DNA of 64,000 nucleotides from Pontiella desulfatans. Its GTDB lineage: Bacteria > Verrucomicrobiota > Kiritimatiellia > Kiritimatiellales > Pontiellaceae. Under the pieces are notes generated by a model, which was not told where the DNA came from, did not search any database, and saw only the letters and a program-made list of their open reading frames with translations. This document shows positions 1-64,000 of the stretch, piece after piece. The DNA is taken from assembly GCF_900890425.1 (NCBI RefSeq), contig NZ_CAAHFG010000004.1:304798-368797 (forward strand), given 5' to 3'. A program made the translations under genes and the position numbers. Positions within the stretch are counted from its first letter, which is position 1. The number at the start of each line of letters is the position of its first letter.

Positions 1-345
1 CGGGACACCAAATACAGCAGACGGTTCAGGGCGTTCTGGAAGAGTGATAAGGTGAAATGCCTCCGCACACCCGTGCGCTCGCCCATGGCGAATTCTTTTG
101 CGGAAAATTACATCGGGAAGATAAAACGGGAGTATCTGAACCATTTCTTTTGCGTGAGCCTTGACCAGCTTGACTACATCAACCGGCAGTGGCTGGCGTA
201 CTATCATGAGCAGAGGCCGCATCAGGGAATGGACATCGGAAACAAGGTTCTCCGTCCGGATTTCACGCCGACAACTGAAGGCGAAATCAAGCGGGAGCAA
301 CGGCTGGGCGGAGTCATTTCGTACTACTACCGAGATGCCGCTTAA
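1..345 (+). CDS. Transposase, integrase-core (rve) domain, C-terminal part
   Basis: This is the C-terminal part of a DDE transposase of the IS3/IS481 integrase-core type. The frame is open to the left edge, so the gene starts outside the window; the first in-frame ATG at 52 is not its start. The protein shows the familiar sequence RDTKYSRRF, then RSPMANSFAENYIGKIKREYL, where the Glu of SFAEN is the expected third catalytic acid, and finally YYHEQRPHQG, typical of the end of this domain. It abuts the broken symporter gene at 462-1220, so insertion of this element is the likely cause of that truncation. A small hairpin (CCGTTCA / TGAACGG, 381-397) lies in the gap and could belong to the element end. 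Confidence in the family is high, in the exact IS family low. Confidence 0.85.
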   Translation, partial: RDTKYSRRFRAFWKSDKVKCLRTPVRSPMANSFAENYIGKIKREYLNHFFCVSLDQLDYINRQWLAYYHEQRPHQGMDIGNKVLRPDFTPTTEGEIKREQRLGGVISYYYRDAA

Positions 346-461
346 TCCTGCCCCGACAAATATCATCAGCACACGCCTCCCCGTTCAGCATGAACGGTTG
401 CTCCATTATGCCCTGACTTCAAATCTTCGACTGTTATTCGGGTCTCCATCGTTCATTTCTA

Positions 462-1220
462 TCACTTTGCTAACGCTATCCGGATATCTTTTCCACCGAA
501 TTCACTCACTTCGTCCTTTATTTTCAGACCTATTCGCCCCGGACGACTTTCCGTACCGACCAGCCGCGCTACTTTGTAAAAACGTTCCTTAACAAAAAAC
601 GCCGGAAGCACGCCACTGACAATGAACAGCAACGCCAGCCCCAGCGAAACCCAGCGCATACCTCCGATAGGATCGCGGAACTGCTCCGTGAAAAAAAACA
701 ACCAGCCCACCAGAATAAACGATGATTTTGCCGCAAACTCGCGCCATGCCGCGATACGCGTCTTCTCATGGTAGTCCGGCGACAATTCCAGGGCCAGGGT
801 ATGGAACGGGACCGAAAAGAGCGTGTGTGCGGTATAAAACAGCAGGCTGCCCAATAGGAACCAGGTAAAAATACCGTACTCACTCCATCCCCGTTGAAAC
901 ATCCAGATTAATGGAAAACTGAGGCCGCACAACACCGCGCCAATCAAGATAAAGGGCCGCCGCCGACCCATTCGGGAACGGCTGTTGTCGGACCAGTTCC
1001 CGATGAGCGGATCCAGGCAGGCACCCCACAGCCGCGACAGGGTTCCCGCCAATCCCACCAGCGATGGACGAACGAACAGGTTGACATTCAGAATGATGCC
1101 GGCCATCTCCATGACCACGTGGTCACCGATAACGGCCAGGATCGCCCCCTGCGAATACAGCCACTTCTGCAACACCGGCACCTTGTCGGCTTCCGCAGTC
1201 TGGTAATGTTCTTTTGGCAT
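462..1220 (-). pseudogene. GPH-family sugar:cation symporter, truncated after the N-terminal half
   Basis: The 252-residue product matches the first half of a glycoside-pentoside-hexuronide:cation symporter (MFS superfamily), whose members are usually 450-500 residues with twelve membrane segments. Visible are a transmembrane segment near residues 20-45, the family signature DPLIGNWSDNSRSRMGRRRP around residues 70-90, and about five further hydrophobic segments. The reading frame then stops, and transposase sequence follows within about 120 bases. I infer that an insertion or deletion removed the C-terminal half and that transport is lost. It lies 20 bases after the GH29 gene at 1241-2734 in the same direction, so it was probably the importer for the sugar that enzyme releases. 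No clear ribosome binding site precedes the ATG. Confidence 0.8.
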
Positions 1221-1240
1221 TTAAGCCATGTTGTAAAACA

Positions 1241-2734
1241 TTAGGTGCCGATTTCCAATGCGTAACCCATACCGGTTACCTTCAACTCGGGCAGCTGAAT
1301 TTCGATGGCGCCTCCCTTTTCCGTCCAGTTCACCTTGCCCGATTCGCCAAGCACCTTGATCGCAGTAATGGGGTATCCTTTAAGCGCCTTAATCGAAACC
1401 GTGTTGCCTTCAGGGCGAACGATAGTGCTGACGTATAGCTTATCGCCCTTCTTAGTGAACCAGAAATCCTGCGCGGTATATTCGGCTTTCTTTCCATGCT
1501 TGCTGCGGTGTTCCGTGCCCTTCATCGCAATCTTGGTAGGCCCTTCATGCGTTACCGTCCAGGGCTTCGTGCCATAAATGGCATCGCCGTTCACCTTGAG
1601 CCATTGTCCGACCGCCACGAGGTTTTCAACCGATTTCGGCGGAATGGTTCCGGTCCCGTCGGGGCCGACGTTGAGCAGGAAATTTCCGCCTTTACTGACA
1701 TTTTCGAGCAGCCAGAAAAGGGTCTCTTCCGGAGATTTCCAATCCTCATCGTACGATTTATACCCCCACGAATTATTGGTGGTGGCGATGCCTTCCCAGG
1801 TATTTTCGCTGGCTTCATCCGGTATAACATTGTCGCCCGGAGTCCCGATATCACCAAACCCATTCCCGATCCGCTGACTCACGAGGGTTTCAGGATTCGC
1901 GGCATAGATCGTTTTATAGAATTCAATACTGTGTTTCGGCGGAATATAAATCGGCGTATCCAGCCAGATTTCCTTGAGATCATAGTTGGCCACCAGTTCG
2001 CGCACCTGCGGGAGCGATTTGTTGGCAATGTAGTCATCGAACTTAACCGGCGCGGGATCAAATTTGTTCACAAACATGTCCTGCTTCGGCTTGTCGTGGT
2101 AGCAGTAATCTTTCATGCCGGAATCGCCGCCATCGCGCCAGTCGAGCGCATGGGAATAGTAGACGCCGAATGCAATACCACCCCGTTTACATGCCTGTTC
2201 CAGTTCCCGGATAATATCGCGTTTAAACGGCGTTCCGGCCACGGCGTTATAATCGCTCACCTTGGAATCGAACAGCGCAAAACCGTCGTGGTGCTTGGAG
2301 GTGATGACCATGTATTTCATGCCGGCGGCCTTGGCGATACCCACCCACTCATCGGCATCAAATTGAACGGGATTAAAGGTGTCCGCTAATTTTGCATATT
2401 CAGCGCGCGGAATCTCTTTTCTCCGCATAATCCATTCGGCGACCCGCGGGCCGGTTCCGCCGTCTTCCATTTTTTCGCCCTTCCAGATCCCTCCGCACTG
2501 CGAATAGAGTCCCCAATGAATAAACATCCCGTATTTGTTATCATTAAAGCGGTCGCGACCACGCTGTTTGGCAGCGGACGAATTCATGGCTTTCCATTTT
2601 TTTCCCAGCTCAATCATTTCCGGGGAACCGGGAATCCCGGATCCGTTCACCCCGGCCGCCCGGCCTTTTCCAACGAGCGCCACGGTCGAAACCGCCAGAC
2701 TCGAAAGCATAAAATTACGTCGTGAATTTTTCAT
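1241..2734 (-). CDS. GH29-type alpha-L-fucosidase with Tat-like signal
   Basis: Predicted exported alpha-L-fucosidase of family GH29, hydrolysing alpha-L-fucosyl linkages. The chosen ATG at 2734 is preceded by GGAG nine bases upstream and begins a twin-arginine-type signal (SRRNFML followed by a hydrophobic stretch), so export may be of a folded protein. GH29 marks are YGMFIHWGLYS near residue 70, TSKHHDGF near 145, the nucleophile context IWLD near 260, and GNFLLNVGPDG near 370. The C-terminal 100 residues look like a beta-sandwich. A longer frame upstream overlaps the preceding gene and lacks a ribosome binding site. It sits between the beta-helix gene at 2758-4989 and the broken symporter, apparently one transcript under the operator at 5024. 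Substrate specificity within GH29 cannot be read from sequence. Confidence 0.88.
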   Translation of the reverse strand: MKNSRRNFMLSSLAVSTVALVGKGRAAGVNGSGIPGSPEMIELGKKWKAMNSSAAKQRGRDRFNDNKYGMFIHWGLYSQCGGIWKGEKMEDGGTGPRVAEWIMRRKEIPRAEYAKLADTFNPVQFDADEWVGIAKAAGMKYMVITSKHHDGFALFDSKVSDYNAVAGTPFKRDIIRELEQACKRGGIAFGVYYSHALDWRDGGDSGMKDYCYHDKPKQDMFVNKFDPAPVKFDDYIANKSLPQVRELVANYDLKEIWLDTPIYIPPKHSIEFYKTIYAANPETLVSQRIGNGFGDIGTPGDNVIPDEASENTWEGIATTNNSWGYKSYDEDWKSPEETLFWLLENVSKGGNFLLNVGPDGTGTIPPKSVENLVAVGQWLKVNGDAIYGTKPWTVTHEGPTKIAMKGTEHRSKHGKKAEYTAQDFWFTKKGDKLYVSTIVRPEGNTVSIKALKGYPITAIKVLGESGKVNWTEKGGAIEIQLPELKVTGMGYALEIGT

Positions 2735-2757
2735 TGTCTTTTTCTCCATGGTTACAT

Positions 2758-4989
2758 TCATTCCACCGTAAATTTCCAAACTGCTCCCGGTTCAACAGAA
2801 CCGTCTTCACTCAATGCATCCACCCGCCAATAATAGGTTTTCCCTTCAAGCAGGCGGGGCGGTGAAAAAATATTCCTGGAGAGTTCGGCCATTGGTTTCA
2901 GATCATGCGGTGACCGGCCAACCCAGATCCGATGAGCTGTTGCCGTATACCCACCGAGAAACATCAGGTCCGCATCAGGTTTCACCGTCATGGCCCCGTC
3001 AGGAGGAACCGGCGTTGAGGCGTGCGGGTGCTGGAAGCCCGGGATCCAATAGCTGCTGTCGCCAAACTCATACGCCCCGATATCAGGTGCACGTCCAACA
3101 TAGTGCGGCTTCCTGTAATAGGTAAACCGGTTCATATCGGCGAGCGTGCCCGCATCCACGAGCGGTGAACCCTGTTTCGGGCGGAAGTCCCGGTTTTCCG
3201 GATCGCGCAAATGCTGCCCGGCATCCGGTTCAAAAAAGTTATGGTGTTTAATGCCTGGAAATGGAGGTTCCTTCCCCCACCAGCGGGTCATATACCGCGG
3301 GGACAGATTATTGACGACGATGGTTTCCAAATGAAATCCATTCATTTTTTCCCACAGCAGCGTGCACATGCCCGGCGTTTCCCAGAGCGTGTTGTTGTGA
3401 ATGAGTTGTTTATCGCCCTTGATCTGCATCTGTCCGCACTTCCATCCCACATTATGATGCATGGTGCCATTCTGGCTGGGTTTGGCGGGCGGGCCGCCCC
3501 CGCCATCAAAGCGATAGGAAAGTTTGCCGTGATCGTGTGACCAATTGTGATCAAACTCCACCTGATCAAATTCACCGACCTGAATGGCCGTGCCGTCGGA
3601 CTGGAATGCGCAGATATCGAAAAAGTGCCCCTGCGTAATTCGTGTGTGCGTCCCCACCTTTACGCACTGGCCGGAGCCGGTGTTGAAAATGGTGGCGCGT
3701 TTCAGCAGAATTTCGCTGGAGCGTTCAAGGTCAACCGTGAGGCCGCGACCCATGCAGCTGTAATCTGCATCATGAATCAACACGTTATCCAGCACATCGC
3801 CCTTTTCATGTTCAAGCCGCAATGCAGGCCCATCCAGCGTGTGAAACATGCAGTTGATGAGCCGGTTATTACTTGCGGCTTCGTTTTTGGCGCGGCGTGT
3901 AAAAAGCGTCGGGGAAACGCGCCCCAGTTCACCGAGCATACGGCGCGACCAGGTCGGATAATCGAACCGCGCGTTCTTTATAGTAATTTCACTGCACTCC
4001 TGCCCTTTAAAGGTGCCGCCGAAAAACCCGATTCCATCAAAGGTCAGCCTCGAACAGTTCTCCAGTTCGAGTACATAGGTCAGCACCTTGCCCCGCAGGT
4101 TCATTTCGCCGGGAGTGCTCCCTTGGGGTGGAATCAGGTATAGCGTCTTCGTTGCCTTTTCATACCAGTATTCGCCGGGACGGTTGAGACAGGGCAGGCC
4201 TTCCAGCATGTAGTGCGCCTGTCCCAGTGCATAATTCTTTTTGATCATGGCCGGATCCTGCGCTGTACGCTGAATGCCTTTATTCCAGTGCGCGGGCTCA
4301 CCCTGGTTTGAAAAGTCGGTGGAATAGGTAAAGCGGTTTGAACCGGCTTCGTGGGATTCTACTGTCTGCGCCCAGGTCATCCAGGAACCGATATTGAGGA
4401 TGGCGATGGCCCCGTTCATACTGATACCGGTTTCCGCCAGCGTCTGCGTATTCACATCGTCAGGAATGATTCGGCCCTGAGAAAGTGCGCCTTCATCCTG
4501 CACCAGCTTACCCTGCTCATTCACCCCGGAAAGCGGACGTTCATCGACGACGACTCCGAATGAAGAACCGTCCGCCATTTTGCGGTAACTCGCCTTCTGG
4601 TTCCAGAAGTGTTCATCCCCGATAAACCGGTCCGGCCATCGCGCGGTCTGCAGCATTTCGCGGCCATCGAACAACTGCCAGATATCCTGCGAAAGCTTCA
4701 CTGTCCATATTCCGTTTTCTCCTTTTTTCCAGCCACCTTCCACGGGCAACGGAACCGTTCCATCCAAAATCGGCTGTTCGCCCTCAGCCGCGCGGATGGT
4801 CAGTGGCCCCTTGATACCCTCCAGTTTTATCGAACCGGAGTAAACACCGTCTTTCAGAGTTACCACATCGCCCGGCGACGCCTGTTGAATAATGGTCCCC
4901 AGATCCTCTCCAGGCTCAACAACCACCTCCCCCGCAAAGCAGTTTATCCCCACGGAAAGCCCGACCAATATGGCTGTTTTTTTATACAT
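2758..4989 (-). CDS. Exported right-handed parallel beta-helix protein, possible glycan hydrolase/lyase
   Basis: A 743-residue exported protein. It opens with a signal peptide (MYKKTAILVGLSVG...CFAG), followed by VVEPGEDLGTIIQQASPGD, the usual first coil of right-handed parallel beta-helix enzymes, and the motif LFDGREMLQTARWP. This last motif recurs as LFIDGQLMMEARWPN, VFFDGRPGWEARWPN and LYVDGEVMISARWPN in the paralogues at 18151, 24374 and 27814. The middle contains many short Asn- and Gly-rich coils, and the end (residues about 650-743) resembles a fibronectin-like domain. The fold is shared by polysaccharide lyases and by GH families such as GH141; I cannot choose between them. ATG at 4989 or 4998 both fit; the operator at 5024-5037 argues against the longer frame that starts at 5052. 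Confidence 0.75.
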   Translation of the reverse strand: MYKKTAILVGLSVGINCFAGEVVVEPGEDLGTIIQQASPGDVVTLKDGVYSGSIKLEGIKGPLTIRAAEGEQPILDGTVPLPVEGGWKKGENGIWTVKLSQDIWQLFDGREMLQTARWPDRFIGDEHFWNQKASYRKMADGSSFGVVVDERPLSGVNEQGKLVQDEGALSQGRIIPDDVNTQTLAETGISMNGAIAILNIGSWMTWAQTVESHEAGSNRFTYSTDFSNQGEPAHWNKGIQRTAQDPAMIKKNYALGQAHYMLEGLPCLNRPGEYWYEKATKTLYLIPPQGSTPGEMNLRGKVLTYVLELENCSRLTFDGIGFFGGTFKGQECSEITIKNARFDYPTWSRRMLGELGRVSPTLFTRRAKNEAASNNRLINCMFHTLDGPALRLEHEKGDVLDNVLIHDADYSCMGRGLTVDLERSSEILLKRATIFNTGSGQCVKVGTHTRITQGHFFDICAFQSDGTAIQVGEFDQVEFDHNWSHDHGKLSYRFDGGGGPPAKPSQNGTMHHNVGWKCGQMQIKGDKQLIHNNTLWETPGMCTLLWEKMNGFHLETIVVNNLSPRYMTRWWGKEPPFPGIKHHNFFEPDAGQHLRDPENRDFRPKQGSPLVDAGTLADMNRFTYYRKPHYVGRAPDIGAYEFGDSSYWIPGFQHPHASTPVPPDGAMTVKPDADLMFLGGYTATAHRIWVGRSPHDLKPMAELSRNIFSPPRLLEGKTYYWRVDALSEDGSVEPGAVWKFTVE

Positions 4990-5023
4990 GAGAGACATAA
5001 AGTAGATTGGCCTGCCGACCGTT

Positions 5024-5037
5024 TGCAAGCGCTTGTT
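5024..5037 (-). promoter_or_regulatory. LacI-type operator, copy 1
   Basis: On the minus strand the site reads AACAAGCGCTTGCA, with the perfect core palindrome CAAGCGCTTG. It lies 35-48 bases upstream of the ATG at 4989 and matches four other sites in this locus (11753, 18106, 21013, 32018; consensus close to WACAANCGYTTGCA). The central CG is typical of LacI-family operators. It probably controls the beta-helix/GH29/symporter transcript. Confidence 0.75.
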
Positions 5038-5138
5038 TAGGGTTTTAAACATAAAGTTCTCATTTAACTATAATCCTGCACCCGGAAATGGAACCGCTGA
5101 TGCACTTGAACAAACGTTAATCATGACAAGGATGTGAA

Positions 5139-7328
5139 TCATCGCCGAGAAGCGGAACGCAACTCCCGCAATCTAAAGTGAGCGAATTCCAAGGGAGACC
5201 CCGCAGTTATTTCCATATTTGGTTTTTCAGGCGGAATGAAATCCGGATGGAACCGGGGGTGAGGAAAAAGGGCGTTTCCACCTTCATAGCCGTCATTGGT
5301 GTAATAACTGACCATCCCGCGATCACAGATAAGGCGCACCCGGTTCATTCCATTAACAGGCTCGATCGCTTTATAGCCTAGGTCGGCAATCTCGTATGTG
5401 CTGTTTTTTGCACGGAATGAAAATATGTCTTGCCCCCAGACTGCCAAGTTGAAATCGCGACTGCTTTTAGCATCCCATTCAAACTCGATATCGTAGAGGC
5501 CCGGTTTGATTTCTGACAGTCCGGCATTCAGGCTGTCCGATTGAATATTCCTGAAACTGTGCTGCGCCGTTACCAGCCCATCGATCTCCCTGACTGGATT
5601 CAGGTATAATCTGGGTGCCCCGCGGAACGAGCGCAAAGTCGCTTCTATGGGTATGTTCAAACCGCCGCTGACGGGCATGGAGGGATCGTGCTCAAAATAA
5701 TCGCACGTTGGCGTTGCCCCCATCATGATGCACCGGCCACCGGGCGCATTATTGAAGGTTTGCGGCGCCAGATACATACCTTTGAAGGTCTGGATTTTCT
5801 GCTTGGTTTCGGGAACAAACTCACGGCCGTCAAATTTTCCGATGCGGTAGCTGCGGGATACATCCTGAACGATCCATTTCATATTTTCCGGGTTCCCGTC
5901 GAGCGGCAGGCAGAACAAATCGGGGGTTTCAAACCAGTCGGGCGATGAGCTCAACCAATTCCAGTCAACCAGGTTTTTTGAATCGTAGAAATCAAACGTC
6001 CATGGTCCTTTATTGCGGCGGTCATGGATAATCATGACCCATTTCTTTTGGGGGGGATACCAGACCACCTTCGGGTCATGCCCAGCAGGGTCATTGGTCA
6101 AAAACAGAGGATTATTTTTATATTGTAGATAGGTTTTACCACCATCCGTGCTGTAAGCCAATGCGGTAGCCGACCGCCTGTTCTGGGAATAAAAGAGCAA
6201 TATGGGAGGCACATCCCCCTCCTGCAACCCGCTATCGTTATTCCGATCCACCACGCCGCTTCCAGAAAAGGCATCCCAACGCAATCCTTTCGGAATGCCG
6301 AAATCCTGCTGGACCCAATCAAAGAGATTCGTGCTCGTTGCATGGCCCCAGTGCTGATTGCCGCCATCGACACCCACCGGATTATACTGGAAAAAGAGAT
6401 GCCAGAGACCGTTGTAATAGTATAACCCGTTGGGATCCCAGCTCCTGCCCTGATCCGGTGTGAAGCGTAACTGCGGCCGGGCCGGTTCGGAATAGACCCT
6501 ATCCCTGCCTGTGACAGCGGGAACCAGTTTGATTTCGTCTTCCATCGCTTCCAGATGATCTTTGTATATGGCGGCCCCTTCACTGTACATACGCAGTTCA
6601 ACTCCCGGCTTGAGATGTTTCAACGGATACATAGCGCAGAAATCCACGGGGCGGTTTGCCGCCAACCGGAGTTCAATGTCCAGCTTGGCTGCGCCATCCA
6701 CTTCCAAAACATACCGAATCCGGGGGGCATCGAAATTGATAGGGAGTTCCAGGAAGTTATTTTCCGCCATCTCCATGCGCTTATCAAGCGGCACGGTCTG
6801 GGAGACCGGATAGAGAGGATATACATTTTCACGAAGCGAATCGCTGGCGACAATATGGTCCACGAGCACAAACTGCCACCCCCCGGAATCGCGTATAATC
6901 AACTGGGCCCGCTTACCCTGAAAACTGGAAACATCGAACGTCATTAATGAAAGCGTATTCCTGGACTCCACCTGCGCCAGGTATTCGGCTTTCCCGTCCA
7001 CCAGCAGTTCCAACCCCGAATGCTTCCCTACGCTCCGTCCACCCATGAGAAAATGGATATACGGCCGCTCAATAATAAACTCTTCTGAACTCAAAGATCC
7101 TGAATATAGATCACGGACACCACCGTCGCTGTTGGCCAGCCCACCGCCCATGAACCCCTTGATTCGATCCTTTGCTTTATTCAGGTCCGCAAAAGCTTCA
7201 CCCTCGGCTTTCCAACCGGCCATATCGCCTTCAAAATCTTCAATGACAATATCCGGACGCTGTGCCGCGTTGCATGGAGCCAAGCCCAAAATAAAGCCCA
7301 GGATGCTCAATGGTATAGCTGTTTTCAT
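5139..7328 (-). CDS. GH32-type beta-fructosidase with N-terminal beta-sandwich, divergent motifs
   Basis: Predicted exported GH32 enzyme acting on fructosyl linkages. ATG 7328 has AAGGAG seven bases upstream and starts a signal peptide (MKTAIPLSILGFILG...CNAAQ). Residues about 25-170 form a carbohydrate-binding-like domain beginning IEDFEGDMAGWKAEGEAF, shared with the neighbouring GH32. The five-bladed propeller starts near residue 290 with DPNGLYYYNGLWHLFFQYNP, followed by FSGSGVVD, HDPKVVW and FETPDLF. The catalytic Asp, Asp and Glu are kept, but three motifs are unusual: SWDPNG for the common NDPNG, HDP for RDP, and ETP for ECP. It is the last gene of the kinase/transporter/GH32 operon. 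The deviations may mean an altered subsite or substrate; loss of activity is possible. Confidence 0.85.
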   Translation of the reverse strand: MKTAIPLSILGFILGLAPCNAAQRPDIVIEDFEGDMAGWKAEGEAFADLNKAKDRIKGFMGGGLANSDGGVRDLYSGSLSSEEFIIERPYIHFLMGGRSVGKHSGLELLVDGKAEYLAQVESRNTLSLMTFDVSSFQGKRAQLIIRDSGGWQFVLVDHIVASDSLRENVYPLYPVSQTVPLDKRMEMAENNFLELPINFDAPRIRYVLEVDGAAKLDIELRLAANRPVDFCAMYPLKHLKPGVELRMYSEGAAIYKDHLEAMEDEIKLVPAVTGRDRVYSEPARPQLRFTPDQGRSWDPNGLYYYNGLWHLFFQYNPVGVDGGNQHWGHATSTNLFDWVQQDFGIPKGLRWDAFSGSGVVDRNNDSGLQEGDVPPILLFYSQNRRSATALAYSTDGGKTYLQYKNNPLFLTNDPAGHDPKVVWYPPQKKWVMIIHDRRNKGPWTFDFYDSKNLVDWNWLSSSPDWFETPDLFCLPLDGNPENMKWIVQDVSRSYRIGKFDGREFVPETKQKIQTFKGMYLAPQTFNNAPGGRCIMMGATPTCDYFEHDPSMPVSGGLNIPIEATLRSFRGAPRLYLNPVREIDGLVTAQHSFRNIQSDSLNAGLSEIKPGLYDIEFEWDAKSSRDFNLAVWGQDIFSFRAKNSTYEIADLGYKAIEPVNGMNRVRLICDRGMVSYYTNDGYEGGNALFPHPRFHPDFIPPEKPNMEITAGSPLEFAHFRLRELRSASRR

Positions 7329-7352
7329 AATACGACTCCTTCCCAATTGTGT

Positions 7353-9470
7353 CTACGGCTTCGAAGACTTCCAGATCGACTGAAGGCGGTAGGCCTTGAA
7401 CGACTTTATCTTTCCTGTTTTCACCGCCGTTTCGGTGGACTCGAAGTTTATCGGGTCGCGGCGACGGACTTCATAGTAAAGCCCGCCATCAGCATAGACC
7501 TCATTAAACGTCCGGTCGGTAAAAATGCGTGCGCTGCGCCCTTCAAAGGAAGCCTCAATGCCGTTGATCATGATTTCATGAAATCCATCCTCTTCAAATT
7601 CGATCAGGACTTCCGTCAATTCACCTTCGCACGCCTCCAACGTCTGGAGCATTTCCCCGCGCAGCTTTTCAACCTCCTTGACCGGGTTGAACGCCATACG
7701 CAAACCGTCGGCTGCCTTGACCAACGTCAGCTCATGCGGCAGCGTGAAAGACTGGTTAACGATCTGGGCGGGGAACTGTTTCGGATAGGCGTCGGTGCGC
7801 ACCCAGCCGATCTGGATGCGGCGTCCATCGGGCACATCGCTGAAAGTTTGCGCGGCATAAAACGCCCCATGGCGTGAACCATGCGGCCCGGATTCCTTCA
7901 CAAAGGTGCGGCCATTAAACTGCCCAATAAAATAGCGATTCTGCGCACCATAGAAAATCCACTTTGCTTCATTCCCGCACGACAATGGAAAGAGCTCCGG
8001 GCATTCATGAATGGAAGCGCGGTCCGTATCGGTGAATGCGCCCGTACGCTTCCATTCACGCAAGTTCCTGGATTCATAAAACGCGCAGTTGGCAAAAACA
8101 TGCTTCTGCTTTCCACCCAGTGGAACCGCCTTTGTTTCGTCACACTCTTCCGTATTGTATACCGCCATCACCCATTTCTGCTCCGGCTCGTACCAGATGA
8201 TTTTCGGATCGCGCCCCTTGTGCACAACCACCGGGTTTTCCGGCAGCTCGGCAAAAGAGATTCCCCCGTCCGTACTGTAGGCAAGGCACTCGCCACGCCC
8301 TGTGCTGGTGAACGCGGCAAACTGCATGTTTTCGCCCAGTCCGGCCGAGTTGTTGAAATCAACGAAGCCGCCACCGGAAAACATCATATCCTTCACGGTC
8401 TTCTGGAACAGCGCGATCGGCTTTTCCTCCCAATGGATCAGGTCAGTGCTTTCAAAATGGCCCCAGTGCATGTTGCCCCAGCCGATGCCGAATGGATTGT
8501 GCTGATAGTAGAGGTGATACTTGCCATCATGATAAACCATGCCGTTGGGATCGTTGTTCCAACCGCGCCGCGTGGATGGGTGGAACTGGTTGCGGTAGGG
8601 TTTGGCATAATCAGCCGCCTTTCCGGCAGGCAAACCGTCATGGCAGCGAATGCGCGCAAAGGCATCCCGGTATGCCTCGTTCACCAGCCCACCCTCAATC
8701 GGCTTGACGGTGATCTGCCGACCCAGCAGTCCAAAATGGTCCAACGGGTACGCTGCCTCCCAGTATGCATCGTCTTTGCGGGGCAATGTGATCTTAAACG
8801 TCTGAATCAGCGTATTGCCGTCGTAAATCCCCAGGGGGATGGCATCGTTTCCGGCATTCACCACCGGCACCAGCAGGTGGGAATCGGTAACCGCAATGGA
8901 GGCCTCCAACGCCACCAGGCTCGGCGGGGGAGCGTTCTGCCCAACCGCGCCTTCCACGGGATGGTCCGACTGCACAATCTGATCCACATTGATATGCCCC
9001 CATCCACCGGTATGGTTATCGACAATCTGCAGTACGGCTTTCCCTCCAGCATATTCTTCAACATCCCAAAATGCCCATTCCATAACTTCCCGTCCGGCAT
9101 CCTTCCGGGCCGAACCGACCGCCGTGCGGACGGGTTTCCCATCCACCAGCAAGTTTATGCAGGTTTGGCCTTTGTGATTGCCGCCACCGATCAGGAAATT
9201 GATATACCTGCGCTCGATGGTGAATTCCGGCGAGGTCAGCGAACCGGAGGACGTATCTCCTTTGAGAAAGGTATTCACCAACCCGTCGCCCAGATGCCCC
9301 GTCACCTTGTTGGGGGGCGAAACATTCGCCTTCGCCGGAGCGGCCCCGAACGCCTTGCCCTCCACCCTCCAGGCGCCATAGGAGTCGCCCTCGAAATCCG
9401 CAATCGAAATATCGTCCGCATGCGCGGCACAGGCCACCAGTAATCCCGCTGCAATCCATTTTCCATCCAT
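7353..9470 (-). CDS. GH32-type beta-fructosidase (levanase/inulinase-like)
   Basis: Predicted exported GH32 fructan hydrolase of 705 residues. ATG 9470 follows TGGAG at good spacing and opens a signal peptide (MDGKWIAAGLLVACAAHA). The much longer upstream frame is rejected because it overlaps the transporter gene. A beta-sandwich domain (FEGDSYGAWRVEGKAF...) fills residues about 25-170. The catalytic propeller shows all classic motifs: WNNDPNG with FHPSTRRGW before it, MMFSGGG, GRDPKIIW and HECPELF, giving the Asp nucleophile, transition-state Asp and acid/base Glu. It starts 14 bases after the sugar porter gene and is followed 24 bases later by the divergent GH32. Together with the kinase it indicates use of a fructose-containing glycan. 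Exo or endo mode is not visible. Confidence 0.93.
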   Translation of the reverse strand: MDGKWIAAGLLVACAAHADDISIADFEGDSYGAWRVEGKAFGAAPAKANVSPPNKVTGHLGDGLVNTFLKGDTSSGSLTSPEFTIERRYINFLIGGGNHKGQTCINLLVDGKPVRTAVGSARKDAGREVMEWAFWDVEEYAGGKAVLQIVDNHTGGWGHINVDQIVQSDHPVEGAVGQNAPPPSLVALEASIAVTDSHLLVPVVNAGNDAIPLGIYDGNTLIQTFKITLPRKDDAYWEAAYPLDHFGLLGRQITVKPIEGGLVNEAYRDAFARIRCHDGLPAGKAADYAKPYRNQFHPSTRRGWNNDPNGMVYHDGKYHLYYQHNPFGIGWGNMHWGHFESTDLIHWEEKPIALFQKTVKDMMFSGGGFVDFNNSAGLGENMQFAAFTSTGRGECLAYSTDGGISFAELPENPVVVHKGRDPKIIWYEPEQKWVMAVYNTEECDETKAVPLGGKQKHVFANCAFYESRNLREWKRTGAFTDTDRASIHECPELFPLSCGNEAKWIFYGAQNRYFIGQFNGRTFVKESGPHGSRHGAFYAAQTFSDVPDGRRIQIGWVRTDAYPKQFPAQIVNQSFTLPHELTLVKAADGLRMAFNPVKEVEKLRGEMLQTLEACEGELTEVLIEFEEDGFHEIMINGIEASFEGRSARIFTDRTFNEVYADGGLYYEVRRRDPINFESTETAVKTGKIKSFKAYRLQSIWKSSKP

Positions 9471-9484
9471 GCTGCTTCTCCATT

Positions 9485-10810
9485 TCAACCTTCGAGTTTT
9501 CCCTGCATCTCTTCGAGTGAAACCCCCATCGTCTCCGGCACCATGACTTTGACCCATACCAGCTGCAGCACCATCATAAAGCAGAAAAACCCAAACACGG
9601 TTACGGGCGCAAAAGCTTCGACCATCTTCGGGAAGAAGAGCGTCAGCAGCGCGGCGAAAATCCAATGCGTAAAACTACCGAGCGCCTGGCCGGACGCGCG
9701 GTTACGGTTGGGAAATATTTCAGAAATAAACACCCAGATCACCGCGCCCTGCCCCACCGCATGCGCAGCGATAAAAGCAAAGATGCAAGCGGGCACAATC
9801 GCATAGGTTTCCGTGTGGAACGCCCAGGCGCAAAGACCGAGCGAAGCGATGTATCCGAACGAACCGATATAAAGCAGCGTCCGCCGACCCAACCGGTCGA
9901 TCAGCCAGAGCCCCACAAAGGTAAAGATCAGGTTGGTGACCCCGATACCGACCGACTGCAGTAACGCGGCGGATTCTTCGAGCCCGGTCATTTTAAAGAT
10001 ACGCGGGGCAAAGTAGAGAATCGCATTGATGCCGGACAGTTGATTGAAAAAGGCAATCAGGAAGGCCAGCGTGATCGGCTTCGCCAGCCGCCGGGTGAAA
10101 AATGTTGAGGCATGTTCAACATCCGTCACCGACGCCTCCACCTCGTCCGCCAAATCATTCAGGTCGCTTTCGGATGCATCCGGGTTGATGCGCCGGAATA
10201 CCTCGATGCCTCCTTCACGATCTTTTCCGTGTGTAATCAGCCAGCGCGGACTTTCGGGCAGACCGAAGCAGAGCACGGAATAGACCAACGCCGGGAAAGC
10301 CTCCACGCCGAGCATCCAGCGCCACGCATTCTCGCCGACTCCGCTGAGCAGCGCATTGGAAAGAAAGGCGACCAGGATACCGAAGACGATATTAAACTGG
10401 AACATGCCCGCCAGCTTGCCGCGATCCTTCGCCGGAGCAATCTCCGAAATATAGAGAGGTGCCGCCACGGTGGAAATACCGACGCCAAGTCCTCCGATAA
10501 ACCGCGCAATCATGAAGGAATAGACTTCCGGCGCATAGGCTGAGCCGACCGCCGAAACAAAATAGAGGACTCCGATCGAGAGCAGCGTTTTTCGGCGGCC
10601 CAGCTTTTCCGTCGGCCATCCTCCGGCCAGCGAACCGATCACCGTACCCCACAGCGCCATACTGATCGCCAGCCCGTGCAGTGTGACGTTCAATTCCCAC
10701 AAGGTTTGAATGGTCTGTTCCGCACCGGAAATCACCACCGTATCGAAACCGAAAAGAAAACCGGCCAAGGCGGAGGTCAACGCCCAGAAAAACAGTTTTT
10801 TATTATGCAT
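9485..10810 (-). CDS. MFS sugar porter (SP family), probable fructose/hexose importer
   Basis: A 441-residue sugar porter of the major facilitator superfamily with twelve predicted membrane segments. Diagnostic signatures are GFLFGFDTVVISGA in helix 1, GRRKTLL in the first cytoplasmic loop, ARFIGGLGVGIS, GLPESPRW after helix 6, DRLGRRTLL in the mirrored loop, and VPETMGVSLEEM at the C terminus. The start codon overlaps the end of the kinase gene by eight bases, which implies translational coupling. Lying between a PfkB kinase and two GH32 enzymes, it most likely brings in fructose or a short fructoside by proton symport for phosphorylation inside the cell. The substrate is inferred from context only. 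Confidence 0.92.
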   Translation of the reverse strand: MHNKKLFFWALTSALAGFLFGFDTVVISGAEQTIQTLWELNVTLHGLAISMALWGTVIGSLAGGWPTEKLGRRKTLLSIGVLYFVSAVGSAYAPEVYSFMIARFIGGLGVGISTVAAPLYISEIAPAKDRGKLAGMFQFNIVFGILVAFLSNALLSGVGENAWRWMLGVEAFPALVYSVLCFGLPESPRWLITHGKDREGGIEVFRRINPDASESDLNDLADEVEASVTDVEHASTFFTRRLAKPITLAFLIAFFNQLSGINAILYFAPRIFKMTGLEESAALLQSVGIGVTNLIFTFVGLWLIDRLGRRTLLYIGSFGYIASLGLCAWAFHTETYAIVPACIFAFIAAHAVGQGAVIWVFISEIFPNRNRASGQALGSFTHWIFAALLTLFFPKMVEAFAPVTVFGFFCFMMVLQLVWVKVMVPETMGVSLEEMQGKLEG

Positions 10811-11699
10811 AGTGAGCTTCGTTCAGATTATCAGTTAATTCAGGTGTAGCACTGTCCTGTCGACAGACGAATGAAGCAACCCGGTTGGCATACTCATTAA
10901 TTTCATTAAGCGGCCTGCAAGACAGCAACCCCATGCAGAGCGTTGCAGTAAAGGCATCCCCCGCGCCCACACTATTAATCGCCTCGCCCGGACATCCGGG
11001 ATGATCATCGCTTTCATCCGGCGTCACCAACAGACTCCCATCAGCGCCGCGAGTGTAGGCAATCAATTGCAGATCAAAACGCTCAAGCAACCCATGGAGC
11101 TGAGCCTGAACCGGACCGGAGATCCCGAACATTCCGGCAACCAACGGTAGTTCCTCATCGCTTAATTTAAGGACATTGCTCAGCCTCAGCGATTCCTCGA
11201 TGATTTCTTTTGAGAAGAAGGTTTGCCGCAGATTTACATCAAATATCTTCAGGGCATCCGTCGGCGTTGCCCGCACAAAAGTTAAAATGGTTTTGCGCGA
11301 CACACCGTTGCGCTGTGCCAGAGAACCAAAACATAAGGCATCGGTTGTCTGCGCCAGTGTTTTAAGATTTCCAGACATTGGAATATAGTCCCATGCCACT
11401 TGTTCTTTGATTTTATATTTTGGTTTCCCGCAATCATCCAGTTCCACCTGTACAGCTCCGGTTGGACGGGTTGCATCTTCTGCCACAAACCGATCAGTCA
11501 ACTGCCTGGAACCTATCACCTCGCGGATTTCTACACCGAATTCATCCCCACCAACGGCACTGACCGGATAGGCCTCCGCTCCCAGCTGACGGCAGTGATA
11601 ACAAAAATTTAAAGGAGCACCGCCGAGCCGTAACCCTGAAGGGAAAATATCCCACAGCAGCTCACCAATCCCCACTACGCGTTTTATTTCTTTACTCAT
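10803..11699 (-). CDS. PfkB-family carbohydrate kinase, probable fructokinase
   Basis: A 298-residue cytoplasmic sugar kinase of the PfkB/ribokinase family, which phosphorylates a sugar with ATP. The N-terminal signature is VGIGELLWDIFPSGLRLGGAPLNF, and the catalytic motif SVGAGDAFTATL near residue 250 supplies the Asp base and anion hole. Length is normal for the family. It is the first gene of the operon running to the two GH32 genes, and the LacI-type operator at 11753-11766 lies 54-67 bases upstream. With a sugar porter and GH32 enzymes next to it, fructose is the likely substrate, giving fructose phosphate for glycolysis. Other PfkB substrates cannot be excluded from sequence alone. Confidence 0.9.
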   Translation of the reverse strand: MSKEIKRVVGIGELLWDIFPSGLRLGGAPLNFCYHCRQLGAEAYPVSAVGGDEFGVEIREVIGSRQLTDRFVAEDATRPTGAVQVELDDCGKPKYKIKEQVAWDYIPMSGNLKTLAQTTDALCFGSLAQRNGVSRKTILTFVRATPTDALKIFDVNLRQTFFSKEIIEESLRLSNVLKLSDEELPLVAGMFGISGPVQAQLHGLLERFDLQLIAYTRGADGSLLVTPDESDDHPGCPGEAINSVGAGDAFTATLCMGLLSCRPLNEINEYANRVASFVCRQDSATPELTDNLNEAHYA

Positions 11700-11752
11700 A
11701 CATTACTCATACACTATTAAAACGCACCTTCGCACGCTGACATGCACACCCA

Positions 11753-11766
11753 TAAAACCGCTTGTT
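11753..11766 (+). promoter_or_regulatory. LacI-type operator, copy 2
   Basis: TAAAACCGCTTGTT matches the locus consensus WACAANCGYTTGCA in its core and one arm; the reverse strand reads AACAAGCGGTTTTA. It is the weakest of the five sites. It lies just after the end of the GH29 gene at 11776 and 54-67 bases upstream of the kinase start, so the fructose operon appears to have its own regulated promoter rather than relying only on read-through. Confidence 0.6.
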
Positions 11767-11775
11767 TTAATCCGT

Positions 11776-12945
11776 TCATTTTACTTTTTCCGGAACAGGA
11801 TGCACGACAGGAGGCCACCCTTTTGAGTCGATGAGCTGCGTTAATTCAACCAATCCCTGTTCTTCCTCAGGGTGGATAGAACCGTCGGGTCGCGGAGCAA
11901 TACTCATCAGCAGATTAGCCCCGCAATAACGTGAGTAGGTCAGCCAGAAGTAGGCATCCTCTCCTGAGATATATTTTGCTTCCGTATCCGTAATCCAGCC
12001 CAGGCACTCCGTATCCCAGTCGCGCCATTTTGCGTTCTGCATTGTGTTGCAGACTTCACGCAGCTTGAACTGATTGCACTCCTCCCACACATGTTGTTCC
12101 TGGGTTTCCCAGCGCTTGCGCCTTGCCTTAAAACGAACCTCCTGCCCTTCCGTCTGCATTTTGTAATCGAAGGGAAAAAAGAAAAACTCCGGCGAAAGGT
12201 AATCTTCAGAACATCCATGCTTCCCCAACTTAAAGGAAACCAGACAATGCGGCTGCAACTCTTTTATAAAGCGGTTGGTCTCCTCTTTCCCCCGGTCGCC
12301 ATCAAACCAGATTCCCGCGATATCGCCATAATTGGTCAGCACCTCTTTGATTGCCGCCAGATATTGTTCCCTGCCCTCCGATGCGGGGTCAGCATAATTC
12401 GGATTGAGGTACAGAAAAGGTGCCAGGTTGTACTTTCTGCAAGCCGCCACCATCTCAGCCACTAAATCCCGTCCGCACGGGGAACGGACGCTGTTGACCG
12501 TGAATACCTTGGAATCAAACAGGCAGTTGAAATGATGCGCAGTAAACGTCACATATTTCATTTTTGACTGCACAGCCAGTTGGCAGATTTTATCGGCATC
12601 AAAATTACCGGCTTCAAACTTGGTGAACAACAAGGCCTCTTTATCTTCAGCCGCTTCGTATGCTTCCCGCGAAATACCGGCATAAGCCAGAATGCGATCA
12701 TCGGCGTTACCGTGTCGCCATAGTTTGTAATCCCGCGAGCCGTGCTCCAGAACACTGACCGCATTATAATGCACAAACATCCCCATCTTCGCATCTTTGA
12801 ACCACAGGCGGGATGCTTCAATGGGGCTCTCCCTGTAAACCTCGCTGTACTCCTTCAACCAGTAAGGCGCTTCGCCAGCTTTAGCAAAACAGCTGAGAAA
12901 CAGCGCTGTAAAAATCAGTACCACAGAAGGACAACTTGATTTCAT
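11776..12945 (-). CDS. GH29-type alpha-L-fucosidase, short divergent form
   Basis: A 389-residue exported GH29-like enzyme with an N-terminal signal peptide (MKSSCPSVVLIFTALFLSCFAKAG). Family motifs are GMFVHYNAVSV near residue 55, TAHHFNCLFDSK near 145, GIWFDGD near 215 carrying the likely nucleophile Asp, and ANLLMSIAPRPDG near 350. The motif HWGLYS is replaced by HYNAVS and the usual HHDG by HHFN, so active-site residues for fucose recognition differ from the other GH29 copies here; the true substrate may not be plain alpha-fucose. Its ATG overlaps the stop of the preceding GH29 gene by four bases (ATGA), showing coupling. It is the last gene of the five-gene operon starting at 18056. Confidence 0.82.
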   Translation of the reverse strand: MKSSCPSVVLIFTALFLSCFAKAGEAPYWLKEYSEVYRESPIEASRLWFKDAKMGMFVHYNAVSVLEHGSRDYKLWRHGNADDRILAYAGISREAYEAAEDKEALLFTKFEAGNFDADKICQLAVQSKMKYVTFTAHHFNCLFDSKVFTVNSVRSPCGRDLVAEMVAACRKYNLAPFLYLNPNYADPASEGREQYLAAIKEVLTNYGDIAGIWFDGDRGKEETNRFIKELQPHCLVSFKLGKHGCSEDYLSPEFFFFPFDYKMQTEGQEVRFKARRKRWETQEQHVWEECNQFKLREVCNTMQNAKWRDWDTECLGWITDTEAKYISGEDAYFWLTYSRYCGANLLMSIAPRPDGSIHPEEEQGLVELTQLIDSKGWPPVVHPVPEKVK

Positions 12946-14057
12946 AAACGGGTCTCCTTCACCCCGGGTACTGCGGTAATCTGCGGAACTTTCTTTGCAA
13001 TGGGATTTTCCTGAATCAGCGTAGCTGTTTCCCTTAGAATGGCGATGGCTTCGGGCTGAATCTCGCCGTTTCCATCGGGTCCGACATTCAGCAGCAGGTT
13101 GCCGCCCTTCTCATTGATATCCTTCAGCTTGTTGTAAACCGTCGGAGCATCCTTCCATTCGTGATCATGTTTTTTGTAGCCCCACGATTTGTTCATGGTG
13201 TAGCACCCTTCCCAATGCTTCGGAAATGCCGCTTCAAAGTGCTTCTGCTCCTGGGTCACAAAATCGAGTTCGAACTGGTCGCGCTTGGCCACGCGGTTAT
13301 TGACGATGATGTCGGGGGCGGCCTCGCGTATGGCATCATAAAGCTGGAGGCCGTCTTCCATCGTCCACCAGTCAACCCAGTCACCATCAAACCACAACAT
13401 GGCCGGTTCATACTTGCTGATCAGTTCCATGATCTGGCTGGTCTGATAGTCGATATATTCCTGTTTCCGACCGTCGTGCATCACCGTCTGCCCCCAGCGT
13501 TTAAATGGATGCTTCCCGTTCATCGATGGTTGTTGCGCCGGATGGTTCCAGTCGATGATGCTGTAGTAGAGGCCAAAGCGGATGCCGTGCTTTTTGCACG
13601 CCTTGCTCAATTCGGCGAGCAGGTCCCGCCCCTTCAAGGCGCTGCCTGCAACATCGAATTCGGTGTAGGCACTGTCCCACAGGCAAAAGCCTTCATGGTG
13701 CTTGGAGGTGATGACCAGATAGGTCATGCCCGCATCCTTTGCCGTGCGGGCGATGAAATCAGCGTTGAATCCGGCCGGGTTGAAGGCGTCGATGATTTTA
13801 GCGTACTCGTCGCGCGGGATGTCGGCACTCGCCTGGATCCATTCGGCATACCAGTCCACCTGTTCGCCCTTCCATTCGCCGCCCAAATGGGAATAGAGAC
13901 CGAAGTGGATAAACATGCCGTACTGCGACTGCGCAAACCACTCCATGCGGGCGTTATACGCTTCAAGCGGAGTTTTCGGGGAGGGCTCCATATGAACGCA
14001 GGCTGAAAGCAGACAGGCAACAAGGGAGAGAGTCAGTATGTGATGGTATGTTTTCAT
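12942..14057 (-). CDS. GH29-type alpha-L-fucosidase, lipoprotein
   Basis: A 371-residue GH29 enzyme predicted to be membrane anchored: the signal peptide ends in a lipobox (LLSAC, Cys near residue 20). Motifs are in good order: GMFIHFGLYS, SKHHEGFCLWDS near residue 115, AMLWFDGDWVDWW near 225 with the nucleophile Asp, NKSWGY, and GNLLLNVGPDGNG near 340. There is no long C-terminal beta-sandwich, so this is nearly the bare catalytic barrel. It is seven bases downstream of the GH29 gene at 14064 and overlaps the next GH29 by four bases. A lipoprotein fucosidase beside soluble exported ones suggests division of labour between cell surface and periplasm; that is inference. Confidence 0.9.
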   Translation of the reverse strand: MKTYHHILTLSLVACLLSACVHMEPSPKTPLEAYNARMEWFAQSQYGMFIHFGLYSHLGGEWKGEQVDWYAEWIQASADIPRDEYAKIIDAFNPAGFNADFIARTAKDAGMTYLVITSKHHEGFCLWDSAYTEFDVAGSALKGRDLLAELSKACKKHGIRFGLYYSIIDWNHPAQQPSMNGKHPFKRWGQTVMHDGRKQEYIDYQTSQIMELISKYEPAMLWFDGDWVDWWTMEDGLQLYDAIREAAPDIIVNNRVAKRDQFELDFVTQEQKHFEAAFPKHWEGCYTMNKSWGYKKHDHEWKDAPTVYNKLKDINEKGGNLLLNVGPDGNGEIQPEAIAILRETATLIQENPIAKKVPQITAVPGVKETRL

Positions 14058-14063
14058 TTCATT

Positions 14064-15515
14064 TTACCTTTTGTTATCTATGTCCAATTTCATCTCCAGA
14101 CAGAGTACCGTGGCGAGATCATCCAGCGGCTCCGGCGGAAGATCGACGACGAGCGTTCCGTTTTTTAGATCGAAGGAAATTTCGGTCTCGCGGTCGGCCA
14201 GCAGATAGGCCTTCCCGATGCCGCCCTCGAACCCGTCTATTTTGAAATCGCCTTCCGGCCAGTTGAACAGGTGGATATACATTGTTCCGGCCTTTTGCGT
14301 CGCCAGCCAATGGTAGTCCATTTCCAGCTCAACCTTTCTGGCCCGGGCGCCGGTCTTCCGGGCTTTTTCCTCCTGTGCGCGCTGGCGAGCAAGGGAAGCA
14401 GGATCCACTTCGCCATAGCCACTCAGCGCGCTTGGTTCCGCGCCGTAAATCGCTTCACCGTTGATGCCCAGCCATTCACCCACACGGGTCAGAATATCCA
14501 CCGTCTCTTCCGGAATAGTGCCATCGGGCCGCGGGCCGACATTGAGCAGATAGGTGCCGCCCTTGCCGACAATATCCACCAGTTGCTGAACCACTTTTTC
14601 CGGCGTCTTCCAGGCCGTATCCTTACTGTTATAGCCCCAGGATTGATTCAGGGTCATCGCGGTTTCCCAATACGGCCACGGGCTGGCGGCAGGAATCGTC
14701 CGGTCCCGATAGGAAAGATAGTCGACCCCCATTTCCCGCAGCTCATCGCGCTGTTCGCGGGAGAGCCCTTCAATCTCCATGCCATGATACATCAGGCGGC
14801 TGTTGATGAGGGTTTCCGGTTTGCGCACCCGCACGAAGCGAACAATTTCATGGCCCAACGGCGCATCCATCTGCCACGGGGTATCGAACCATAAAATCGC
14901 CGGCTCATACCGCTCCAGCAATTTCCCGATCTGCGGTAACGCAACGGTGTCGAGATAGGTGCGGAAATCGCCCGCCTGCGCGGCATCCCAGCTTTCCCCT
15001 TTGTGGATTGCTCCGCCGGGATGTGTCCAATCCTGCACGTGGGAATAATAGATGCCCAGCTTGAGGCCGTGCTTGTTGCAGGCGGCTTTGAGTTCGGCCA
15101 GCACATCCCGCCCGAACGGTGTGGAGTCCACCACATTAAAATCGCTGGCCTCCGTCCTGAACAGAGCAAAGCCGTCATGGTGTTTGCCGGTGAAAACGAC
15201 ATATTTCATGCCCGCCGCTTTCGCCAGTCCCATCCATTCATCGGCGTTAAAACCAACGGGATTGAAGGTATCCACCAGCTTTTTGTATTCCGCGACCGGC
15301 ATTTTATCCCGGAACAAAACCCACTCGCCGCGTTCCAGCTGCGAGCTGATGCCCCAATGAATGAACATGGCAAATTTGGCCTCATCGAGCCAGGCGCCCC
15401 GGTCGGTTTCCAAGGGTTGGAAATCCGGGCGCAGATCATTCGTCCTGGCCAGCGGGCTTAATGCACATAGGCCGCAGGCCAACAAAACAGATCCGAGATT
15501 AGGCTTCATGCTCAC
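14064..15515 (-). CDS. GH29-type alpha-L-fucosidase with C-terminal domain
   Basis: A 483-residue exported GH29 enzyme. The start is either GTG at 15515, which has AAAGG at suitable distance, or ATG at 15509; both precede the signal peptide MKPNLGSVLLACGLCALSPLA. Motifs are AMFIHWGISS near residue 50, FTGKHHDGFALF near 110, AILWFDTPW near 215 with the nucleophile Asp, LNQSWGY, and GTYLLNVGPRPDG near 310. Residues about 370-483 form a beta-sandwich-like tail (YHWLATQKAGTMYIHLFNWP). It lies between the SGNH hydrolase and the lipoprotein GH29 with six-base gaps, so the three are certainly co-transcribed. It belongs to a different GH29 sub-lineage from its operon neighbours, to judge by motif wording. 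Confidence 0.9.
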   Translation of the reverse strand: MSMKPNLGSVLLACGLCALSPLARTNDLRPDFQPLETDRGAWLDEAKFAMFIHWGISSQLERGEWVLFRDKMPVAEYKKLVDTFNPVGFNADEWMGLAKAAGMKYVVFTGKHHDGFALFRTEASDFNVVDSTPFGRDVLAELKAACNKHGLKLGIYYSHVQDWTHPGGAIHKGESWDAAQAGDFRTYLDTVALPQIGKLLERYEPAILWFDTPWQMDAPLGHEIVRFVRVRKPETLINSRLMYHGMEIEGLSREQRDELREMGVDYLSYRDRTIPAASPWPYWETAMTLNQSWGYNSKDTAWKTPEKVVQQLVDIVGKGGTYLLNVGPRPDGTIPEETVDILTRVGEWLGINGEAIYGAEPSALSGYGEVDPASLARQRAQEEKARKTGARARKVELEMDYHWLATQKAGTMYIHLFNWPEGDFKIDGFEGGIGKAYLLADRETEISFDLKNGTLVVDLPPEPLDDLATVLCLEMKLDIDNKR

Positions 15516-15521
15516 AGCTTT

Positions 15522-16919
15522 CTACCTTTCCCTCAAGCTCAGTTCAATCCGGTGCGTCCCGGGCCGGGCGGCGGCATAGATTTTTTCCACCATGGATTCC
15601 ACCTTTTCAAGCTGCTCGTCATATCCCTCAATCCAGTCGGCATATTCCTGTAGTGCGCGCTGCTGATAGATCGCCTTTTCCCCCGCAATCACGTCATCAA
15701 TCACCGCCTTGCAGGCCACAATATCATCGGAGTCATATCCTTTTCGCTTGAGGTATTTGCAACTGAACATGACCCCCCGCAATGTGTTCGCCAGCTCGGC
15801 GCGCTCTTCGCAAAGCCGCAGCACCTCATGAGCCTGCAGCATCTGCGGAGCCTGTTCCAGCAGAGCCATGTTAATTCCGGCCTCCAGTTCAGCCGCCGAA
15901 TATTCACCGACGGAAACCCCGTCCATGTTTAAAACGTAGGCTCCTGTTTTCAGGCCGCGCACAGCCAGCCGTTCCCGGTTAAATTCCGACTCAAACTCAA
16001 TCAGGTGCGCCGCCGCCTGATAGGCCGAACGCGGAAACGGAAGTGCATTCGCTTTGTAATCGAACGAAATCTGATCGCCTGATGTTTTCAGGTTCGAAGC
16101 CGTGCAGTTATTCGCATCAACAACCTGAGGCGACCGGGCATCAACCGTCAGCTCCGCAACCGAGCTTTCCAAACCCTGGAACTTTAGAAAGAGCCAGGCC
16201 ATCACCATGTGCCCCTCCTCCTGCGGGTGGACCCGATCTTTTCCGCAGATGGAAAACGCGGGATCATCCTTTTGCTGTCGGGCATTAAGCTCCAGCATCG
16301 GCGTGTTAAAGTCGCAAACGGAAAAACCGCGCACGGCGGCTTCGACATCCACGACACCGCGCCCCATCGCAACAATCGCATCGTTCTTTCCAATGCCGAA
16401 CTGCAGCAATGCCGGCTTCTTCGGGTTCACCTGCGTCTGGTCGTAGGGTGAAGATTTGATCGGCGTAATCCGGTCAACTCCCAGAGCTTCCAGATTGTCG
16501 AGCATCTGTCCGTAACTGTTTTTATAGTACCCGAAGCGTTTGGCATTTTCCGCCTCCAGCTCGTCCTTCGTTTTTGCCGAAAGGAAGTGCCCGGTGCCGG
16601 CATCGTTCATCCCCAGCATGATGGTTGCCGCCGTCGGGCGGACGCTCCGCACATCACGTGCCCATATCGCAGACCCACTTGGGTCGGAGCGCTCGGCGCC
16701 GCCCTTTGCGATATCCCCGCTGATGCCGAGATTAAAGCACTGCACATTTCGGTCCGGGAAGCGGGTGGCATAAAACGCCTGAATCAGAGTGTGATAACTC
16801 CCCTCATGCGTAATGCTGTCGCCGATAAACGCCACGCGCTCGTTCGGCCTGAATGCTTCCGCACAGGCCACCCCTTGCAGCAGCCACAGGGCGATAAACC
16901 CTAAAATCCATTTTTTCAT
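15522..16919 (-). CDS. Exported SGNH/GDSL-type hydrolase, probable carbohydrate esterase
   Basis: A 465-residue exported hydrolase with signal peptide MKKWILGFIALWLLQGVACA. The SGNH blocks are complete: VAFIGDSITHEGSY (Ser nucleophile near residue 35), LGISGD (Gly), IMLGMNDAG (Asn) and DRVHPQEEGH (Asp-His near residue 230). This family removes acetyl or other acyl groups; in a fucosidase and sulfatase locus a glycan deacetylase role is plausible. The C-terminal 200 residues are helical and longer than in simple SGNH esterases, and I do not recognise that part. It lies three bases from the beta-propeller gene and six from the GH29 gene, inside the five-gene operon. Confidence 0.85.
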   Translation of the reverse strand: MKKWILGFIALWLLQGVACAEAFRPNERVAFIGDSITHEGSYHTLIQAFYATRFPDRNVQCFNLGISGDIAKGGAERSDPSGSAIWARDVRSVRPTAATIMLGMNDAGTGHFLSAKTKDELEAENAKRFGYYKNSYGQMLDNLEALGVDRITPIKSSPYDQTQVNPKKPALLQFGIGKNDAIVAMGRGVVDVEAAVRGFSVCDFNTPMLELNARQQKDDPAFSICGKDRVHPQEEGHMVMAWLFLKFQGLESSVAELTVDARSPQVVDANNCTASNLKTSGDQISFDYKANALPFPRSAYQAAAHLIEFESEFNRERLAVRGLKTGAYVLNMDGVSVGEYSAAELEAGINMALLEQAPQMLQAHEVLRLCEERAELANTLRGVMFSCKYLKRKGYDSDDIVACKAVIDDVIAGEKAIYQQRALQEYADWIEGYDEQLEKVESMVEKIYAAARPGTHRIELSLRER

Positions 16920-16922
16920 AAT

Positions 16923-18056
16923 CTACTCTGCTCCAATTACCAGCTTTGCGCCGATAATGTCATTGTTATTCACGTCCTTGCGGTAGCCCTCTGACTGGTA
17001 CGCCCACCGGGAACTCACACCCCACAGCTCTGTTGCATCGGGTCTGGACGGATCTCCGCCATAAAGGGGATTGTTGGGCAGCCAGAAACTCGACCAGTTC
17101 ATGTCTTCGGCCATTCCGGATCCTCTCCCAAACTTCTTGATGAGCGTGAACGTGAATCCGTCTTCGGTCCAATAGAACGCATGCTTGTGGTAATTCATGT
17201 AGATCAAGCCGTTCTTGTATTTCACCAGATTGGCGGAATGGCCACCCATCAGGGGATTGCCCTTATATTTGGTATAGGGCCCAAGCAGGTTGTCCGAAGT
17301 GGCCACCCCGTTCAGGGTCTTGGTGCTGGCGAGCCCTTTGCCCTTGTAGTACATGAACCATTTTCCATTGAAATACTCGATGCGGGGATTGGCAACAAAC
17401 AGATGATCCCAGGCCTCGGGATCGTCTATCTCCGGAACCAGCAGCAGCCCTTCGTGGGCATACGTCCACGGACCTTCCGGTTGCTCTGCAACCAGCGCAG
17501 CAATCCCGCAACGCCGCTGGCGATAATCTTTTGCGTTCGAAGTCATGGGTTCATAGAAGAGATAAAACCTGCCGTCATGTTTAATGACATCCGGGGCGAG
17601 CCGTTCCGCGTCGTCGATCGTTCCCGCCTTACCCAATGGAAGCTTACCTCGATCAAACCACAGTTTGCCGTTCTTCGAGTTCATATAGGTGGTAACACTC
17701 TCTACCTTTTTGGTTTTTCCGGTTCCGGCCGTCGGAACAGATCCTTGCGGAATATCGATGATCCACATGTGGTACATGCCGTTATGAAAGATAATTTTTG
17801 AAGGACTCTCCTGCCAGTCCCCCATCTCATAATCATCGCTCATGACCTCGATATAATCATGCTCCAACCTGATGTTCTTGAGTTCCGGCGGCATTCGCTC
17901 AGCAACCTCCGGATCCGCCTTGGAAAGCAAGGGGGCCACTTTGTTCTTCGAATTCAGCCCGTCATTATCGCCCCCACCTACGTCCTCATCCACCCCATAT
18001 GCCCCCAGACCCGAGAGGATAAGGGCTGCCATTAGATAGTTCTGCATACTTTTCAT
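16923..18056 (-). CDS. Exported five-bladed beta-propeller protein, GH43/GH117-like
   Basis: A 377-residue exported protein with a signal peptide (MKSMQNYLMAALILSGLGAYG). Repeated blades can be seen: SPSKIIFHNGMYHMWII near residue 85, LAPDVIKHDGRFYLFYEPM near 155, NPRIEYFNGKWFMYYKGKG near 225 and SANLVKYKNGLIYMNYHKH near 275. The pattern of a hydrophobic strand, (H/Y/F)(N/D)G and an aromatic strand is typical of the GH43/GH62/GH117 propeller hydrolases and some related families. Which one it belongs to, and so the linkage cut, is not decidable by eye. It is the first gene of the five-gene operon, and the operator at 18106-18119 lies 50 bases upstream. The stretch GGGDNDGLNSKN after the signal may be a linker. 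Confidence 0.75.
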   Translation of the reverse strand: MKSMQNYLMAALILSGLGAYGVDEDVGGGDNDGLNSKNKVAPLLSKADPEVAERMPPELKNIRLEHDYIEVMSDDYEMGDWQESPSKIIFHNGMYHMWIIDIPQGSVPTAGTGKTKKVESVTTYMNSKNGKLWFDRGKLPLGKAGTIDDAERLAPDVIKHDGRFYLFYEPMTSNAKDYRQRRCGIAALVAEQPEGPWTYAHEGLLLVPEIDDPEAWDHLFVANPRIEYFNGKWFMYYKGKGLASTKTLNGVATSDNLLGPYTKYKGNPLMGGHSANLVKYKNGLIYMNYHKHAFYWTEDGFTFTLIKKFGRGSGMAEDMNWSSFWLPNNPLYGGDPSRPDATELWGVSSRWAYQSEGYRKDVNNNDIIGAKLVIGAE

Positions 18057-18105
18057 AGTGTCTCTTCTGTAATGTTTTCGGAATATATCTCAGAAAAATA
18101 ATTCA

Positions 18106-18119
18106 TACAAGCGTTTGCA
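18106..18119 (+). promoter_or_regulatory. LacI-type operator, copy 3, in a divergent promoter region
   Basis: TACAAGCGTTTGCA fits the locus consensus WACAANCGYTTGCA. It lies between the divergent genes at 18056 (minus) and 18151 (plus), 50-63 bases upstream of the first and 32-45 upstream of the second, so one bound repressor could shut both. The site argues that translation of the plus-strand gene starts at ATG 18151, not at the earlier frame start at 18115 that would lie inside the operator. Confidence 0.75.
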
Positions 18120-18150
18120 TTTTAATTTATTCGTGCTACTCTGTAGCACT

Positions 18151-20955
18151 ATGAAAAATCACCCCTACACCACCTGTATTCTCTCCGTACTGCTGCTTTC
18201 CTCCGCTCAGGCGGCCGATTTCTACGTTGATGCTTCCGTATCGCCCGGCGGCGATGGAAGTTTTGCCCTGCCCTTTCAAACCATCCAGGCCGCGGCCGAT
18301 ACGATGGATCCGGGCGACACCTGCCATATCCGCGCCGGCACTTACCGCGAAACCGTCACGCCGCCTTTACGATCCACCACCGCGGCCCTTCCGATCCGCT
18401 ATCAGGCCTATTCCAATGAATCGGTCACGGTTACCGGGCTGGATGTGGTTTCCGGCTGGGCACTGCAGAGCGGCTCGGTCTACACCTGCTCCGTTCCGGC
18501 GGAAGTCAGCCAGCTGTTTATCGACGGCCAACTGATGATGGAAGCCCGCTGGCCGAACAGCGGAATAAACCACCTTACCCCCACGAACGCCGCCGTTGAA
18601 ACCGCCACCAGCATGGTGCCGGGCGGAATCTCCACCTTTTCCGATAGCGCGATCGGCGCATTTACTAACGGCCACTGGAACGGCGCAAAAATGTGGTATA
18701 TGCCCGGCTCGGAATGGACGTCCACCTCCACCCTCATTACCGACCACACCGGAAACCAGCTCACCTTCACCAACACCAGCACCTCATCCGCGCTCCAGCT
18801 TGAAGCGGGGGATTCCTACTTTCTCTACGGAACCCTCAACGCACTGGATTCCGCAACGGAATGGTTCCACGACGCCGCATCGGGCATCCTCTACCTCTGG
18901 GCACCCGGCGGCATTGACCCGAATACCTTAACCGTAGAGGCGCGCACGCGCCGCTATGCCTTCGACCTCCTGTGGGAGCGCGATCATATTCAGATCAGCG
19001 GCCTGAATTTCCATGCTTCATCCTTAACCGACCAGGGCACCTGCAACGACACCCTCATCGAAAACTCCACCTTCATGTATCCCACCCCGCTCTGGGACAC
19101 CAAAATCTGGGGCTGGAGCGGCGGTATCTATATCCGGGGCTCCCACGCCACCGTCCGCAACTGTGAAGTGGCCTATTCCTGGGGCGACGGCATCACCTTC
19201 CACTATGGCTCGGCCAGCAACACCGTTGAAAACTGCCTCGTCCACGACTGCAACTGGATCGGCGGCCTTTCCGGCGGCATCCGCGCGGCGGGCATCGGGC
19301 ATTTGATCCGCCGGAATACGGTTTACAACACCGGCCGAACCGGTATCGTTTTCCGCGGCTGCGAACAGACCCGGATTGAACACAACCATATTTCCCATGT
19401 CGGCTGGATCACCAAGGACCAGGGCGGCATGATGACCGGCGGAATCGACGGCGGCGGCACCGTGATCGCCCGGAACTGGGTGCGCGACCATAACTCTTCG
19501 GCCTGGTGCACCGGGATCTATCTCGATAACGACAGCCGCAATTATATCGTGCACCACAATGTCGTCTGGAACTACAACAACGGCATGCGGATGAATAAAA
19601 CCGGCATTGATAATCAGGTTTACAACAACACCTTTTTCAACGCCTCCCACGAAGCCATGGGGCACTACGCCCCCGATGGCGAGACCTATACCAACATCAA
19701 AACCTACAACAACCTGGCCACCGACGCGCCGTTCCGCGGAACCGACCTGCAGAACAACCTGCTCGATTCCGAAGCCAACATGGCCTTTGCCGGAACCACC
19801 CACGGCGATTTCCGAATATTGGAAAACTCGACCGCCATTGATTACGGGCGCGTTATTGCGGGCTATACGGATGGGCACGCGGGCGCGGCCCCCGATGCCG
19901 GTGCCTATGAATTCGGCGGCACTGACTGGATCGCCGGAATTGAATGGACGCCGGACTGGAACAGCCTGCCTGTCCCCGCCTTTACAAACATTGGAAATGC
20001 GTTCGATGCCTCCGCCTCCACCGATGCGGACGGTTTCATTATACGTTACGACTGGGATTTCGGCGACGGAAACACCGGCTATGGGAAAACCGTCTCCCAC
20101 ACCTACACCGCAACCGGAAGCTATGCGGTCGTACTGACCGTCCTCGATGAGTTAAGCGGAACCGCCCAGACCACCAACTGGATAACCGCCGCAACCAACA
20201 TTCCTCCACCGACCCCCCTGGTCGATATCTTCGAATCCGGCACCGACCTGTTTATTGAATCCGACGGCACCAAGCACGACACCGATACGCTGCTGGCCGG
20301 AAAACCGGTAAGCGGAACCAATGTGCTCGATGCCCGCCGCGTCTTCATTAAGTTCGACCTTTCCGCCCTGCTTAATGCCCCCATCTCCAGCGCGGTTCTG
20401 CGCCTCTACAACATCGAAGGCCTGAATGACACGTGGGGCAATGCCTACCTCAATCTGATCTCCTCCAACTGGAACTTCGGAACCGTCACATGGGACCATC
20501 CCATCGGCACATCGCTCGGCGTACTCGTCGGTAAAGACGGCCCGTTTAACCAATACCATGAAAAAGACATCACCGCCCACGTGCAAAACTGGCAGGCCGA
20601 CCCCTCATCCAACCACGGCATTCGCATTCGAGGCGACGAAGCCCACAGCATCAACGCAAAATATTTCCAATCATTGGAAGGCGCGAATGCTCCACAACTC
20701 GTTGTGAACTACAGCACCACTACAGCCGACATCCCGATAGCGGCCGCCGAAATTAACACCGAATTACAACCCTCGCTCACCTGGAATTCCACGGCTGGCG
20801 CCACCTACACCGTCGAAAGCAGCACCAACCTGATTGAAGGTTCCTGGCTGCCCGTTCAGACCGGTATTTCCGGCACACCGCCTGCCAATAATTTTACGGA
20901 TGCTCCGGTCTCCAACCTGCCGCCCGCCCGCTTTTATCGCATTGTACGCCCCTGA
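18151..20955 (+). CDS. Exported parallel beta-helix protein with PKD and DNRLRE-type domains
   Basis: A 934-residue exported modular protein. Signal peptide MKNHPYTTCILSVLLLSSAQA is followed by DFYVDASVSPGGDGSFALPFQ, the standard opening of large right-handed beta-helix proteins. LFIDGQLMMEARWPN lies near residue 130 and Asn/Gly-rich coils run to about 600. A PKD domain follows (DASASTDADG...YDWDFGDG near residue 630), then a DNRLRE/CBM96-like domain (FIKFDLSALLNAPISSAVLRLY near 735), and a C-terminal module ending ARFYRIVRP of a type often seen at the ends of exported proteins in this bacterial group. Known beta-helix relatives are polysaccharide lyases or GH141-like hydrolases. Rightward under the divergent operator at 18106. 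Confidence 0.8.
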   Translation: MKNHPYTTCILSVLLLSSAQAADFYVDASVSPGGDGSFALPFQTIQAAADTMDPGDTCHIRAGTYRETVTPPLRSTTAALPIRYQAYSNESVTVTGLDVVSGWALQSGSVYTCSVPAEVSQLFIDGQLMMEARWPNSGINHLTPTNAAVETATSMVPGGISTFSDSAIGAFTNGHWNGAKMWYMPGSEWTSTSTLITDHTGNQLTFTNTSTSSALQLEAGDSYFLYGTLNALDSATEWFHDAASGILYLWAPGGIDPNTLTVEARTRRYAFDLLWERDHIQISGLNFHASSLTDQGTCNDTLIENSTFMYPTPLWDTKIWGWSGGIYIRGSHATVRNCEVAYSWGDGITFHYGSASNTVENCLVHDCNWIGGLSGGIRAAGIGHLIRRNTVYNTGRTGIVFRGCEQTRIEHNHISHVGWITKDQGGMMTGGIDGGGTVIARNWVRDHNSSAWCTGIYLDNDSRNYIVHHNVVWNYNNGMRMNKTGIDNQVYNNTFFNASHEAMGHYAPDGETYTNIKTYNNLATDAPFRGTDLQNNLLDSEANMAFAGTTHGDFRILENSTAIDYGRVIAGYTDGHAGAAPDAGAYEFGGTDWIAGIEWTPDWNSLPVPAFTNIGNAFDASASTDADGFIIRYDWDFGDGNTGYGKTVSHTYTATGSYAVVLTVLDELSGTAQTTNWITAATNIPPPTPLVDIFESGTDLFIESDGTKHDTDTLLAGKPVSGTNVLDARRVFIKFDLSALLNAPISSAVLRLYNIEGLNDTWGNAYLNLISSNWNFGTVTWDHPIGTSLGVLVGKDGPFNQYHEKDITAHVQNWQADPSSNHGIRIRGDEAHSINAKYFQSLEGANAPQLVVNYSTTTADIPIAAAEINTELQPSLTWNSTAGATYTVESSTNLIEGSWLPVQTGISGTPPANNFTDAPVSNLPPARFYRIVRP

Positions 20956-21012
20956 AACACCCGTTTTCCCCTTTATTAAAGGCAATAAACCGCACTTAAA
21001 TTATTTTCTAAA

Positions 21013-21026
21013 TACAAACGCTTGCA
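21013..21026 (+). promoter_or_regulatory. LacI-type operator, copy 4
   Basis: TACAAACGCTTGCA is a very good match to the locus consensus. It lies 75-88 bases upstream of the ATG at 21101, in a spacer of about 145 bases after the beta-helix gene. It probably regulates the tandem pair of secreted paralogues at 21101 and 23201, placing them in the same regulon as the hydrolases. Confidence 0.75.
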
Positions 21027-21100
21027 TTCTGCAGAAACAGCTCTATTATATTCACCCTGAAGAGAGTTTTTTCACATCTAACTGAAACTGGAGGACCGAG

Positions 21101-23197
21101 ATGAAAACACGACAAACCACAACAATCCTACTCACGACCTTGCTTCTGGCAGGTACAAGCCAGGCCGCACAACGGTTCTGGAACGGCGCTGGAAGCGAAG
21201 AAGTCCCGCCCAATTATGATTTTTCCGCAGCCACAAACTGGTTTAACGGACTCGTACCCATAGCCGGAGAGGATGCTGTCATTCGGGGACATTCGACCCC
21301 CGCATACGCTTCCCATGCTATCATGACCAACAGCTGGAACCTGACTAATATCCGCATTGGAGGCGAAGGAAGCGGAAGCACAGAGGGCGTTCCTACCCTG
21401 ACCCTGAACGCCGGGGCCGATTTAACCTGGTCCAATGCTCTTGATATTGGATATTCGCTCGTCAACGACACCAACGCCCCGGCGGCCTATGGCATTCTCG
21501 AAATCAACGCCGGCGATCATGACGGTGTAACGATGAACATCGGCAAAGCGGCCGGCACCAGCCCCTGGGCGACGACAGGCGAGGTGACCATCGCAAACGC
21601 CACCTTGAATTTGACCGGCGCCACAAAAATTGCAACTCGGGATGGCAGTGCCACCGGAGCGACCGTCGGCACCCTGACGCTCAATACCGGAGCTGTTGTG
21701 AATGCTTCGAATAGCGCCGGATCTTACACCGTTACAGTCGGCGACTTCGGTAGCGGAAAGCTTATCATCAATGGAGGCACCCTTAACTTTGCCGCCGGAA
21801 AAGCCCTGAGACTTGGCGAGAACGGAGGCGACGGCACCGTTGAGTTAAACTCCGGACTGCTGAATTTAGGCGTGCATCCGGGGGTTGGCAGCGGTACAGG
21901 CCTAATTGATATCAAAGAAGGACTCTTTATGATTTCAGACGGAGCCTGGCGAAAAGCCCAGATGGAAGCATTGGTCAACGATGGCACCATCACGGCAAGC
22001 GGCGGTGGTTCTCTTGCCCAGGATGCGATATACTCAGCTCTATACACCGCAGGAACAGGCTCCACAAACATTTCGACATACATCACCCTCAAATGGGGCA
22101 TTACAGGTTCGGACCCACGCACCAATGCCATGTGGGCGGTCGACACCACACCGCCGCCCGGCACCCGACTGACCATTGGGTTTGAAGGCGACGGCTGGCC
22201 CGGTGGATACATCCCGACCCTCACCACCGAAATCAGCATTGACGGTGCCGGCACCGTAAGTTCTGCAAACAGCAACATAACCGTTACACTTAGCGGCAAT
22301 CCCCTGCCCACAAACCTCTACAACACATCCTTCATCTACGACGTGAACGGACAAAGCGATCTCAATGAGGTCACAGGTTTGGGCGCCTCCGCCGCAGGTC
22401 TGTCCATCACTACAGCCAACGACTCGATTGTTACCGGTTCAGGCATCCGCAACGCTGCCGGGGACACCGCCCTTATAACCCATGAGCTTGATCCCGGCGG
22501 CTTGCCATCAGGCTTCGACATCGAGTTGTGGGAAATTGAAACCCGCATTCTGGGTGCCTCGGAGGTGGCCACATTCATCGATCTCGTCAATCCCACCAAC
22601 CGACTCAGCGTTGCGGGCGACGGTAACACACTCCAACCCAATGATGTAACCGGACTGGATATCGCGATCGATTCTTCCAGTTCGGAAACGGCGTTCGTCA
22701 GCATGTGCGCCCTCACCAACGATGCGGCCACCAGCTACCGCCTGCAGACCCTCACCCTTAATCTCGTTGAGCAAGGAGATGAGCCGGCGGCCGAAGGAAC
22801 CTACGAATTCTGGATGGAACCGTATACCGGCGTACTGACCAATTCCGCCCTGCAGGCCAAGGATGCCGACCCGGATGAAGACGATCTGGATAACCTGATG
22901 GAATTTGCACTCGGCGGAAACCCGACCACCAACGATGCGGCGGCCATTCTGCCGACAAGCTCCGTGGAAGGTTCTTCTCTGCAGTACCTGTATAACCGTC
23001 GCACCAATCATGTGGAAATCGGCCTCTCCTACTATCTGGAGTTGACCCCCGATCTGGTGAACACGGCCTTCACCAATGACACTGCCGCCTACACGGTGGA
23101 TGGTGTTTCCGCAGCAGTGGGCGGTTTTGAGATGGTGACCAACAGCATCAACACAGTCACTGATGCTAAGTTCGTGACCCTGACGGTTGAAGAGTAA
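21101..23197 (+). CDS. Large secreted beta-solenoid protein of unknown function
   Basis: A 698-residue exported protein; GGAGG lies six bases before the ATG, and the signal peptide is MKTRQTTTILLTTLLLAGTSQA. After it comes QRFWNGAG...ATNWFNG, then Gly/Thr/Asn-rich repeats (LTLNAGADLTWS, GILEINAGDHDG, GKLIINGGTLNF, GTVELNSGLL) of the kind that build a beta-solenoid as in autotransporter passenger regions. Residues about 1-320 are paralogous to the next gene. Residues about 570-640 contain AKDADPDEDDLDNLMEFALGG, a Ca-binding-like Asp-rich motif common in exported proteins of this bacterial group. No catalytic motif or sorting tail is visible. The function is unknown; a surface or matrix protein made with the enzymes is a guess. 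Confidence 0.75.
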   Translation: MKTRQTTTILLTTLLLAGTSQAAQRFWNGAGSEEVPPNYDFSAATNWFNGLVPIAGEDAVIRGHSTPAYASHAIMTNSWNLTNIRIGGEGSGSTEGVPTLTLNAGADLTWSNALDIGYSLVNDTNAPAAYGILEINAGDHDGVTMNIGKAAGTSPWATTGEVTIANATLNLTGATKIATRDGSATGATVGTLTLNTGAVVNASNSAGSYTVTVGDFGSGKLIINGGTLNFAAGKALRLGENGGDGTVELNSGLLNLGVHPGVGSGTGLIDIKEGLFMISDGAWRKAQMEALVNDGTITASGGGSLAQDAIYSALYTAGTGSTNISTYITLKWGITGSDPRTNAMWAVDTTPPPGTRLTIGFEGDGWPGGYIPTLTTEISIDGAGTVSSANSNITVTLSGNPLPTNLYNTSFIYDVNGQSDLNEVTGLGASAAGLSITTANDSIVTGSGIRNAAGDTALITHELDPGGLPSGFDIELWEIETRILGASEVATFIDLVNPTNRLSVAGDGNTLQPNDVTGLDIAIDSSSSETAFVSMCALTNDAATSYRLQTLTLNLVEQGDEPAAEGTYEFWMEPYTGVLTNSALQAKDADPDEDDLDNLMEFALGGNPTTNDAAAILPTSSVEGSSLQYLYNRRTNHVEIGLSYYLELTPDLVNTAFTNDTAAYTVDGVSAAVGGFEMVTNSINTVTDAKFVTLTVEE

Positions 23198-23200
23198 AAA

Positions 23201-24283
23201 ATGAGGGTGACAAAAACAACCGCCATGCTCGCCACACTGTTTATTATCGGATCGTCCACAGCCCAGGTTCAGCGCTACTGGAATGGAACCGACAGTGCAG
23301 ACAATGACTTTTCCACTGCCGGAAACTGGAATGCCTTACCGGTCACCGGCGATGATATAGCCTTGCGGGGACAAACCGGAGCGGCAGCGAATGCCGGCGC
23401 CATTATGACCGACACCTGGTCCTTGCGGCACATTCGCATCGGCGGCAATGGGGCTGCAAGCACACAGGGAACCCCGTCCTTAACGCTGTCCTCGGGCTCC
23501 GATTTAACCTGGTCAGGCTATAACCAGGTCGGTTATTCGTTGTCGAGTGATTCCAGCGCGGCCAACGGCATCTTAAACATCACCAGCGGATCGCATGACG
23601 GGACATTCCTCAATGTAGGTAATGCCGGCGGCGACAGCACGTATGCAACGACCGGATCCGTGACGATTGCGAATGCCAGCCTCCACCTGACGGATGTTGC
23701 CAGGCTTGCAACCAGCGGAGGGGCAGCCACATCGCACGGAACCTTGACGATCTCCTCTGGAGGTACCCTGACCATGGAAGCGCCGGGGTCGCACAGTTTT
23801 TATGTGGGCGACACCGGTGAAGGCCGGTTGATCATTGACGGCGGACTGCTTTCGATGGAAGACGGCACGGTTATGCGGCTGGGCCATGCCGGGGGCAATG
23901 GTGTCGTTGAACTCCGATCCGGAATACTCGACCTAGGAAATCAGCCCCAGATCGGCACAGGAACGGGAGTGATAGAGATCGGAGAAGGGCTGCTGAAAAA
24001 TACGGATGGCATCTGGAGAAGCGGCGCCTATGAAACGTTGGTAAACAACGGAAATATTGTTGCCACCGGCGGCCTCGTTGACGACTCGGCCTATGCAAAC
24101 CTTTATACGCAGGCCACCGGTTCAAAAACCAATGGTCTCTTTGTTCTGAAATGGGGTACAACAGGATCTGCAGGAAATTATGAACTGGGCATGTGGTCTG
24201 AAGCCATTCCTGAACCGGCCACACTCGGACTCTTAAGTCTTTTCGGCGGAGGGATACTGTTTGTTCGTCGTCTGATGATCTAA
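23201..24283 (+). CDS. PEP-CTERM sorting-domain protein, paralogue of the preceding gene
   Basis: A 360-residue exported protein, three bases after its paralogue and therefore in the same transcript. Signal peptide MRVTKTTAMLATLFIIGSSTA; the body repeats the same solenoid units in the same order as the first 320 residues of its neighbour (QRYWNGTD, NIRIGG-like HIRIGG, LTWSGYNQVGYSL, GRLIIDGGLLSM, VVELRSGILDLG). The end is a PEP-CTERM tail: the motif PEPATLGLLSL, a hydrophobic helix and Arg-Arg near the terminus. PEP-CTERM proteins are normally processed by exosortase, which is not encoded here. The family is linked to extracellular matrix production. No enzymatic motif is visible. Confidence 0.85.
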   Translation: MRVTKTTAMLATLFIIGSSTAQVQRYWNGTDSADNDFSTAGNWNALPVTGDDIALRGQTGAAANAGAIMTDTWSLRHIRIGGNGAASTQGTPSLTLSSGSDLTWSGYNQVGYSLSSDSSAANGILNITSGSHDGTFLNVGNAGGDSTYATTGSVTIANASLHLTDVARLATSGGAATSHGTLTISSGGTLTMEAPGSHSFYVGDTGEGRLIIDGGLLSMEDGTVMRLGHAGGNGVVELRSGILDLGNQPQIGTGTGVIEIGEGLLKNTDGIWRSGAYETLVNNGNIVATGGLVDDSAYANLYTQATGSKTNGLFVLKWGTTGSAGNYELGMWSEAIPEPATLGLLSLFGGGILFVRRLMI

Positions 24284-24306
24284 CGTTATCACCTCCACTC
24301 CGTACG

Positions 24307-24334
24307 AAGCCACTCTTTTAAAAGGGTGGCTTTT
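24307..24334 (+). terminator. Rho-independent terminator after the PEP-CTERM gene
   Basis: AAGCCACTC pairs with GGGTGGCTT across an eight-base A/T loop and is followed by a short T run. It lies 23 bases after the stop codon at 24283 and separates this transcript from the beta-helix gene at 24374. Confidence 0.7.
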
Positions 24335-24373
24335 ATGTAAATCATAGTCACAAATATACCTTATAACGGTTTT

Positions 24374-26668
24374 ATGAAATCATATTTATTCCCCTTTAGC
24401 TTCGTCATTAGCATGCTCTGTGCCCCCCTGGCTTATAGCGCTGATTTTTTTATTAGTCCGGAAGGAAATAACGCCCACCTCGGAACCATCGATCAGCCCT
24501 TCGCCACGATCCAAAAAGCAGCCACCATCATGAAGGCGGGAGACCGCTGTCTGATCCGCGAAGGGATCTACCGCGAAACCGTCACTCCCCGGCACACTGG
24601 AACTCCGGAAGCTCCGCTTATTTTTGAAGCCTACCAAAATGAACGGGTCGTGATCAGCGGACTCGATACGCTGGAACTTCCGCCGGACACCGACGAAAAA
24701 CCGGTTGCCCTATCTCTGACGACCGATCTGAAAATACACAATCAGGTCTTTTTCGATGGCCGCCCCGGCTGGGAGGCCCGCTGGCCCAATGCCGCCGGAA
24801 ACGACTTCATGAATCCCTATGCGCACCCCATAGGTGAAAATGCAACGACCTCGGCACTCACGGGCAGGTTCCCTGAATCGTTTTCTGCGGAATCGCTGGA
24901 AGGCGCTTCCGTATGGTGCCTTGCCGGCAGCAAGTGGTCGGCATGGACCGCCCCAATCACGGGTTTCAGCGAAGGCCGCCTGCATATTAATCCGGACACG
25001 AAAGGCCCCTGGGTTACCAAAAACCACAACCCGGCCCATGGCGGAATATTTTATGTGCATGGCGCGAAATCCTTATTGGATGCCCCCGGTGAATGGTTCG
25101 TTGATTCCGCAGCAAAACAAGTGCTGGCCATTCCGCCTAAGGGCACCAAAGTCATTGAGACCAAGGCTCGGCTCTGGGGATTCAACCTCGACCGCAAGCA
25201 GCATATCCAGATCTCGAATATCGAACTGTTCGGCTGTTCAATCACACTGAATCAGGCGGAACACTGTATACTCGACGGACTCAGAGTGAACTACCCATCC
25301 TGGGAAATGCCGGAACGCCAGAATATATTTTTCAGCAGCAAGACCGGCATCTACATGTCCGGCAGCGGCAACCGCCTGCTCAACAGTACGATTGCCTATT
25401 CCGTGGGAAATGGGGTCGAGGTGAAAGGCACCGGCAATATCGTCGCCAACAATTTTATCCATGACTGCAATGCCATGAGTATATATGCCTCGCCCATCCG
25501 GGCCTACGGCGACCGTATGCTGATCACCCACAACACCCTGAAACGATGTTCGCGCGATGGGCTCTATTGCAAAGGGGCCACCCGTTCCCGGCTTGAATAC
25601 AATGATATTTCAGAATACGGCATGAATTGTCATGATCTCGGCGGCATCTACGGCGGCGGGCATGATTTTGAAAACAGCGTATTTGCCTATAACCACGTCC
25701 ACAGCGCAACCGGACATATTTTCAACGGCATCTACTTCGATAACTTTGCGCAGAACTACATCGTCCACCACAACGTGATCTGGGATATCAACGGAACCTG
25801 CATCCGGCTTAACACCCCTGCCCACTATGGCCTGGTCTACAACAACACCTGCCTTGGCGCCCCCGCCCAACACGACATCAACAATGCCTATGGCCCCTGG
25901 AAAGGGAACAAACGAACCCATGGCAGCATGGTCTACAGCAACCTGGTCTACCGCGGCGTGACCCTCCGGCAGGAAAGCAACGGAGTCGACACCGGCGGCA
26001 TTCTTTTCGACAATATTGTGTACCCTCTGGAAACCCCGCACGCTACGTCAGCTGCGGAAACCCGCCGGGCCGGAGCTCATCAACACGGCACCTGGCAAGC
26101 GGGCCAACGAGAAACTTTCTCTCTTGATTCCATAAAGACCGCGCCCCTGCCTGCCTATCGAAACCAGCTAAAGAACGCCTCCTTTAATAACTATAGGAGA
26201 GAGGAATGTTTTAAAATCTGGCACCCCGCCGGTGATGGGCAGGTGGAGCTGATCCGGAACCACGGGTTTAACTTCCCCGGCCCTGAATCCCGAAATGCCA
26301 TCCATGGACAATCGATTGCCCTGAACGGAAAGGACTGCGGTATCAAGCAGGCGGTTCAACTTGAAAGGGCTGACACCTATCGGGCGGCCTGTTACGTGCG
26401 GAACGACGGGAACGCGCAGGTTGGCCTGATCATCCGGGACCATCAGGGAAAGAAACTGGCTTCATGCCGATTTACCCCAGTTCCCCAGGAAGATCCCTGG
26501 CACATCCTGCAAGCCGATTTTTCACTGCAGAACGATGGCCTGATTAGCTTTGAAGTCATTAAACGCGGGGATTCCCAGGTCTTTGTTGATGACACCGGGC
26601 TTGCTCTCCTATGGGAGGGAGAGCCGGACGATGATAATTTTAATTACCGAACAGCAAGAGAACTATAG
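24374..26668 (+). CDS. Exported right-handed parallel beta-helix protein, possible glycan hydrolase/lyase
   Basis: A 764-residue exported protein with signal peptide MKSYLFPFSFVISMLCAPLAYS. The opening DFFISPEGNNAHLGTIDQPF and GDRCLIREGIYRETVTP, then VFFDGRPGWEARWPN near residue 125, show it to be a paralogue of the proteins at 2758, 18151 and 27814. Beta-helix coils follow to about residue 560 (NRLLNSTIAYSVGNGVEVKG, QNYIVHHNVIWDINGT). Residues about 600-760 look like a separate beta-sandwich (FKIWHPAGDGQVELIRNHGF...VFVDDTGLALLW), probably carbohydrate-binding. It forms a rightward unit with the GH29 and beta-helix genes that follow within 11 and 6 bases. No strong ribosome binding site precedes the ATG. 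Catalytic class not decidable. Confidence 0.78.
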   Translation: MKSYLFPFSFVISMLCAPLAYSADFFISPEGNNAHLGTIDQPFATIQKAATIMKAGDRCLIREGIYRETVTPRHTGTPEAPLIFEAYQNERVVISGLDTLELPPDTDEKPVALSLTTDLKIHNQVFFDGRPGWEARWPNAAGNDFMNPYAHPIGENATTSALTGRFPESFSAESLEGASVWCLAGSKWSAWTAPITGFSEGRLHINPDTKGPWVTKNHNPAHGGIFYVHGAKSLLDAPGEWFVDSAAKQVLAIPPKGTKVIETKARLWGFNLDRKQHIQISNIELFGCSITLNQAEHCILDGLRVNYPSWEMPERQNIFFSSKTGIYMSGSGNRLLNSTIAYSVGNGVEVKGTGNIVANNFIHDCNAMSIYASPIRAYGDRMLITHNTLKRCSRDGLYCKGATRSRLEYNDISEYGMNCHDLGGIYGGGHDFENSVFAYNHVHSATGHIFNGIYFDNFAQNYIVHHNVIWDINGTCIRLNTPAHYGLVYNNTCLGAPAQHDINNAYGPWKGNKRTHGSMVYSNLVYRGVTLRQESNGVDTGGILFDNIVYPLETPHATSAAETRRAGAHQHGTWQAGQRETFSLDSIKTAPLPAYRNQLKNASFNNYRREECFKIWHPAGDGQVELIRNHGFNFPGPESRNAIHGQSIALNGKDCGIKQAVQLERADTYRAACYVRNDGNAQVGLIIRDHQGKKLASCRFTPVPQEDPWHILQADFSLQNDGLISFEVIKRGDSQVFVDDTGLALLWEGEPDDDNFNYRTAREL

Positions 26669-26679
26669 GAGAGCGTACG

Positions 26680-27807
26680 ATGAAAAATCGTAGACACATC
26701 ATTCAGGCCGGAGCACTCGCAACTGGCGCAACCCTGACGGGCTGCATGAACACTCGAACCAATACAACCAAGGTGCCGTCCTATCTCACGGGCTATGAGG
26801 ATCTCTATGCGGTCAATCCACGCCAGGCGGCACTGCAGTATTTCCGCGAAGCCAAATTCGGCCTGTTCATCCATTATGGCCTATACTCCCTGCTCGAAGG
26901 TCACTGGAAAGGTGAACACTCTAAACCGGCCGAGTGGGTTCAGTTCCGCGGAAAAATCCGCCTCAATGAATATGCAAAACTGACCGATCAGTTCACTGCC
27001 GAAAAGTTCGATCCGGATTTCATCACCGACATGGCACTCGGGGCCGGCATGAAATACATTAACCTCACCACCCGACACCACGACAGCTTCTGCCTGTTTG
27101 ACTCGAAATATACCGACTTTAAAAGCGTCAACAGCGCGGCCAAACGCGACCTCGTCGGCGAACTGGCCGAACAGTGCCAGCAGAAAGGGCTCGGCTTTTA
27201 CCTCTACTATTCACACGGGCGCGACTGGAAACACCCGCACGCCCCGAACAACGATAAATGGGGCGGCGCGGCACGGCCGAAATATGATCCGCCGGAACCC
27301 AGCTATGCCACCGGCGACGACCACGACCTCCAGGTCTACATTGAGTTCATGAAAAATCAGATTACCGAACTGCTGACGAACTATGGTCCCGTCGGCGCCA
27401 TCTGGCTCGATGGTATCGGAACTCCGCAATCCCGCCCGGAAAATATCGATCAGTTCCAATGTCAGGAACTTTACGACCATATTCATTCCCTGCAGCCGCA
27501 GGTTCTCGTTTCCTATAAACAGGGTCTGCTGGGCACCGAGGATTTCAAAGCCCCGGAACGCCACTTCGACGGCGAATCCAATATCCCGCTCGAAATCTGC
27601 GATACCCTCCAGCCCTATTCCTGGGGTTACGACAGCCGTGATGATCAGGGGCATAAAACCGCCGACCAGGTCATGGAAATGCTCGAACGCGCGAAGGCGA
27701 TGAATGCCAACCTGCTGCTCAACACCGGCCCACTTCCCGACGGCTCCATTCACCCGGATGATCTCAAGACGCTAAGAGAAGTCGGCCAACAGATAAAAAA
27801 GGGATAA
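26680..27807 (+). CDS. GH29-type alpha-L-fucosidase, predicted lipoprotein with Tat-like signal
   Basis: A 375-residue GH29 enzyme; AGGAGAG lies seven bases before the ATG. The N terminus NRRHIIQAGALATGATLTGC combines a twin-arginine motif with a lipobox Cys near residue 22, so a Tat-exported lipoprotein is likely. Motifs: GLFIHYGLYSLLEGHW near residue 67, TTRHHDSFCLFDSKY near 130, GAIWLDG near 245 carrying the nucleophile Asp, PYSWGY near 308, and ANLLLNTGPLPDGS near 345. The motif TTRHHDS in place of the usual SKHHDG and the absence of a C-terminal sandwich set it apart from other copies. It is flanked by two beta-helix genes with gaps of 11 and 6 bases and presumably acts on the same glycan. 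Confidence 0.9.
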   Translation: MKNRRHIIQAGALATGATLTGCMNTRTNTTKVPSYLTGYEDLYAVNPRQAALQYFREAKFGLFIHYGLYSLLEGHWKGEHSKPAEWVQFRGKIRLNEYAKLTDQFTAEKFDPDFITDMALGAGMKYINLTTRHHDSFCLFDSKYTDFKSVNSAAKRDLVGELAEQCQQKGLGFYLYYSHGRDWKHPHAPNNDKWGGAARPKYDPPEPSYATGDDHDLQVYIEFMKNQITELLTNYGPVGAIWLDGIGTPQSRPENIDQFQCQELYDHIHSLQPQVLVSYKQGLLGTEDFKAPERHFDGESNIPLEICDTLQPYSWGYDSRDDQGHKTADQVMEMLERAKAMNANLLLNTGPLPDGSIHPDDLKTLREVGQQIKKG

Positions 27808-27813
27808 TACAGT

Positions 27814-30800
27814 TTGAACAAAATTAAGTACCTCATCATTGTCGGGCTCGCTACCGCGTCTATCGCCCGGGCGGTCGATTATTATGTCGATGCGTCTTCA
27901 TCTGCAGGCGGAGACGGCAGTTTTTCCTCGCCTTTCCAGACCATCCAGTCGGCGGCAGATGCCATGGGTGCGGGCGACACCTGCCATATCCGCGGCGGAA
28001 CATACCACGAACCCGTTTCGGCCAACGGACTGAATGGAACAACCGGCTCGCCCATTACCTTTAAAAACTACAGCAACGAAGTGGTTATACTGGATGGATC
28101 GCGCCCGCTAACGGATCTTGGGTCTACCGGATGGACGCAACACAGCGGCACCATTTACAAAACCACGCTGAACACCGATATCTGGCAGCTTTACGTGGAT
28201 GGTGAAGTGATGATTTCCGCCCGCTGGCCCAATGCAAACTTTGACGACGGGTCGATCTGGGATAAATCGAGCTGGGCCGAAGGGGATGAATCGGCATCGT
28301 CCAACGGCCTTGCGGTGGACGACCCGCACGACGGCATCGACCTAGCCGCCAGTGGGCTGGATATGACCGGCGCCATGGCCATTCTGAATATCGGAAGCTG
28401 GAAGACCTGGACACGCGAAGTGGCCACCCACACCGCAGGTTCGAACAGCTTCACTTATGCACCGGCCACAACCTACCTGACCTACAGCCACTACTATTAT
28501 CTGGAAGGCAAACTCAACCTGCTCGATGCCGAAAAGGAGTGGTTTTTCGATACCGCCACTAAGACCCTCTACCTATGGGTTCCCGGGGGAGGAAGCCCTT
28601 CCGGGGATATCCGCGGAAAGACCCAGACCTATGCCTTCAATATCACCAATTCACAGCATATCAATCTGGAGGGCCTCGATTTTTTCGGCACCACCTTCCG
28701 CTTCTACCGATCGCCGTTCATCACCGTCAGGGATTGCGACCTGCTCTACCCCAGCTGTTCCAAACGCATGCTGGGCATCGTTGCCGAACCCGAAACCTCC
28801 ACCATCGAGGAGCGCCAGCGTTATACCCAGACGGAATCTGCAGTCATCAACTGCACCTTCAGGTATGCCGAAAGCCATGCACTGCACATGAAGGGAAAAA
28901 ACAACCTCGTGGAAAACTGTCTTTTTGAATACACCGACTGGAGTTCCTCCGAACTCCCATACTTGATGTCCACCATCCTGATGGATGGAGACGACGCCCT
29001 TTTCCGGCGTAACACCTCCCATACGTCCGGTGCATCCGAATTTTTCAGCGTCGGTAACGGCCTGCGTCAGATCATGGAATACAACGATATTTCCCAACAT
29101 GGATTATTGCAAACCGACGGCGCCGCAGCGCAGGTCACCATCCAGGCTCAGCCCGGAAGCGTAATTCGCTATAACTGGTTCCACGACACGCCGCAACATG
29201 GTGCCCGCTTCGACGCCCCCATCCCTCCGGTCACGTGGGGTTCCAACGGCCTGATGCACCACAACGTGGGCTGGAATTGCGGTGCAGATGTGGTGATGAT
29301 CAAGGGCGAAGACCATTTCTGTTACAACCACACCGCCCTGGACAGTGGTGCAAATGATGTGATCATCCTCGACGATCCCGGCTTTGGCGGAACCCTGACG
29401 CGCAACAATGCCGCGGGCAAGCTCTCAGGCCACCGGACCATTTATGCCGGTATCCCCGGCTCTACCGACCACAACTGGAACGGGTATGTGACCGGAACCG
29501 ACGTCAAAGGCCAACTACTGGAACCGGAGTTCCGGGATTTCCGACCCCGGGCCGGCTCTGACCTCATTGATGCCGGAACGAATGTGGCAGGCATTACCAC
29601 TGGTACTCTGGGGATGGCGCCCGATATAGGCGCCTATGAATATGGCGCCGACAACTACTGGATACCGGGCTATCAATCCTCTGCCGCCTCCCATCCCATT
29701 CCACCAAACAATGCAAGCGTGCAGGACAAGAACCGGGACCTGATCTGGCTGGGCGGATATAAGGGAGCTTCTTTCGATGTATACTTCGGCACCAATGCCT
29801 CAATGGTTGCAGCCGCCTCGACGGCCTCGCCCGAATTTCAGGGCAACCAGACCAACAATATTTTTGCGCCAACCTACCCTCCCGGCAACAACACCTGGTT
29901 CTGGCGCATCGATACCATTGCTCCAACCGGCACCGTGAAAGGTTCCACCTGGCAATACACCATTCCGGACGGACTTCAGACCGGAGACGTGGTCTCCAGC
30001 CCGCTGGACGATTCCTGGGTCTTTCATGGAGATACAAATAACTTCGGATCATCGACTCAGCTGCGGATGCGCGACTATCAGGGTTTCGGGTCGCGTATTT
30101 CCTTTCTTAAATTTTCCGTCGCCCTTCCCTCGAACAGTGTAATGTCATCCGCTGTACTCCGAATCCGCACACGCGATAATCCGATTTCCGATACGACGGT
30201 TCGGTCAGTCCCTGACAACAACTGGGAAGAGGCAACGATTACGGGTATCAACTATCCCGCCGTTGGCGGCGCGTTGGATACCCGAACCAATCTTTTCTCC
30301 CAGACCTGGTACCAATTTGATGTCGGCGGATTTGTAAACAGCACCGGCATCTGGTCGCTTGCGCTCACGTCCCCCCACAATGACAGCGCTCGGGATTTCA
30401 ACAGTAAGGAAGCCCCCTATGCACCGGAGCTGATAGTCAGCTACACCCTCACTGATTCAGATGGTGACGGCTTGTCTGACCTATGGGAAATCAAGTATTT
30501 CTCGAGCCTCTCTTATTCGGATGGCACCGGCGACGCGGACCTGGACGGCCTAAGTGATTATGGTGAATTCATTGCCGGAACAGATCCGACCGCATCGGCT
30601 TCAGTACTGGCTGTATCTGTCGTCGGAACAGATGGAACCAACCATTTGATCCTCGATTGGCCCAGCGTATCCAATCGGACCTATGCGGTGTCCGGTACCA
30701 CTAACCAGACGGTGCCTATATGGCATCCGGTAATAACGAACATTGCCGCAATACCGCCTATGAACTCAGAAACAGTTACCACCGAAAATGCATCCGGTGA

Positions 30801-30855
30801 ATTCTTCCGAATCGAGGTTAAACACAATGCCATCCATGAGCATCCCGAGGCGTAA
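27814..30855 (+). CDS. Exported parallel beta-helix protein with DNRLRE-like and Asp-rich C-terminal modules, TTG start
   Basis: A 1013-residue exported protein. Translation appears to start at TTG 27814, eight bases after AGGGA that overlaps the end of the preceding gene; the signal peptide is MNKIKYLIIVGLATASIARA. The N terminus (DYYVDASSSAGGDGSFSSPFQ) is almost the same as in the 18151 protein, and LYVDGEVMISARWPN lies near residue 130, followed by the segment GAMAILNIGSWKTW that is nearly repeated in the 2758 protein. The helix runs to about 600. A fibronectin-like segment, a DNRLRE-like domain (SFLKFSVALPSNSVMSSAVL near 765), an Asp-rich Ca-binding-like motif (DSDGDGLSDLWE near 888) and an Arg/Lys-containing terminus follow. 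Enzyme class is not decidable. Confidence 0.78.
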   Translation: MNKIKYLIIVGLATASIARAVDYYVDASSSAGGDGSFSSPFQTIQSAADAMGAGDTCHIRGGTYHEPVSANGLNGTTGSPITFKNYSNEVVILDGSRPLTDLGSTGWTQHSGTIYKTTLNTDIWQLYVDGEVMISARWPNANFDDGSIWDKSSWAEGDESASSNGLAVDDPHDGIDLAASGLDMTGAMAILNIGSWKTWTREVATHTAGSNSFTYAPATTYLTYSHYYYLEGKLNLLDAEKEWFFDTATKTLYLWVPGGGSPSGDIRGKTQTYAFNITNSQHINLEGLDFFGTTFRFYRSPFITVRDCDLLYPSCSKRMLGIVAEPETSTIEERQRYTQTESAVINCTFRYAESHALHMKGKNNLVENCLFEYTDWSSSELPYLMSTILMDGDDALFRRNTSHTSGASEFFSVGNGLRQIMEYNDISQHGLLQTDGAAAQVTIQAQPGSVIRYNWFHDTPQHGARFDAPIPPVTWGSNGLMHHNVGWNCGADVVMIKGEDHFCYNHTALDSGANDVIILDDPGFGGTLTRNNAAGKLSGHRTIYAGIPGSTDHNWNGYVTGTDVKGQLLEPEFRDFRPRAGSDLIDAGTNVAGITTGTLGMAPDIGAYEYGADNYWIPGYQSSAASHPIPPNNASVQDKNRDLIWLGGYKGASFDVYFGTNASMVAAASTASPEFQGNQTNNIFAPTYPPGNNTWFWRIDTIAPTGTVKGSTWQYTIPDGLQTGDVVSSPLDDSWVFHGDTNNFGSSTQLRMRDYQGFGSRISFLKFSVALPSNSVMSSAVLRIRTRDNPISDTTVRSVPDNNWEEATITGINYPAVGGALDTRTNLFSQTWYQFDVGGFVNSTGIWSLALTSPHNDSARDFNSKEAPYAPELIVSYTLTDSDGDGLSDLWEIKYFSSLSYSDGTGDADLDGLSDYGEFIAGTDPTASASVLAVSVVGTDGTNHLILDWPSVSNRTYAVSGTTNQTVPIWHPVITNIAAIPPMNSETVTTENASGEFFRIEVKHNAIHEHPEA

Positions 30856-30912
30856 ACGTCTCAGAAAGGCTGCCTTGATTCTTCGGAGCTCTACCGCCGG
30901 ACGGTTACCGGA

Positions 30913-31974
30913 TTATTCCGGTGCCGGTGCCGTTGATTCACGTTCTACAATGTGAGCGGTAACGCGGATTTCGCGTGGCGCGGACTTCTTTTCCGTATCG
31001 CTGATGCGTTCCAGATAGAGTTCAACCGCTCTTCTCCCGATCTCCTCGGGATGCTGGTCAAATGTTGTCAGCGCTGGATTCGTAGCCTGGCTCCACGCCA
31101 GGTTTCCACAACTGAGCACAGAAATGTCTGAGGGAATGTTCAGCCTTGCAGTCTTAATAGCCTGATATACTGAAGGGACCAGGCCTTCACTGTAACAGAA
31201 TACGGCCGTTGGATACTCCTCTTCCTGTAGCGTGGCGATCAGCTCACCGGTGTCTGTGGTATTAAGCGCTAAATCAACCTTCTTGCAGACGGCTCCATCG
31301 GCTTCGCGAACCGCTTCAACGAAACCCTGCTCCCTCAGCCGGGCTGTACTCACATTCTCTTTTTCCCCGATAAACAAGAGCCGACGGTGTCCCAGCTCCA
31401 GAAAATGGAGCGCTGCATCCCGGCCAATAGAGACATCGTCGCTGCCCACAAAATCGGTTTTGAATTGTGCCATTTCACGGTCGATGACGATCATTGGAAT
31501 ACCGCGTTGATAGATTTCCTGGAAGTAGGCTTGCTCAAACTCCTCAGAACCAACCCTGAGAATAACGCCCTCGACCTGCCGCTCGACTAACTCATGAATA
31601 ATTTTCTTCTGAATAGGATTCTCAGGCGACACATAGGTTTCCGGGTTCCACGCATGCAGCATAAGGTGTCCATGCTCAATCAGGGCTTCATTAATGCCCT
31701 CAACAACCCGACCTAGAAAACCGCTTCCGGATACGGTCACCCCGACCATACGGGTGGATCCTGTTGCCATGCTGCGCGCTGCCGTGTTCGGACGGTAGTT
31801 CAGTTTTTCAGCCGCTTCACGAACCTTTAAACAGGTAGTATCGGAATAGAGCGCCTCACTACCGCCGAGAATACGCGAAACCGTACTGACATCCACCCCG
31901 GCTTCCTGCGCAACATCTTTAAGGCCAATTCGCCGGGGACGCCCGTTTTTCTTTTCTTTATCGTTTTTAAGCAT
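30913..31974 (-). CDS. LacI-family transcriptional repressor of the locus
   Basis: A 353-residue LacI/GalR-type regulator. The helix-turn-helix is GLKDVAQEAGVDVSTVSRIL near residues 17-36, the hinge region is NYRPNTAARSMATGST near 60-75, and the remaining 280 residues form a periplasmic-binding-protein-like ligand domain (VGVTVSGSGFLGRVVEGIN, GIPMIVIDREM, HRRLLFIGEKENVSTARLREQGF). A charged extension of about 14 residues precedes the DNA-binding domain. It is convergent with the beta-helix gene at 27814. An operator of the locus type lies 44-57 bases upstream of its start, so it probably represses itself as well as the enzyme genes. The inducer is unknown; a fucose- or fructose-containing oligosaccharide or its phosphate is the obvious guess. 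Confidence 0.93.
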   Translation of the reverse strand: MLKNDKEKKNGRPRRIGLKDVAQEAGVDVSTVSRILGGSEALYSDTTCLKVREAAEKLNYRPNTAARSMATGSTRMVGVTVSGSGFLGRVVEGINEALIEHGHLMLHAWNPETYVSPENPIQKKIIHELVERQVEGVILRVGSEEFEQAYFQEIYQRGIPMIVIDREMAQFKTDFVGSDDVSIGRDAALHFLELGHRRLLFIGEKENVSTARLREQGFVEAVREADGAVCKKVDLALNTTDTGELIATLQEEEYPTAVFCYSEGLVPSVYQAIKTARLNIPSDISVLSCGNLAWSQATNPALTTFDQHPEEIGRRAVELYLERISDTEKKSAPREIRVTAHIVERESTAPAPE

Positions 31975-32017
31975 GCCCTATTATTTCAATAGAAACGGCC
32001 AAAAGACGAGCAGTAAA

Positions 32018-32031
32018 AACAACCGCTTGCA
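32018..32031 (+). promoter_or_regulatory. LacI-type operator, copy 5, upstream of the repressor gene
   Basis: AACAACCGCTTGCA fits the locus consensus WACAANCGYTTGCA and lies 44-57 bases before the start of the LacI-family gene, consistent with autoregulation. Confidence 0.75.
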
Positions 32032-32172
32032 CCGTTTATAATGCACTGCATTTGTTCTTTATGCATCCTCCGGTCTGTTCAGAAGAAGACCCTTCTCCTG
32101 CCTGCAGTTTAGGTCGTCTGGAAAAGGCTTCGTAGGGAACACCGAACCGATCCGGATCGCGCATAACGTCGC

Positions 32173-32213
32173 GAGGCCGGACACCTCTCTTGACTGCCTT
32201 CTCATCCTATCTA
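32173..32213 (-). mobile_element. Orphan end of an IS110/IS1111-type element
   Basis: About 41 bases (GAGGCCGGACACCTC ... CTTCTCATCCTATCTAC) are identical to the transposase-5' end of the copy at 39408-40880, with no transposase attached. It is a leftover end from a deletion or an older insertion. Beyond it, 32235-32267 holds an imperfect hairpin (CACGTTT ... AAACGTG). The remainder of 31975-32316, apart from the operator at 32018, shows no gene. Confidence 0.75.
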
Positions 32214-32319
32214 CACCCACTCCTTGATGCAGCTCACGTTTACCCACTGCGGAGCATGGGAAACGTGCATTCCATCAAAGCCTCTCCCGGAAATGGGACA
32301 TGAATCGAATGGCACTCTT

Positions 32320-32611
32320 ATGAGAAGTCCTGTCAATATACAATAATCCGGCGAGACGGATTCCAAACCATTGCCACTTCATTCCTGTCGTGCTCTTATC
32401 CGCACTCTTCAATGGATCTGCTTTTGATCCGGTACACTTTAGGATCCGTCATGGGGCGCTGCCATCTTCCTTCCGAGCTATTAAACAAGCCCAAGCATAG
32501 GCTTTTGCTCCAGTGCCATGTCGCAGTCTCCCGGCCGGGACATCTATGATGTGACTGGTTTTTCTTCCGACTTATTCTCCTGTTTTTTCCTATCTCTATA
32601 CGGCCACTAAA
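32320..32611 (-). ncRNA. Long non-coding IS110-type end, possible bridge RNA region (copy 1)
   Basis: This stretch has no open frame but is clearly homologous to 39410-39715 in copy 2. Conserved small hairpins include GTGC-tcttatcc-GCAC (32390-32405) and GGATC-tgctttt-GATCC (32414-32430); loop bases differ slightly between copies. IS110-family elements of the IS1111 group are known to encode a guide (bridge) RNA in the end after the transposase. Assignment here is by position and conservation only; the transcribed strand is assumed. Confidence 0.4.
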
Positions 32612-33659
32612 CTAAGCGGCACGAAGCTGTTCCTTGAGTGTTTGTCGATGACTTGGGTCATAGGCCGCTTGGTCGGCCCATAAGCGATGCAGCATAACTG
32701 CAAGCTTGCGGGCCACAGCAACCACTGCGCGTTTTTTAGCGTTCTTTCCGCCCCGTTCAGCGAGCTTGAACCCGAACTCTCTGAGCTCACACTCCGGCCC
32801 GAATGCTCCCAAAATATAGTGAGCACACCCGACAAGAAGGCGGCGCAACTCCGCATTTCCAGCCTTGGTTATGGGGAGCTGTCTGTCCGTCTCCCCGGAC
32901 TGGTCCCGCCGCGGCACCAACCCGAGGAACGGTCCGACATCACGACTTTTCTTGAACCGCTGAGGATCCTCAAGTGTCAGCACGTAGGCCAGCCCCACTC
33001 CCTGCACTGCCCTCAAGAGAGCGGTTTCAGGATACTTTTGCGTGCTGATGGCCTTAATTCGTTTATCATATTCCGCGATCTTGCCCGTCTGCCATTCAAT
33101 GCTTTCGAGCACAAGTTCAAGCTCCTCCCTCAGCTCGCTCGATAGTTCTTCGCGAGCCCGCGTATGAAAACACGTTGCGCTGCATTTTGAAATGCGCTCA
33201 CCAAAACCCTTGACCACACACCTTACATGAGCGACCTGCATCTTCCGGCTCTTCACCAGCAGTTCCCTTGCCTTAATGTTGATCAGATCGACCTGGGATT
33301 CACGGCTACGATGTTGAATTGGATGCAGCAGTTTCCGGTCAAGCCGGGCAATACGCGCAAGCATTTCTGCATCGCGCACATCGCTCTTTTCATTGCTGTC
33401 CCAGATCGCCCTCAGCTTGCGAGGATTGCCCACTAAAACCTCATGTCCGAACTGCTTGAGTTCATGGCTTACCCATTGCCGAATGGGTTCCCGCCTCAAT
33501 GACAATCAGCGCCGGAGCCTGCCTCTTAAAGGCTTTTCGAATCGCTGAGGCCGTGTTGCCTACTGTATTGCGGGATATAACCTGACCCTCATGATCGAGA
33601 ATGCAGATGCAATGTTTCCGGTCTCCCATATCTATTCCGATTGTGTTACGTTCTTTCAT
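32612..33659 (-). pseudogene. IS110-family transposase, frameshifted (copy 1)
   Basis: The N-terminal 60 residues (MKERNTIGIDMGDRKHCICIL, the RuvC-like DEDD domain start) read from 33659 and continue in another frame from about 33480 (HELKQFGHEVLVGNPRKLRAIW). Comparison with copy 2 shows one extra base near 33477 (CCCATTGCC against CCCAGGCC), which breaks the frame. The second part carries the Transposase_20-type region (VQGVGLAYVLTLEDPQRF, DVGPFLGLVPRRDQSG) and a basic, helical C terminus. Total length when joined is about 345 residues, as normal for the family. A single base change inactivated it, so the insertion is probably fairly recent. Confidence 0.88.
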
Positions 33660-33796
33660 GTCCGGTCTCCTTTTGCACCTTGAGTGCGTTTATTGGTTGA
33701 GCGTGATTTTATCACAGCTCGTATGGAGGCCGGACACCTCTATTTACTGACTTCTCATCCTATCTTCCTTAAGCATAACTACCGCCCATTAAGGGA

Positions 33797-33901
33797 GCAG
33801 GCGAGCCGCCTGCGGTACAACTCGTTCCGCTGTCCCTAGTGGCTTTGGGACCCGCTAGAAGCGGGCGATACGGAAAAACGTACCGCAGGCGGCTCGCCTG
33901 C
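33797..33901. repeat. REPIN-like inverted pair of palindromic repeats
   Basis: A 22-base sequence (GCAGGCGAGCCGCCTGC then GGTAC) at 33797-33818 recurs as an exact reverse complement at 33880-33901. Each copy is itself nearly palindromic (GCAGGCG / CGCCTGC), and the 61-base spacer holds another hairpin (CCCGC tagaa GCGGG). This architecture, two inverted REP-like units around a spacer, is that of a REPIN. It sits between the IS element and the terminator of the sulfatase/GH29 operon. Confidence 0.7.
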
Positions 33902-33994
33902 CCGAAACAAAGCCAGAAACTGAGATACCCATGCAAACAGTCCTTAAGGAAGTGCTATTCGGACATGAATCTTTTATTTGTCCCTCAGATAAAA

Positions 33995-34025
33995 AAAAGC
34001 GGCCCAACTGGTGAGCCGCTTTTCA
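33995..34025 (-). terminator. Rho-independent terminator of the sulfatase/GH29 operon
   Basis: On the minus strand AAAAGCGGC pairs with GCCGCTTTT across an 11-base loop and is followed by eight T. It lies about 20 bases after the stop of the GH29 gene at 34044. Confidence 0.85.
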
Positions 34026-34043
34026 TCCACTATTTCGTGAACG

Positions 34044-35582
34044 CTATTTAACGCCGGTGATTTTCAGCGTAAAGACGTGGTTGCAGGGTAACTTGCTTGG
34101 GTTGAGGCGAGGAAGTTCCACTTCAATTCCACCATCTTCCTTTTCCCATTCCAGTTCGCCATCAACGCCCAGCATGGTGACTTTGGATCCTTTGCTGAGT
34201 TCAATATCTTTAATCTCAAACTCATCCTCATCCGGCAGTTCCGTGATCATGGCGTAGACCGTATCGCCCTTGGCGGTGAAGTAACACTCTTTGCGCGCCT
34301 GGCCTTCTTTCGGATATTTAGCCATTTCAATGATCGGATCCGGCACGCCGTGATGGAATTCCTCTTTGGTGTATTCCTTAATTTCACCCGCACTCCACTG
34401 GCAGTCCTTTTTCCAACGGCGCGTTTCGAAGATCGCTTCGCCGTTCACTTCGAGCCATTCACCGATCTGGATCAGGCGGTCTTCCATCACAATCGGAATA
34501 CGGCCGTCGGCGGTCGGGCCGATATCGAGCAGAAAGTTGCCGCCGCGCGATACAATATCGCAGAGCATATAGATCAGCAGCTCTCCGGTATTATAATCAT
34601 CGAAGGTTTCTACCCGGCTGAAACCGAAGGATTTCCCAATGCCGCGGTTTTCTTCCCAGAGAATGCTAGGATCTGCAAAGCCGGATCCGTATTCCGTAGT
34701 AAAATAACCGCCGTGTTTCTTGCGCACCTTGCCCCAACGGTCGTTGATGACGACTTCATCTTTGTTAGGCGCGTGATTATAGAGCCAGGCTAACGCCGGC
34801 TTTGTGCCCCACTTCTCATCATCCATCCACCAATCGCCGTCGGAAAAAATGACCGCCGGTTGATATCGATTCACAATATCCTTAATCTGAGGAACCATGA
34901 CTTCATCAATATATTTTTTACGACCCTCTTCCGGCAGGTTCATCTTGCGCTTAGGACCGGTGGTCGGCTGTTCCGCTTCCGGCCAATAGGGATTAAACCA
35001 ATCCCAGATGGAATAATAGAGTCCCATCTTAATGCCGCCTTCATCGCGTACCGCTTTGGTCAGGTCGCCGACCAAATCGCGTTTCGGCCCCGAATCAACG
35101 GAGTTCCAGGCCATACCGAAACTTGTGGAGGCTTCCTTGCTCGGCCAGAGGCAGTAGCCGTCGTGGTGTTTGGAGGTCAGTACCACATATTTTGCACCGC
35201 TGCGCTTGAAGACTTTCGCCCAATGCTCCGGCTCAAACATTTCGCAGGTAAACTGATCGCGAAAATCGGAATATTCAAAATCCTCACCATACACCCGGTT
35301 ATGAAATTGCTGTGTGGCATCCGCCCGGCCGACAGCGGCAGCATGCTTACCGGACTGATCGCCATCCTTGGCATGCCAATACCATTCGGCATAGGTACCG
35401 CGCGGCGCAAACGCCGGAACAGAATAAAGCCCCCAGTGAATAAAGATGCCGAACTTGGCATCCGGAAACCATTGCGGGGTTTCGCGGGAATCGAGCGATT
35501 CCCAGGTCGGCTCATAGGTTTTCTCTGCAAAAGAGGCCGTAACGGCCGTCAGAGCCCATGCAGTAATCATCATTTTTTTCAT
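34044..35582 (-). CDS. GH29-type alpha-L-fucosidase with C-terminal beta-sandwich
   Basis: A 512-residue exported GH29 enzyme. ATG 35582 has GGAG eight bases upstream and begins the signal peptide MKKMMITAWALTAVTASFA; a frame open further upstream overlaps the sulfatase gene and is not used. Motifs: GIFIHWGLYSVPAFAPRGTYAEWYW near residue 45, VVLTSKHHDGYCLWPS near 125, AVIFSDGDWW near 225 with the nucleophile Asp, VINDRWG near 255, and GNFLLDIGPTADG near 335. The C-terminal sandwich covers about residues 400-512. It closes the sulfatase-sulfatase-GH29 operon, which points to a sulfated fucan: the sulfatases would expose the fucose that this enzyme cleaves. It belongs to the GH29 type with the long first loop. 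Confidence 0.92.
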   Translation of the reverse strand: MKKMMITAWALTAVTASFAEKTYEPTWESLDSRETPQWFPDAKFGIFIHWGLYSVPAFAPRGTYAEWYWHAKDGDQSGKHAAAVGRADATQQFHNRVYGEDFEYSDFRDQFTCEMFEPEHWAKVFKRSGAKYVVLTSKHHDGYCLWPSKEASTSFGMAWNSVDSGPKRDLVGDLTKAVRDEGGIKMGLYYSIWDWFNPYWPEAEQPTTGPKRKMNLPEEGRKKYIDEVMVPQIKDIVNRYQPAVIFSDGDWWMDDEKWGTKPALAWLYNHAPNKDEVVINDRWGKVRKKHGGYFTTEYGSGFADPSILWEENRGIGKSFGFSRVETFDDYNTGELLIYMLCDIVSRGGNFLLDIGPTADGRIPIVMEDRLIQIGEWLEVNGEAIFETRRWKKDCQWSAGEIKEYTKEEFHHGVPDPIIEMAKYPKEGQARKECYFTAKGDTVYAMITELPDEDEFEIKDIELSKGSKVTMLGVDGELEWEKEDGGIEVELPRLNPSKLPCNHVFTLKITGVK

Positions 35583-35604
35583 TATTTTCTCTCCGTAAAT
35601 CATT

Positions 35605-37458
35605 CTATTGGTTTTTGCCGGGCTTCGGCTCCCAGTTCCGGGTCGGATGATCCTGATCCAGTCTTTGCGGGGGGACGCGTCCATAGGATGGATCATAAAT
35701 CGGAATCCCCATGCCTTCGGGCGTCTGCCATCCGGCTTTCGGCTGATGGGTGATATATACATAATACGGCGTAGCTTCGCGGCCACCGCCGATGAATAAA
35801 GGCGACAGTTCCACCAGCCCCTTTTTCAACTTCACGTTAAAGGTCACCTCTTTGGCGCCCTCAGGGATTTCCCTGGTTTTATCCACATCGGCAACACGCA
35901 TGCGCGCCTGCTTAAAATCAAATCCTTTATACCCATTGGCCGCATTGATCGGCTTATCGGCTTCGACCGGCCAGCGGCGCAGTGAAATTTCATATTCCCC
36001 ATCACGGACCACCTCCACCGCCCAGTGGGCCGGCTTGGCCATGGCGCCATGCATGACGTGCGGCTGATACCACGGCACATTCGCCGTCAACCAATCGTGT
36101 GAGGACAGGGCTACCACCGGCGATTCGTCCGAACCGATTTTCATATAGCTGGTCAGATGATGTTCACTGGACACCTCTTTCCAGAAGGTTTCATAGTTCC
36201 CGCGCAGCTGCTCAAAAACTTCGGGATGCTGGTCTTTCAGATCGGTCAGCTGACCGGGATCGTTCCGGATATCAAAAAGTTCTTCGCCGTTCACCAACCG
36301 CCATTGATCGGTCATTACAGCACTCTTGCGCCATTTTATCGGATCCACAACGCGCTGAGATTCCACTACCAATGAACGGTCGGGCCACTGACTTCCATCG
36401 GAATAGAGCAGGTCACGAATAGTGGTCCCGTCGAATTCGAGCTCCGGTGCTTCCAATCCGCAGAGATCAATAAAGGTGGGCAGCATATCAAGGTGGGCCG
36501 TCAGTTGTTTTACGCTTTTACCCGCAGGAATTTTTCCATCGGGCCAGCGCATGATAAACGGCACCCGATGACCGCCGTCATACTCCGAATTTTTCTGACC
36601 GCGCATCCCGGCATTAAAACCGACGCCTTTATACAGTCCGCCGGATGTGCCGTTATCCGTGGTGAAGATCAGAATGGTATTATCGGCAACACCCAGCTCA
36701 TCCAGCCGCGTCATCAGTTTCGCCATATTGTCATCAATATTGGTCACCATGCCGTAGAATTCAGTCTTGGAAACCCCCTCTTTCCCTTCGTAGGGTTTGG
36801 TATACTCCTCCGGACAATAAAACGGGCCATGGGGTGCATTCGGCGCAATATAGGCAAAGAACGGCTGATCCTTTTTAACGTGATCCTCGATGAAGGCGAT
36901 GCCCTCCTCAAACCAGACATCGGTGCAGAACCCTTCAAACGTTTGCCAGGTTCCATTTTTCATGTAGCTGTCATCAAAATAGTCATTCCCCCAATAATCC
37001 GGAGCCTGACCGACCCCGCCGGCGCCATGATAAACCGTATAGGTAAACCCACGATCTTCCGGACGGTACGGATAGCAGTCGCCCAAATGCCACTTCCCGA
37101 AAATACCGGTTGCATAGCCGTTATCTTTAAAAATGTCGGCCATGGTCACTTCGCGTTCCCGCAGCATGTTCCGGCCCTGCACCGTATGCCACACCCCGAC
37201 CCGGGCGGAATACCGGCCGGTCATCAGCGCTGAACGCGTCGGCGCACAGGTGGGATCCACATGATAGTTATCCAACTGAAGGCCCTGAGTGCGCAGGCGG
37301 TCAATGTTCGGCGTCTGGATGACGGTGTTGCCATTGCAACCAAGATCGCCATAGCCCTGATCGTCCGTAATCACGATCACCACATTCGGCTTTTCAGCGG
37401 ATGCAGCCACCGCGCCGAAAACAAGCCCTGTAACAACACATAGTTTCAGTATGTTCAT
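35605..37458 (-). CDS. S1-type sulfatase with C-terminal extension
   Basis: A 617-residue exported formylglycine sulfatase. Signal peptide [21 protein letters not shown]; metal-binding [14 protein letters not shown] near residue 30; modification site C71-A-P-T-R, with Thr where Ser is more common; [18 protein letters not shown] near 120; and [10 protein letters not shown] near 255. Residues about 430-617 extend beyond the usual core and look like a beta-rich accessory domain ([20 protein letters not shown]). The catalytic Cys must be converted by a formylglycine-generating enzyme, not encoded in this window. It is the middle gene of the operon, 13 bases after the first sulfatase and 22 bases before the GH29. 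The sulfate position attacked is not readable. Confidence 0.92.
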
Positions 37459-37471
37459 CCTATCCCTATTT

Positions 37472-39172
37472 TTACTTTTTCGGCGTACGCTTCACATTAT
37501 GCGTCCAGGTGCCGTCTTTATGCTTCTGCACCATCTGGTTGGAAATTTCGATCGCGCGGGTCCGTTCGGCTTCGCCATATTCCCAGAATTCATTGATCAC
37601 CTTGTTATACGCAAATTCAGATCCATCCACTTTGTACTGTTTCCGCAACGCCTTCAAATCATCTTTCAGCTCCTGAACCACTTCAGCATATTCCGGATTG
37701 TCGTATACATTGTTGTTTTCAGATGGATCCTGCTTCAGATCATACAACTCCCAGGCAGGCGGGGTGTCGGGCTCAGACTCGCCCTTCCATCCGGTTCCAT
37801 AAAACAGGATCAGTTTATAGCGCTTGGTGCGGATGGCGATATGCGCCGGATTATCATGGGCCGACTTATGCATCTGATAATGATAGTACGCGGCCTTTTT
37901 CCAATCATTGGACTCTTTGCCCGATTCAACGATCGATTTAAAACTGCGCCCCTGCATATAGTCCGGCGTATCCACCCCGGCAAACTCCAGCATCGTCGGT
38001 GCATAGTCCACATTTTCGACCATGGCGTCGGTACGGCTGCCCGCAGGAATGGATTTCGGATAGCGTACAATAAACGGCATGCGCATGGATTCTTCATAAG
38101 CCCAGCGCTTGTCAATATAGTCATGCTCGCCGAGATAGAACCCCTGATCGCCGGTATACATAATGACGGTATTATCATAGAGCCCTTCCGCCTTCAGGTA
38201 ATCAACAACACGCTTGAGGTTGTCATCCACCCCCTTTACACAGCGAAGGTAGGCTTTCAGATAAAGTTGGTAGGCCTGACGTTTGATATCTTCATCATTC
38301 AGGCTGTGATCCATCTTGTCGGCCCACGGCGTTTTTTCGTCCTCGGCATAATTCCGGCGCAGGTTGCGGCGACCGACCGACGTTCCAATGTAGGGCAGCA
38401 GTTCATCGTTGTGACCGCGCGTGGCAATCGATCCGTTGCTTTCCCGTTTCCAAAGATTGGAAGGTTCCGGAATTTCCACATCTTCGAGATAGGATTCATA
38501 CCGCGGGGCATATTCAAAATAATCGTGCGGGGCTTTAAAATGCAGCTTCAGGAAAAACGGCTGATCCGGATCGCGTTTTTCTTTAAACCATTCCAGCGCG
38601 GAATCCGCAATGCAGTCGGTAGAGTGGCCTTTCATCTCCACGGCACCTTCAAAGGTTTTCCAGGGTTTATTGCCCCAGGTCATCTGCCGTTTGATCACAC
38701 CGGTCGCTCCGGTTTCAAAAAAGAATGGATCAAAGTAGTCCCCCTGCCCCTGCAGGACTTTGTAGTAATCGAATGCGGTCGGAAGCGCCTTGAGATGCCA
38801 CTTACCGATGACCGCTGTCTGATACCCCGCCTTTTTCATTTCATGGGCCAGGTACTGCTTTTCCTCCGGCAGCGGATCGTTCAGCGTCGGACATCCATTA
38901 ATGGAGCTGTATTGCCCGGTCATGATGCAGGCGCGGCTTGGTGTACAGATGGCATTATGGCAGAAGGCATTTTCCATCACCACGCCCTCTTCGGCCAGTT
39001 TATCGATCGTCGGCGTCGGATTCAGCTTCGCCAACCGGCTGCCGTAGGCCCCGATGGCCTGCGAGGTATGGTCGTCCGACATAATAAAGAGAATATTCGG
39101 TTTTGATGCCAGGGCCCTCCCACCGAGCATTGCAATGACCCAAACTGCTAAAAGATATTTAATCGTATTCAT
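37472..39172 (-). CDS. S1-type sulfatase
   Basis: A 566-residue exported formylglycine sulfatase. Signal peptide [22 protein letters not shown]; metal site [18 protein letters not shown] near residue 30; canonical modification motif C76-T-P-S-R followed by [18 protein letters not shown] near 125; and [13 protein letters not shown] near 345. The C terminus is Lys-rich ([19 protein letters not shown]). First gene of the three-gene operon with the sulfatase at 35605 and the GH29 at 34044. A spacer of about 235 bases between its start and the IS110 copy at 39408 must hold the promoter; no LacI-type operator of the locus consensus is seen there, so control may differ from the upstream region. Confidence 0.94.
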
Positions 39173-39409
39173 TCTGATCCCTTATTCAATATTGGATGCC
39201 TTTTTACCGCATCTATTCAAAAGACGCCCCCAAAACGGAGTTTTCTCAATAAAATTAACTGCGCACAACCCCTTCAGTTTGATGAAAAAAGCTCCCTCCG
39301 GGAATCAAAACCTTTTGACGTCGGTCTGGGTAGAGAACATTTACGAGAGTGAAACGTTGCCTGCAGCGTCCGGTAAACGCTTTCCTCTTCGAGGTTAAGC
39401 GTTAACTCT

Positions 39410-39715
39410 TATGAGAAGGCATGTCAAATTTCAATAATCCGGCGAGGCAGATTCCGATGCTCTGCTTCCCCATTTCTGTCTTGCTCTTATTCGCACTCTT
39501 AATGGATCTGCTTATGATCCGGTGCACGGTAGGGTCCGTCATTGGGCGCTGCTATCTACAGAACGAGCTTTTTCGGTGAACCTAAGCATTCGGTTCTGGC
39601 TCAAGAACGCTTTCGCAGTTACCCGGACGGGACATTAAATGGTTAGCTGATTTCGATACCCTGCCGTTGTCTCCTTTAAATGATCTCTGTTAGTTGAACT
39701 TCCGTTGGGTAAAAA
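39410..39715 (-). ncRNA. Long non-coding IS110-type end, possible bridge RNA region (copy 2)
   Basis: Homologous to 32320-32611. The hairpin GGATC-tgcttat-GATCC (39504-39520) keeps its stem while one loop base differs, and TGC-tcttattc-GCA (39482-39495) is also kept. The part after about 39560 diverges strongly between copies, which is where guide loops could differ. Function is inferred from position in an IS1111-like element. Confidence 0.4.
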
Positions 39716-40774
39716 TTAAACCGCGTGACTCAACTGCTTTCGTGATAGTTGATAGAAGGGATCGTAGCTCGCTTCATCCAACCAGAGTCGGTGCAGCACC
39801 ACAGCGAGCTTCCGCGCCACGGCAACAACCGCACGCTTCTTGGCATTCTTCCCGCCGCGCTCGGCCAGCTTCAGCCCGAACTCTCGCAGCTCACACTCCG
39901 GACCGAATGCGCCGAGAATGTATTGGGCGCAACCGACCAGCAACCGACGTAGTGCAAAGTTACCCGCCTTGGTAATGGATAATTGCTTATCCGTATCCCC
40001 CGATTGATCCCGTTTGGGAACCAGTCCGAGGAAAGGCCCTACATCCCGACTCTTCCAAAACCGCTTTGGGTCTTCAAGCGTGAGTACATAGGCCAGAGCG
40101 GTGATCGGCCCCACTCCAACGACCGCTTGCAGCGTTGCGGTTTCGGGATACTTTTCTCTGCTGATCTCTCGAATACCCTTTTCATACTCGGTGATTTAAG
40201 CACTCAGCTCCTTAATGCTTTCGAGCACGGGTGCTAGAACTTCGAGCACTTCCGCGGAGAGCTCTTCATCGGCATGGTTATGAAAACTTTTGGTAGAACA
40301 TTTAGACACGCGCTCCCCTAATCCCTTGGCCACGCACCCGACATGGGCGATCTGCATCTTCCTGGTCTTCACCAGTAGATCACGGGCTTTGATATTGAGT
40401 AGGTCAAACTGGGACTCTCTTCCGCGGTGCGTTATTGGATATAGAAGCTTCGGATCAACGCGGGCGATGCGAGCAAGCATTTCGGCGTTGCGCTCATCAC
40501 ATTTTTCATTGCTGCTCCAGATTGCGCGTAACTTACGCGGATTCCCCACCAGCACCTCGTGGCCCATCTGCTCAAGTACCCGGCTTACCCAGGCCGAGTG
40601 CGTACCCGCCTCAATGGCAAACAAAGCAGGCGCTTGGTTCTTGAAGCATTTACGAATCGCCGCCGCGGTGTTGCCAACCGAGTTGCGCGAAACCACCTCG
40701 CCCTCAGGGTCAAGTATGCAAATGCGATGTTTACGATCTCCCATATCCATTCCGATTGTGTTACGTTTTTTCAT
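39716..40774 (-). pseudogene. IS110-family transposase interrupted by a nonsense codon (copy 2)
   Basis: The gene starts at ATG 40774 with AGGAG upstream and reads MKKRNTIGMDMGDRKHRICIL, then AGTHSAWVSRVLEQMGHEVL. A TAA at 40196-40198 stops it after 192 residues; beyond it, in the same frame, come ITEYEKG, a central segment and YVLTLEDPKRF, DVGPFLGLVPKRDQSG to the end at 39716. The stop aligns with a Lys codon of copy 1 (TGKIAEYDKR), so one base change AAA to TAA explains it. Otherwise the protein is complete at about 352 residues. Unless stop read-through occurs, it is inactive. Confidence 0.88.
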
Positions 40775-40879
40775 GTCCGGTCTCCTGTTGCACCTTGAGT
40801 GCGTTTTTTGGTTGAGCGTGATTTTATCACAGCTCGTATGGAGGCCGGACACCTCTCTTGACTGCCTTCTCATCCTATC

Positions 40880-40980
40880 TACAGCTGCAGCAACTTAAAA
40901 AAGTGCTCATTGAACAATTGGAAGATCAGCCCGGTACATTTGCCGAATTTAAACCAACGGCTCAACTTTCAGGAAAATAG
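40880..40980 (+). pseudogene. C-terminal remnant of a gene cut by IS110 copy 2
   Basis: In frame with a TAG at 40978 the plus strand reads QLQQLKKVLIEQLEDQPGTF and then AEFKPTAQLSGK, directly abutting the IS end. It is followed at 41003 by a good plus-strand terminator, as expected for a real gene end. The remnant could be the tail of a sulfatase or another exported enzyme, but 33 residues are too few to be sure. The rest of the gene is not present at the other side of the IS. Confidence 0.55.
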
Positions 40981-41427
40981 TTTCCAGAGATTGGAAGACA
41001 CAAAGGACAGCCTCCTCACGAAGCTGTCCTTTTTTGGTTCTTCGTGAGATTTTAGTGGCAACGAATGAATGGACACGAAGTGAGGCTGGCGCAACGCGAC
41101 GGCAGCGAAGCGGCAACCAACGAATGTAGGAAAAGCAACTAATGCTCCCTTCATGGTTCCGTCGCGATGAAGCGTGCCTGGGTTGTGGCTGCCTCTTTTT
41201 GAAGCCTCCTGTTCTTGCAGATCTCTCAATTATTCCCGCCTGTTTGATTAGTTGCTAATAATGTTCCGATGGGAGAGACGGAGGAACTTGAAATCACCAA
41301 CTTCACCATGAAAATATTCGAAGAACCTTTTTTGTGTTTTTTATGATTTATGTATAAAATCGATCCTTACGTGGAGTTCTATAGTTAAACCATTTTTTAC
41401 AGCAGAACCTTAAACCGGGATGGATGA
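40981..41427. other. Gene-free spacer with terminator and promoter region
   Basis: No gene is seen. The left part holds the terminator at 41003-41036, the centre shows weakly repetitive sequence without a supported frame, and the right part is AT-rich (41330-41420) and presumably holds the promoter of the GH29 gene at 41428. No LacI-type operator of the locus consensus is present. Confidence 0.5.
41003..41036 (+). terminator. Rho-independent terminator
   Basis: AAGGACAGC pairs with GCTGTCCTT across an 11-base loop and is followed by TTTTTT. It follows the gene remnant ending at 40980. Confidence 0.85.
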
Positions 41428-42915
41428 ATGAAATTAACAATGACAATGCTGGCGCTTGCCACCACTACTGCGGTGTGGGCAGAAGATAAACCGAAATTTG
41501 TAAATACCGTCGAATCGCTGCAGCAGTATGAATGCGCCGACTGGTTCCGTGATGCCAAGTTCGGCATTTATCTGCACTGGGGCGCCTATTCCGTTGCCGA
41601 ACAGGGCGAATGGTATGCCCGTAATCTCTATATTGAAGGTCGCCCTGAATATGAGCACCATCTGAAGACCTACGGTCACCCTTCTGAATTCGGCTACGCC
41701 GATTTCATCCCGATGTGGAAAGCCGAAAACTTTGATCCCGATGCGCTGTTGGCTCTGTTTAAGCGGTCAGGAGCTAAATATTTCACCCCCTGCGCGGTGC
41801 ACCACGATAACTTTGACCTCTGGGACTCGAAGTATCATGTATGGAATTCGGTCAAAAAAGGTCCGAAAAAAGACCTGATTCAGATGTGGAAAGATGCCAC
41901 GCACAAAGCCGGTCTCCGTTTCGGGGTCACCACCCACCTCTCCCGCTCCTACAGCTGGCTGAATACGGCAAACCAGTCGGACACAGAAGGACCCAAAAAA
42001 GGCGTTCCGTATGATGGAGCCCAGGGCAAAGCCAAAGGCCTTTATCCGTCCAATGACGGACAGAGCACCCACCCGCGTGCCCCGTTCGATGCTCCACAGG
42101 AGTGGCGCGACAACTGGGCCAAGCGCATTAAACAGCTGATCGATGACTATGAACCGGATCATCTTTATTATGACTGTGCCGTTCCCTTCCGCGGTGAAGA
42201 CGCCGGAGCAACCGGCATGGATGTCATTGCTCATTTTTATAATAACCGGCCGGAAGGCGTCATGTGCATCAAAGAGCGTCCATGGCAGGGACTCTATGCC
42301 GACGGCATTGCCACCCTCGACTATGAGCGCGGTAAAGCCGCAAGCATTCTCGAACAGCCCTGGCAGACCGATGATTCCATCGGGTCCTGGGGCTATAAAG
42401 CAGGCACCCCTTATATGACACCCGACCTCGTCGTCGACAAGCTGATCGATATCGTTTCCAAAAACGGAAATATGCTGCTGAATATTCCGATTAAAGCCGA
42501 TGGCACATTGGATGCAGAAGCCACCGAACTGCTGAACAAGGTCGGCGATTGGTTTGATGTCAACGGCGAAGCGATCTACGGCACCCGTCCCTGGTATATG
42601 TTCGGCGAAGGGCATAATGAAATCGGACACAAAGACCTGGAATCACCGATGACTGCCAAAGATTTCCGCTATACCACGAAAGGCGATACCCTTTATGCCT
42701 TTGTTTTGGATTGGCACAACGCGAAGAAAAAACCGGTTGTACTTCCAAACCTTACCGCCATGAATACCCGGATAACCGAAGTGGTTTCCGTTGAAATGCT
42801 CGGGCATGAAGGCGATCTGAAATGGGAAAATCATGCCGATGGGCTCCAGGTCTGGTTCCCCAATGAAAAACCGTGTGACTATGCTTATGCCTTGAAAATC
42901 GGGTTCAAAAAATAG
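41428..42915 (+). CDS. GH29-type alpha-L-fucosidase, divergent subgroup
   Basis: A 495-residue exported GH29-like enzyme with signal peptide MKLTMTMLALATTTAVWA. Motifs: GIYLHWGAYSVAEQGEWYARN near residue 48, PCAVHHDNFDLWDSKY near 125, HLYYDCAVPF near 247 with the nucleophile Asp in a YYD context rather than WFD, and GNMLLNIPIKADG near 350. The end is a beta-sandwich (residues about 400-495). The motifs agree with each other but differ from the operon copies, marking another GH29 branch. It is followed by a terminator and then a sulfatase gene, and no operator of the LacI regulon is visible upstream. Confidence 0.88.
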   Translation: MKLTMTMLALATTTAVWAEDKPKFVNTVESLQQYECADWFRDAKFGIYLHWGAYSVAEQGEWYARNLYIEGRPEYEHHLKTYGHPSEFGYADFIPMWKAENFDPDALLALFKRSGAKYFTPCAVHHDNFDLWDSKYHVWNSVKKGPKKDLIQMWKDATHKAGLRFGVTTHLSRSYSWLNTANQSDTEGPKKGVPYDGAQGKAKGLYPSNDGQSTHPRAPFDAPQEWRDNWAKRIKQLIDDYEPDHLYYDCAVPFRGEDAGATGMDVIAHFYNNRPEGVMCIKERPWQGLYADGIATLDYERGKAASILEQPWQTDDSIGSWGYKAGTPYMTPDLVVDKLIDIVSKNGNMLLNIPIKADGTLDAEATELLNKVGDWFDVNGEAIYGTRPWYMFGEGHNEIGHKDLESPMTAKDFRYTTKGDTLYAFVLDWHNAKKKPVVLPNLTAMNTRITEVVSVEMLGHEGDLKWENHADGLQVWFPNEKPCDYAYALKIGFKK

Positions 42916-42945
42916 TTTAATTACATCTCATCGCCCTCGTGGCAT

Positions 42946-42981
42946 TTCCAGCCTTTGGACTATCCAAAGGTTGGAATTTTT
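42946..42981 (+). terminator. Rho-independent terminator between GH29 and sulfatase
   Basis: TTCCAGCCTTTGGA pairs with TCCAAAGGTTGGAA (one G-T pair) over a tiny loop, followed by TTTTTA. The strong hairpin implies that the downstream sulfatase has its own promoter or is made at a reduced level. Confidence 0.85.
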
Positions 42982-43006
42982 AATTTAACACCGTTAGGAG
43001 AGCACC

Positions 43007-44512
43007 ATGTTTAAACACCTGTTGATTGCCGCAGTGGCCGCCGCAAGTATCTGCGCCGTGGCTGAAACCGAAAAACCCAACATCCTGTTTATTTTTGCCG
43101 ATGACCTCTCCTATGAAACGATCGGTGCTTTCGACATACTCGACATTGACACCCCCCATTTGGACAGCCTGGTTGAGGCCGGCACCACCTTCACGCATGC
43201 CTACAACATGGGCGCCTACAACGGGGCCGTCTGTGTGGCCAGCCGTGCCATGCTCAACACCGGCCGTTTCGTCTGGGGCACCTATCAGCACGACACCGGC
43301 CCGAAAATGAAAGCAGAAGTCGAAGGCGGTCGCATGTGGTCGCAGCTGATGAATAAAGCCGGCTACCGCACCTATATGACCGGTAAGTGGCATGTTAAAG
43401 CCCAGCCTTCGGACATTTTCGATGTAGCGGCCAATGACCGCCCCGGCATGCCGAGAGACTTCTGGCGTCAGGGATCCGCCGATGGGATCAAGCCAAAGCA
43501 TTACGGATACTTCCGTCCGGTGGATGAAGAGGATTATAAAAACGGCTGGAAACCCTGGGATACCTCGAACGGCGGCTTCTGGGAAGGCGGAAAACACTGG
43601 AGCGAAGTGGTGGCTGATGATGCACTCGATTTCATTGCCGATGCAAAAGAACACGAAGAACCCTTCTTTATGTATGTCGCATTCAACGCAGCCCACGATC
43701 CGCGGCAGGCTCCGAAAGAATATATTGATCGCTACCCACTTGATCGCATTAAGTTGCCGGAAAACTTTGTTCCGGCCTATAAATACCAGGATGAAATCGG
43801 CTGTGGAAAAAGTCTGCGCGATGCGGCCCTCGCCCCCTTCCCGCGCACCGAGTTCGCTGTAAAAGTACATCGTCAGGAATATTTTGCCCTCATCACACAC
43901 ATGGATGACCAGATCGGTCGCATTCTCCAAGCCCTGGAAGAATCAGGAAAAGCCGACAATACCTATATCGTTTTTACCGCCGACCATGGACTGGCCGTTG
44001 GACGACACGGGCTGATCGGCAAACAGAATATGTATGATCACAGTGTCCGCGTTCCATTCATGGTCGTTGGTCCGAATATTGACAAAGGGACCGAAAATAC
44101 AAATCCGATCTACCTCCAGGATATCATGCCGACCAGCTTGGAGCTGGCCGGTGCGCCGATTCCCGATTATGTCGAATTCAAAAGTCTGAAAGCGCTGCTT
44201 GAAGGTAAAAAAGCGGAGCACTATGACTCCATTTACGGTGCCTATAAAAATCAGCAGCGTATGATTCAGAAAGGCGACTGGAAATATATCGCCTATCCCA
44301 CCTGCGATGGTGAACGTCTCTACAACATTAAATCAGACCCCTTCGAAATGAAGGATCTATCCACGAATCCTGAATATGCCGCCAAAATGAAGGAGCTGCG
44401 GTCCGGACTTCTTGCCCTCAGTACCGACCTGAACGACCCGCTCGACTACAACGATCCGGTCACCAGCTGGAAAAAAGCAGCGCCTTCAAAATCAAAAAAA
44501 GCGGCTCATTGA
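43007..44512 (+). CDS. S1-type sulfatase with variant CxASR maturation motif
   Basis: A 501-residue exported sulfatase; AGGAGAG precedes the ATG. Signal peptide MFKHLLIAAVAAASICAVA; metal site ILFIFADDLSYETIGAFD near residue 28; TGKWHVKAQP near 127; VFTADHGLAVGRHGLIGK near 325. The formylglycine site reads C76-V-A-S-R, with Ala in place of the usual Pro; Ala at this position is reported in some sulfatases, so activity is likely but the maturation system may be different. Lys-rich C terminus (KKAAPSKSKKAAH). Paired with the GH29 at 41428, it probably desulfates fucosyl units. It is the last gene before the foreign-looking element on the right. Confidence 0.9.
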   Translation: MFKHLLIAAVAAASICAVAETEKPNILFIFADDLSYETIGAFDILDIDTPHLDSLVEAGTTFTHAYNMGAYNGAVCVASRAMLNTGRFVWGTYQHDTGPKMKAEVEGGRMWSQLMNKAGYRTYMTGKWHVKAQPSDIFDVAANDRPGMPRDFWRQGSADGIKPKHYGYFRPVDEEDYKNGWKPWDTSNGGFWEGGKHWSEVVADDALDFIADAKEHEEPFFMYVAFNAAHDPRQAPKEYIDRYPLDRIKLPENFVPAYKYQDEIGCGKSLRDAALAPFPRTEFAVKVHRQEYFALITHMDDQIGRILQALEESGKADNTYIVFTADHGLAVGRHGLIGKQNMYDHSVRVPFMVVGPNIDKGTENTNPIYLQDIMPTSLELAGAPIPDYVEFKSLKALLEGKKAEHYDSIYGAYKNQQRMIQKGDWKYIAYPTCDGERLYNIKSDPFEMKDLSTNPEYAAKMKELRSGLLALSTDLNDPLDYNDPVTSWKKAAPSKSKKAAH

Positions 44513-44564
44513 TCTTCAATAGCCCAAAGGTCTTATTCAGTGTTTTATAATGCCTTAAGTGTTC

Positions 44565-44638
44565 GGTCTAGTTGGATTTTAACTTCGGTTGCCTACAACT
44601 GGTCGACCTGATTGGATTTGAACTTAGGGTGCCTACAA
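44565..44638. repeat. Tandem 34-base imperfect direct repeat
   Basis: Two units at 44565-44598 and 44605-44638 match in 27 of 34 positions and share TTGGATTT, AACTT and TGCCTACAA. They lie at the border between the sulfatase gene and the co-directional element genes, where an attachment or insertion scar would be expected. They do not resemble the tRNA-Lys sequence at the other border. Confidence 0.6.
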
Positions 44639-44705
44639 ACCCATACCCCATCTTTTGTCAGCAAAAAAGAAGGGATGGGTATTCCACCGCCTTCTTCCCG
44701 GCGGC

Positions 44706-44756
44706 CTAGGCCGCCTTGCGCTTCATCAGCGCTGTCCACCATGCAATGGCTTTCAT
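44706..44756 (-). CDS. Tiny coupled reading frame, 16 residues
   Basis: ATG at 44756 overlaps the stop of the 361-residue gene as ATGA, and GGGAGAA of that gene's end serves as ribosome binding site. The peptide reads MKAIAWWTALMKRKAA, a short amphipathic sequence with Trp-Trp and a basic end. It ends within the 16-base palindrome GGCGGCCTAGGCCGCC (44700-44715). Translational coupling is clear in form, but a frame this short may be chance. Confidence 0.3.
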   Translation of the reverse strand: MKAIAWWTALMKRKAA

Positions 44757-45826
44757 GGTTCTCCTTTCCCGCTTTCGGACTCTTCGAGTTCACGCAGCAT
44801 TTCCCTTTGTACCCGTTCCAGGGTCTGGATGATTCCGGCATCGGGGTCATGCAGGACATACAACTCGAGTTCATCCAGGTAGCCATTGAGCGCGGCCCTG
44901 AGAACCGGTTCATTCTCATGACGGAGCCGGGCGTGGTCCACCACGTCCCAGGCCATCAATCCAACAGCCAGCCACCAGGCTCCACCGCGGACCACCTTTC
45001 GCCCTACCATTCCCGCTCCGCCTTCAACTAGGTGTTTGCCGGTCGTCCTCAAGACCAACGCCCTTACCTGTCCGGCGGATGCCCGGGCGACCCGCGCCAC
45101 GGCCAGACCGCCACCGGCAATGGTGGCCTTGGTAACAACCGGCACCTGCCTAGGCCCGCCCTCTATTATGGCCAACGTGAGGTCGGAGACGTTGGCGAGG
45201 TGCCTTTCCCATTCCATATCCGGTATCATAAAATCAGCCTGAAGGCCTTTGAGCTGGGTGCTCAATTCCAACAAGTAGACCTCAATACATTCACGGGTAA
45301 CGGCCTCGACCTTGAGCTGGGCGGATTGGGGTTGCAGGACGCGGGCGGCATACGCCTCCTCAATCTGCTTCCCCAACCGCTCACGGGCACTCGGTTGCTC
45401 TCCTGCCAATGCTTCAACCGGCGGGAGATCAGCCAATACATACCCAATACTTTTCATGGCCCAGGCATTCTGGTTCCAGTATGACAGTACATATTCACAA
45501 TACCCGTCCGTCCTGGAACGCAGTTGCCTTATCCACTGACCCACTGCGGTCTCTGCATGCCTGACCGCCTTGTCATGGGCGGAAAGCACAGCCGCCCGGA
45601 TACGGACATCGACCTCCTGCCAGCTGACCACTTTAACGGTCTGCGTGCGCGGAAGCTCCGTATTCGGCTTCTGACGACCTCTACTGCAGAAACGCAGCGA
45701 GACCAGCATGAGCACCAGCAGTGCGCCGAGGGCGAATTTCCATTGGAGGGAAACGCGCAGCCTTCGCACCGGCCGCCGCGGACGCGGAGGATAATCGCCA
45801 TATTCGTCGTAATCATCGTCGTACAT
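44753..45826 (-). CDS. Membrane-anchored protein of unknown function
   Basis: A 357-residue protein from ATG 45826, which follows GTGGGG at six bases. The N terminus is acidic and Tyr-rich (MYDDDYDEYGDY) then Pro/Arg-rich (PPRPRRPVRR), followed by one transmembrane helix (FALGALLVLMLVSL, residues about 30-46). The rest is long and mostly helical (residues 60-357) with two hydrophobic Gly-rich stretches near 240-300 that could be further membrane contacts. I do not recognise the family. It is the last full-length gene of the co-directional element. An N-in membrane protein with a large outer domain fits a surface, exclusion or transfer role, but that is only a guess. Confidence 0.65.
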   Translation of the reverse strand: MYDDDYDEYGDYPPRPRRPVRRLRVSLQWKFALGALLVLMLVSLRFCSRGRQKPNTELPRTQTVKVVSWQEVDVRIRAAVLSAHDKAVRHAETAVGQWIRQLRSRTDGYCEYVLSYWNQNAWAMKSIGYVLADLPPVEALAGEQPSARERLGKQIEEAYAARVLQPQSAQLKVEAVTRECIEVYLLELSTQLKGLQADFMIPDMEWERHLANVSDLTLAIIEGGPRQVPVVTKATIAGGGLAVARVARASAGQVRALVLRTTGKHLVEGGAGMVGRKVVRGGAWWLAVGLMAWDVVDHARLRHENEPVLRAALNGYLDELELYVLHDPDAGIIQTLERVQREMLRELEESESGKGEP

Positions 45827-45858
45827 GGCAAACCCCACTAACTGTTTCTGTTTTCATT

Positions 45859-46053
45859 TTATGCTCCTGTTAACGTTTCTTTTCTGATGGCGGAGATGCT
45901 GTCCATGAACAGTTCATATTCATGGGCGGCAGATCCCCCCTCTTCTATCTCCCCGACAGCCAGCGTATAGAGATCGATGATCTCGCAACGGTGGCCGGGG
46001 AATTGCCGGATGGCGGCACGGGCTTCGATCAGCAGTTGCTTTTCGTAGTCCAT
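45859..46053 (-). CDS. Small acidic protein of unknown function
   Basis: A 64-residue acidic, helical protein (MDYEKQLLIEARAAIRQFPG). Its ATG overlaps the TAA of the ArdC-type gene by one base (TAATG), so it is translated by coupling. The family is not recognised. Such small partners directly after ArdC-like genes are common in mobile elements. Confidence 0.6.
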   Translation of the reverse strand: MDYEKQLLIEARAAIRQFPGHRCEIIDLYTLAVGEIEEGGSAAHEYELFMDSISAIRKETLTGA

Positions 46054-46973
46054 TAAGCCGCCTTCCTTTCGGCCACCATGCCGTCTGCAACCGGTTGAGC
46101 TGCCATAGCCTTTTCCTCGAGATTGCCAAGGACATAGTCATAGGCTTTCTGTGCCTGACTACCGGCGGTGATCAGCATGGATGGATCGGCTTTCAACCGA
46201 GCCAGCCAGCCCTTCAGGTAGGCAGTGGAGTTCTCTTCGGTCTTCGGCAGAATGCCGCAGTGGCCACAGAGGAACGCCGCGCCGAGTTCGGCAACAAGCT
46301 CTTCCTTGGCATACGGATCACTGCCGAACCGATTGGGCTCCATGATGGCCTTGCGGGCCAATCGCTTCGCAGAGCCGGTCGCATGAACACATTCGTGCAG
46401 GAGAGCTGAAAAATAGCTTTCTCCACTAACGAATGTTTCCGGTGACGGCATACTGACCGTATCGGTCGGCGGGCAGTACGATGCCGCCTGCCTCCGGCCA
46501 TGTACAATGTGCGGAGGACACGGCATATTCGCGACCACCGCTTCCACCTCGGAAATCGGCGTATGTACCCGCTTCGGCACTTCCACTTCAGGTACCTTGC
46601 CGTCGAGCCCTTCGCACTGCTCCGCTGCATTCCAAACCTTGTAATACCTCAACATTGCGAATGACCGTTTACCGTCATCAGCCGTGTCATCGTCCTTCTC
46701 AATAATCTTGAAGAATGTGACAACATTGCCTTTTTCATGCTTACGGATCCGACCACCGAGTGCGTTGACCTGCTTCAGCGACAAAAACCAAGGTGAGCTG
46801 AACCCCATCATGTGCAACAGGAACACGTTCACGCCCCGGTAGTTTTTCTTACTCACCAGGTTCCGTGGCATCGTCGATACCGATGTCCACGGCTTCTTCC
46901 AGGGCAACTCGCCCGTTTCATTGATGCGGTCGATCAAACGCTGCACGACCATTTCGTTAATCTTAGCGCTCAT
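46053..46973 (-). CDS. ArdC-type antirestriction protein (ssDNA-binding domain plus zincin)
   Basis: A 306-residue protein from ATG 46973, which has AAAGGAGG directly upstream; an ATG 15 bases earlier lacks a ribosome binding site. The N-terminal 120 residues match the ArdC/DUF1738 domain (QRLIDRINETGELPWKKPW, NYRGVNVFLL, FLSLKQVNALGG, HEKGNVVTFFK). The second half is a zinc metallopeptidase-like domain with ALLHECVHATGSAKR, the HExxH motif, near residue 185, followed by KEELVAELGAAFLCG. ArdC proteins of conjugative plasmids bind single-stranded DNA and shield incoming DNA from restriction. This is the best functional pointer that the surrounding genes form a mobile element. Related proteins also occur in phages. 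Confidence 0.88.
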   Translation of the reverse strand: MSAKINEMVVQRLIDRINETGELPWKKPWTSVSTMPRNLVSKKNYRGVNVFLLHMMGFSSPWFLSLKQVNALGGRIRKHEKGNVVTFFKIIEKDDDTADDGKRSFAMLRYYKVWNAAEQCEGLDGKVPEVEVPKRVHTPISEVEAVVANMPCPPHIVHGRRQAASYCPPTDTVSMPSPETFVSGESYFSALLHECVHATGSAKRLARKAIMEPNRFGSDPYAKEELVAELGAAFLCGHCGILPKTEENSTAYLKGWLARLKADPSMLITAGSQAQKAYDYVLGNLEEKAMAAQPVADGMVAERKAA

Positions 46974-47005
46974 GGCGCCTCCTTTCATTGGTTGTTAAAA
47001 TTAAA

Positions 47006-47036
47006 GGCGGCCATCCCTCCATCGGGGATGGCCGCC
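47006..47036 (-). terminator. Strong hairpin upstream of the ArdC gene
   Basis: GGCGGCCATCCC pairs perfectly with GGGATGGCCGCC (12 pairs, loop of seven) and on the minus strand is followed by TTTAATTTT. It lies 33 bases before the ArdC start and may end transcripts from the RadC-type gene or attenuate ArdC expression. A second, weaker hairpin lies at 47085-47108. Confidence 0.6.
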
Positions 47037-47124
47037 GGCTTCCTCATGTCTCCCAGGGGTAGTCACGCTTGGCGGAATAAGGGTGAGGCCGCCCCTGGGG
47101 ACGGCCTCGTGTCCTGTACTAAAC

Positions 47125-47142
47125 TTTGGAACGCGTTCCAAA
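47125..47142. promoter_or_regulatory. 18-base perfect palindrome, probable operator
   Basis: TTTGGAACGCGTTCCAAA is an exact inverted repeat with central CG, in the spacer between the RadC-type gene and ArdC. Form and position suit a repressor site for the ArdC transcript. It does not match the LacI sites of the carbohydrate locus. Confidence 0.5.
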
Positions 47143-47179
47143 AGTCTGCCTTGCTTAGAACAAGTCTCGACATAATAAC

Positions 47180-47608
47180 CTAGAACTTTACGAGACCTGC
47201 TTCACGCAGGGACAGCGCGGTCTCGCCTAGGATCACATGATCCAAAACTTTGATCCCCATAATCTCCCCGGCACTCACCAGCTGCCTGGTAATCTTGATG
47301 TCCTCGGCGCTCGGAGCTGGATCTCCAGACGGGTGGTTGTGGACCAGGATCACGGACGCCGCGCTGCACATTAGCAGACATCGGAACACCTCTCTTGGAT
47401 GTACGAGTGCAGAGGTCAATGTGCCCAGCGAAACGATATGCTTCTCAATGAGCCGCTGCTTCGCGTTGATGGCCAAAAGGCAGAAGCATTCCTGGGCAGC
47501 GCTCTTCAGTTCCCCCAGGCAATTCTCCACATGTTCCGGTGATGTAATCAGCGTACCGTCTATCTCCGATTCACGAACCATCAGTTCAGTTTCCAGTCGT
47601 AGGACCAT
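47180..47608 (-). CDS. radC: RadC-type JAB domain protein (short, mobile-element form)
   Basis: A 142-residue protein consisting of the JAB/MPN domain of the RadC family, without the N-terminal helix-hairpin-helix part of chromosomal RadC (about 220 residues). Visible are LLAINAKQRLIEKHIVSLGT, REVFRCLLMCSAASVILVHNHPSGDPAPSAED with the metal-binding HNHPSGD...D signature near residue 95, and GIKVLDHVILGE. Short RadC forms are typical of plasmids, integrative elements and prophages, where the role is unknown despite the old repair name. Single gene flanked by non-coding regions on both sides, co-directional with the rest of the element. Confidence 0.9.
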   Translation of the reverse strand: MVLRLETELMVRESEIDGTLITSPEHVENCLGELKSAAQECFCLLAINAKQRLIEKHIVSLGTLTSALVHPREVFRCLLMCSAASVILVHNHPSGDPAPSAEDIKITRQLVSAGEIMGIKVLDHVILGETALSLREAGLVKF

Positions 47609-48002
47609 CTTATTTTTCTCCTTATGTTATGTTTATGAAATCGATGCGTAGAAACCGTGATCGGTGAATGGAGCCAAGGTTTTGGCATATTGGAATTTTT
47701 GAGCAGCTGACGTTTTTATCAACGCACCAATTCCTAGGCGGGTTCCGGGAGGGCTAAACCAACCGTTTTCGAGGAAACTCGCGTTTACCCCCATGTTCAC
47801 TGGTGAATCTTCGGGTCAAACACGGTGATCCCGGAACATTTCGGAGGCCGATGAGAAGAAAAACGGATGACAAACGCCGAAAACGCCTGTCATCCGTGAC
47901 AAATAAAACCCACTCAGCCCCGAAAAATGCACGAAATCGCATGCCGGAAACCGCGATTTCGAAGGTTTTGTGTAAGTGGTCCAGAAGGTTTTGGCATTTT
48001 GC
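47609..48002. other. Non-coding region with diverged direct repeats and a hairpin
   Basis: No supported gene. Two related blocks are present: 47638-47689 (GAAATCGATGCG, AGAAACCGTGAT, then AAGGTTTTGGCAT) and 47933-47997 (GAAATCGCATGC, GGAAACCGCGAT, then AAGGTTTTGGCAT). Between them lies a hairpin, ACGGATGACA / TGTCATCCGT at 47863-47897. The arrangement could be a replication or transfer origin of the element, or paired 5' and 3' regions from a duplication. Confidence 0.45.
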
Positions 48003-48830
48003 CTACGCGGCCATGACCGCCGGTTCTTCCGCAGACCTGCACCACTCCGCACACGCTCCGGCATAGGGGCATCCACTGCACCCAAACGAATCCAGATTCG
48101 CGTAATGCAATCCATGCTCCACTATGGCATCCGCTTTAGCCACCAGCTTCGACAACAGGTTCCAATCTCCGGTGCCTCTCATCGTACTGTGCTGTTCGAA
48201 TACAGGTCGGACATTTTTAACGGCCACGTCAAAACGGACACCAACGTTCTCCCCGTGCTTCATGCTATAGGCATAGGAGTAGGCCGTGGCCTGCAGGGAT
48301 TTTCCTGCCCGGTTCTTGGCCCAACGGGTCGCACTCGTCTTCCAGTCAACCACCACCGGAGCGCCATCCTTACCACGTATTACCAAGTCGAATTCCCCTA
48401 CTAGAGGCTTGGACATGAAACGGCCATTATACCTCACGGGTACCGCGAACACCTCGCTGATGCTAATGACCTCCTCATCGGGATCAACGTGGTCATACGC
48501 GAGCCTCACGAGCTTCCTGCCCTGCTCCTCTATGCCATCGGCATCCAGTTTGCCATACCGGACATTCTCCTTACCCACCGTACTGCGCCAGTCACTGGTA
48601 AAGAGCTCGGCCACGTCATCTACCGACAACGGCGAACCTTTCATTATACCGTTATACATCGTCGTCAACACCCTATGATAACAGCTTCCATACGCAAGGC
48701 TGACCGGAGTATGGCTGGGTTTCAGTTTATCCACCTTCTGGAATTTCCAGGCCAACGAACAGATAAACAACAAGGACTGCAAACTGCTGTAGCTCCAATG
48801 CGGGCGTTTTCTTAACTCTTCCAACTTCAT
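48003..48830 (-). CDS. PD-(D/E)XK nuclease with Cys-rich end, Cas4/RecB-like
   Basis: A 275-residue nuclease of the RecB/Cas4 group. The nuclease core shows GEFDLVI near residue 140, VVDWKTS near 158 (the D-x-K of the active site) and the QATAYSYAY helix near 178. Cysteines that could hold an iron-sulfur cluster are C29 and the C-terminal group CSGCPYAGACAEWC near 250-263, the layout seen in Cas4 and AddB. In phages and plasmids such proteins act as exonucleases in recombination or DNA end processing. There is no CRISPR array or other cas gene in the window, so an adaptation role is not supported. Starts just after a hairpin with GGAG before the ATG. Confidence 0.85.
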   Translation of the reverse strand: MKLEELRKRPHWSYSSLQSLLFICSLAWKFQKVDKLKPSHTPVSLAYGSCYHRVLTTMYNGIMKGSPLSVDDVAELFTSDWRSTVGKENVRYGKLDADGIEEQGRKLVRLAYDHVDPDEEVISISEVFAVPVRYNGRFMSKPLVGEFDLVIRGKDGAPVVVDWKTSATRWAKNRAGKSLQATAYSYAYSMKHGENVGVRFDVAVKNVRPVFEQHSTMRGTGDWNLLSKLVAKADAIVEHGLHYANLDSFGCSGCPYAGACAEWCRSAEEPAVMAA

Positions 48831-48848
48831 TTGTTTTCTCCATATACA

Positions 48849-48887
48849 TAACAGCCCCGCCGTCCACTGGGGACAACGGGGCTGTTA
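48849..48887 (-). terminator. Perfect 11-bp hairpin between element genes
   Basis: TAACAGCCCCG pairs with CGGGGCTGTTA over a 17-base loop. It lies between the stop of the 140-residue gene and the ribosome binding site of the nuclease gene. There is no clear T run, so it may be an RNA processing or attenuation element rather than a true terminator. Confidence 0.5.
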
Positions 48888-48902
48888 CAGTCATGTTATT
48901 AA

Positions 48903-49325
48903 CTACGCCGCCTTCTGCTGCTGCATGTGATCAATCATTTTACTGCATGAAACTCTATCCAGCATGTAAATTGAATCGACCCCGAACCGCTGCTGCACCT
49001 CGGCATTCAGCTGCGCCAGCGTCACATTCCGCGCGGTTGCCAAATCGAGCAGGTAGGCGGTCTGCTTTTGACTGGCTGGCCCTTCAGGCGCACGCTGACG
49101 CCTTTGCTGCCCCTGCCGTTGCGGGAGCCGCGTTACTTTTCCGGATATCTGCTCGTCAATGGCCTGCTCCAACCGTGCATATGTCTGATGAATTTCAGAC
49201 TTTAACTGCTCCGCATTCAGGTCACTCGGCAATTCTTTTTCCAACGATGCATGATAGCTTTTACTGGAGAACTCACGATCTCCAGGCTCCTTGCGCCCTA
49301 CCGACGCCGTCAATCTCGTAGGCAT
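48903..49325 (-). CDS. Unrecognised element protein, basic middle region
   Basis: A 140-residue protein starting at ATG 49325, seven bases after GGAGG. The N-terminal half is charged and helical (LPSDLNAEQLKSEIHQTYAR), the middle is Gln/Arg-rich (LPQRQGQQRRQRAP) and probably unstructured, and the C-terminal 60 residues (ASQKQTAYLLDLATARNVTL ... VSCSKMIDHMQ) form a small helical domain. This last part resembles helical tails found in phage DNA-metabolism proteins, but I cannot name a family. The gene lies next to the Cas4-like nuclease and may assist it. Its upstream region carries a terminator-like hairpin and, 130 bases away, the IS630 insertion that separates it from the rest of the element. 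Confidence 0.65.
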   Translation of the reverse strand: MPTRLTASVGRKEPGDREFSSKSYHASLEKELPSDLNAEQLKSEIHQTYARLEQAIDEQISGKVTRLPQRQGQQRRQRAPEGPASQKQTAYLLDLATARNVTLAQLNAEVQQRFGVDSIYMLDRVSCSKMIDHMQQQKAA

Positions 49326-49350
49326 GATATTACCTCCATGGTTAATTACG

Positions 49351-49384
49351 AAAAAGGGCTGCTGGCACCAATGCCGAACAGCCC
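49351..49384 (-). terminator. Terminator-like hairpin with T run upstream of the 140-residue gene
   Basis: GGGCTG (49356-49361) pairs with CAGCCC (49379-49384), and an inner TGGCA / TGCC stem extends it; on the minus strand TTTTT follows. It lies 26 bases before the start codon, so it would cut off read-through from the gene upstream or act as an attenuator. Confidence 0.6.
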
Positions 49385-49453
49385 ACTCACTGAGATTCTG
49401 TGTGCAGAACCTCTCTATATTATTTTTCCCGTTTTGCTCTCCAATTTAACCTA

Positions 49454-50453
49454 GAGCAATTTAATTTAAACTGTAGCCGCATGAGGCAAACCAACCTTGA
49501 GCATCCGCCGCACTAACGCACCCTAAGGCAGCGCCGATCGCATCAAACAGAGATTCCAGGGAGCGCGCTTTTTCCCCGCGAAGCAATTGCTTTACTTTGC
49601 TCCACATCTTTTCGATGGGATTGAGATCAGGACTGTAGGGCGGAAGGAACCAAACCTCTGCCCCAGCTTCTTCGATCAACTGTAACGAAGCCTTGTCCTT
49701 ATGAGCCGAGAGGTTATCAAGCACAACGATATCGCCCACTCGAAGAGTCGGAGCTAGAACCTGTTCGACATAGGCACGGAATACATCGCCGCTTGTGGCG
49801 GCATCAATCGCCATGCAGGCTGTTTCTCCGTTGAAACGAATGGAGGAGATCATGGTGGTGGTACACCAATGGCCATGCGGGGCGTGATCGTAAGCCCGCT
49901 CATTTTTCGGCGAGCGTCCGTACAGCCGAGTCATATTGGTCTTGGCTCCAGCCTCATCAATAAAGACCAACCGAGCAATGTCAAGTTGCCCTTGCATGGC
50001 CATCCACTCAGCCCGTGCGAGTTTCACGTCTTCGCGCCCTTGCTCGCTGGCGTGAAGCGTTTTTTTTAAAGCTCATCCCCATGTCCTTGAGTACATAGTG
50101 AATGGCAGGCAGCGTGCAATCGAGCTCCAGTTGCTCTCGGATCTCCCACAACGTGATATCAGGTTGCCGATCAATCAGCGTTTTCATCTGCTTCCGGTGC
50201 TCTTGGGTGAAGTAGGGTTTTCTTCCTGAATGGCTGTGAAGCGGGGCGATATCGCCGGTTCGCTTCCGTTGCGAGAGGAGCTTCTTTACCATACCAAGCG
50301 ATACCTTGTATCGGTCAGCAATGTCCTGCCGGGTTCCTTCTCCGGCATCGTAGGTGGCCAGAATTCTCTGGCGTAGATCCAGTGATAGAGTGCTCATGCA
50401 AAGAACTCTACACAATGACTCATCTAATGGCTATAGAATTATTTAAAATGCTC
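49454..50453 (-). mobile_element. IS630-family insertion sequence, 1000 bp, flanked by TA
   Basis: Ends are GAGCAATTTAATTTAAACTG on the left and, inverted, GAGCATTTTAAATAATTCT on the right, and both are flanked by TA (49452-49453, 50454-50455), the target duplication of IS630/Tc1 elements. The transposase is coded in two frames. Removing the element and one TA would let the 118-residue gene at 50439 end in ...CLG and a stop. Confidence 0.88.
49461..50397 (-). CDS. IS630-family transposase, two frames joined at an A8 slippery run
   Basis: The first frame (ATG 50397) encodes the N-terminal helix-turn-helix (LDLRQRILATYDAGEGTRQD, RYKVSLGMVKKLL) and a second HTH. It runs into eight A (minus strand; 50060-50067) and leaves the family sequence. 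Shifting frame there gives KKTLHASEQGREDVKLARAEW, the expected continuation, followed by the DDE catalytic part: VFIDEAGAK, VVLDNLSAHK, and PPYSPDLNPIEKMWSKVK with the final Glu. IS630 elements often use programmed frameshifting at such a run, so the element may still be active; a simple inactivating slip is the alternative. Combined length about 310 residues. Confidence 0.85.
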
Positions 50454-50795
50454 TAGGCAGCCTGTTTTAGGCGTTATTCTGCCCGTTTTACGCGTTTTCG
50501 GGACGTAAATGCCGTCGATTCCCAGCTTTTTCTTCAGATCACAGGCGTCACCCTTCGCCAGAAAGCCGGTGTCAACAGCGTCATCAATCACCCGTACGCC
50601 CGAGCGCCCGAGGAAACGATCCAGGTGGTGGCTCCAAGCTGTATTACGCGGAGTAGGCATACACCCCTGCCTCCTATGGCATAATCGTGGCGGCAACAAC
50701 TTCATGTGGAACAACCGTGCCTCCACCCACCCGTCTTTGGCATCGGTTATTTCGCCGCCGCACGTCTCGCATATCCATGTCTGTTTCTTCTTCAT
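50439..50795 (-). CDS. Small zinc-finger-like element protein, C terminus altered by IS630
   Basis: A 118-residue protein whose start carries ICETCGGEI, one half of a probable zinc site; C39 and C45 (LCHRRQGC) may supply the other half. The second part contains HHLDRFLGRSGVRVIDDAV and KKKLGIDGIYVPKTRKTGRI. The last residues (EHFK) are coded by the IS630 end; before insertion it would have ended CLG-stop, so the protein is practically intact. It resembles small phage proteins with a Cys2 finger, but I cannot name a family. It lies between the winged-helix gene and the IS. Confidence 0.55.
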   Translation of the reverse strand: MKKKQTWICETCGGEITDAKDGWVEARLFHMKLLPPRLCHRRQGCMPTPRNTAWSHHLDRFLGRSGVRVIDDAVDTGFLAKGDACDLKKKLGIDGIYVPKTRKTGRITPKTGCLEHFK

Positions 50796-50840
50796 TCGTC
50801 TTCTCTACTTTCTATGTAATCTGTTTTCGGCTGCACGGAT

Positions 50841-51245
50841 CTATCCGGCAGCGTTAATGACAATCTCTTTTCTTTGACCGCTCTTTAACCGGACGGTGAT
50901 AAGGCCGCTGGCTTCAAGCCTGTCCAACGACCGCTTCGCAGTCAGCTCCGTGCCCACCCCGTGCTCTGAAAGACGCCTGTGGCTGATCTGGAAGGATTCC
51001 CCGCGGTTAAGGCCATGGTGGTGCCACAGGATCATCCCCGTATGCAGGCATTTTCCTCCCAGTGCCCCTGCCGCGGTCACCCACGACAACGGCAGAGGTC
51101 CTTTGATGAAGAGTTCGTTATCCGTCTTCGGGGCGTCCGCCACGTTACCGACATCACCGCCGCCGACAGCGGTATCGACATCGTTACCGGCACCGGTATC
51201 AACCACGTCATCTAAAGCAAATTTATCTCTCAGGCCTTCCATCAC
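50841..51245 (-). CDS. Winged-helix DNA-binding protein, probable element regulator
   Basis: A protein of about 134 residues starting at GTG 51245 or ATG 51242. The first 40 residues are Asp/Val/Gly-rich and probably unstructured. The rest is a winged helix: LPLSWVTAAGALGGKCLHTGM, SFQISHRRLSEHGVGTELTA, KRSLDRLEASGLITVRLKSGQRKEI, a standard helix-turn-helix followed by a beta wing. The tandem 22-base palindromes at 51285-51329 lie directly upstream with a TATAAT box (minus strand, 51269-51274), so it may repress itself. It could also be a replication initiation factor, since it neighbours the DNA polymerase gene. Confidence 0.7.
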   Translation of the reverse strand: MMEGLRDKFALDDVVDTGAGNDVDTAVGGGDVGNVADAPKTDNELFIKGPLPLSWVTAAGALGGKCLHTGMILWHHHGLNRGESFQISHRRLSEHGVGTELTAKRSLDRLEASGLITVRLKSGQRKEIVINAAG

Positions 51246-51284
51246 ACTCTCTACTATCTAATAGATATATTATAAGATTGGGCG

Positions 51285-51329
51285 GGGGTATCAGAATTGA
51301 TAGGGGTCCCCTATCAGATCTGATAGGGG
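51285..51329. promoter_or_regulatory. Two tandem 22-base palindromic operator sites
   Basis: Site 2 (51308-51329) is a perfect palindrome with half CCCCTATCAGA; site 1 (51285-51306) has the same inner TATCAGA..TTGATA arms but GGGG on both sides. One base separates them, so their centres are 23 bases apart. They overlap the stop codon of the polymerase gene and the expected -35 region of the winged-helix gene, whose -10 box TATAAT follows at 51274-51269 on the minus strand. Confidence 0.75.
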
Positions 51330-53041
51330 TCGAGGCTCCGGTTGATGACGTCCCACACCCACTCGCCACCAAAATCAAATCGGTCTGGGTACCGCACGAT
51401 CTCGGCGTCGCTGCGCAGCTTGAATCCACCGAGTACAGCGGCGGATGCCTTCGTCATACACGACTGCATACAAGCCACGTCGCTATCAACGCTATCGGCA
51501 TCGGCCTCGATAAGGAATGCATCATGCACGGGCGCACAGATACCGATACCGGCCTCTGTCGCCAGCACCGCCGCCATCCTCATCATCTCCGCGCCGTTAC
51601 CCTGCATGGGGAAATTGGCGAGGGAACGGGGGTTGGCATCGGCCGGTACCGCACGCTGCCAGTCAAATACCGTCCGCAAACGCCCTGTGAGTATCGCCGA
51701 GTTCACAACGCGCTCCTGCCACTGCCAGAACCGGGAAAAGGCCGCACGGTGCTGTTTAAGCAAGTTACGGGCTTCGAGCCGACTGCATGCCAACCGCGCA
51801 GCCAAACCGGCCTCGCCCATGGAGTACTGCACACCAAGAACAACGGTCTTATAGATGTCGCGTTCAGCACCATGCGTCTCCCGAGTTGCCGACGGCGACA
51901 CAGCTCCCACAAGCTTGGCAAAACCCAAATAGGGATCGCCACTGTCATAGGCCGTCATCATCGCCTTATCCCCGGACAGAGCCGCCGCAATGCCGAATTC
52001 CTGCTGATCCCAATCGATATAGGCCAGGGCCTTACCGGGTTCAGGACGGATAACAGACCTCAGCCACTTTGATTGCCCGAAGATAAACTTTGAGGACGAT
52101 GGTTGGTTACGACCTGTAACCGACGCGAATGGCGAGAGTATGCAGCGGTTACGGCCATCGGGGCCTACAGCGAGTTTGTTATTTCTCAGTTGAATCAGGG
52201 TACGGCGCAATGTGCGTACGACATCGACGTCCGGGTGAACCTTAGCCATATCGCGGAAAACACCATCGTTTAGTGCCAGCGCACCGGATTCCAGGCGCGG
52301 CCAGTCGATGCCCCTTACACGAACCCACTCAGTGAACAACCGGGTATTGAAGCAGTCATCAATAAAAAAGCGGCATCCCAACCGCTGTTCAGCCTCGGTT
52401 ATCAACGCCGTTACGATTTCCGAACGGTGTTCTGAAATGTAATCCAGTTTTTCGACATCGACGGGAATGCCCCGGCGCTCCATGGCCGCAATGGACTTGG
52501 TGTATTCACCGCGCCACCGACAGTACGGATCTGTCAGGCTATCGCACAAAACCTCCCAAAGCCGGGCAGCTGCGCTAACATCACTCTCGCAGTATTCGAG
52601 TATACGTTTACGCTGGTCACCGGTGTAGATACAGTTATCTATAATGAGTGAGCGGATCTCGTCTTTGTCATCGAGGCCCGTAACCGGCAAACCAAAATAT
52701 ATCAAGGCACCGACCAGGCCGTTGCCATGAGCAACTGGTACGCCGTTAGTGGCACAGCGGAATTCGACATGAAGATCGACAACATTGACCGGTAGCGGCC
52801 ATCCCAGCTCCAAAAAGCATGACATCTCGGCCGCCGCGTAATACGCGATGACCAACGACGAGCGGCCAGCAGCAAAAGGAGCACGGTCAAGTTTAAGGAG
52901 ATCATCACGCCACAGACGTATCACCCTCCCCGACCGCAGCTCCTTAGCCACCATGCATACCACGAAGGGCCGGTGCCCCGAAGGACACCGGTATTCAAAG
53001 TCGACCACCCAGATCTCGTCGTACGGGTCACACCACGCCAT
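51314..53041 (-). CDS. Family A DNA polymerase with 3'-5' exonuclease, phage/plasmid type
   Basis: A 575-residue replicative-type polymerase. The N-terminal 165 residues form a DEDDy exonuclease: WVVDFEYRC (motif I), VNVVDLHVEFR (motif II region) and EYCESDVSAAARLW (motif III, YxxxD). The polymerase part has motif A YIDWDQQEFG near 340, motif B RDIYKTVVLGVQYSMG near 395 and motif C PVHDAFLIEAD near 505; both metal-binding Asp are present. It is much shorter than bacterial Pol I (about 930) and lacks the 5' nuclease domain, as in phage enzymes. Its ATG overlaps the stop of the 228-residue gene (ATGA). A chromosomal repair role is unlikely; replication of the element is the natural reading. Confidence 0.92.
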   Translation of the reverse strand: MAWCDPYDEIWVVDFEYRCPSGHRPFVVCMVAKELRSGRVIRLWRDDLLKLDRAPFAAGRSSLVIAYYAAAEMSCFLELGWPLPVNVVDLHVEFRCATNGVPVAHGNGLVGALIYFGLPVTGLDDKDEIRSLIIDNCIYTGDQRKRILEYCESDVSAAARLWEVLCDSLTDPYCRWRGEYTKSIAAMERRGIPVDVEKLDYISEHRSEIVTALITEAEQRLGCRFFIDDCFNTRLFTEWVRVRGIDWPRLESGALALNDGVFRDMAKVHPDVDVVRTLRRTLIQLRNNKLAVGPDGRNRCILSPFASVTGRNQPSSSKFIFGQSKWLRSVIRPEPGKALAYIDWDQQEFGIAAALSGDKAMMTAYDSGDPYLGFAKLVGAVSPSATRETHGAERDIYKTVVLGVQYSMGEAGLAARLACSRLEARNLLKQHRAAFSRFWQWQERVVNSAILTGRLRTVFDWQRAVPADANPRSLANFPMQGNGAEMMRMAAVLATEAGIGICAPVHDAFLIEADADSVDSDVACMQSCMTKASAAVLGGFKLRSDAEIVRYPDRFDFGGEWVWDVINRSLDPYQI

Positions 53042-53715
53042 CAGAAATCTGCTCCCCTCAACTTTTTAAGGAATGGATGATCCTCGTTATCGATGGCGGA
53101 CGCCCGCAGCACATCATCGTACAACCCTGCGATATCGACATCCGACCAATCGGGGGCTTGTGGACGGGAAGCCGGTTCCTGCGCTTTGTACGCACCGATA
53201 CCCCGCACGGCTATGACACGAACCCATTTCCCCGCGTATTTACCGGCGATGACATGCGCGCTTTTATGCCAGGTGTTCCAGTTGCCGGTTTCATCCGGCA
53301 GCCCGACCGGCCACAGGCGCACACTGCCATCAACCAGCTTATAGGGCACCAGCACCATCTTCCGGCACTCATCAGCGAACTCATCCATCAGTTTAGGATG
53401 GAGAACGTAGTGCTCACCGGATTCGTCATCGGTCATGATGTAGCACGTCATACGCGCGCCGGAATCTGGGCAGGGGCTGACAAACTCCTGCTTCTTCGGC
53501 TTCGCGATCGACACGGTACACTGCACGGTTTCAGTGATGCCGGCAGCGCAATCCTGATCAAGTGCGTAATCCGCCATGCTGGCCGACAGCGGCACCGGAG
53601 CCGGTTCATCGGCCCCGACACTGAAGTCGGCGGAGGGGCCGACAACGGCCTCCTCCACCACGGTTACGTCACCGCCCGGCGACACCTGCGTATCATGGTC
53701 ATTTTGATTATCCAT
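53041..53715 (-). CDS. Unrecognised protein coupled to the DNA polymerase
   Basis: From ATG 53715 (GGAG six bases upstream) the product has 224 residues. The first 70 are acidic, rich in Asp, Val and Ala and probably disordered. A folded part of about 130 residues follows (VSIAKPKKQEFVSPCPDSGA, YVLHPKLMDEFADECRKMVL, LVDGSVRLWPVGLPDETGNW, WVRVIAVRGIGAY). The C terminus is acidic with LYDDVLRASAIDNEDHPFLK. The four-base overlap with the polymerase start shows that both are made together, and an acidic tail would suit a DNA mimic, a single-strand-binding-protein-like factor or a polymerase partner. No family is recognised. Confidence 0.7.
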   Translation of the reverse strand: MDNQNDHDTQVSPGGDVTVVEEAVVGPSADFSVGADEPAPVPLSASMADYALDQDCAAGITETVQCTVSIAKPKKQEFVSPCPDSGARMTCYIMTDDESGEHYVLHPKLMDEFADECRKMVLVPYKLVDGSVRLWPVGLPDETGNWNTWHKSAHVIAGKYAGKWVRVIAVRGIGAYKAQEPASRPQAPDWSDVDIAGLYDDVLRASAIDNEDHPFLKKLRGADF

Positions 53716-53729
53716 CATATTCTCCATGG

Positions 53730-54296
53730 TTACGCAGCAACGGCCGCTTTGGGTTTGGATTCAAGAAGCTCTGGATAATATCGACGCAACCAGGCATGTG
53801 CCTCGTACATTGCATCGATAACATCGTCGTTCACAGCGAGAACGGTTGCCGGTTCCGTTGCCAGACCCTTACCACGAGCCGCTAGGTACATTTCAATCAC
53901 CTCGGCAACCTCGTCTTCGAAACGCTGGAGAGGCCACTGACAGGGATCTGCACCCTCTCTGGATAAATCCAGCAGTTCTTCAAACCACGCCTGTTGTTCT
54001 GCAGCGACATTTCCATCCGGTTCCCAGAAGAATTCATCCAACAAGGCCTTGTTGTCACCGCCCAGACGGAGGAGCGACTCCCGGTATTGGCAGGCCCCCT
54101 TGATCACTCCTATGCGCAGCCTTTTATGCATGTGCAGGTTCCGGTGGTAAGCACATGCAATCAGAGCTGCGAAGGGGGGAACGAACCCCCTCGTAGCAAT
54201 ATCGATGCGCTCATCCCGCGGGATATCATGTATCCCGGTGCTTTCATCCAACCGACGGAGGCCGGTATACATGTCATAGTCTGGATTATGAATCAT
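53730..54296 (-). CDS. Unrecognised helical element protein
   Basis: A 188-residue, mainly helical and slightly acidic protein. ATG 54296 follows AGGAGGG at seven bases. Readable segments are YDMYTGLRRLDESTGIHDIP, PPFAALIACAYHRNLHMHKR, RRYYPELLESKPKAAVAA and LQRFEDEVAEVIEMYLAARG. No catalytic motif is apparent. It lies 14 bases upstream of the polymerase partner gene and downstream of the 73-residue gene, in the middle of the co-directional block. Confidence 0.65.
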   Translation of the reverse strand: MIHNPDYDMYTGLRRLDESTGIHDIPRDERIDIATRGFVPPFAALIACAYHRNLHMHKRLRIGVIKGACQYRESLLRLGGDNKALLDEFFWEPDGNVAAEQQAWFEELLDLSREGADPCQWPLQRFEDEVAEVIEMYLAARGKGLATEPATVLAVNDDVIDAMYEAHAWLRRYYPELLESKPKAAVAA

Positions 54297-54507
54297 GTAT
54301 CAGCCCTCCTGCGTTAGGGGAACAACCCGCCGATGACGGGGCAACCGCCTCGCCGATAACCGCGACAAGGGCTTCGAGTTCATGCGTCAGGCAACCGGCG
54401 CAGTCAAAAACGGCTTTATGTACGTTTCTGCCGCGATGGGACGCTTTCACCCCCATGAGCCCTGGACCAACAGGGTCTACGGTAATTTTGAACAGAGGAG
54501 CACTCAC
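54286..54507 (-). CDS. Small Cys-containing element protein, GTG start
   Basis: A 73-residue product from GTG 54507, which lies seven bases after AAGGAGG and overlaps the stop of the preceding gene by one base (TAGTG). The upstream GTG that would extend the frame lies inside the ribosome binding site region. Segments are APLFKITVDPVGPGLMGVKA and FDCAGCLTHELEALVAVIGEA, with a CxxC pair that could bind metal. Its end overlaps the start of the 188-residue gene by 11 bases. Family not recognised. Confidence 0.55.
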   Translation of the reverse strand: MSAPLFKITVDPVGPGLMGVKASHRGRNVHKAVFDCAGCLTHELEALVAVIGEAVAPSSAGCSPNAGGLIHDS

Positions 54508-55397
54508 TACGCCACCTCCTTCCACGAACCGGATTCGAGCTCAATGTGGTCGGCGACGTCGGCGCAGGACAACAGCCCCAACTGACGCGCTTTTTCGGTC
54601 AGCACGAAATCATCGCCATCGATTTCATAATAATCACCGAGCTGCCCCACGCTTTTGAACACACCTTCAGACTTATCAGCCCAAACAAGCTCACTGGAAC
54701 CGCGCACCGGATTACATAGCCATTGCGGACTGTCATCTCCCCCGCTGTTACCGATGAAGAGACATTCATCGGTAAGCTTTTCGGCATATGGCGACACTCC
54801 CTTCGCCCAGTTTTTCTGCGGCATTTCCGTGGGTGATGCATCCAGAAGACTCTCCCTGATCTCATTTACAGTTATGATCGTTACGCGGTTCCCTCTGGCA
54901 GCGTAAAGGAGATCCCTGGCCAGCTGGCGGTAGTGGAAATTTTTCTGATCCGATTCATCCAGCACATCACCAATACATTCAATGATGATCACCTCAAAAA
55001 ACTGAGAGGTAATGAGGTACTTCAGGTGGAACTCAGATCCTGGCCGAAATATCTTCACCGATGGGACTATGGGACCAAGTACACCGGAATTGTCAGTAAT
55101 GGTGAATTGAACGCGCGTCGGTGGCTTGTCGGATTTCCACCCCTTTGACAAGGGAAACTCCTTTTCAAAAATCCACCTATTTCCCACATATTGGATATGT
55201 AAGACGGAGGAACCATTTTCGACGTAGCTTTTAACTAGCTGTCTAGTTGCCATTCTGCCATCAGACCTTTTACTGGCAACAAATGAGAATACAGCCTCCT
55301 CCCTGAGCCGGCCTCCAATATGACCCGCAAACAACAATGCTTCCTGTGTAGGGACGAGAGACTTAGCTTTTGGGTTTTCTTTCCATTCTACAGCCAT
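54507..55397 (-). CDS. Unrecognised element protein of 296 residues
   Basis: ATG 55397 overlaps the stop of the small gene before it (TAATG), with AGGAG seven bases upstream. Two parts are visible. Residues about 1-130 are beta-rich with aromatic residues (VLHIQYVGNRWIFEKEFPLS, RVQFTITDNSGVLG). Residues about 140-225 look like a small alpha/beta domain (FEVIIIECIGDVLDESDQKN, YAARGNRVTIITVNEI) that could bind a nucleotide or have an ATPase-like core, but no Walker motif is present. The end (GDYYEIDGDDFVLTEKARQL) looks like a winged helix. No family is named. The place in the operon suggests a DNA-related task. Confidence 0.65.
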   Translation of the reverse strand: MAVEWKENPKAKSLVPTQEALLFAGHIGGRLREEAVFSFVASKRSDGRMATRQLVKSYVENGSSVLHIQYVGNRWIFEKEFPLSKGWKSDKPPTRVQFTITDNSGVLGPIVPSVKIFRPGSEFHLKYLITSQFFEVIIIECIGDVLDESDQKNFHYRQLARDLLYAARGNRVTIITVNEIRESLLDASPTEMPQKNWAKGVSPYAEKLTDECLFIGNSGGDDSPQWLCNPVRGSSELVWADKSEGVFKSVGQLGDYYEIDGDDFVLTEKARQLGLLSCADVADHIELESGSWKEVA

Positions 55398-55645
55398 TAG
55401 AGATCTCCTAATGCTATTGAACCGCAGATACGGTCAGAATTCCCTATAACATGGTCTGTTAGGGCCTCCACAGTATTACGAAGCTGCTCAAGGCTCGTAC
55501 ACGTGTACTCATCACCTTCATCTAATTCCCGGATCACATAATGATCTAGGTCATAGACATCGACCTCTAATTCTAGCAGCAAAGGCCGATATTCACTTTT
55601 GACCGCTTCCGTTGCTGCTGACTGATTTTTCTTGGACTTACTCAT
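55397..55645 (-). CDS. Small acidic element protein
   Basis: An 82-residue protein from ATG 55645, which has AAGGAG six bases upstream; the longer frame from 55666 has no such site. It starts basic (MSKSKKNQS) and is otherwise acidic (LLLELEVDVYDLDHYVIREL). Its stop overlaps the next start (TAATG). Family not recognised. Coupled translation with the 296-residue protein suggests that the two act together. Confidence 0.6.
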   Translation of the reverse strand: MSKSKKNQSAATEAVKSEYRPLLLELEVDVYDLDHYVIRELDEGDEYTCTSLEQLRNTVEALTDHVIGNSDRICGSIALGDL

Positions 55646-55708
55646 GGATAACTCCTTTAAGTTCAAATGCGTATCGATTGTTACTACGTATTTTACTCTG
55701 TCCGCTCA

Positions 55709-55897
55709 TTACGCCGCTCCAATCCGATGTTCATCAATCCAGCTTCTGACTTGCTCGAGATCGAAAAGGATCGTTCTGACACCAACCCTCACATAGGGCA
55801 GCCGTCCATCTGCAACAAGCTGCCGGATATACCGGGGGGATAGGTTCAGCATCTTTGCCAGTGATACCGTTTTTAGGTACTTCGGTTCTATTTTCAT
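55709..55897 (-). CDS. Excisionase-like helix-turn-helix protein (AlpA/Xis type)
   Basis: A 62-residue MerR-like helix-turn-helix protein of the excisionase/DNA-binding (HTH_17) type: YLKTVSLAKMLNLSPRYIRQ, LVADGRLPYVRVGVRTILFD, VRSWIDEHR. Proteins of this kind serve in integrated elements as excisionase or as regulator of element genes. A 19-base hairpin-forming site (GTTGAAC / GTTCAAC, 55920-55938) lies in its promoter region. It is the strongest sign that the block at 44.7-57.2 kb was once able to leave the chromosome, although no integrase is found here. Confidence 0.82.
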   Translation of the reverse strand: MKIEPKYLKTVSLAKMLNLSPRYIRQLVADGRLPYVRVGVRTILFDLEQVRSWIDEHRIGAA

Positions 55898-55919
55898 TAC
55901 TTTGTCCTTTCGGGGTTAC

Positions 55920-56044
55920 GTTGAACAACGCGTTCAACTGATGAAGGACAATAGGGGCTGTTCTCGGCATTTCAATATCATGCATATATGCACTATATCG
56001 GCATGGTTATGCATATTTTTAGATGCACCGAAATACGCATCACC
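55920..56044. promoter_or_regulatory. Promoter region of the excisionase-like gene with repeated sites
   Basis: Contains the inverted repeat GTTGAAC-aacgc-GTTCAAC (55920-55938) and a cluster of ATGCA-containing motifs (ATGCATATATGCAC at 55979, ATGCATATTT at 56009, GATGCACC at 56022). The similar words ATGCAAC and GTTGCAT occur before the neighbouring gene at 57272-57314, so one regulator may bind both regions. Confidence 0.45.
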
Positions 56045-56053
56045 CTAAATGGA

Positions 56054-57199
56054 TTACCCGTGTTTCAGCTTGGATAACCAAGCCTTGAAGGCCTGCTCAT
56101 ACCGAGCATCGATCCGCCTTAACCGTACGCAATACTGTCTCGTCCTGACCTCGGGGATAGACGATGAGGACACTGTCTTCTTCCACATTTCGTTGGATAC
56201 AGCGTCTAGTTCTCTTATTACCTGCGATTTCCGAAGTTTGCTGTCACGCCCCTCCAAAGAGCGGTAAACAATATTAACAACTTCCAATAGCTGATCATCA
56301 GAAAGCTTCCCCGATTTGGTAGCAGCTTTTTCAATACCGGTCACTGAATTCACCTGGGCACATACAACCCTATAGGCTTCATGCGGAAAGTGATTCTTCA
56401 ATCCAACTCCGGCGTATCCTGAGGGCATTACGATCCGCACAGTACCGGTTACTCCAACAACAGTACGGCCATTAATAAGATCGGGGCGCTCAAACCTAAA
56501 AAAATCCCGGTCCCATTCTGATTTTTCTCCTAGCCGGATGCAATATAGCCCGTACTCCTGGAAGACTGATACCGCCTTGAACAATGCCTCTTTCTGCAGA
56601 TGCACGTCGGAAGAATTTGCCGATAACTCGAATTCCATATAACCAAGCAGCTCGTTATACGAAGGTGCGTGAAGGCACCCTTTCCCATCACAAAACGGCA
56701 GAAGGTATTTCCCGTGGTCTTCTATGAGAGACCGAACCGCATCCTCTGTGGCGACTGCATTATAGGCCGTGGGCGTCAACAGATTCCACTCCCTCCACTT
56801 CTTCGGAGGCTTTGTGAACATGTAGTCAAGCTGAACCATTTGCTTCGCCAGCGTAAAAGCTCTGCCCGCACCAACCGAGTGTGCGACCCGAGCACCATCC
56901 CCATCCTCATTCGGACATGTTGGAGGGACGGAGGGGAAGATACTACTAACATAGATCTCGACCTCTTTGTTCCAGTCATACGCAGAACTCTGAAGCAGTT
57001 GTTCCAACTCCTCGAATACCTCGGTGGCATCCCACGGAAGGCGAGGCTTCGTCAACGATATCTCAACCTCCCTGAAGACCTGCTGAAATGTCTTTCTGCC
57101 CGGACTTAAAGCCAAAGCGTCACTACCAGCATATTTTGCCACCAGATCCTTGTACGTAAGAACTCTTGCAGCATATTTCCGAATATAGTTTTCAGACAC
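56054..57199 (-). CDS. Unrecognised protein adjoining tRNA-Lys
   Basis: A 381-residue protein starting most likely at GTG 57199, seven bases after GGGAGA (a further frame extends to 57232). It is mixed alpha/beta and near neutral, with segments SENYIRKYAARVLTYKDLVA, KKWREWNLLTPTAYNAVATE, DDQLLEVVNIVYRSLEGRDS and RYEQAFKAWLSKLKHG at the end. I see no Arg-His-Arg-Tyr pattern of a tyrosine recombinase and no serine recombinase motif, although the position next to the tRNA is where an integrase would be expected. It begins the co-directional block. Function unknown; a novel recombination or replication factor is possible but unproven. Confidence 0.65.
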   Translation of the reverse strand: MSENYIRKYAARVLTYKDLVAKYAGSDALALSPGRKTFQQVFREVEISLTKPRLPWDATEVFEELEQLLQSSAYDWNKEVEIYVSSIFPSVPPTCPNEDGDGARVAHSVGAGRAFTLAKQMVQLDYMFTKPPKKWREWNLLTPTAYNAVATEDAVRSLIEDHGKYLLPFCDGKGCLHAPSYNELLGYMEFELSANSSDVHLQKEALFKAVSVFQEYGLYCIRLGEKSEWDRDFFRFERPDLINGRTVVGVTGTVRIVMPSGYAGVGLKNHFPHEAYRVVCAQVNSVTGIEKAATKSGKLSDDQLLEVVNIVYRSLEGRDSKLRKSQVIRELDAVSNEMWKKTVSSSSIPEVRTRQYCVRLRRIDARYEQAFKAWLSKLKHG

Positions 57200-57271
57200 A
57201 AATGCTCTCCCTTGATCCCATACCGTTACCACAAATTGAAGTATCAGAGAATTAGAATCAGGAAATCCCGA

Positions 57272-57314
57272 TGCAACCTAAAATGCAACGAAATACCGTA
57301 TATTGGTTGCATTT
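57272..57314. promoter_or_regulatory. Inverted repeat upstream of the tRNA-proximal element gene
   Basis: AAATGCAAC (57282-57290) and GTTGCATTT (57306-57314) form a nine-base inverted repeat, and a further ATGCAACC / GGTTGCAT pair lies at 57272 and 57305. The spacing suits an operator for the gene starting at 57199. Confidence 0.5.
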
Positions 57315-57357
57315 AATGCCGTTATTGCACTACCCGGCCCTTTACGAATACAAAAAT

Positions 57358-57390
57358 AAAACCTCGTAACTTGTTAATTACGAGGTTTTT
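57358..57390 (-). terminator. Rho-independent terminator after tRNA-Lys
   Basis: AAAACCTCGTAA pairs perfectly with TTACGAGGTTTT across an eight-base loop, with T runs on both strands, so it can serve in both directions. It lies five bases beyond the tRNA 3' end. Confidence 0.88.
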
Positions 57391-57394
57391 ATAG

Positions 57395-57470
<76 letters not shown>

Positions 57471-57599
57471 AACGCAAAGGCAGGAAAGTAGAGACTCAGC
57501 CCGGTTAACGCAATGATAATTGATGGTTTTGTTTGGTACCGAGTTGCCTCAAATTAAATGACACCGAAGCATCCGATAGGATGCGGGCGGAAAGGATTC

Positions 57600-57960
57600 G
57601 TTGACTCACAAAAAATCACACCCTGCATACAAGATGAGTTGCGAAACCAGAATGGAATACATCGCGGTGCAAACACGCCGCTACAAGCGCGCGAAATAGG
57701 CCTTCAAGCCCCGCCTGCTCGACGAGGTCTGCACGGTATGCGGCTGCTCAACGGCTCGCTGAAGCCCTCCAGGGGCAAACGCGGACGCAAAGGCGAGTAT
57801 GACTCGCCGGAACTGCAAAAGGCCCTGAAAACCCTGAGGCTTCGGTCCGGCCAACTCTGCGGAAAACGCCTCAAGCCCACCATGCCCCACTGGCTGAAGC
57901 ACTATGAAAAGCATTTCGGCCCCCTGTCGTCCAAGTGCCGCGGAACGGTGCTCCTCGCCG
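57600..57960 (+). pseudogene. Decayed DDE transposase, N-terminal fragment
   Basis: Pieces in the plus frames resemble the N-terminal part of a large integrase-type transposase: RYKRAK before an in-frame stop, GMRLLNGSLKPSRGKRGRKG, YDSPELQKALKTLRLRSGQL and CGKRLKPTMPHWLKHYEKHF. The catalytic domain is missing and stops and frameshifts interrupt the rest, so this is an old remnant. Downstream, 58050-58240 contains open frames without recognisable family. Confidence 0.65.
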
Positions 57961-57998
57961 TTTTGTTTCATCTAAGCTGGAAAAGCCCACCCCACCCC

Positions 57999-58042
57999 GA
58001 TGTTGCAGTTATGCTGACGGCCGTCAGCATAACTGCAACATC
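57999..58042. repeat. Perfect 44-base palindrome without spacer
   Basis: The half GATGTTGCAGTTATGCTGAC-GG is followed immediately by its exact reverse complement. Symmetry breaks on both sides after 22 bases. It lies just beyond the transposase remnant. Confidence 0.9.
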
Positions 58043-58226
58043 CTGTGGTGGGTTTCGATCTGTGCCCGGGTCGAATTCAAAGGGGTTCGGAAGGGCATGC
58101 AGGGATCCCCGGCCGGAAACAGCTCCCTGTTTTTCCAGCTCAAGACGCTCTTCCGTGAAGAGGCCAAAATTCTATGTAGAGCCTTTTGTTTTTCCGGAAT
58201 CCCTCACCGCCGCACCGGCTTTTTAA

Positions 58227-58623
58227 AGCGCAAGCCGACCCGGCAACCATTGCAAGATATCGGGGTGAACCGGAAATATTCGTCAGTTAATTCAGATCCG
58301 CCTGCCCTTGATCCAGTTAGTTCGATTCCCCGTTCGAAAAAGCGCTTTCCATGACGATTATTTCCGAACCGGCAACGCGCCATCCGCCGGAATGGCCCAA
58401 TGGCGAAACCCTTGCTAAACCAAGCGAACAAGGACTTTGTGACAGTTGGAGGGCTGCCTCTTCGGGAGTGGCACACCTGGTGCGTAGAGACCATGCATAT
58501 AAACAACCCCATAATATGTGTGTTTTATGAATCTAACGCTTGGTAAACCGGCGCCTTTGTTCTACAACGTCCGGCTTCCTGGTGGTTTTAATCCCTTAAC
58601 AACGAAAAAACAGGCACTTGAAA
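58227..58623. other. Spacer without recognisable gene
   Basis: Between the transposase remnant region and the transporter gene no frame with coding character is seen. The right part presumably holds the promoter of the acetate transporter. A sequence GTTCGATTCCCCGTTCGAA at 58319 recalls a tRNA T loop, but no cloverleaf can be built around it. Confidence 0.45.
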
Positions 58624-59268
58624 ATGACCCAAAAAGATCCGTTGGCGAATCCCGCCCCGCTTGGCCTCATGGGCTTCGGCATGACGACCGTCCTCCTCAA
58701 CATTCACAACGCCGGGTTTTTCCCGGACGTCGGGAGCATGATCCTGGGGATGGGGATTTTCTTCGGCGGCATTGCCCAGATGATCGCGGGGATCCTTGAA
58801 TATAAAAAAGGCAATACCTTTGGGATGACCGCGTTCACCTCCTACGGCGCGTTCTGGCTGACGCTCGTTGCGATGATGGTTATGCCGAAGCTGGGGCTCG
58901 CGACCGCGCCTCCAGCCGGTTTCGTTGGATGTTATCTTTTTATGTGGGGCCTGTTCACCGCGCTGATGTTCGTCGGGACGCTTAAGGCCAACAAGGCGCT
59001 CCAGTTTATCTTCGCGTCGCTGACGGTTTTGTTTTTCCTACTCGCGCTGGAGCATTGGCTTCCGGAACACACGGCGCACACGGTTGGAATCGTCGCCGGC
59101 TTCGAGGGTATCGTCTGCGGCGCGAGCGCAATCTATTTGGCCATGGCCGAGATCATCAACGAAGCCCACGGAACCGTTGTTCTGCCGATTGGCGAATACC
59201 AACCCCGCGCTTCCAGGAATCCCGCTGCCGAAACCATGCCAGGCCTGTCCGGCAGCCCGGCGGCATAG
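58624..59268 (+). CDS. satP: Acetate/succinate uptake transporter (GPR1/FUN34/YaaH family)
   Basis: A 214-residue six-helix membrane transporter of the AceTr family that takes up acetate or succinate with protons. The family motif NPAPLGLMGFGMTT lies near residue 8, followed by helices containing GMGIFFGGIAQMIAGILEY, KKGNTFGMTAFTSYGAFWL and FVGCYLFMWGLFTALMF. ATG 58624 has AGG nine bases upstream; the TTG six bases earlier is less likely. The end is a hydrophilic tail of about 30 residues (PIGEYQPRASRNPAAETMPG). It is a single gene. Acetate would come from fermentation or from glycan deacetylation. Confidence 0.93.
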   Translation: MTQKDPLANPAPLGLMGFGMTTVLLNIHNAGFFPDVGSMILGMGIFFGGIAQMIAGILEYKKGNTFGMTAFTSYGAFWLTLVAMMVMPKLGLATAPPAGFVGCYLFMWGLFTALMFVGTLKANKALQFIFASLTVLFFLLALEHWLPEHTAHTVGIVAGFEGIVCGASAIYLAMAEIINEAHGTVVLPIGEYQPRASRNPAAETMPGLSGSPAA

Positions 59269-59610
59269 CCCCGGATCCTGCCCCAGGGCAGATTCAGCTA
59301 GCGTCATACAAGCCCGAACGAATGCCGAAGTTCGAATGCCCGAAGGGTTTGGTTCGGATGGGCGGCATTTCGGGTTTCGTTTTTGGTTTTTCTTTAGGTG
59401 TTTGGGTGCTTCGTCATTATTCATTCATACAACGCGTGTTCTCCTGCTGCGCGAATCGGCCATGGCCTGCCCCCGAATTGGATAAAATAAGTTTGCCAAC
59501 CCCTCTCGGGCGAATTATCTACTCCACCGTCGCATAAAGGCTTTCGAGAGTCCACCCGTGTGGGAGGGCAGTGAGTACGGCGGCAAGAACACTTCTTCCA
59601 GGAGAACAGA
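59269..59610. other. Spacer without recognisable gene
   Basis: No frame with coding character and no strong terminator is seen between the transporter and the EF-hand gene. The last bases hold the ribosome binding site AGGAG of the following gene. Confidence 0.45.
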
Positions 59611-60084
59611 ATGAAGAAGAACCTCCATGAAAGGGTCGTCATGTCCCTTTCGCTTTCCTTCGCCCTGACCTGCGCAACCCTGCAAGCCTCAGCGGCCGCT
59701 CCGTCCAACACCTTCCAGGACATGGACCAGGATGCCGACGAACGCGTGTCGAAGGACGAGTTCATGGCCTACGGCAAAAACCTCAAGGAAACCGCCGGAA
59801 AACCGTTCGATGAAGCCGCCGCCGGTGCATCCTTCGATAAGCGAGATACCGATCAGGACGGATACTTGTCCCCGGCGGAACTCGCGGCCAAGAAACCGCC
59901 CCAGAACAAGAAAATGACGCTCGCCGAGCAAAAGCAAAAGATCGAGGCCGCGAAAAAAGCCAAGGCCGAGGAAGAGGCCAAGAAGAAAAAGGAGGAGGAG
60001 AAAAAGAAAGAAGAGCGCAAGCGCCTCGCCGAAAAGAAAAAGGACGAGAAAAACAAAAGCAACGATGACGGCGACGATGACTAG
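59611..60084 (+). CDS. Exported EF-hand protein with Lys/Glu-rich helical tail
   Basis: A 157-residue exported protein; AGGAG lies six bases before the ATG, and the signal peptide is MKKNLHERVVMSLSLSFALTCATLQASA. Two EF-hand calcium loops follow: DMDQDADERVSKDEF near residue 37 and DTDQDGYLSPAEL near 78. From about residue 93 the chain is almost only Lys, Glu and Ala (AEQKQKIEAAKKAKAEEEAK), a long charged single helix, and it ends in DDGDDD. Such tails occur in cell-envelope or matrix proteins. Calcium binding in the periplasm or outside is likely; the exact job is unknown. Single gene. Confidence 0.85.
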   Translation: MKKNLHERVVMSLSLSFALTCATLQASAAAPSNTFQDMDQDADERVSKDEFMAYGKNLKETAGKPFDEAAAGASFDKRDTDQDGYLSPAELAAKKPPQNKKMTLAEQKQKIEAAKKAKAEEEAKKKKEEEKKKEERKRLAEKKKDEKNKSNDDGDDD

Positions 60085-60121
60085 AACATCTAGCCTATGA
60101 GCTACCGCAAGGTTGTTTCGT

Positions 60122-60186
60122 GGAGGGGCGGACGCCGTGCGCCCCTCCGGCAAAGCAACTGTAGGGCGGGCATTCCTGTCCGCCCT
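60122..60186. repeat. Two GC-rich hairpins between convergent genes
   Basis: GGAGGGGCG pairs with CGCCCCTCC (60122-60148, loop nine) and AGGGCGG with CCGCCCT (60163-60186, loop ten). They lie between the EF-hand gene and the convergent malic enzyme gene and may end transcription from both sides; their form also resembles repetitive extragenic palindromes. Confidence 0.55.
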
Positions 60187-60241
60187 TGACCATGCAAGAA
60201 AGCCTGCTCCACACAGGGAGGGATGTGGCGATCAAGGTCTG

Positions 60242-61699
60242 TTAACCCACCTGCGCGATGGCCTTCTCCAGGCAGGCCTCGATCATTTCGGTGGTGGGTT
60301 CCTTGATGAACCGGTTGTCGATGAGATGCTGGGTGAGGTTGCGCGCTTCGTCGATGTCGGCCTTGGCCTTGGCATAGACCTCGTCGCCTGTCATCTGGAC
60401 ACGGGCAACACCGTCTTCGATGGCCTGCAAGGCAACGGCTTTGGCGACGGCGGGGAAGGTTTCGGTTTCGTCCATCAGCGGCGCGATGTAGTCGGCATGC
60501 AGTCCGTTCTTCTCGGCGGTCTCGGCAATGGCGTAGGCGGCGGCGATGGCCATCTTGTCGGTAATCTTCCTGGCTTTCACCAGTAGCGCGCCTTTGAGCA
60601 GCCCGGGGAAGCAGAGGGAGTTGTTGACCTGGTTCGGGAAGTCGCCGCGGCCGGTTGCGACAATGTAGGCACCGGCGGCCTTGGCGGCGTGCGGGTAGAT
60701 TTCCGGCACGGGGTTGGCGCAGACGAAGCAGATGGATTTTTCGGCCATGGTGGAGACCCACTCGGGCTTGATCACGTCGGGGCCGGGGCGGGACAGGGCG
60801 ATGAGCACGTCGGCGCCTTTCATGGCTTCGTCGATGGAGTTGACCTTGCCGGGGTTGGTGGTCTGGCAGAGATCCCATTTTTTGTAGAACGCCTTGTCGG
60901 CCTCGATATCGGCGCGGTCGGTGTGCAGCCCGCCCTTGGAATCGCAGATGATCATTTTCTGCGGATCACCGCCGGCCTGGATGATGAGGCTGGCGATGGT
61001 GGTGTTGGAAGCTCCGGCGCCAAGCATGGCGATCTTGACGTTTTCCATCTTTTTGCCGGCCACCTTTACGGCGTTGATCAGGCCGGCGAGGGTGACGCAG
61101 CCGGTGCCCTGGGCATCGTCGTGCCAAACCGGGATCTCGCATTCGTCGCGCAGGGTGTCGAGGACTTCAAAGCAGTTGGGCTGGGAAATGTCTTCGAGGT
61201 TGACGCCGCCCACGCTGGGCTGGAGCATCTTGACGAACTCGATGATTTTCTTCGGGTCGTGCTCGCCCTTTTCATTGCGGGAATCCACGCAGAGCGCAAT
61301 GGCATCGACGCCGCCGAGGTATTTCATGAGGTAGGCTTTGCCTTCCATCACGCCGAGGCCGCCGGACGGGCCGCAGTCGCCGTCGCCCAGCACGCGCGTG
61401 GAGTCGGAGACGACCGCAATCAGGTTGCCGCGGTTGGAGAGGTCGAACGAGCGCTCCGGGTTGTCGCGGATTTCGGTGGAAACCTTGGAGACGCCGGGGG
61501 AATACCAGACGTTGAACCAGTTGAAGCCATAGTAGCCCGCCTTCGGAACGGTCTGCATCTTGCCGCCGTAGAATTCGTGCATGGTTTCGGCGACTTCCTT
61601 GAGGAAGAGGGTTTTGCCCTTGGCGACCTGGTCGGGCGTGAACGCTTCCGGGAAGAGGGAATCTAGGTTTTCGAGTTTGAGGTTTTCGATTTTCGACAT
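60242..61699 (-). CDS. Malic enzyme (malate to pyruvate and CO2, NAD(P)-dependent)
   Basis: A 485-residue cytoplasmic enzyme that decarboxylates malate to pyruvate while reducing NAD(P). ATG 61699 follows AGGAGAG at eight bases. Signatures: VVSDSTRVLGDGDCGPSGGLGVMEGKAYL (residues about 95-125), the metal and substrate site VWHDDAQGTGCVTLAGLINA near 190, nucleotide-binding MLGAGASNTTIASLIIQAGGD near 225, and ALSRPGPDVIKPEWV near 300 with CANPVPEIYPHAA near 325. Length fits the short bacterial type without the C-terminal phosphotransacetylase domain. Whether NAD or NADP is used is not clear by eye. Single gene with GC-rich codon use. Confidence 0.93.
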   Translation of the reverse strand: MSKIENLKLENLDSLFPEAFTPDQVAKGKTLFLKEVAETMHEFYGGKMQTVPKAGYYGFNWFNVWYSPGVSKVSTEIRDNPERSFDLSNRGNLIAVVSDSTRVLGDGDCGPSGGLGVMEGKAYLMKYLGGVDAIALCVDSRNEKGEHDPKKIIEFVKMLQPSVGGVNLEDISQPNCFEVLDTLRDECEIPVWHDDAQGTGCVTLAGLINAVKVAGKKMENVKIAMLGAGASNTTIASLIIQAGGDPQKMIICDSKGGLHTDRADIEADKAFYKKWDLCQTTNPGKVNSIDEAMKGADVLIALSRPGPDVIKPEWVSTMAEKSICFVCANPVPEIYPHAAKAAGAYIVATGRGDFPNQVNNSLCFPGLLKGALLVKARKITDKMAIAAAYAIAETAEKNGLHADYIAPLMDETETFPAVAKAVALQAIEDGVARVQMTGDEVYAKAKADIDEARNLTQHLIDNRFIKEPTTEMIEACLEKAIAQVG

Positions 61700-61846
61700 G
61701 GCGATCTCTCCTGTTTGAAATTGAACGGGGGATTATGCCCACGTCCAACGACAAATCAATGCTTTAGCCGTCGAGGAACGCGGAATTAGAGCAAAGCCAC
61801 GAAACGGGGCGCCACAAAAAAAACGAAGGAAGAAGGCGGATTCCCG

Positions 61847-62026
61847 CTATTTTCCTATGCTGAGAGGGTTGTTGGAATCGTGGGAAACGCCGTTACGGTA
61901 TCCCCGGCCCCCGTCGCGCGTGACCATGATGCCGAAAACCACGGCCCCGATTAATACCAAGACCGAGATTCCAACAAAAATCTGGGCCAGCCATGTCATT
62001 GCACTTTTCTTCTGTCCGGGATACAT
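61847..62026 (-). CDS. Small single-span membrane protein, 59 residues
   Basis: ATG 62026 follows AAGGA at six bases. The product begins MYPGQKKSAMTWLAQIF, continues with one transmembrane helix (VGISVLVLIGAVVFGIMV) and ends in a hydrophilic tail (TRDGGRGYRNGVSHD ... LSIGK). The clean ribosome binding site and membrane segment support it as a real gene. Family and function are not recognised. It lies between the malic enzyme and TrpB2-type genes in the same direction. Confidence 0.65.
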   Translation of the reverse strand: MYPGQKKSAMTWLAQIFVGISVLVLIGAVVFGIMVTRDGGRGYRNGVSHDSNNPLSIGK

Positions 62027-62150
62027 CTGGTTTCCTTTGTGTTGCCTAGCCTGGGTTTAAAGCAGGAGCCGTGCCGTTTATTCGGGCAATTAGAAAGCGA
62101 GCCGCGGTTTCCCGCAGCTCGCAGTCACGGCTTAATCGTCATGCATCCCC

Positions 62151-63515
62151 TTACGGCATCGGCAGTCCGTCCATGGAGTGCTGCGATTTTTCGAGCAGCT
62201 CGTCGGGCAACGGATAGTCCTGCAGGTTGCCGTCGAGATAGGCCTCGTAGCCCTTCAGATCCATCAGGCCGTGTCCCGACCAGTTGAAGAGGATGGTCTT
62301 TTCCTTGCCTTCTTCTTTGGCCTGCTTCGCTTCGCGGATCGCCTGCGCAATGGCGTGCGAGGTTTCCGGCGCGGAAATGAAGCCCTCGGTACGGGCGAAC
62401 TGGATCGCCGCTTCGTAGCACTCGGTCTGGCCGATCGATGCCGCTTCGATAAGCCCTTCGTTGAGCGCGTGGCTGACCATCGGCGCCATGCCGTGGTAGC
62501 GCAGGCCGCCGGCGTGCAGCGGCGGCGGCACGAAGGTGTGGCCGAGGCTGTGCATCGGCAACAGCGGGGTCATCATGGCCACATCGCCGGAGTCGTAACG
62601 GTATTTCGCGCGCGTGAGCGTCGGGCAGGCCTCGGGCTCGGTACCGATGATGCGCATGTCCGCGCCGTGGATCTTTTCGTTCGCATAGGGGAAGGCCAGG
62701 CCGGCAAAGTTGGAACCGCCGCCCGCGCAACCGATCACGATGTCCGGGGAAGCGCCGATCTTCTTCATCTGCGCCTGCGATTCCAGGCCAATAATCGATT
62801 GGTGCAGCATCACGTGGTTGAGGACGGAGCCGAGGGCGTAGCGGGTATCCTCGCGCTGCACGCACTCCTCGATCGCTTCGGAAATGGCGATGCCGAGGCT
62901 GCCGGGGGTGTCCGGATCTTCCGCCAGGATCTTGCGTCCGGTTTCCGTATCCATGCTCGGGCTGGGGACGCAGTTGCCGCCCCAGGTGCGCATCATCACC
63001 TTGCGGAATGGTTTTTGGTCGAAGCTGATCCGCACCATGAAGACCTTGCACTCGATGCCGCCGACGAGCGAACAGGCGAACGAAAGGGCCGAGCCCCACT
63101 GGCCGGCGCCGGTTTCGGTGGTGAGCTTCTTGATGCCGAATTGCTTGTTGTACCACGCCTGGGCCACGGCGGTGTTGGGCTTGTGCGAGCCGGCCGGCGA
63201 AACGCCTTCGTTTTTGTAGTAGATCTTGGCGGGGGTGCCGAGCGCCTTTTCCAGGCGGCGGGCGCGGTAGAGCGGGGTCGGGCGCCAGATCTTATAGTAG
63301 CCCAGGATGTCTTCCGGAATATCGACCCAGCGGTCGGTGCACATTTCCTGCTCGATCAGGTTCATCGGGAAAACCGGGGCCAGTGCTTCAGGGCCGATCG
63401 GGTTTCCATCCATGCCCACCGGTGGAGGCATCGGCTTGGCGAAATCCGCGTTCAGGTTGTACCACTGCCTCGGCAGCTCGTCTTCGGTCAAGGTAACTTT
63501 GATTTGTTCACTCAT
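62151..63515 (-). CDS. trpB: Tryptophan synthase beta-like PLP enzyme (TrpB2 type)
   Basis: A 454-residue PLP enzyme of the TrpB2 group, which joins indole and serine to tryptophan, often without tight binding to TrpA. ATG 63515 follows GGGGGTG; the frame extending to 63557 lacks a ribosome binding site. Features: long N-terminal part with [10 protein letters not shown] and [20 protein letters not shown], the PLP lysine in [20 protein letters not shown] near residue 110, [14 protein letters not shown] near 135, the phosphate-binding [20 protein letters not shown] near 265, and [16 protein letters not shown] near 295. Length and wording differ from TrpB1 (about 400 residues). No trpA or other trp gene is adjacent, so indole salvage is possible. 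Confidence 0.93.
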
Positions 63516-63719
63516 GTGTGCACCCCCATGTGGTTGATGAATTGCGTTAAAAAACAACGGAACAATCTAAGCGTTCACCCCCCGAAAGGTCAAGAGGCGC
63601 GGCAACCAAACCTTATTGAGACCGGGTTGCAAGATGGACGCTTCCACGATCCAGCAACATCTTTCCAAGAACCTCTTTATGGATATCAGTCCTATGAAAT
63701 AATGTTTTGGTGCGGGTTG

Positions 63720-64000
63720 CTAGTCCTCGCGATACCGGTCTCCGGGATGTGAACAAACCTCCACCAATGGGATCTCCCATTCATCGGGGCAGCCTTTGGG
63801 AACCTCGTCGAGGTATTCCTTCCGCCAGGTGATGATGGAATGGACCCGCGCTTCCTTGACGAGCGGGAGCTTGCCGTGCCAATCGAGGCTTGCCGCCTGG
63901 GACAAGGCCCCCACCTTCAGCCCGGCTTCGTTGCGCAGGAAAATCCTGTTTTCATCGGCGTGTTTTTCCAGGCCCACCACCGAACCCACCTTTAGCGCTG
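63720..64000 (-). CDS. Partial gene at the window edge, unrecognised
   Basis: The last 93 codons of a minus-strand gene; the frame stays open to the right edge, so the N terminus is outside the window (a GTG at 63989 could be taken as a start but has no ribosome binding site). Readable parts are VGSVVGLEKHADENRIFLRN, LSQAASLDWHGKLPLVKEAR and SIITWRKEYLDEVPKGCPDE. No family is recognised. The opening resembles small beta-barrel regions (KVGSVVGLEKH). Confidence 0.5.
   Translation of the reverse strand, partial: ALKVGSVVGLEKHADENRIFLRNEAGLKVGALSQAASLDWHGKLPLVKEARVHSIITWRKEYLDEVPKGCPDEWEIPLVEVCSHPGDRYRED

Follow-up and report, generated by a model that had tools for sequence, protein, structure and literature searches.

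A probable iteron and AT-tract replication origin beside a family-A DNA polymerase gene in an integrative element of Pontiella desulfatans

RepA of pSK41 and pTZ2162 places a winged-helix domain on iterons. For the RepA_N systems (pSK41, pTZ2162 and PLE RepA), the passages of PMC7145576 that deal with them describe semi-palindromic direct repeats, which are also present in a phage satellite. In the account of ori lambda given in the relevant part of PMC7466680, O acts as dimers, the minimal unwinding unit consists of two iterons and an AT-rich region, and several iterons are directly followed by an AT-rich tract, the whole being tied to the initiator gene. The iteron origins of RK2 and F, as outlined in a section of PMC4081077, have iterons beside an AT-rich DNA-unwinding element (DUE) with short repeats, which are 13-mers in RK2. 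A similar arrangement is present in the 64,000-nucleotide stretch of DNA analysed here (the window, to which all positions refer unless another locus or contig is named), where the block at 51250-51329 is probably the iteron and AT-tract replication origin of an integrative mobile element; from the sequence comparisons presented below, we put the probability of this reading at roughly 0.7. The locus differs from each of these systems. In lambda, the iterons are inside the initiator gene and the partner gene is P, whereas here they are found at the junction between the genes of a family-A polymerase and of a winged-helix protein (wHTH), the initiator would be about 130 aa long, and lambda O has no family-level sequence match to wHTH (PHROG phrog_678 being weak at best). 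The RepA_N systems have other iteron and AT-tract sequences, there is no RepA_N sequence match here and the fold match to 4pql and 4pt7 is not specific, while the present element brings its own polymerase. In RK2 and F, Rep has two winged helices and DnaA boxes are possible, in contrast to the single winged helix and the lack of clear DnaA-box enrichment observed here.

The coordinates of the features are collected in Table 1. On the minus strand, the final polymerase codons are followed by CCCCTATCAGATCTGATAGGGG, then A, then CCCCTATCAATTCTGATACCCC, and the polymerase stop codon (51314-51316) sits inside the first repeat (51308-51329), in agreement with the overlap pointed out in the preliminary description of this locus. 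The two nearly identical 22-base palindromes reported there are so only in part: the copy at 51308-51329 is palindromic over its whole length, but the one at 51285-51306 is identical to it at 16 of 22 bases and is a 14-base dyad. The core is common to both iterons, while the outer flanks of iteron 2 (GGGG...GGGG) are non-palindromic and its palindromy is limited to TATCA-N4-TGATA. The centres of the dyad cores lie 23 bp apart, which supports the two-turn spacing proposed earlier. Together, the two copies also form a larger inverted repeat, whose 18-nt arms show 89% complementarity and are 1 nt apart. A palindrome of at least 22 nt appeared by chance in 1 of 30 first-order Markov copies of the window. 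When the 8,658,305-bp assembly was searched with the twin-site pattern TATCANNNNTGATAGGGG, a zero-mismatch match was obtained at this place only, and allowing one mismatch gave a single other site (C3:370152, adjoining a tRNA-Lys gene), the same number as in the control search. As the pattern is unique in the 8.66-Mb genome, the objection that the site might be common throughout the genome does not apply.

Table 1 Features of the polymerase/winged-helix junction, its flanking genes and the right end of the island
Feature	Position in the window	Strand	Basis or remark
134-aa winged-helix protein (wHTH), proposed iteron-binding initiator	50841..51245	-	linkage, structure model, recognition-helix/half-site relation
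AT-rich TCTTAT/TCTATT tract, proposed DNA-unwinding element	51250..51279	-	AT content, repeats
Conserved core CCCGCCCAATCTTAT	51272..51286	-	family consensus CCCGTACA-N-TCTTAT; leave-one-out score 28.1
Iteron 2, GGGGTATCAGAATTGATAGGGG	51285..51306	-	14-nt dyad TATCA-N4-TGATA at 51289-51302
Iteron 1, perfect 22-nt palindrome CCCCTATCAGATCTGATAGGGG	51308..51329	-	sequence
Iteron 1 core TATCAGATCTGATA	51312-51325	-	sequence
Family-A DNA polymerase, 575 aa	51314..53041	-	Pfam DNA_pol_A 1.5e-24; phrog_17 6e-49
228-aa protein, tentative gp32-like single-stranded-DNA-binding protein	53041..53727	-	family preceding the polymerase; weak fold match
tRNA-Lys(CTT), probable integration target at the right island end	57395..57470	-	truncated copy and integrase elsewhere

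A class-wide search of 345 genomes identified homologues of wHTH, two of which directly follow a polymerase that is 48% identical to that of the window. From the three class-level matches, L026 and L027 were used and L028 (E 0.007, partial, in a 571-aa frame) was set aside. Together with the window, the best 80 of 129 confirmed genome loci from a search based on the polymerase alignment, and 22 viral-contig loci, they make up a set of 105 loci. The near-identical loci L036, L061, L066 and L112 were removed. A wHTH profile matches 92 of the 105 loci, belonging to many phyla, and each match is directly downstream of the polymerase and on the same strand; 13 loci have no wHTH match, among them L044 and L100, whose contigs stop at or shortly past the polymerase. 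Clustering of the open reading frames was done for 97 loci (105 minus 4 duplicates and minus 4 loci numbered above L126), out of which 77 have a 216-aa family ahead of the polymerase and 56 a tyrosine integrase. In L073, the gene at positions 7163-7651 of that locus, directly after wHTH, codes for a small terminase subunit (PF05119, 2.4e-11), and other loci contain a gene with what we take to be a large-terminase-like sequence. Polynucleobacter and Dechloromonas are represented in the set by, for example, L073 and L041. The 228-aa protein of the window is a diverged member of the 216-aa family, with which it aligns at 18-30% identity, and escaped the clustering. The top VIA-align rows for its model are gp32 of RB69 and T4 (Z 4.5-4.7, which is weak), and Foldseek gave nothing below E 0.5. 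Among the scanned proteins, none could be recognised as a helicase or primase of the element. The polymerase thus marks out a family of mobile-element modules that extends across phyla, and some of its members may be prophages or phage satellites.

The layout commonly found at the junctions of this family consists of dyads, then CCCGTACA, then an AT tract with TCTTAT repeats. The dyads of the relatives are 16-17 bp long, have the form TG...CA with CCTACC-like spacers between them, and are followed by CCCGTACA-N-TCTTAT and an AT-rich run. As in iteron-type origins, the site is repeated, with two to four units at a period of 21-24 bp (most frequently 23 bp; the window has two units), and a short-repeat AT-rich tract adjoins the dyads. 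The best array period (score of at least 5.5) is 23 bp at 16 of 88 distinct junctions, compared to 1 of 88 shuffles, and 22 bp at 8 of 88, compared to 2 in shuffles. With a leave-one-out weight matrix, 43 of 101 loci reach 18 or more at the junction, compared to 1 of 101 in the reversed control; these block counts overstate the number of separate events because homologous loci are not independent. The block of the window reaches 28.1 bits with a model trained without the window. Block scores are poor in loci such as L051, L081 and L087, and the search gave no block in others (e.g. L050, L062, L094 and L126). The core of the window, CCCGCCCAATCTTAT, has one exact match in its own genome, namely at 51272-51286, and the tract at 51250-51279 exceeds all other 30-mers of the 13.6-kb segment 44001-57600 in AT content. 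For 26 of 88 loci, window included, the most AT-rich 30-mer of the locus is located at the junction, and the junction 30-mer is within the top 0.2% of the locus for AT content in 50 of 88. The 55 blocks that are clearest contain 52 copies of TCTTAT, where shuffling predicts 3.7, and spacings of 11-14 nt between TCT repeats are enriched. DnaA boxes show no clear enrichment, with 3 found within 250 bp of these blocks. The half-sites within a unit covary, giving 172 Watson-Crick pairs against 122 ± 7.4 with shuffled partners.

The same sites could be read as an operator and promoter only, with wHTH dimers on the twin dyads repressing their own gene, the AT tract as the promoter and no origin at all, a reading which we consider unlikely. 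In most loci, the block is indeed directly upstream of wHTH and in the same orientation, as is expected of an operator; wHTH is a generic MarR-, GntR- or CodY-like winged helix, and a TATAAT lies within the AT tract of the window. The preliminary description had placed a -35 element over the palindromes with TATAAT behind it: the TATAAT is present, but no sigma-70 hexamer pair was found at 50900-51600 of the window. The core is, in addition, kept across phyla and yet not common in the host genome, where it has the single exact match mentioned above. What speaks most clearly for an origin is the location of the block in the relatives. A block scoring 18 or more lies outside the junction in four loci, none of which has a junction block. 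In L095 it precedes the polymerase stop by about 2.7 kb and is on the opposite strand (score 30.7), and in L044 likewise on the opposite strand (26.1), wHTH not being seen there and the contig ending; in L039 and L103 it is upstream on the same strand (19.0 and 18.4, respectively). Arrays also occur downstream of wHTH, with four 22-bp repeats in L109 and three in L122, in both cases leading into GGTCC-TATTCTTATT-type tracts, and L110, L116 and L119 have similar but weaker arrays and tracts in the same place. Since the cases downstream of wHTH were located by array search and by eye, those of the L109/L122 type weigh less than the four scored loci. Some loci in which the wHTH start overlaps the polymerase end have no junction block, and in several of these the block is found elsewhere, as described above. 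A strict twin-dyad scan was positive at 11 junctions and gave matches elsewhere in 12 loci; in L064, L065, L070, L076, L084 and L123, no TCTTAT-type tract is found in the 40 bases after the strict-scan repeats, which are probably unrelated repeats. The wHTH promoter could not be served by an operator placed beyond wHTH or facing away from it, whereas both positions are open to an origin, and the origin is therefore the preferred reading. The promoter operator acting as a switch, as first proposed, is not retained, given that the block runs into the CCCGTACA core and the AT tract, lies elsewhere in several relatives, and that no sigma-70 promoter was found in the window. The tie to element replication contained in that proposal is supported, although an origin fits it better than a compact switch.

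The preliminary description had also assigned the site to the neighbouring winged-helix protein, and it is very probable that wHTH binds the dyads. This is suggested by the linkage of wHTH in 92 of the 105 loci, by the recurrence of the dyads and by residue 100, which appears to track the half-site beyond phylogeny. The covariation test was based on 54 loci (72 sites, minus 14 with an unclear register or a best match other than the block, minus 4 hand-picked ones), with the site of the window shifted by one base. Out of 87 wHTH columns compared with the half-site and corrected for polymerase distance, the one containing E100 of the window came out on top (r 0.195), at 1 in 1,001 at first and 0 of 20,000 permutations on repeat. 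E100 is the first residue of helix 100-112 in the structure model, predicted to be the recognition helix, a label which we take from general knowledge of winged helices. Columns outside this helix (e.g. G96, G60 and N80) also have p 0.002, with a smaller r, and partial Mantel tests were not significant for the whole of wHTH (p 0.09) or helix-wide (p 0.14). As for the residue-100 classes, D is mostly found with TGCG-type half-sites and Q with TGTTAA; for H the half-site is often TGTGCG, and for K it is TGTCCC or TGGGAC. The E100/GTATCA combination of the window is the sole case of its class in the test. L029, from Nitrospina, shares Q and TGTTAA with Polynucleobacter loci that are distant from it, and differs from L035, to which it is more closely related and which has H and TGTGCG.

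Winged helices of TubR systems bind iteron arrays, and TubR chains are among the weak Foldseek rows of wHTH. A centromere-like partition site for a TubR- or ParR-like winged-helix protein is nevertheless very improbable, since the partner that is constant is the polymerase, with neither TubZ nor ParA identified, and since the AT tract would be left unexplained. We give equally little credit to a packaging (pac/cos) site of a phage or satellite: the small-terminase gene (PF05119) right after wHTH in L073 would suit it, but the variation of the site tracks the wHTH helix, and the sole terminase label among the scanned proteins of the window, phrog_57 (E 2.5e-7), belongs to an HTH_17 protein of 62 aa which also matches excisionase families. 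An RNA hairpin behind the polymerase gene, working as a terminator or as an RNA regulator, is hardly credible and was rejected. Folding of the strand is moderately better than that of shuffled sequences (z -2.0, 6/200), but the Watson-Crick covariation comes without enrichment of G-U among the mismatches (0.14 vs 0.14), no terminator and no Rfam match were found, and there are blocks on the other strand and ahead of the module.

The identity of the putative initiator is less apparent from its own sequence. The 134-aa wHTH has no match in Pfam or PHROGs (both at E 0.1), NCBIfam or the PDB sequences; it matched only itself in a set of 58 relatives and nothing in viral contigs, and a search of phages and plasmids with its L026 homologue as the query gave no match. 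The predicted structure has a pLDDT of about 93-97 over the domain and matches the RepA initiators 4pql (Z 8.6) and 4pt7 (Z 8.3), presumably from staphylococcal plasmids, tied with many unrelated winged helices; CodY, TFE, CRP and ORC rows equal or outrank RepA. The modelled fold is that of a generic winged helix, and the fold search does not discriminate. In the viral structure library, the top rows include replication proteins, a replisome organizer and an O protein, none of them below E 0.001. Among 85 wHTH members, the PHROG matches are all weak, and the leading families are of replication-initiation, DnaD-like and O-like type (phrog_270, replication initiation, in 19 of 85; the O-like phrog_678 in 9 of 85, best E 0.004), and the weak Pfam matches are to transcription regulators (MarR_2 25/85, Crp 24/85, GntR 23/85). 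RepA_N is absent among the 25 Pfam families listed of the 55 matched by these members. Sequence does not support placing wHTH in the protein families of O or RepA_N.

According to the origin model, a wHTH dimer would sit on each dyad, so that two iterons 23 bp apart are occupied, and the iteron-bound protein would help melt the adjoining TCTTAT-repeat AT tract. At the melted tract, the family-A polymerase and the probable single-stranded-DNA-binding protein could then start or join the copying of the excised element. With the array occupied, the wHTH gene downstream may be repressed as well, in which case autorepression would be an added effect. More tentatively, it is possible that cross-phylum integrative elements carry a replicon which has not previously been described as such, in which a dyad-iteron and TCTTAT origin of about 90 bp is combined with an initiator of about 130 aa that has a single winged-helix domain, with an SSB-like protein and with a family-A polymerase, and whose origin specificity would diverge via one position of the recognition helix. 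A description of the module was not found in a search of the open literature by titles and opening lines of abstracts; subscription papers were mostly outside the scope of this search, so its absence is not proven. If the model is correct, one short motif locates the origin in widespread mobile elements, from Planctomycetota and Verrucomicrobiota to Betaproteobacteria, and the module would be a small replicon system for studying how DNA melting and the recruitment of a family-A polymerase can be achieved by one winged-helix domain. The residue-100/half-site classes (D, Q, H and K) are directly testable predictions of specificity.

Regarding the borders of the element, a 58-nt copy of the 3' half of tRNA-Lys (86% identical) is present at C4:299474-299531 in the same orientation, with no tRNA gene there, and is adjoined by a gene coding for a 440-aa tyrosine integrase. 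The tRNA-Lys gene at 57395-57470 and this truncated copy are probably the two ends of the island; should they be the two att sites, the island would be about 62.8 kb long and contain positions 1-57470 of the window. A gene at 43007-44512, which we take to be sulfatase-like, is within the probable island. Farther downstream of wHTH are genes for a PD-(D/E)XK nuclease, a RadC-like and an ArdC-like protein. Two overlapping frames at 49461-50415, also downstream of wHTH, are presumably, by resemblance, an IS630-type transposase inserted in the element. The 392-aa protein encoded at 56054-57232 adjoins the tRNA and has no match in Pfam, PHROGs or NCBIfam. About 530 bp past the tRNA-Lys gene, at 57999-58042, there is a perfect 44-nt palindrome, far longer than expected by chance.
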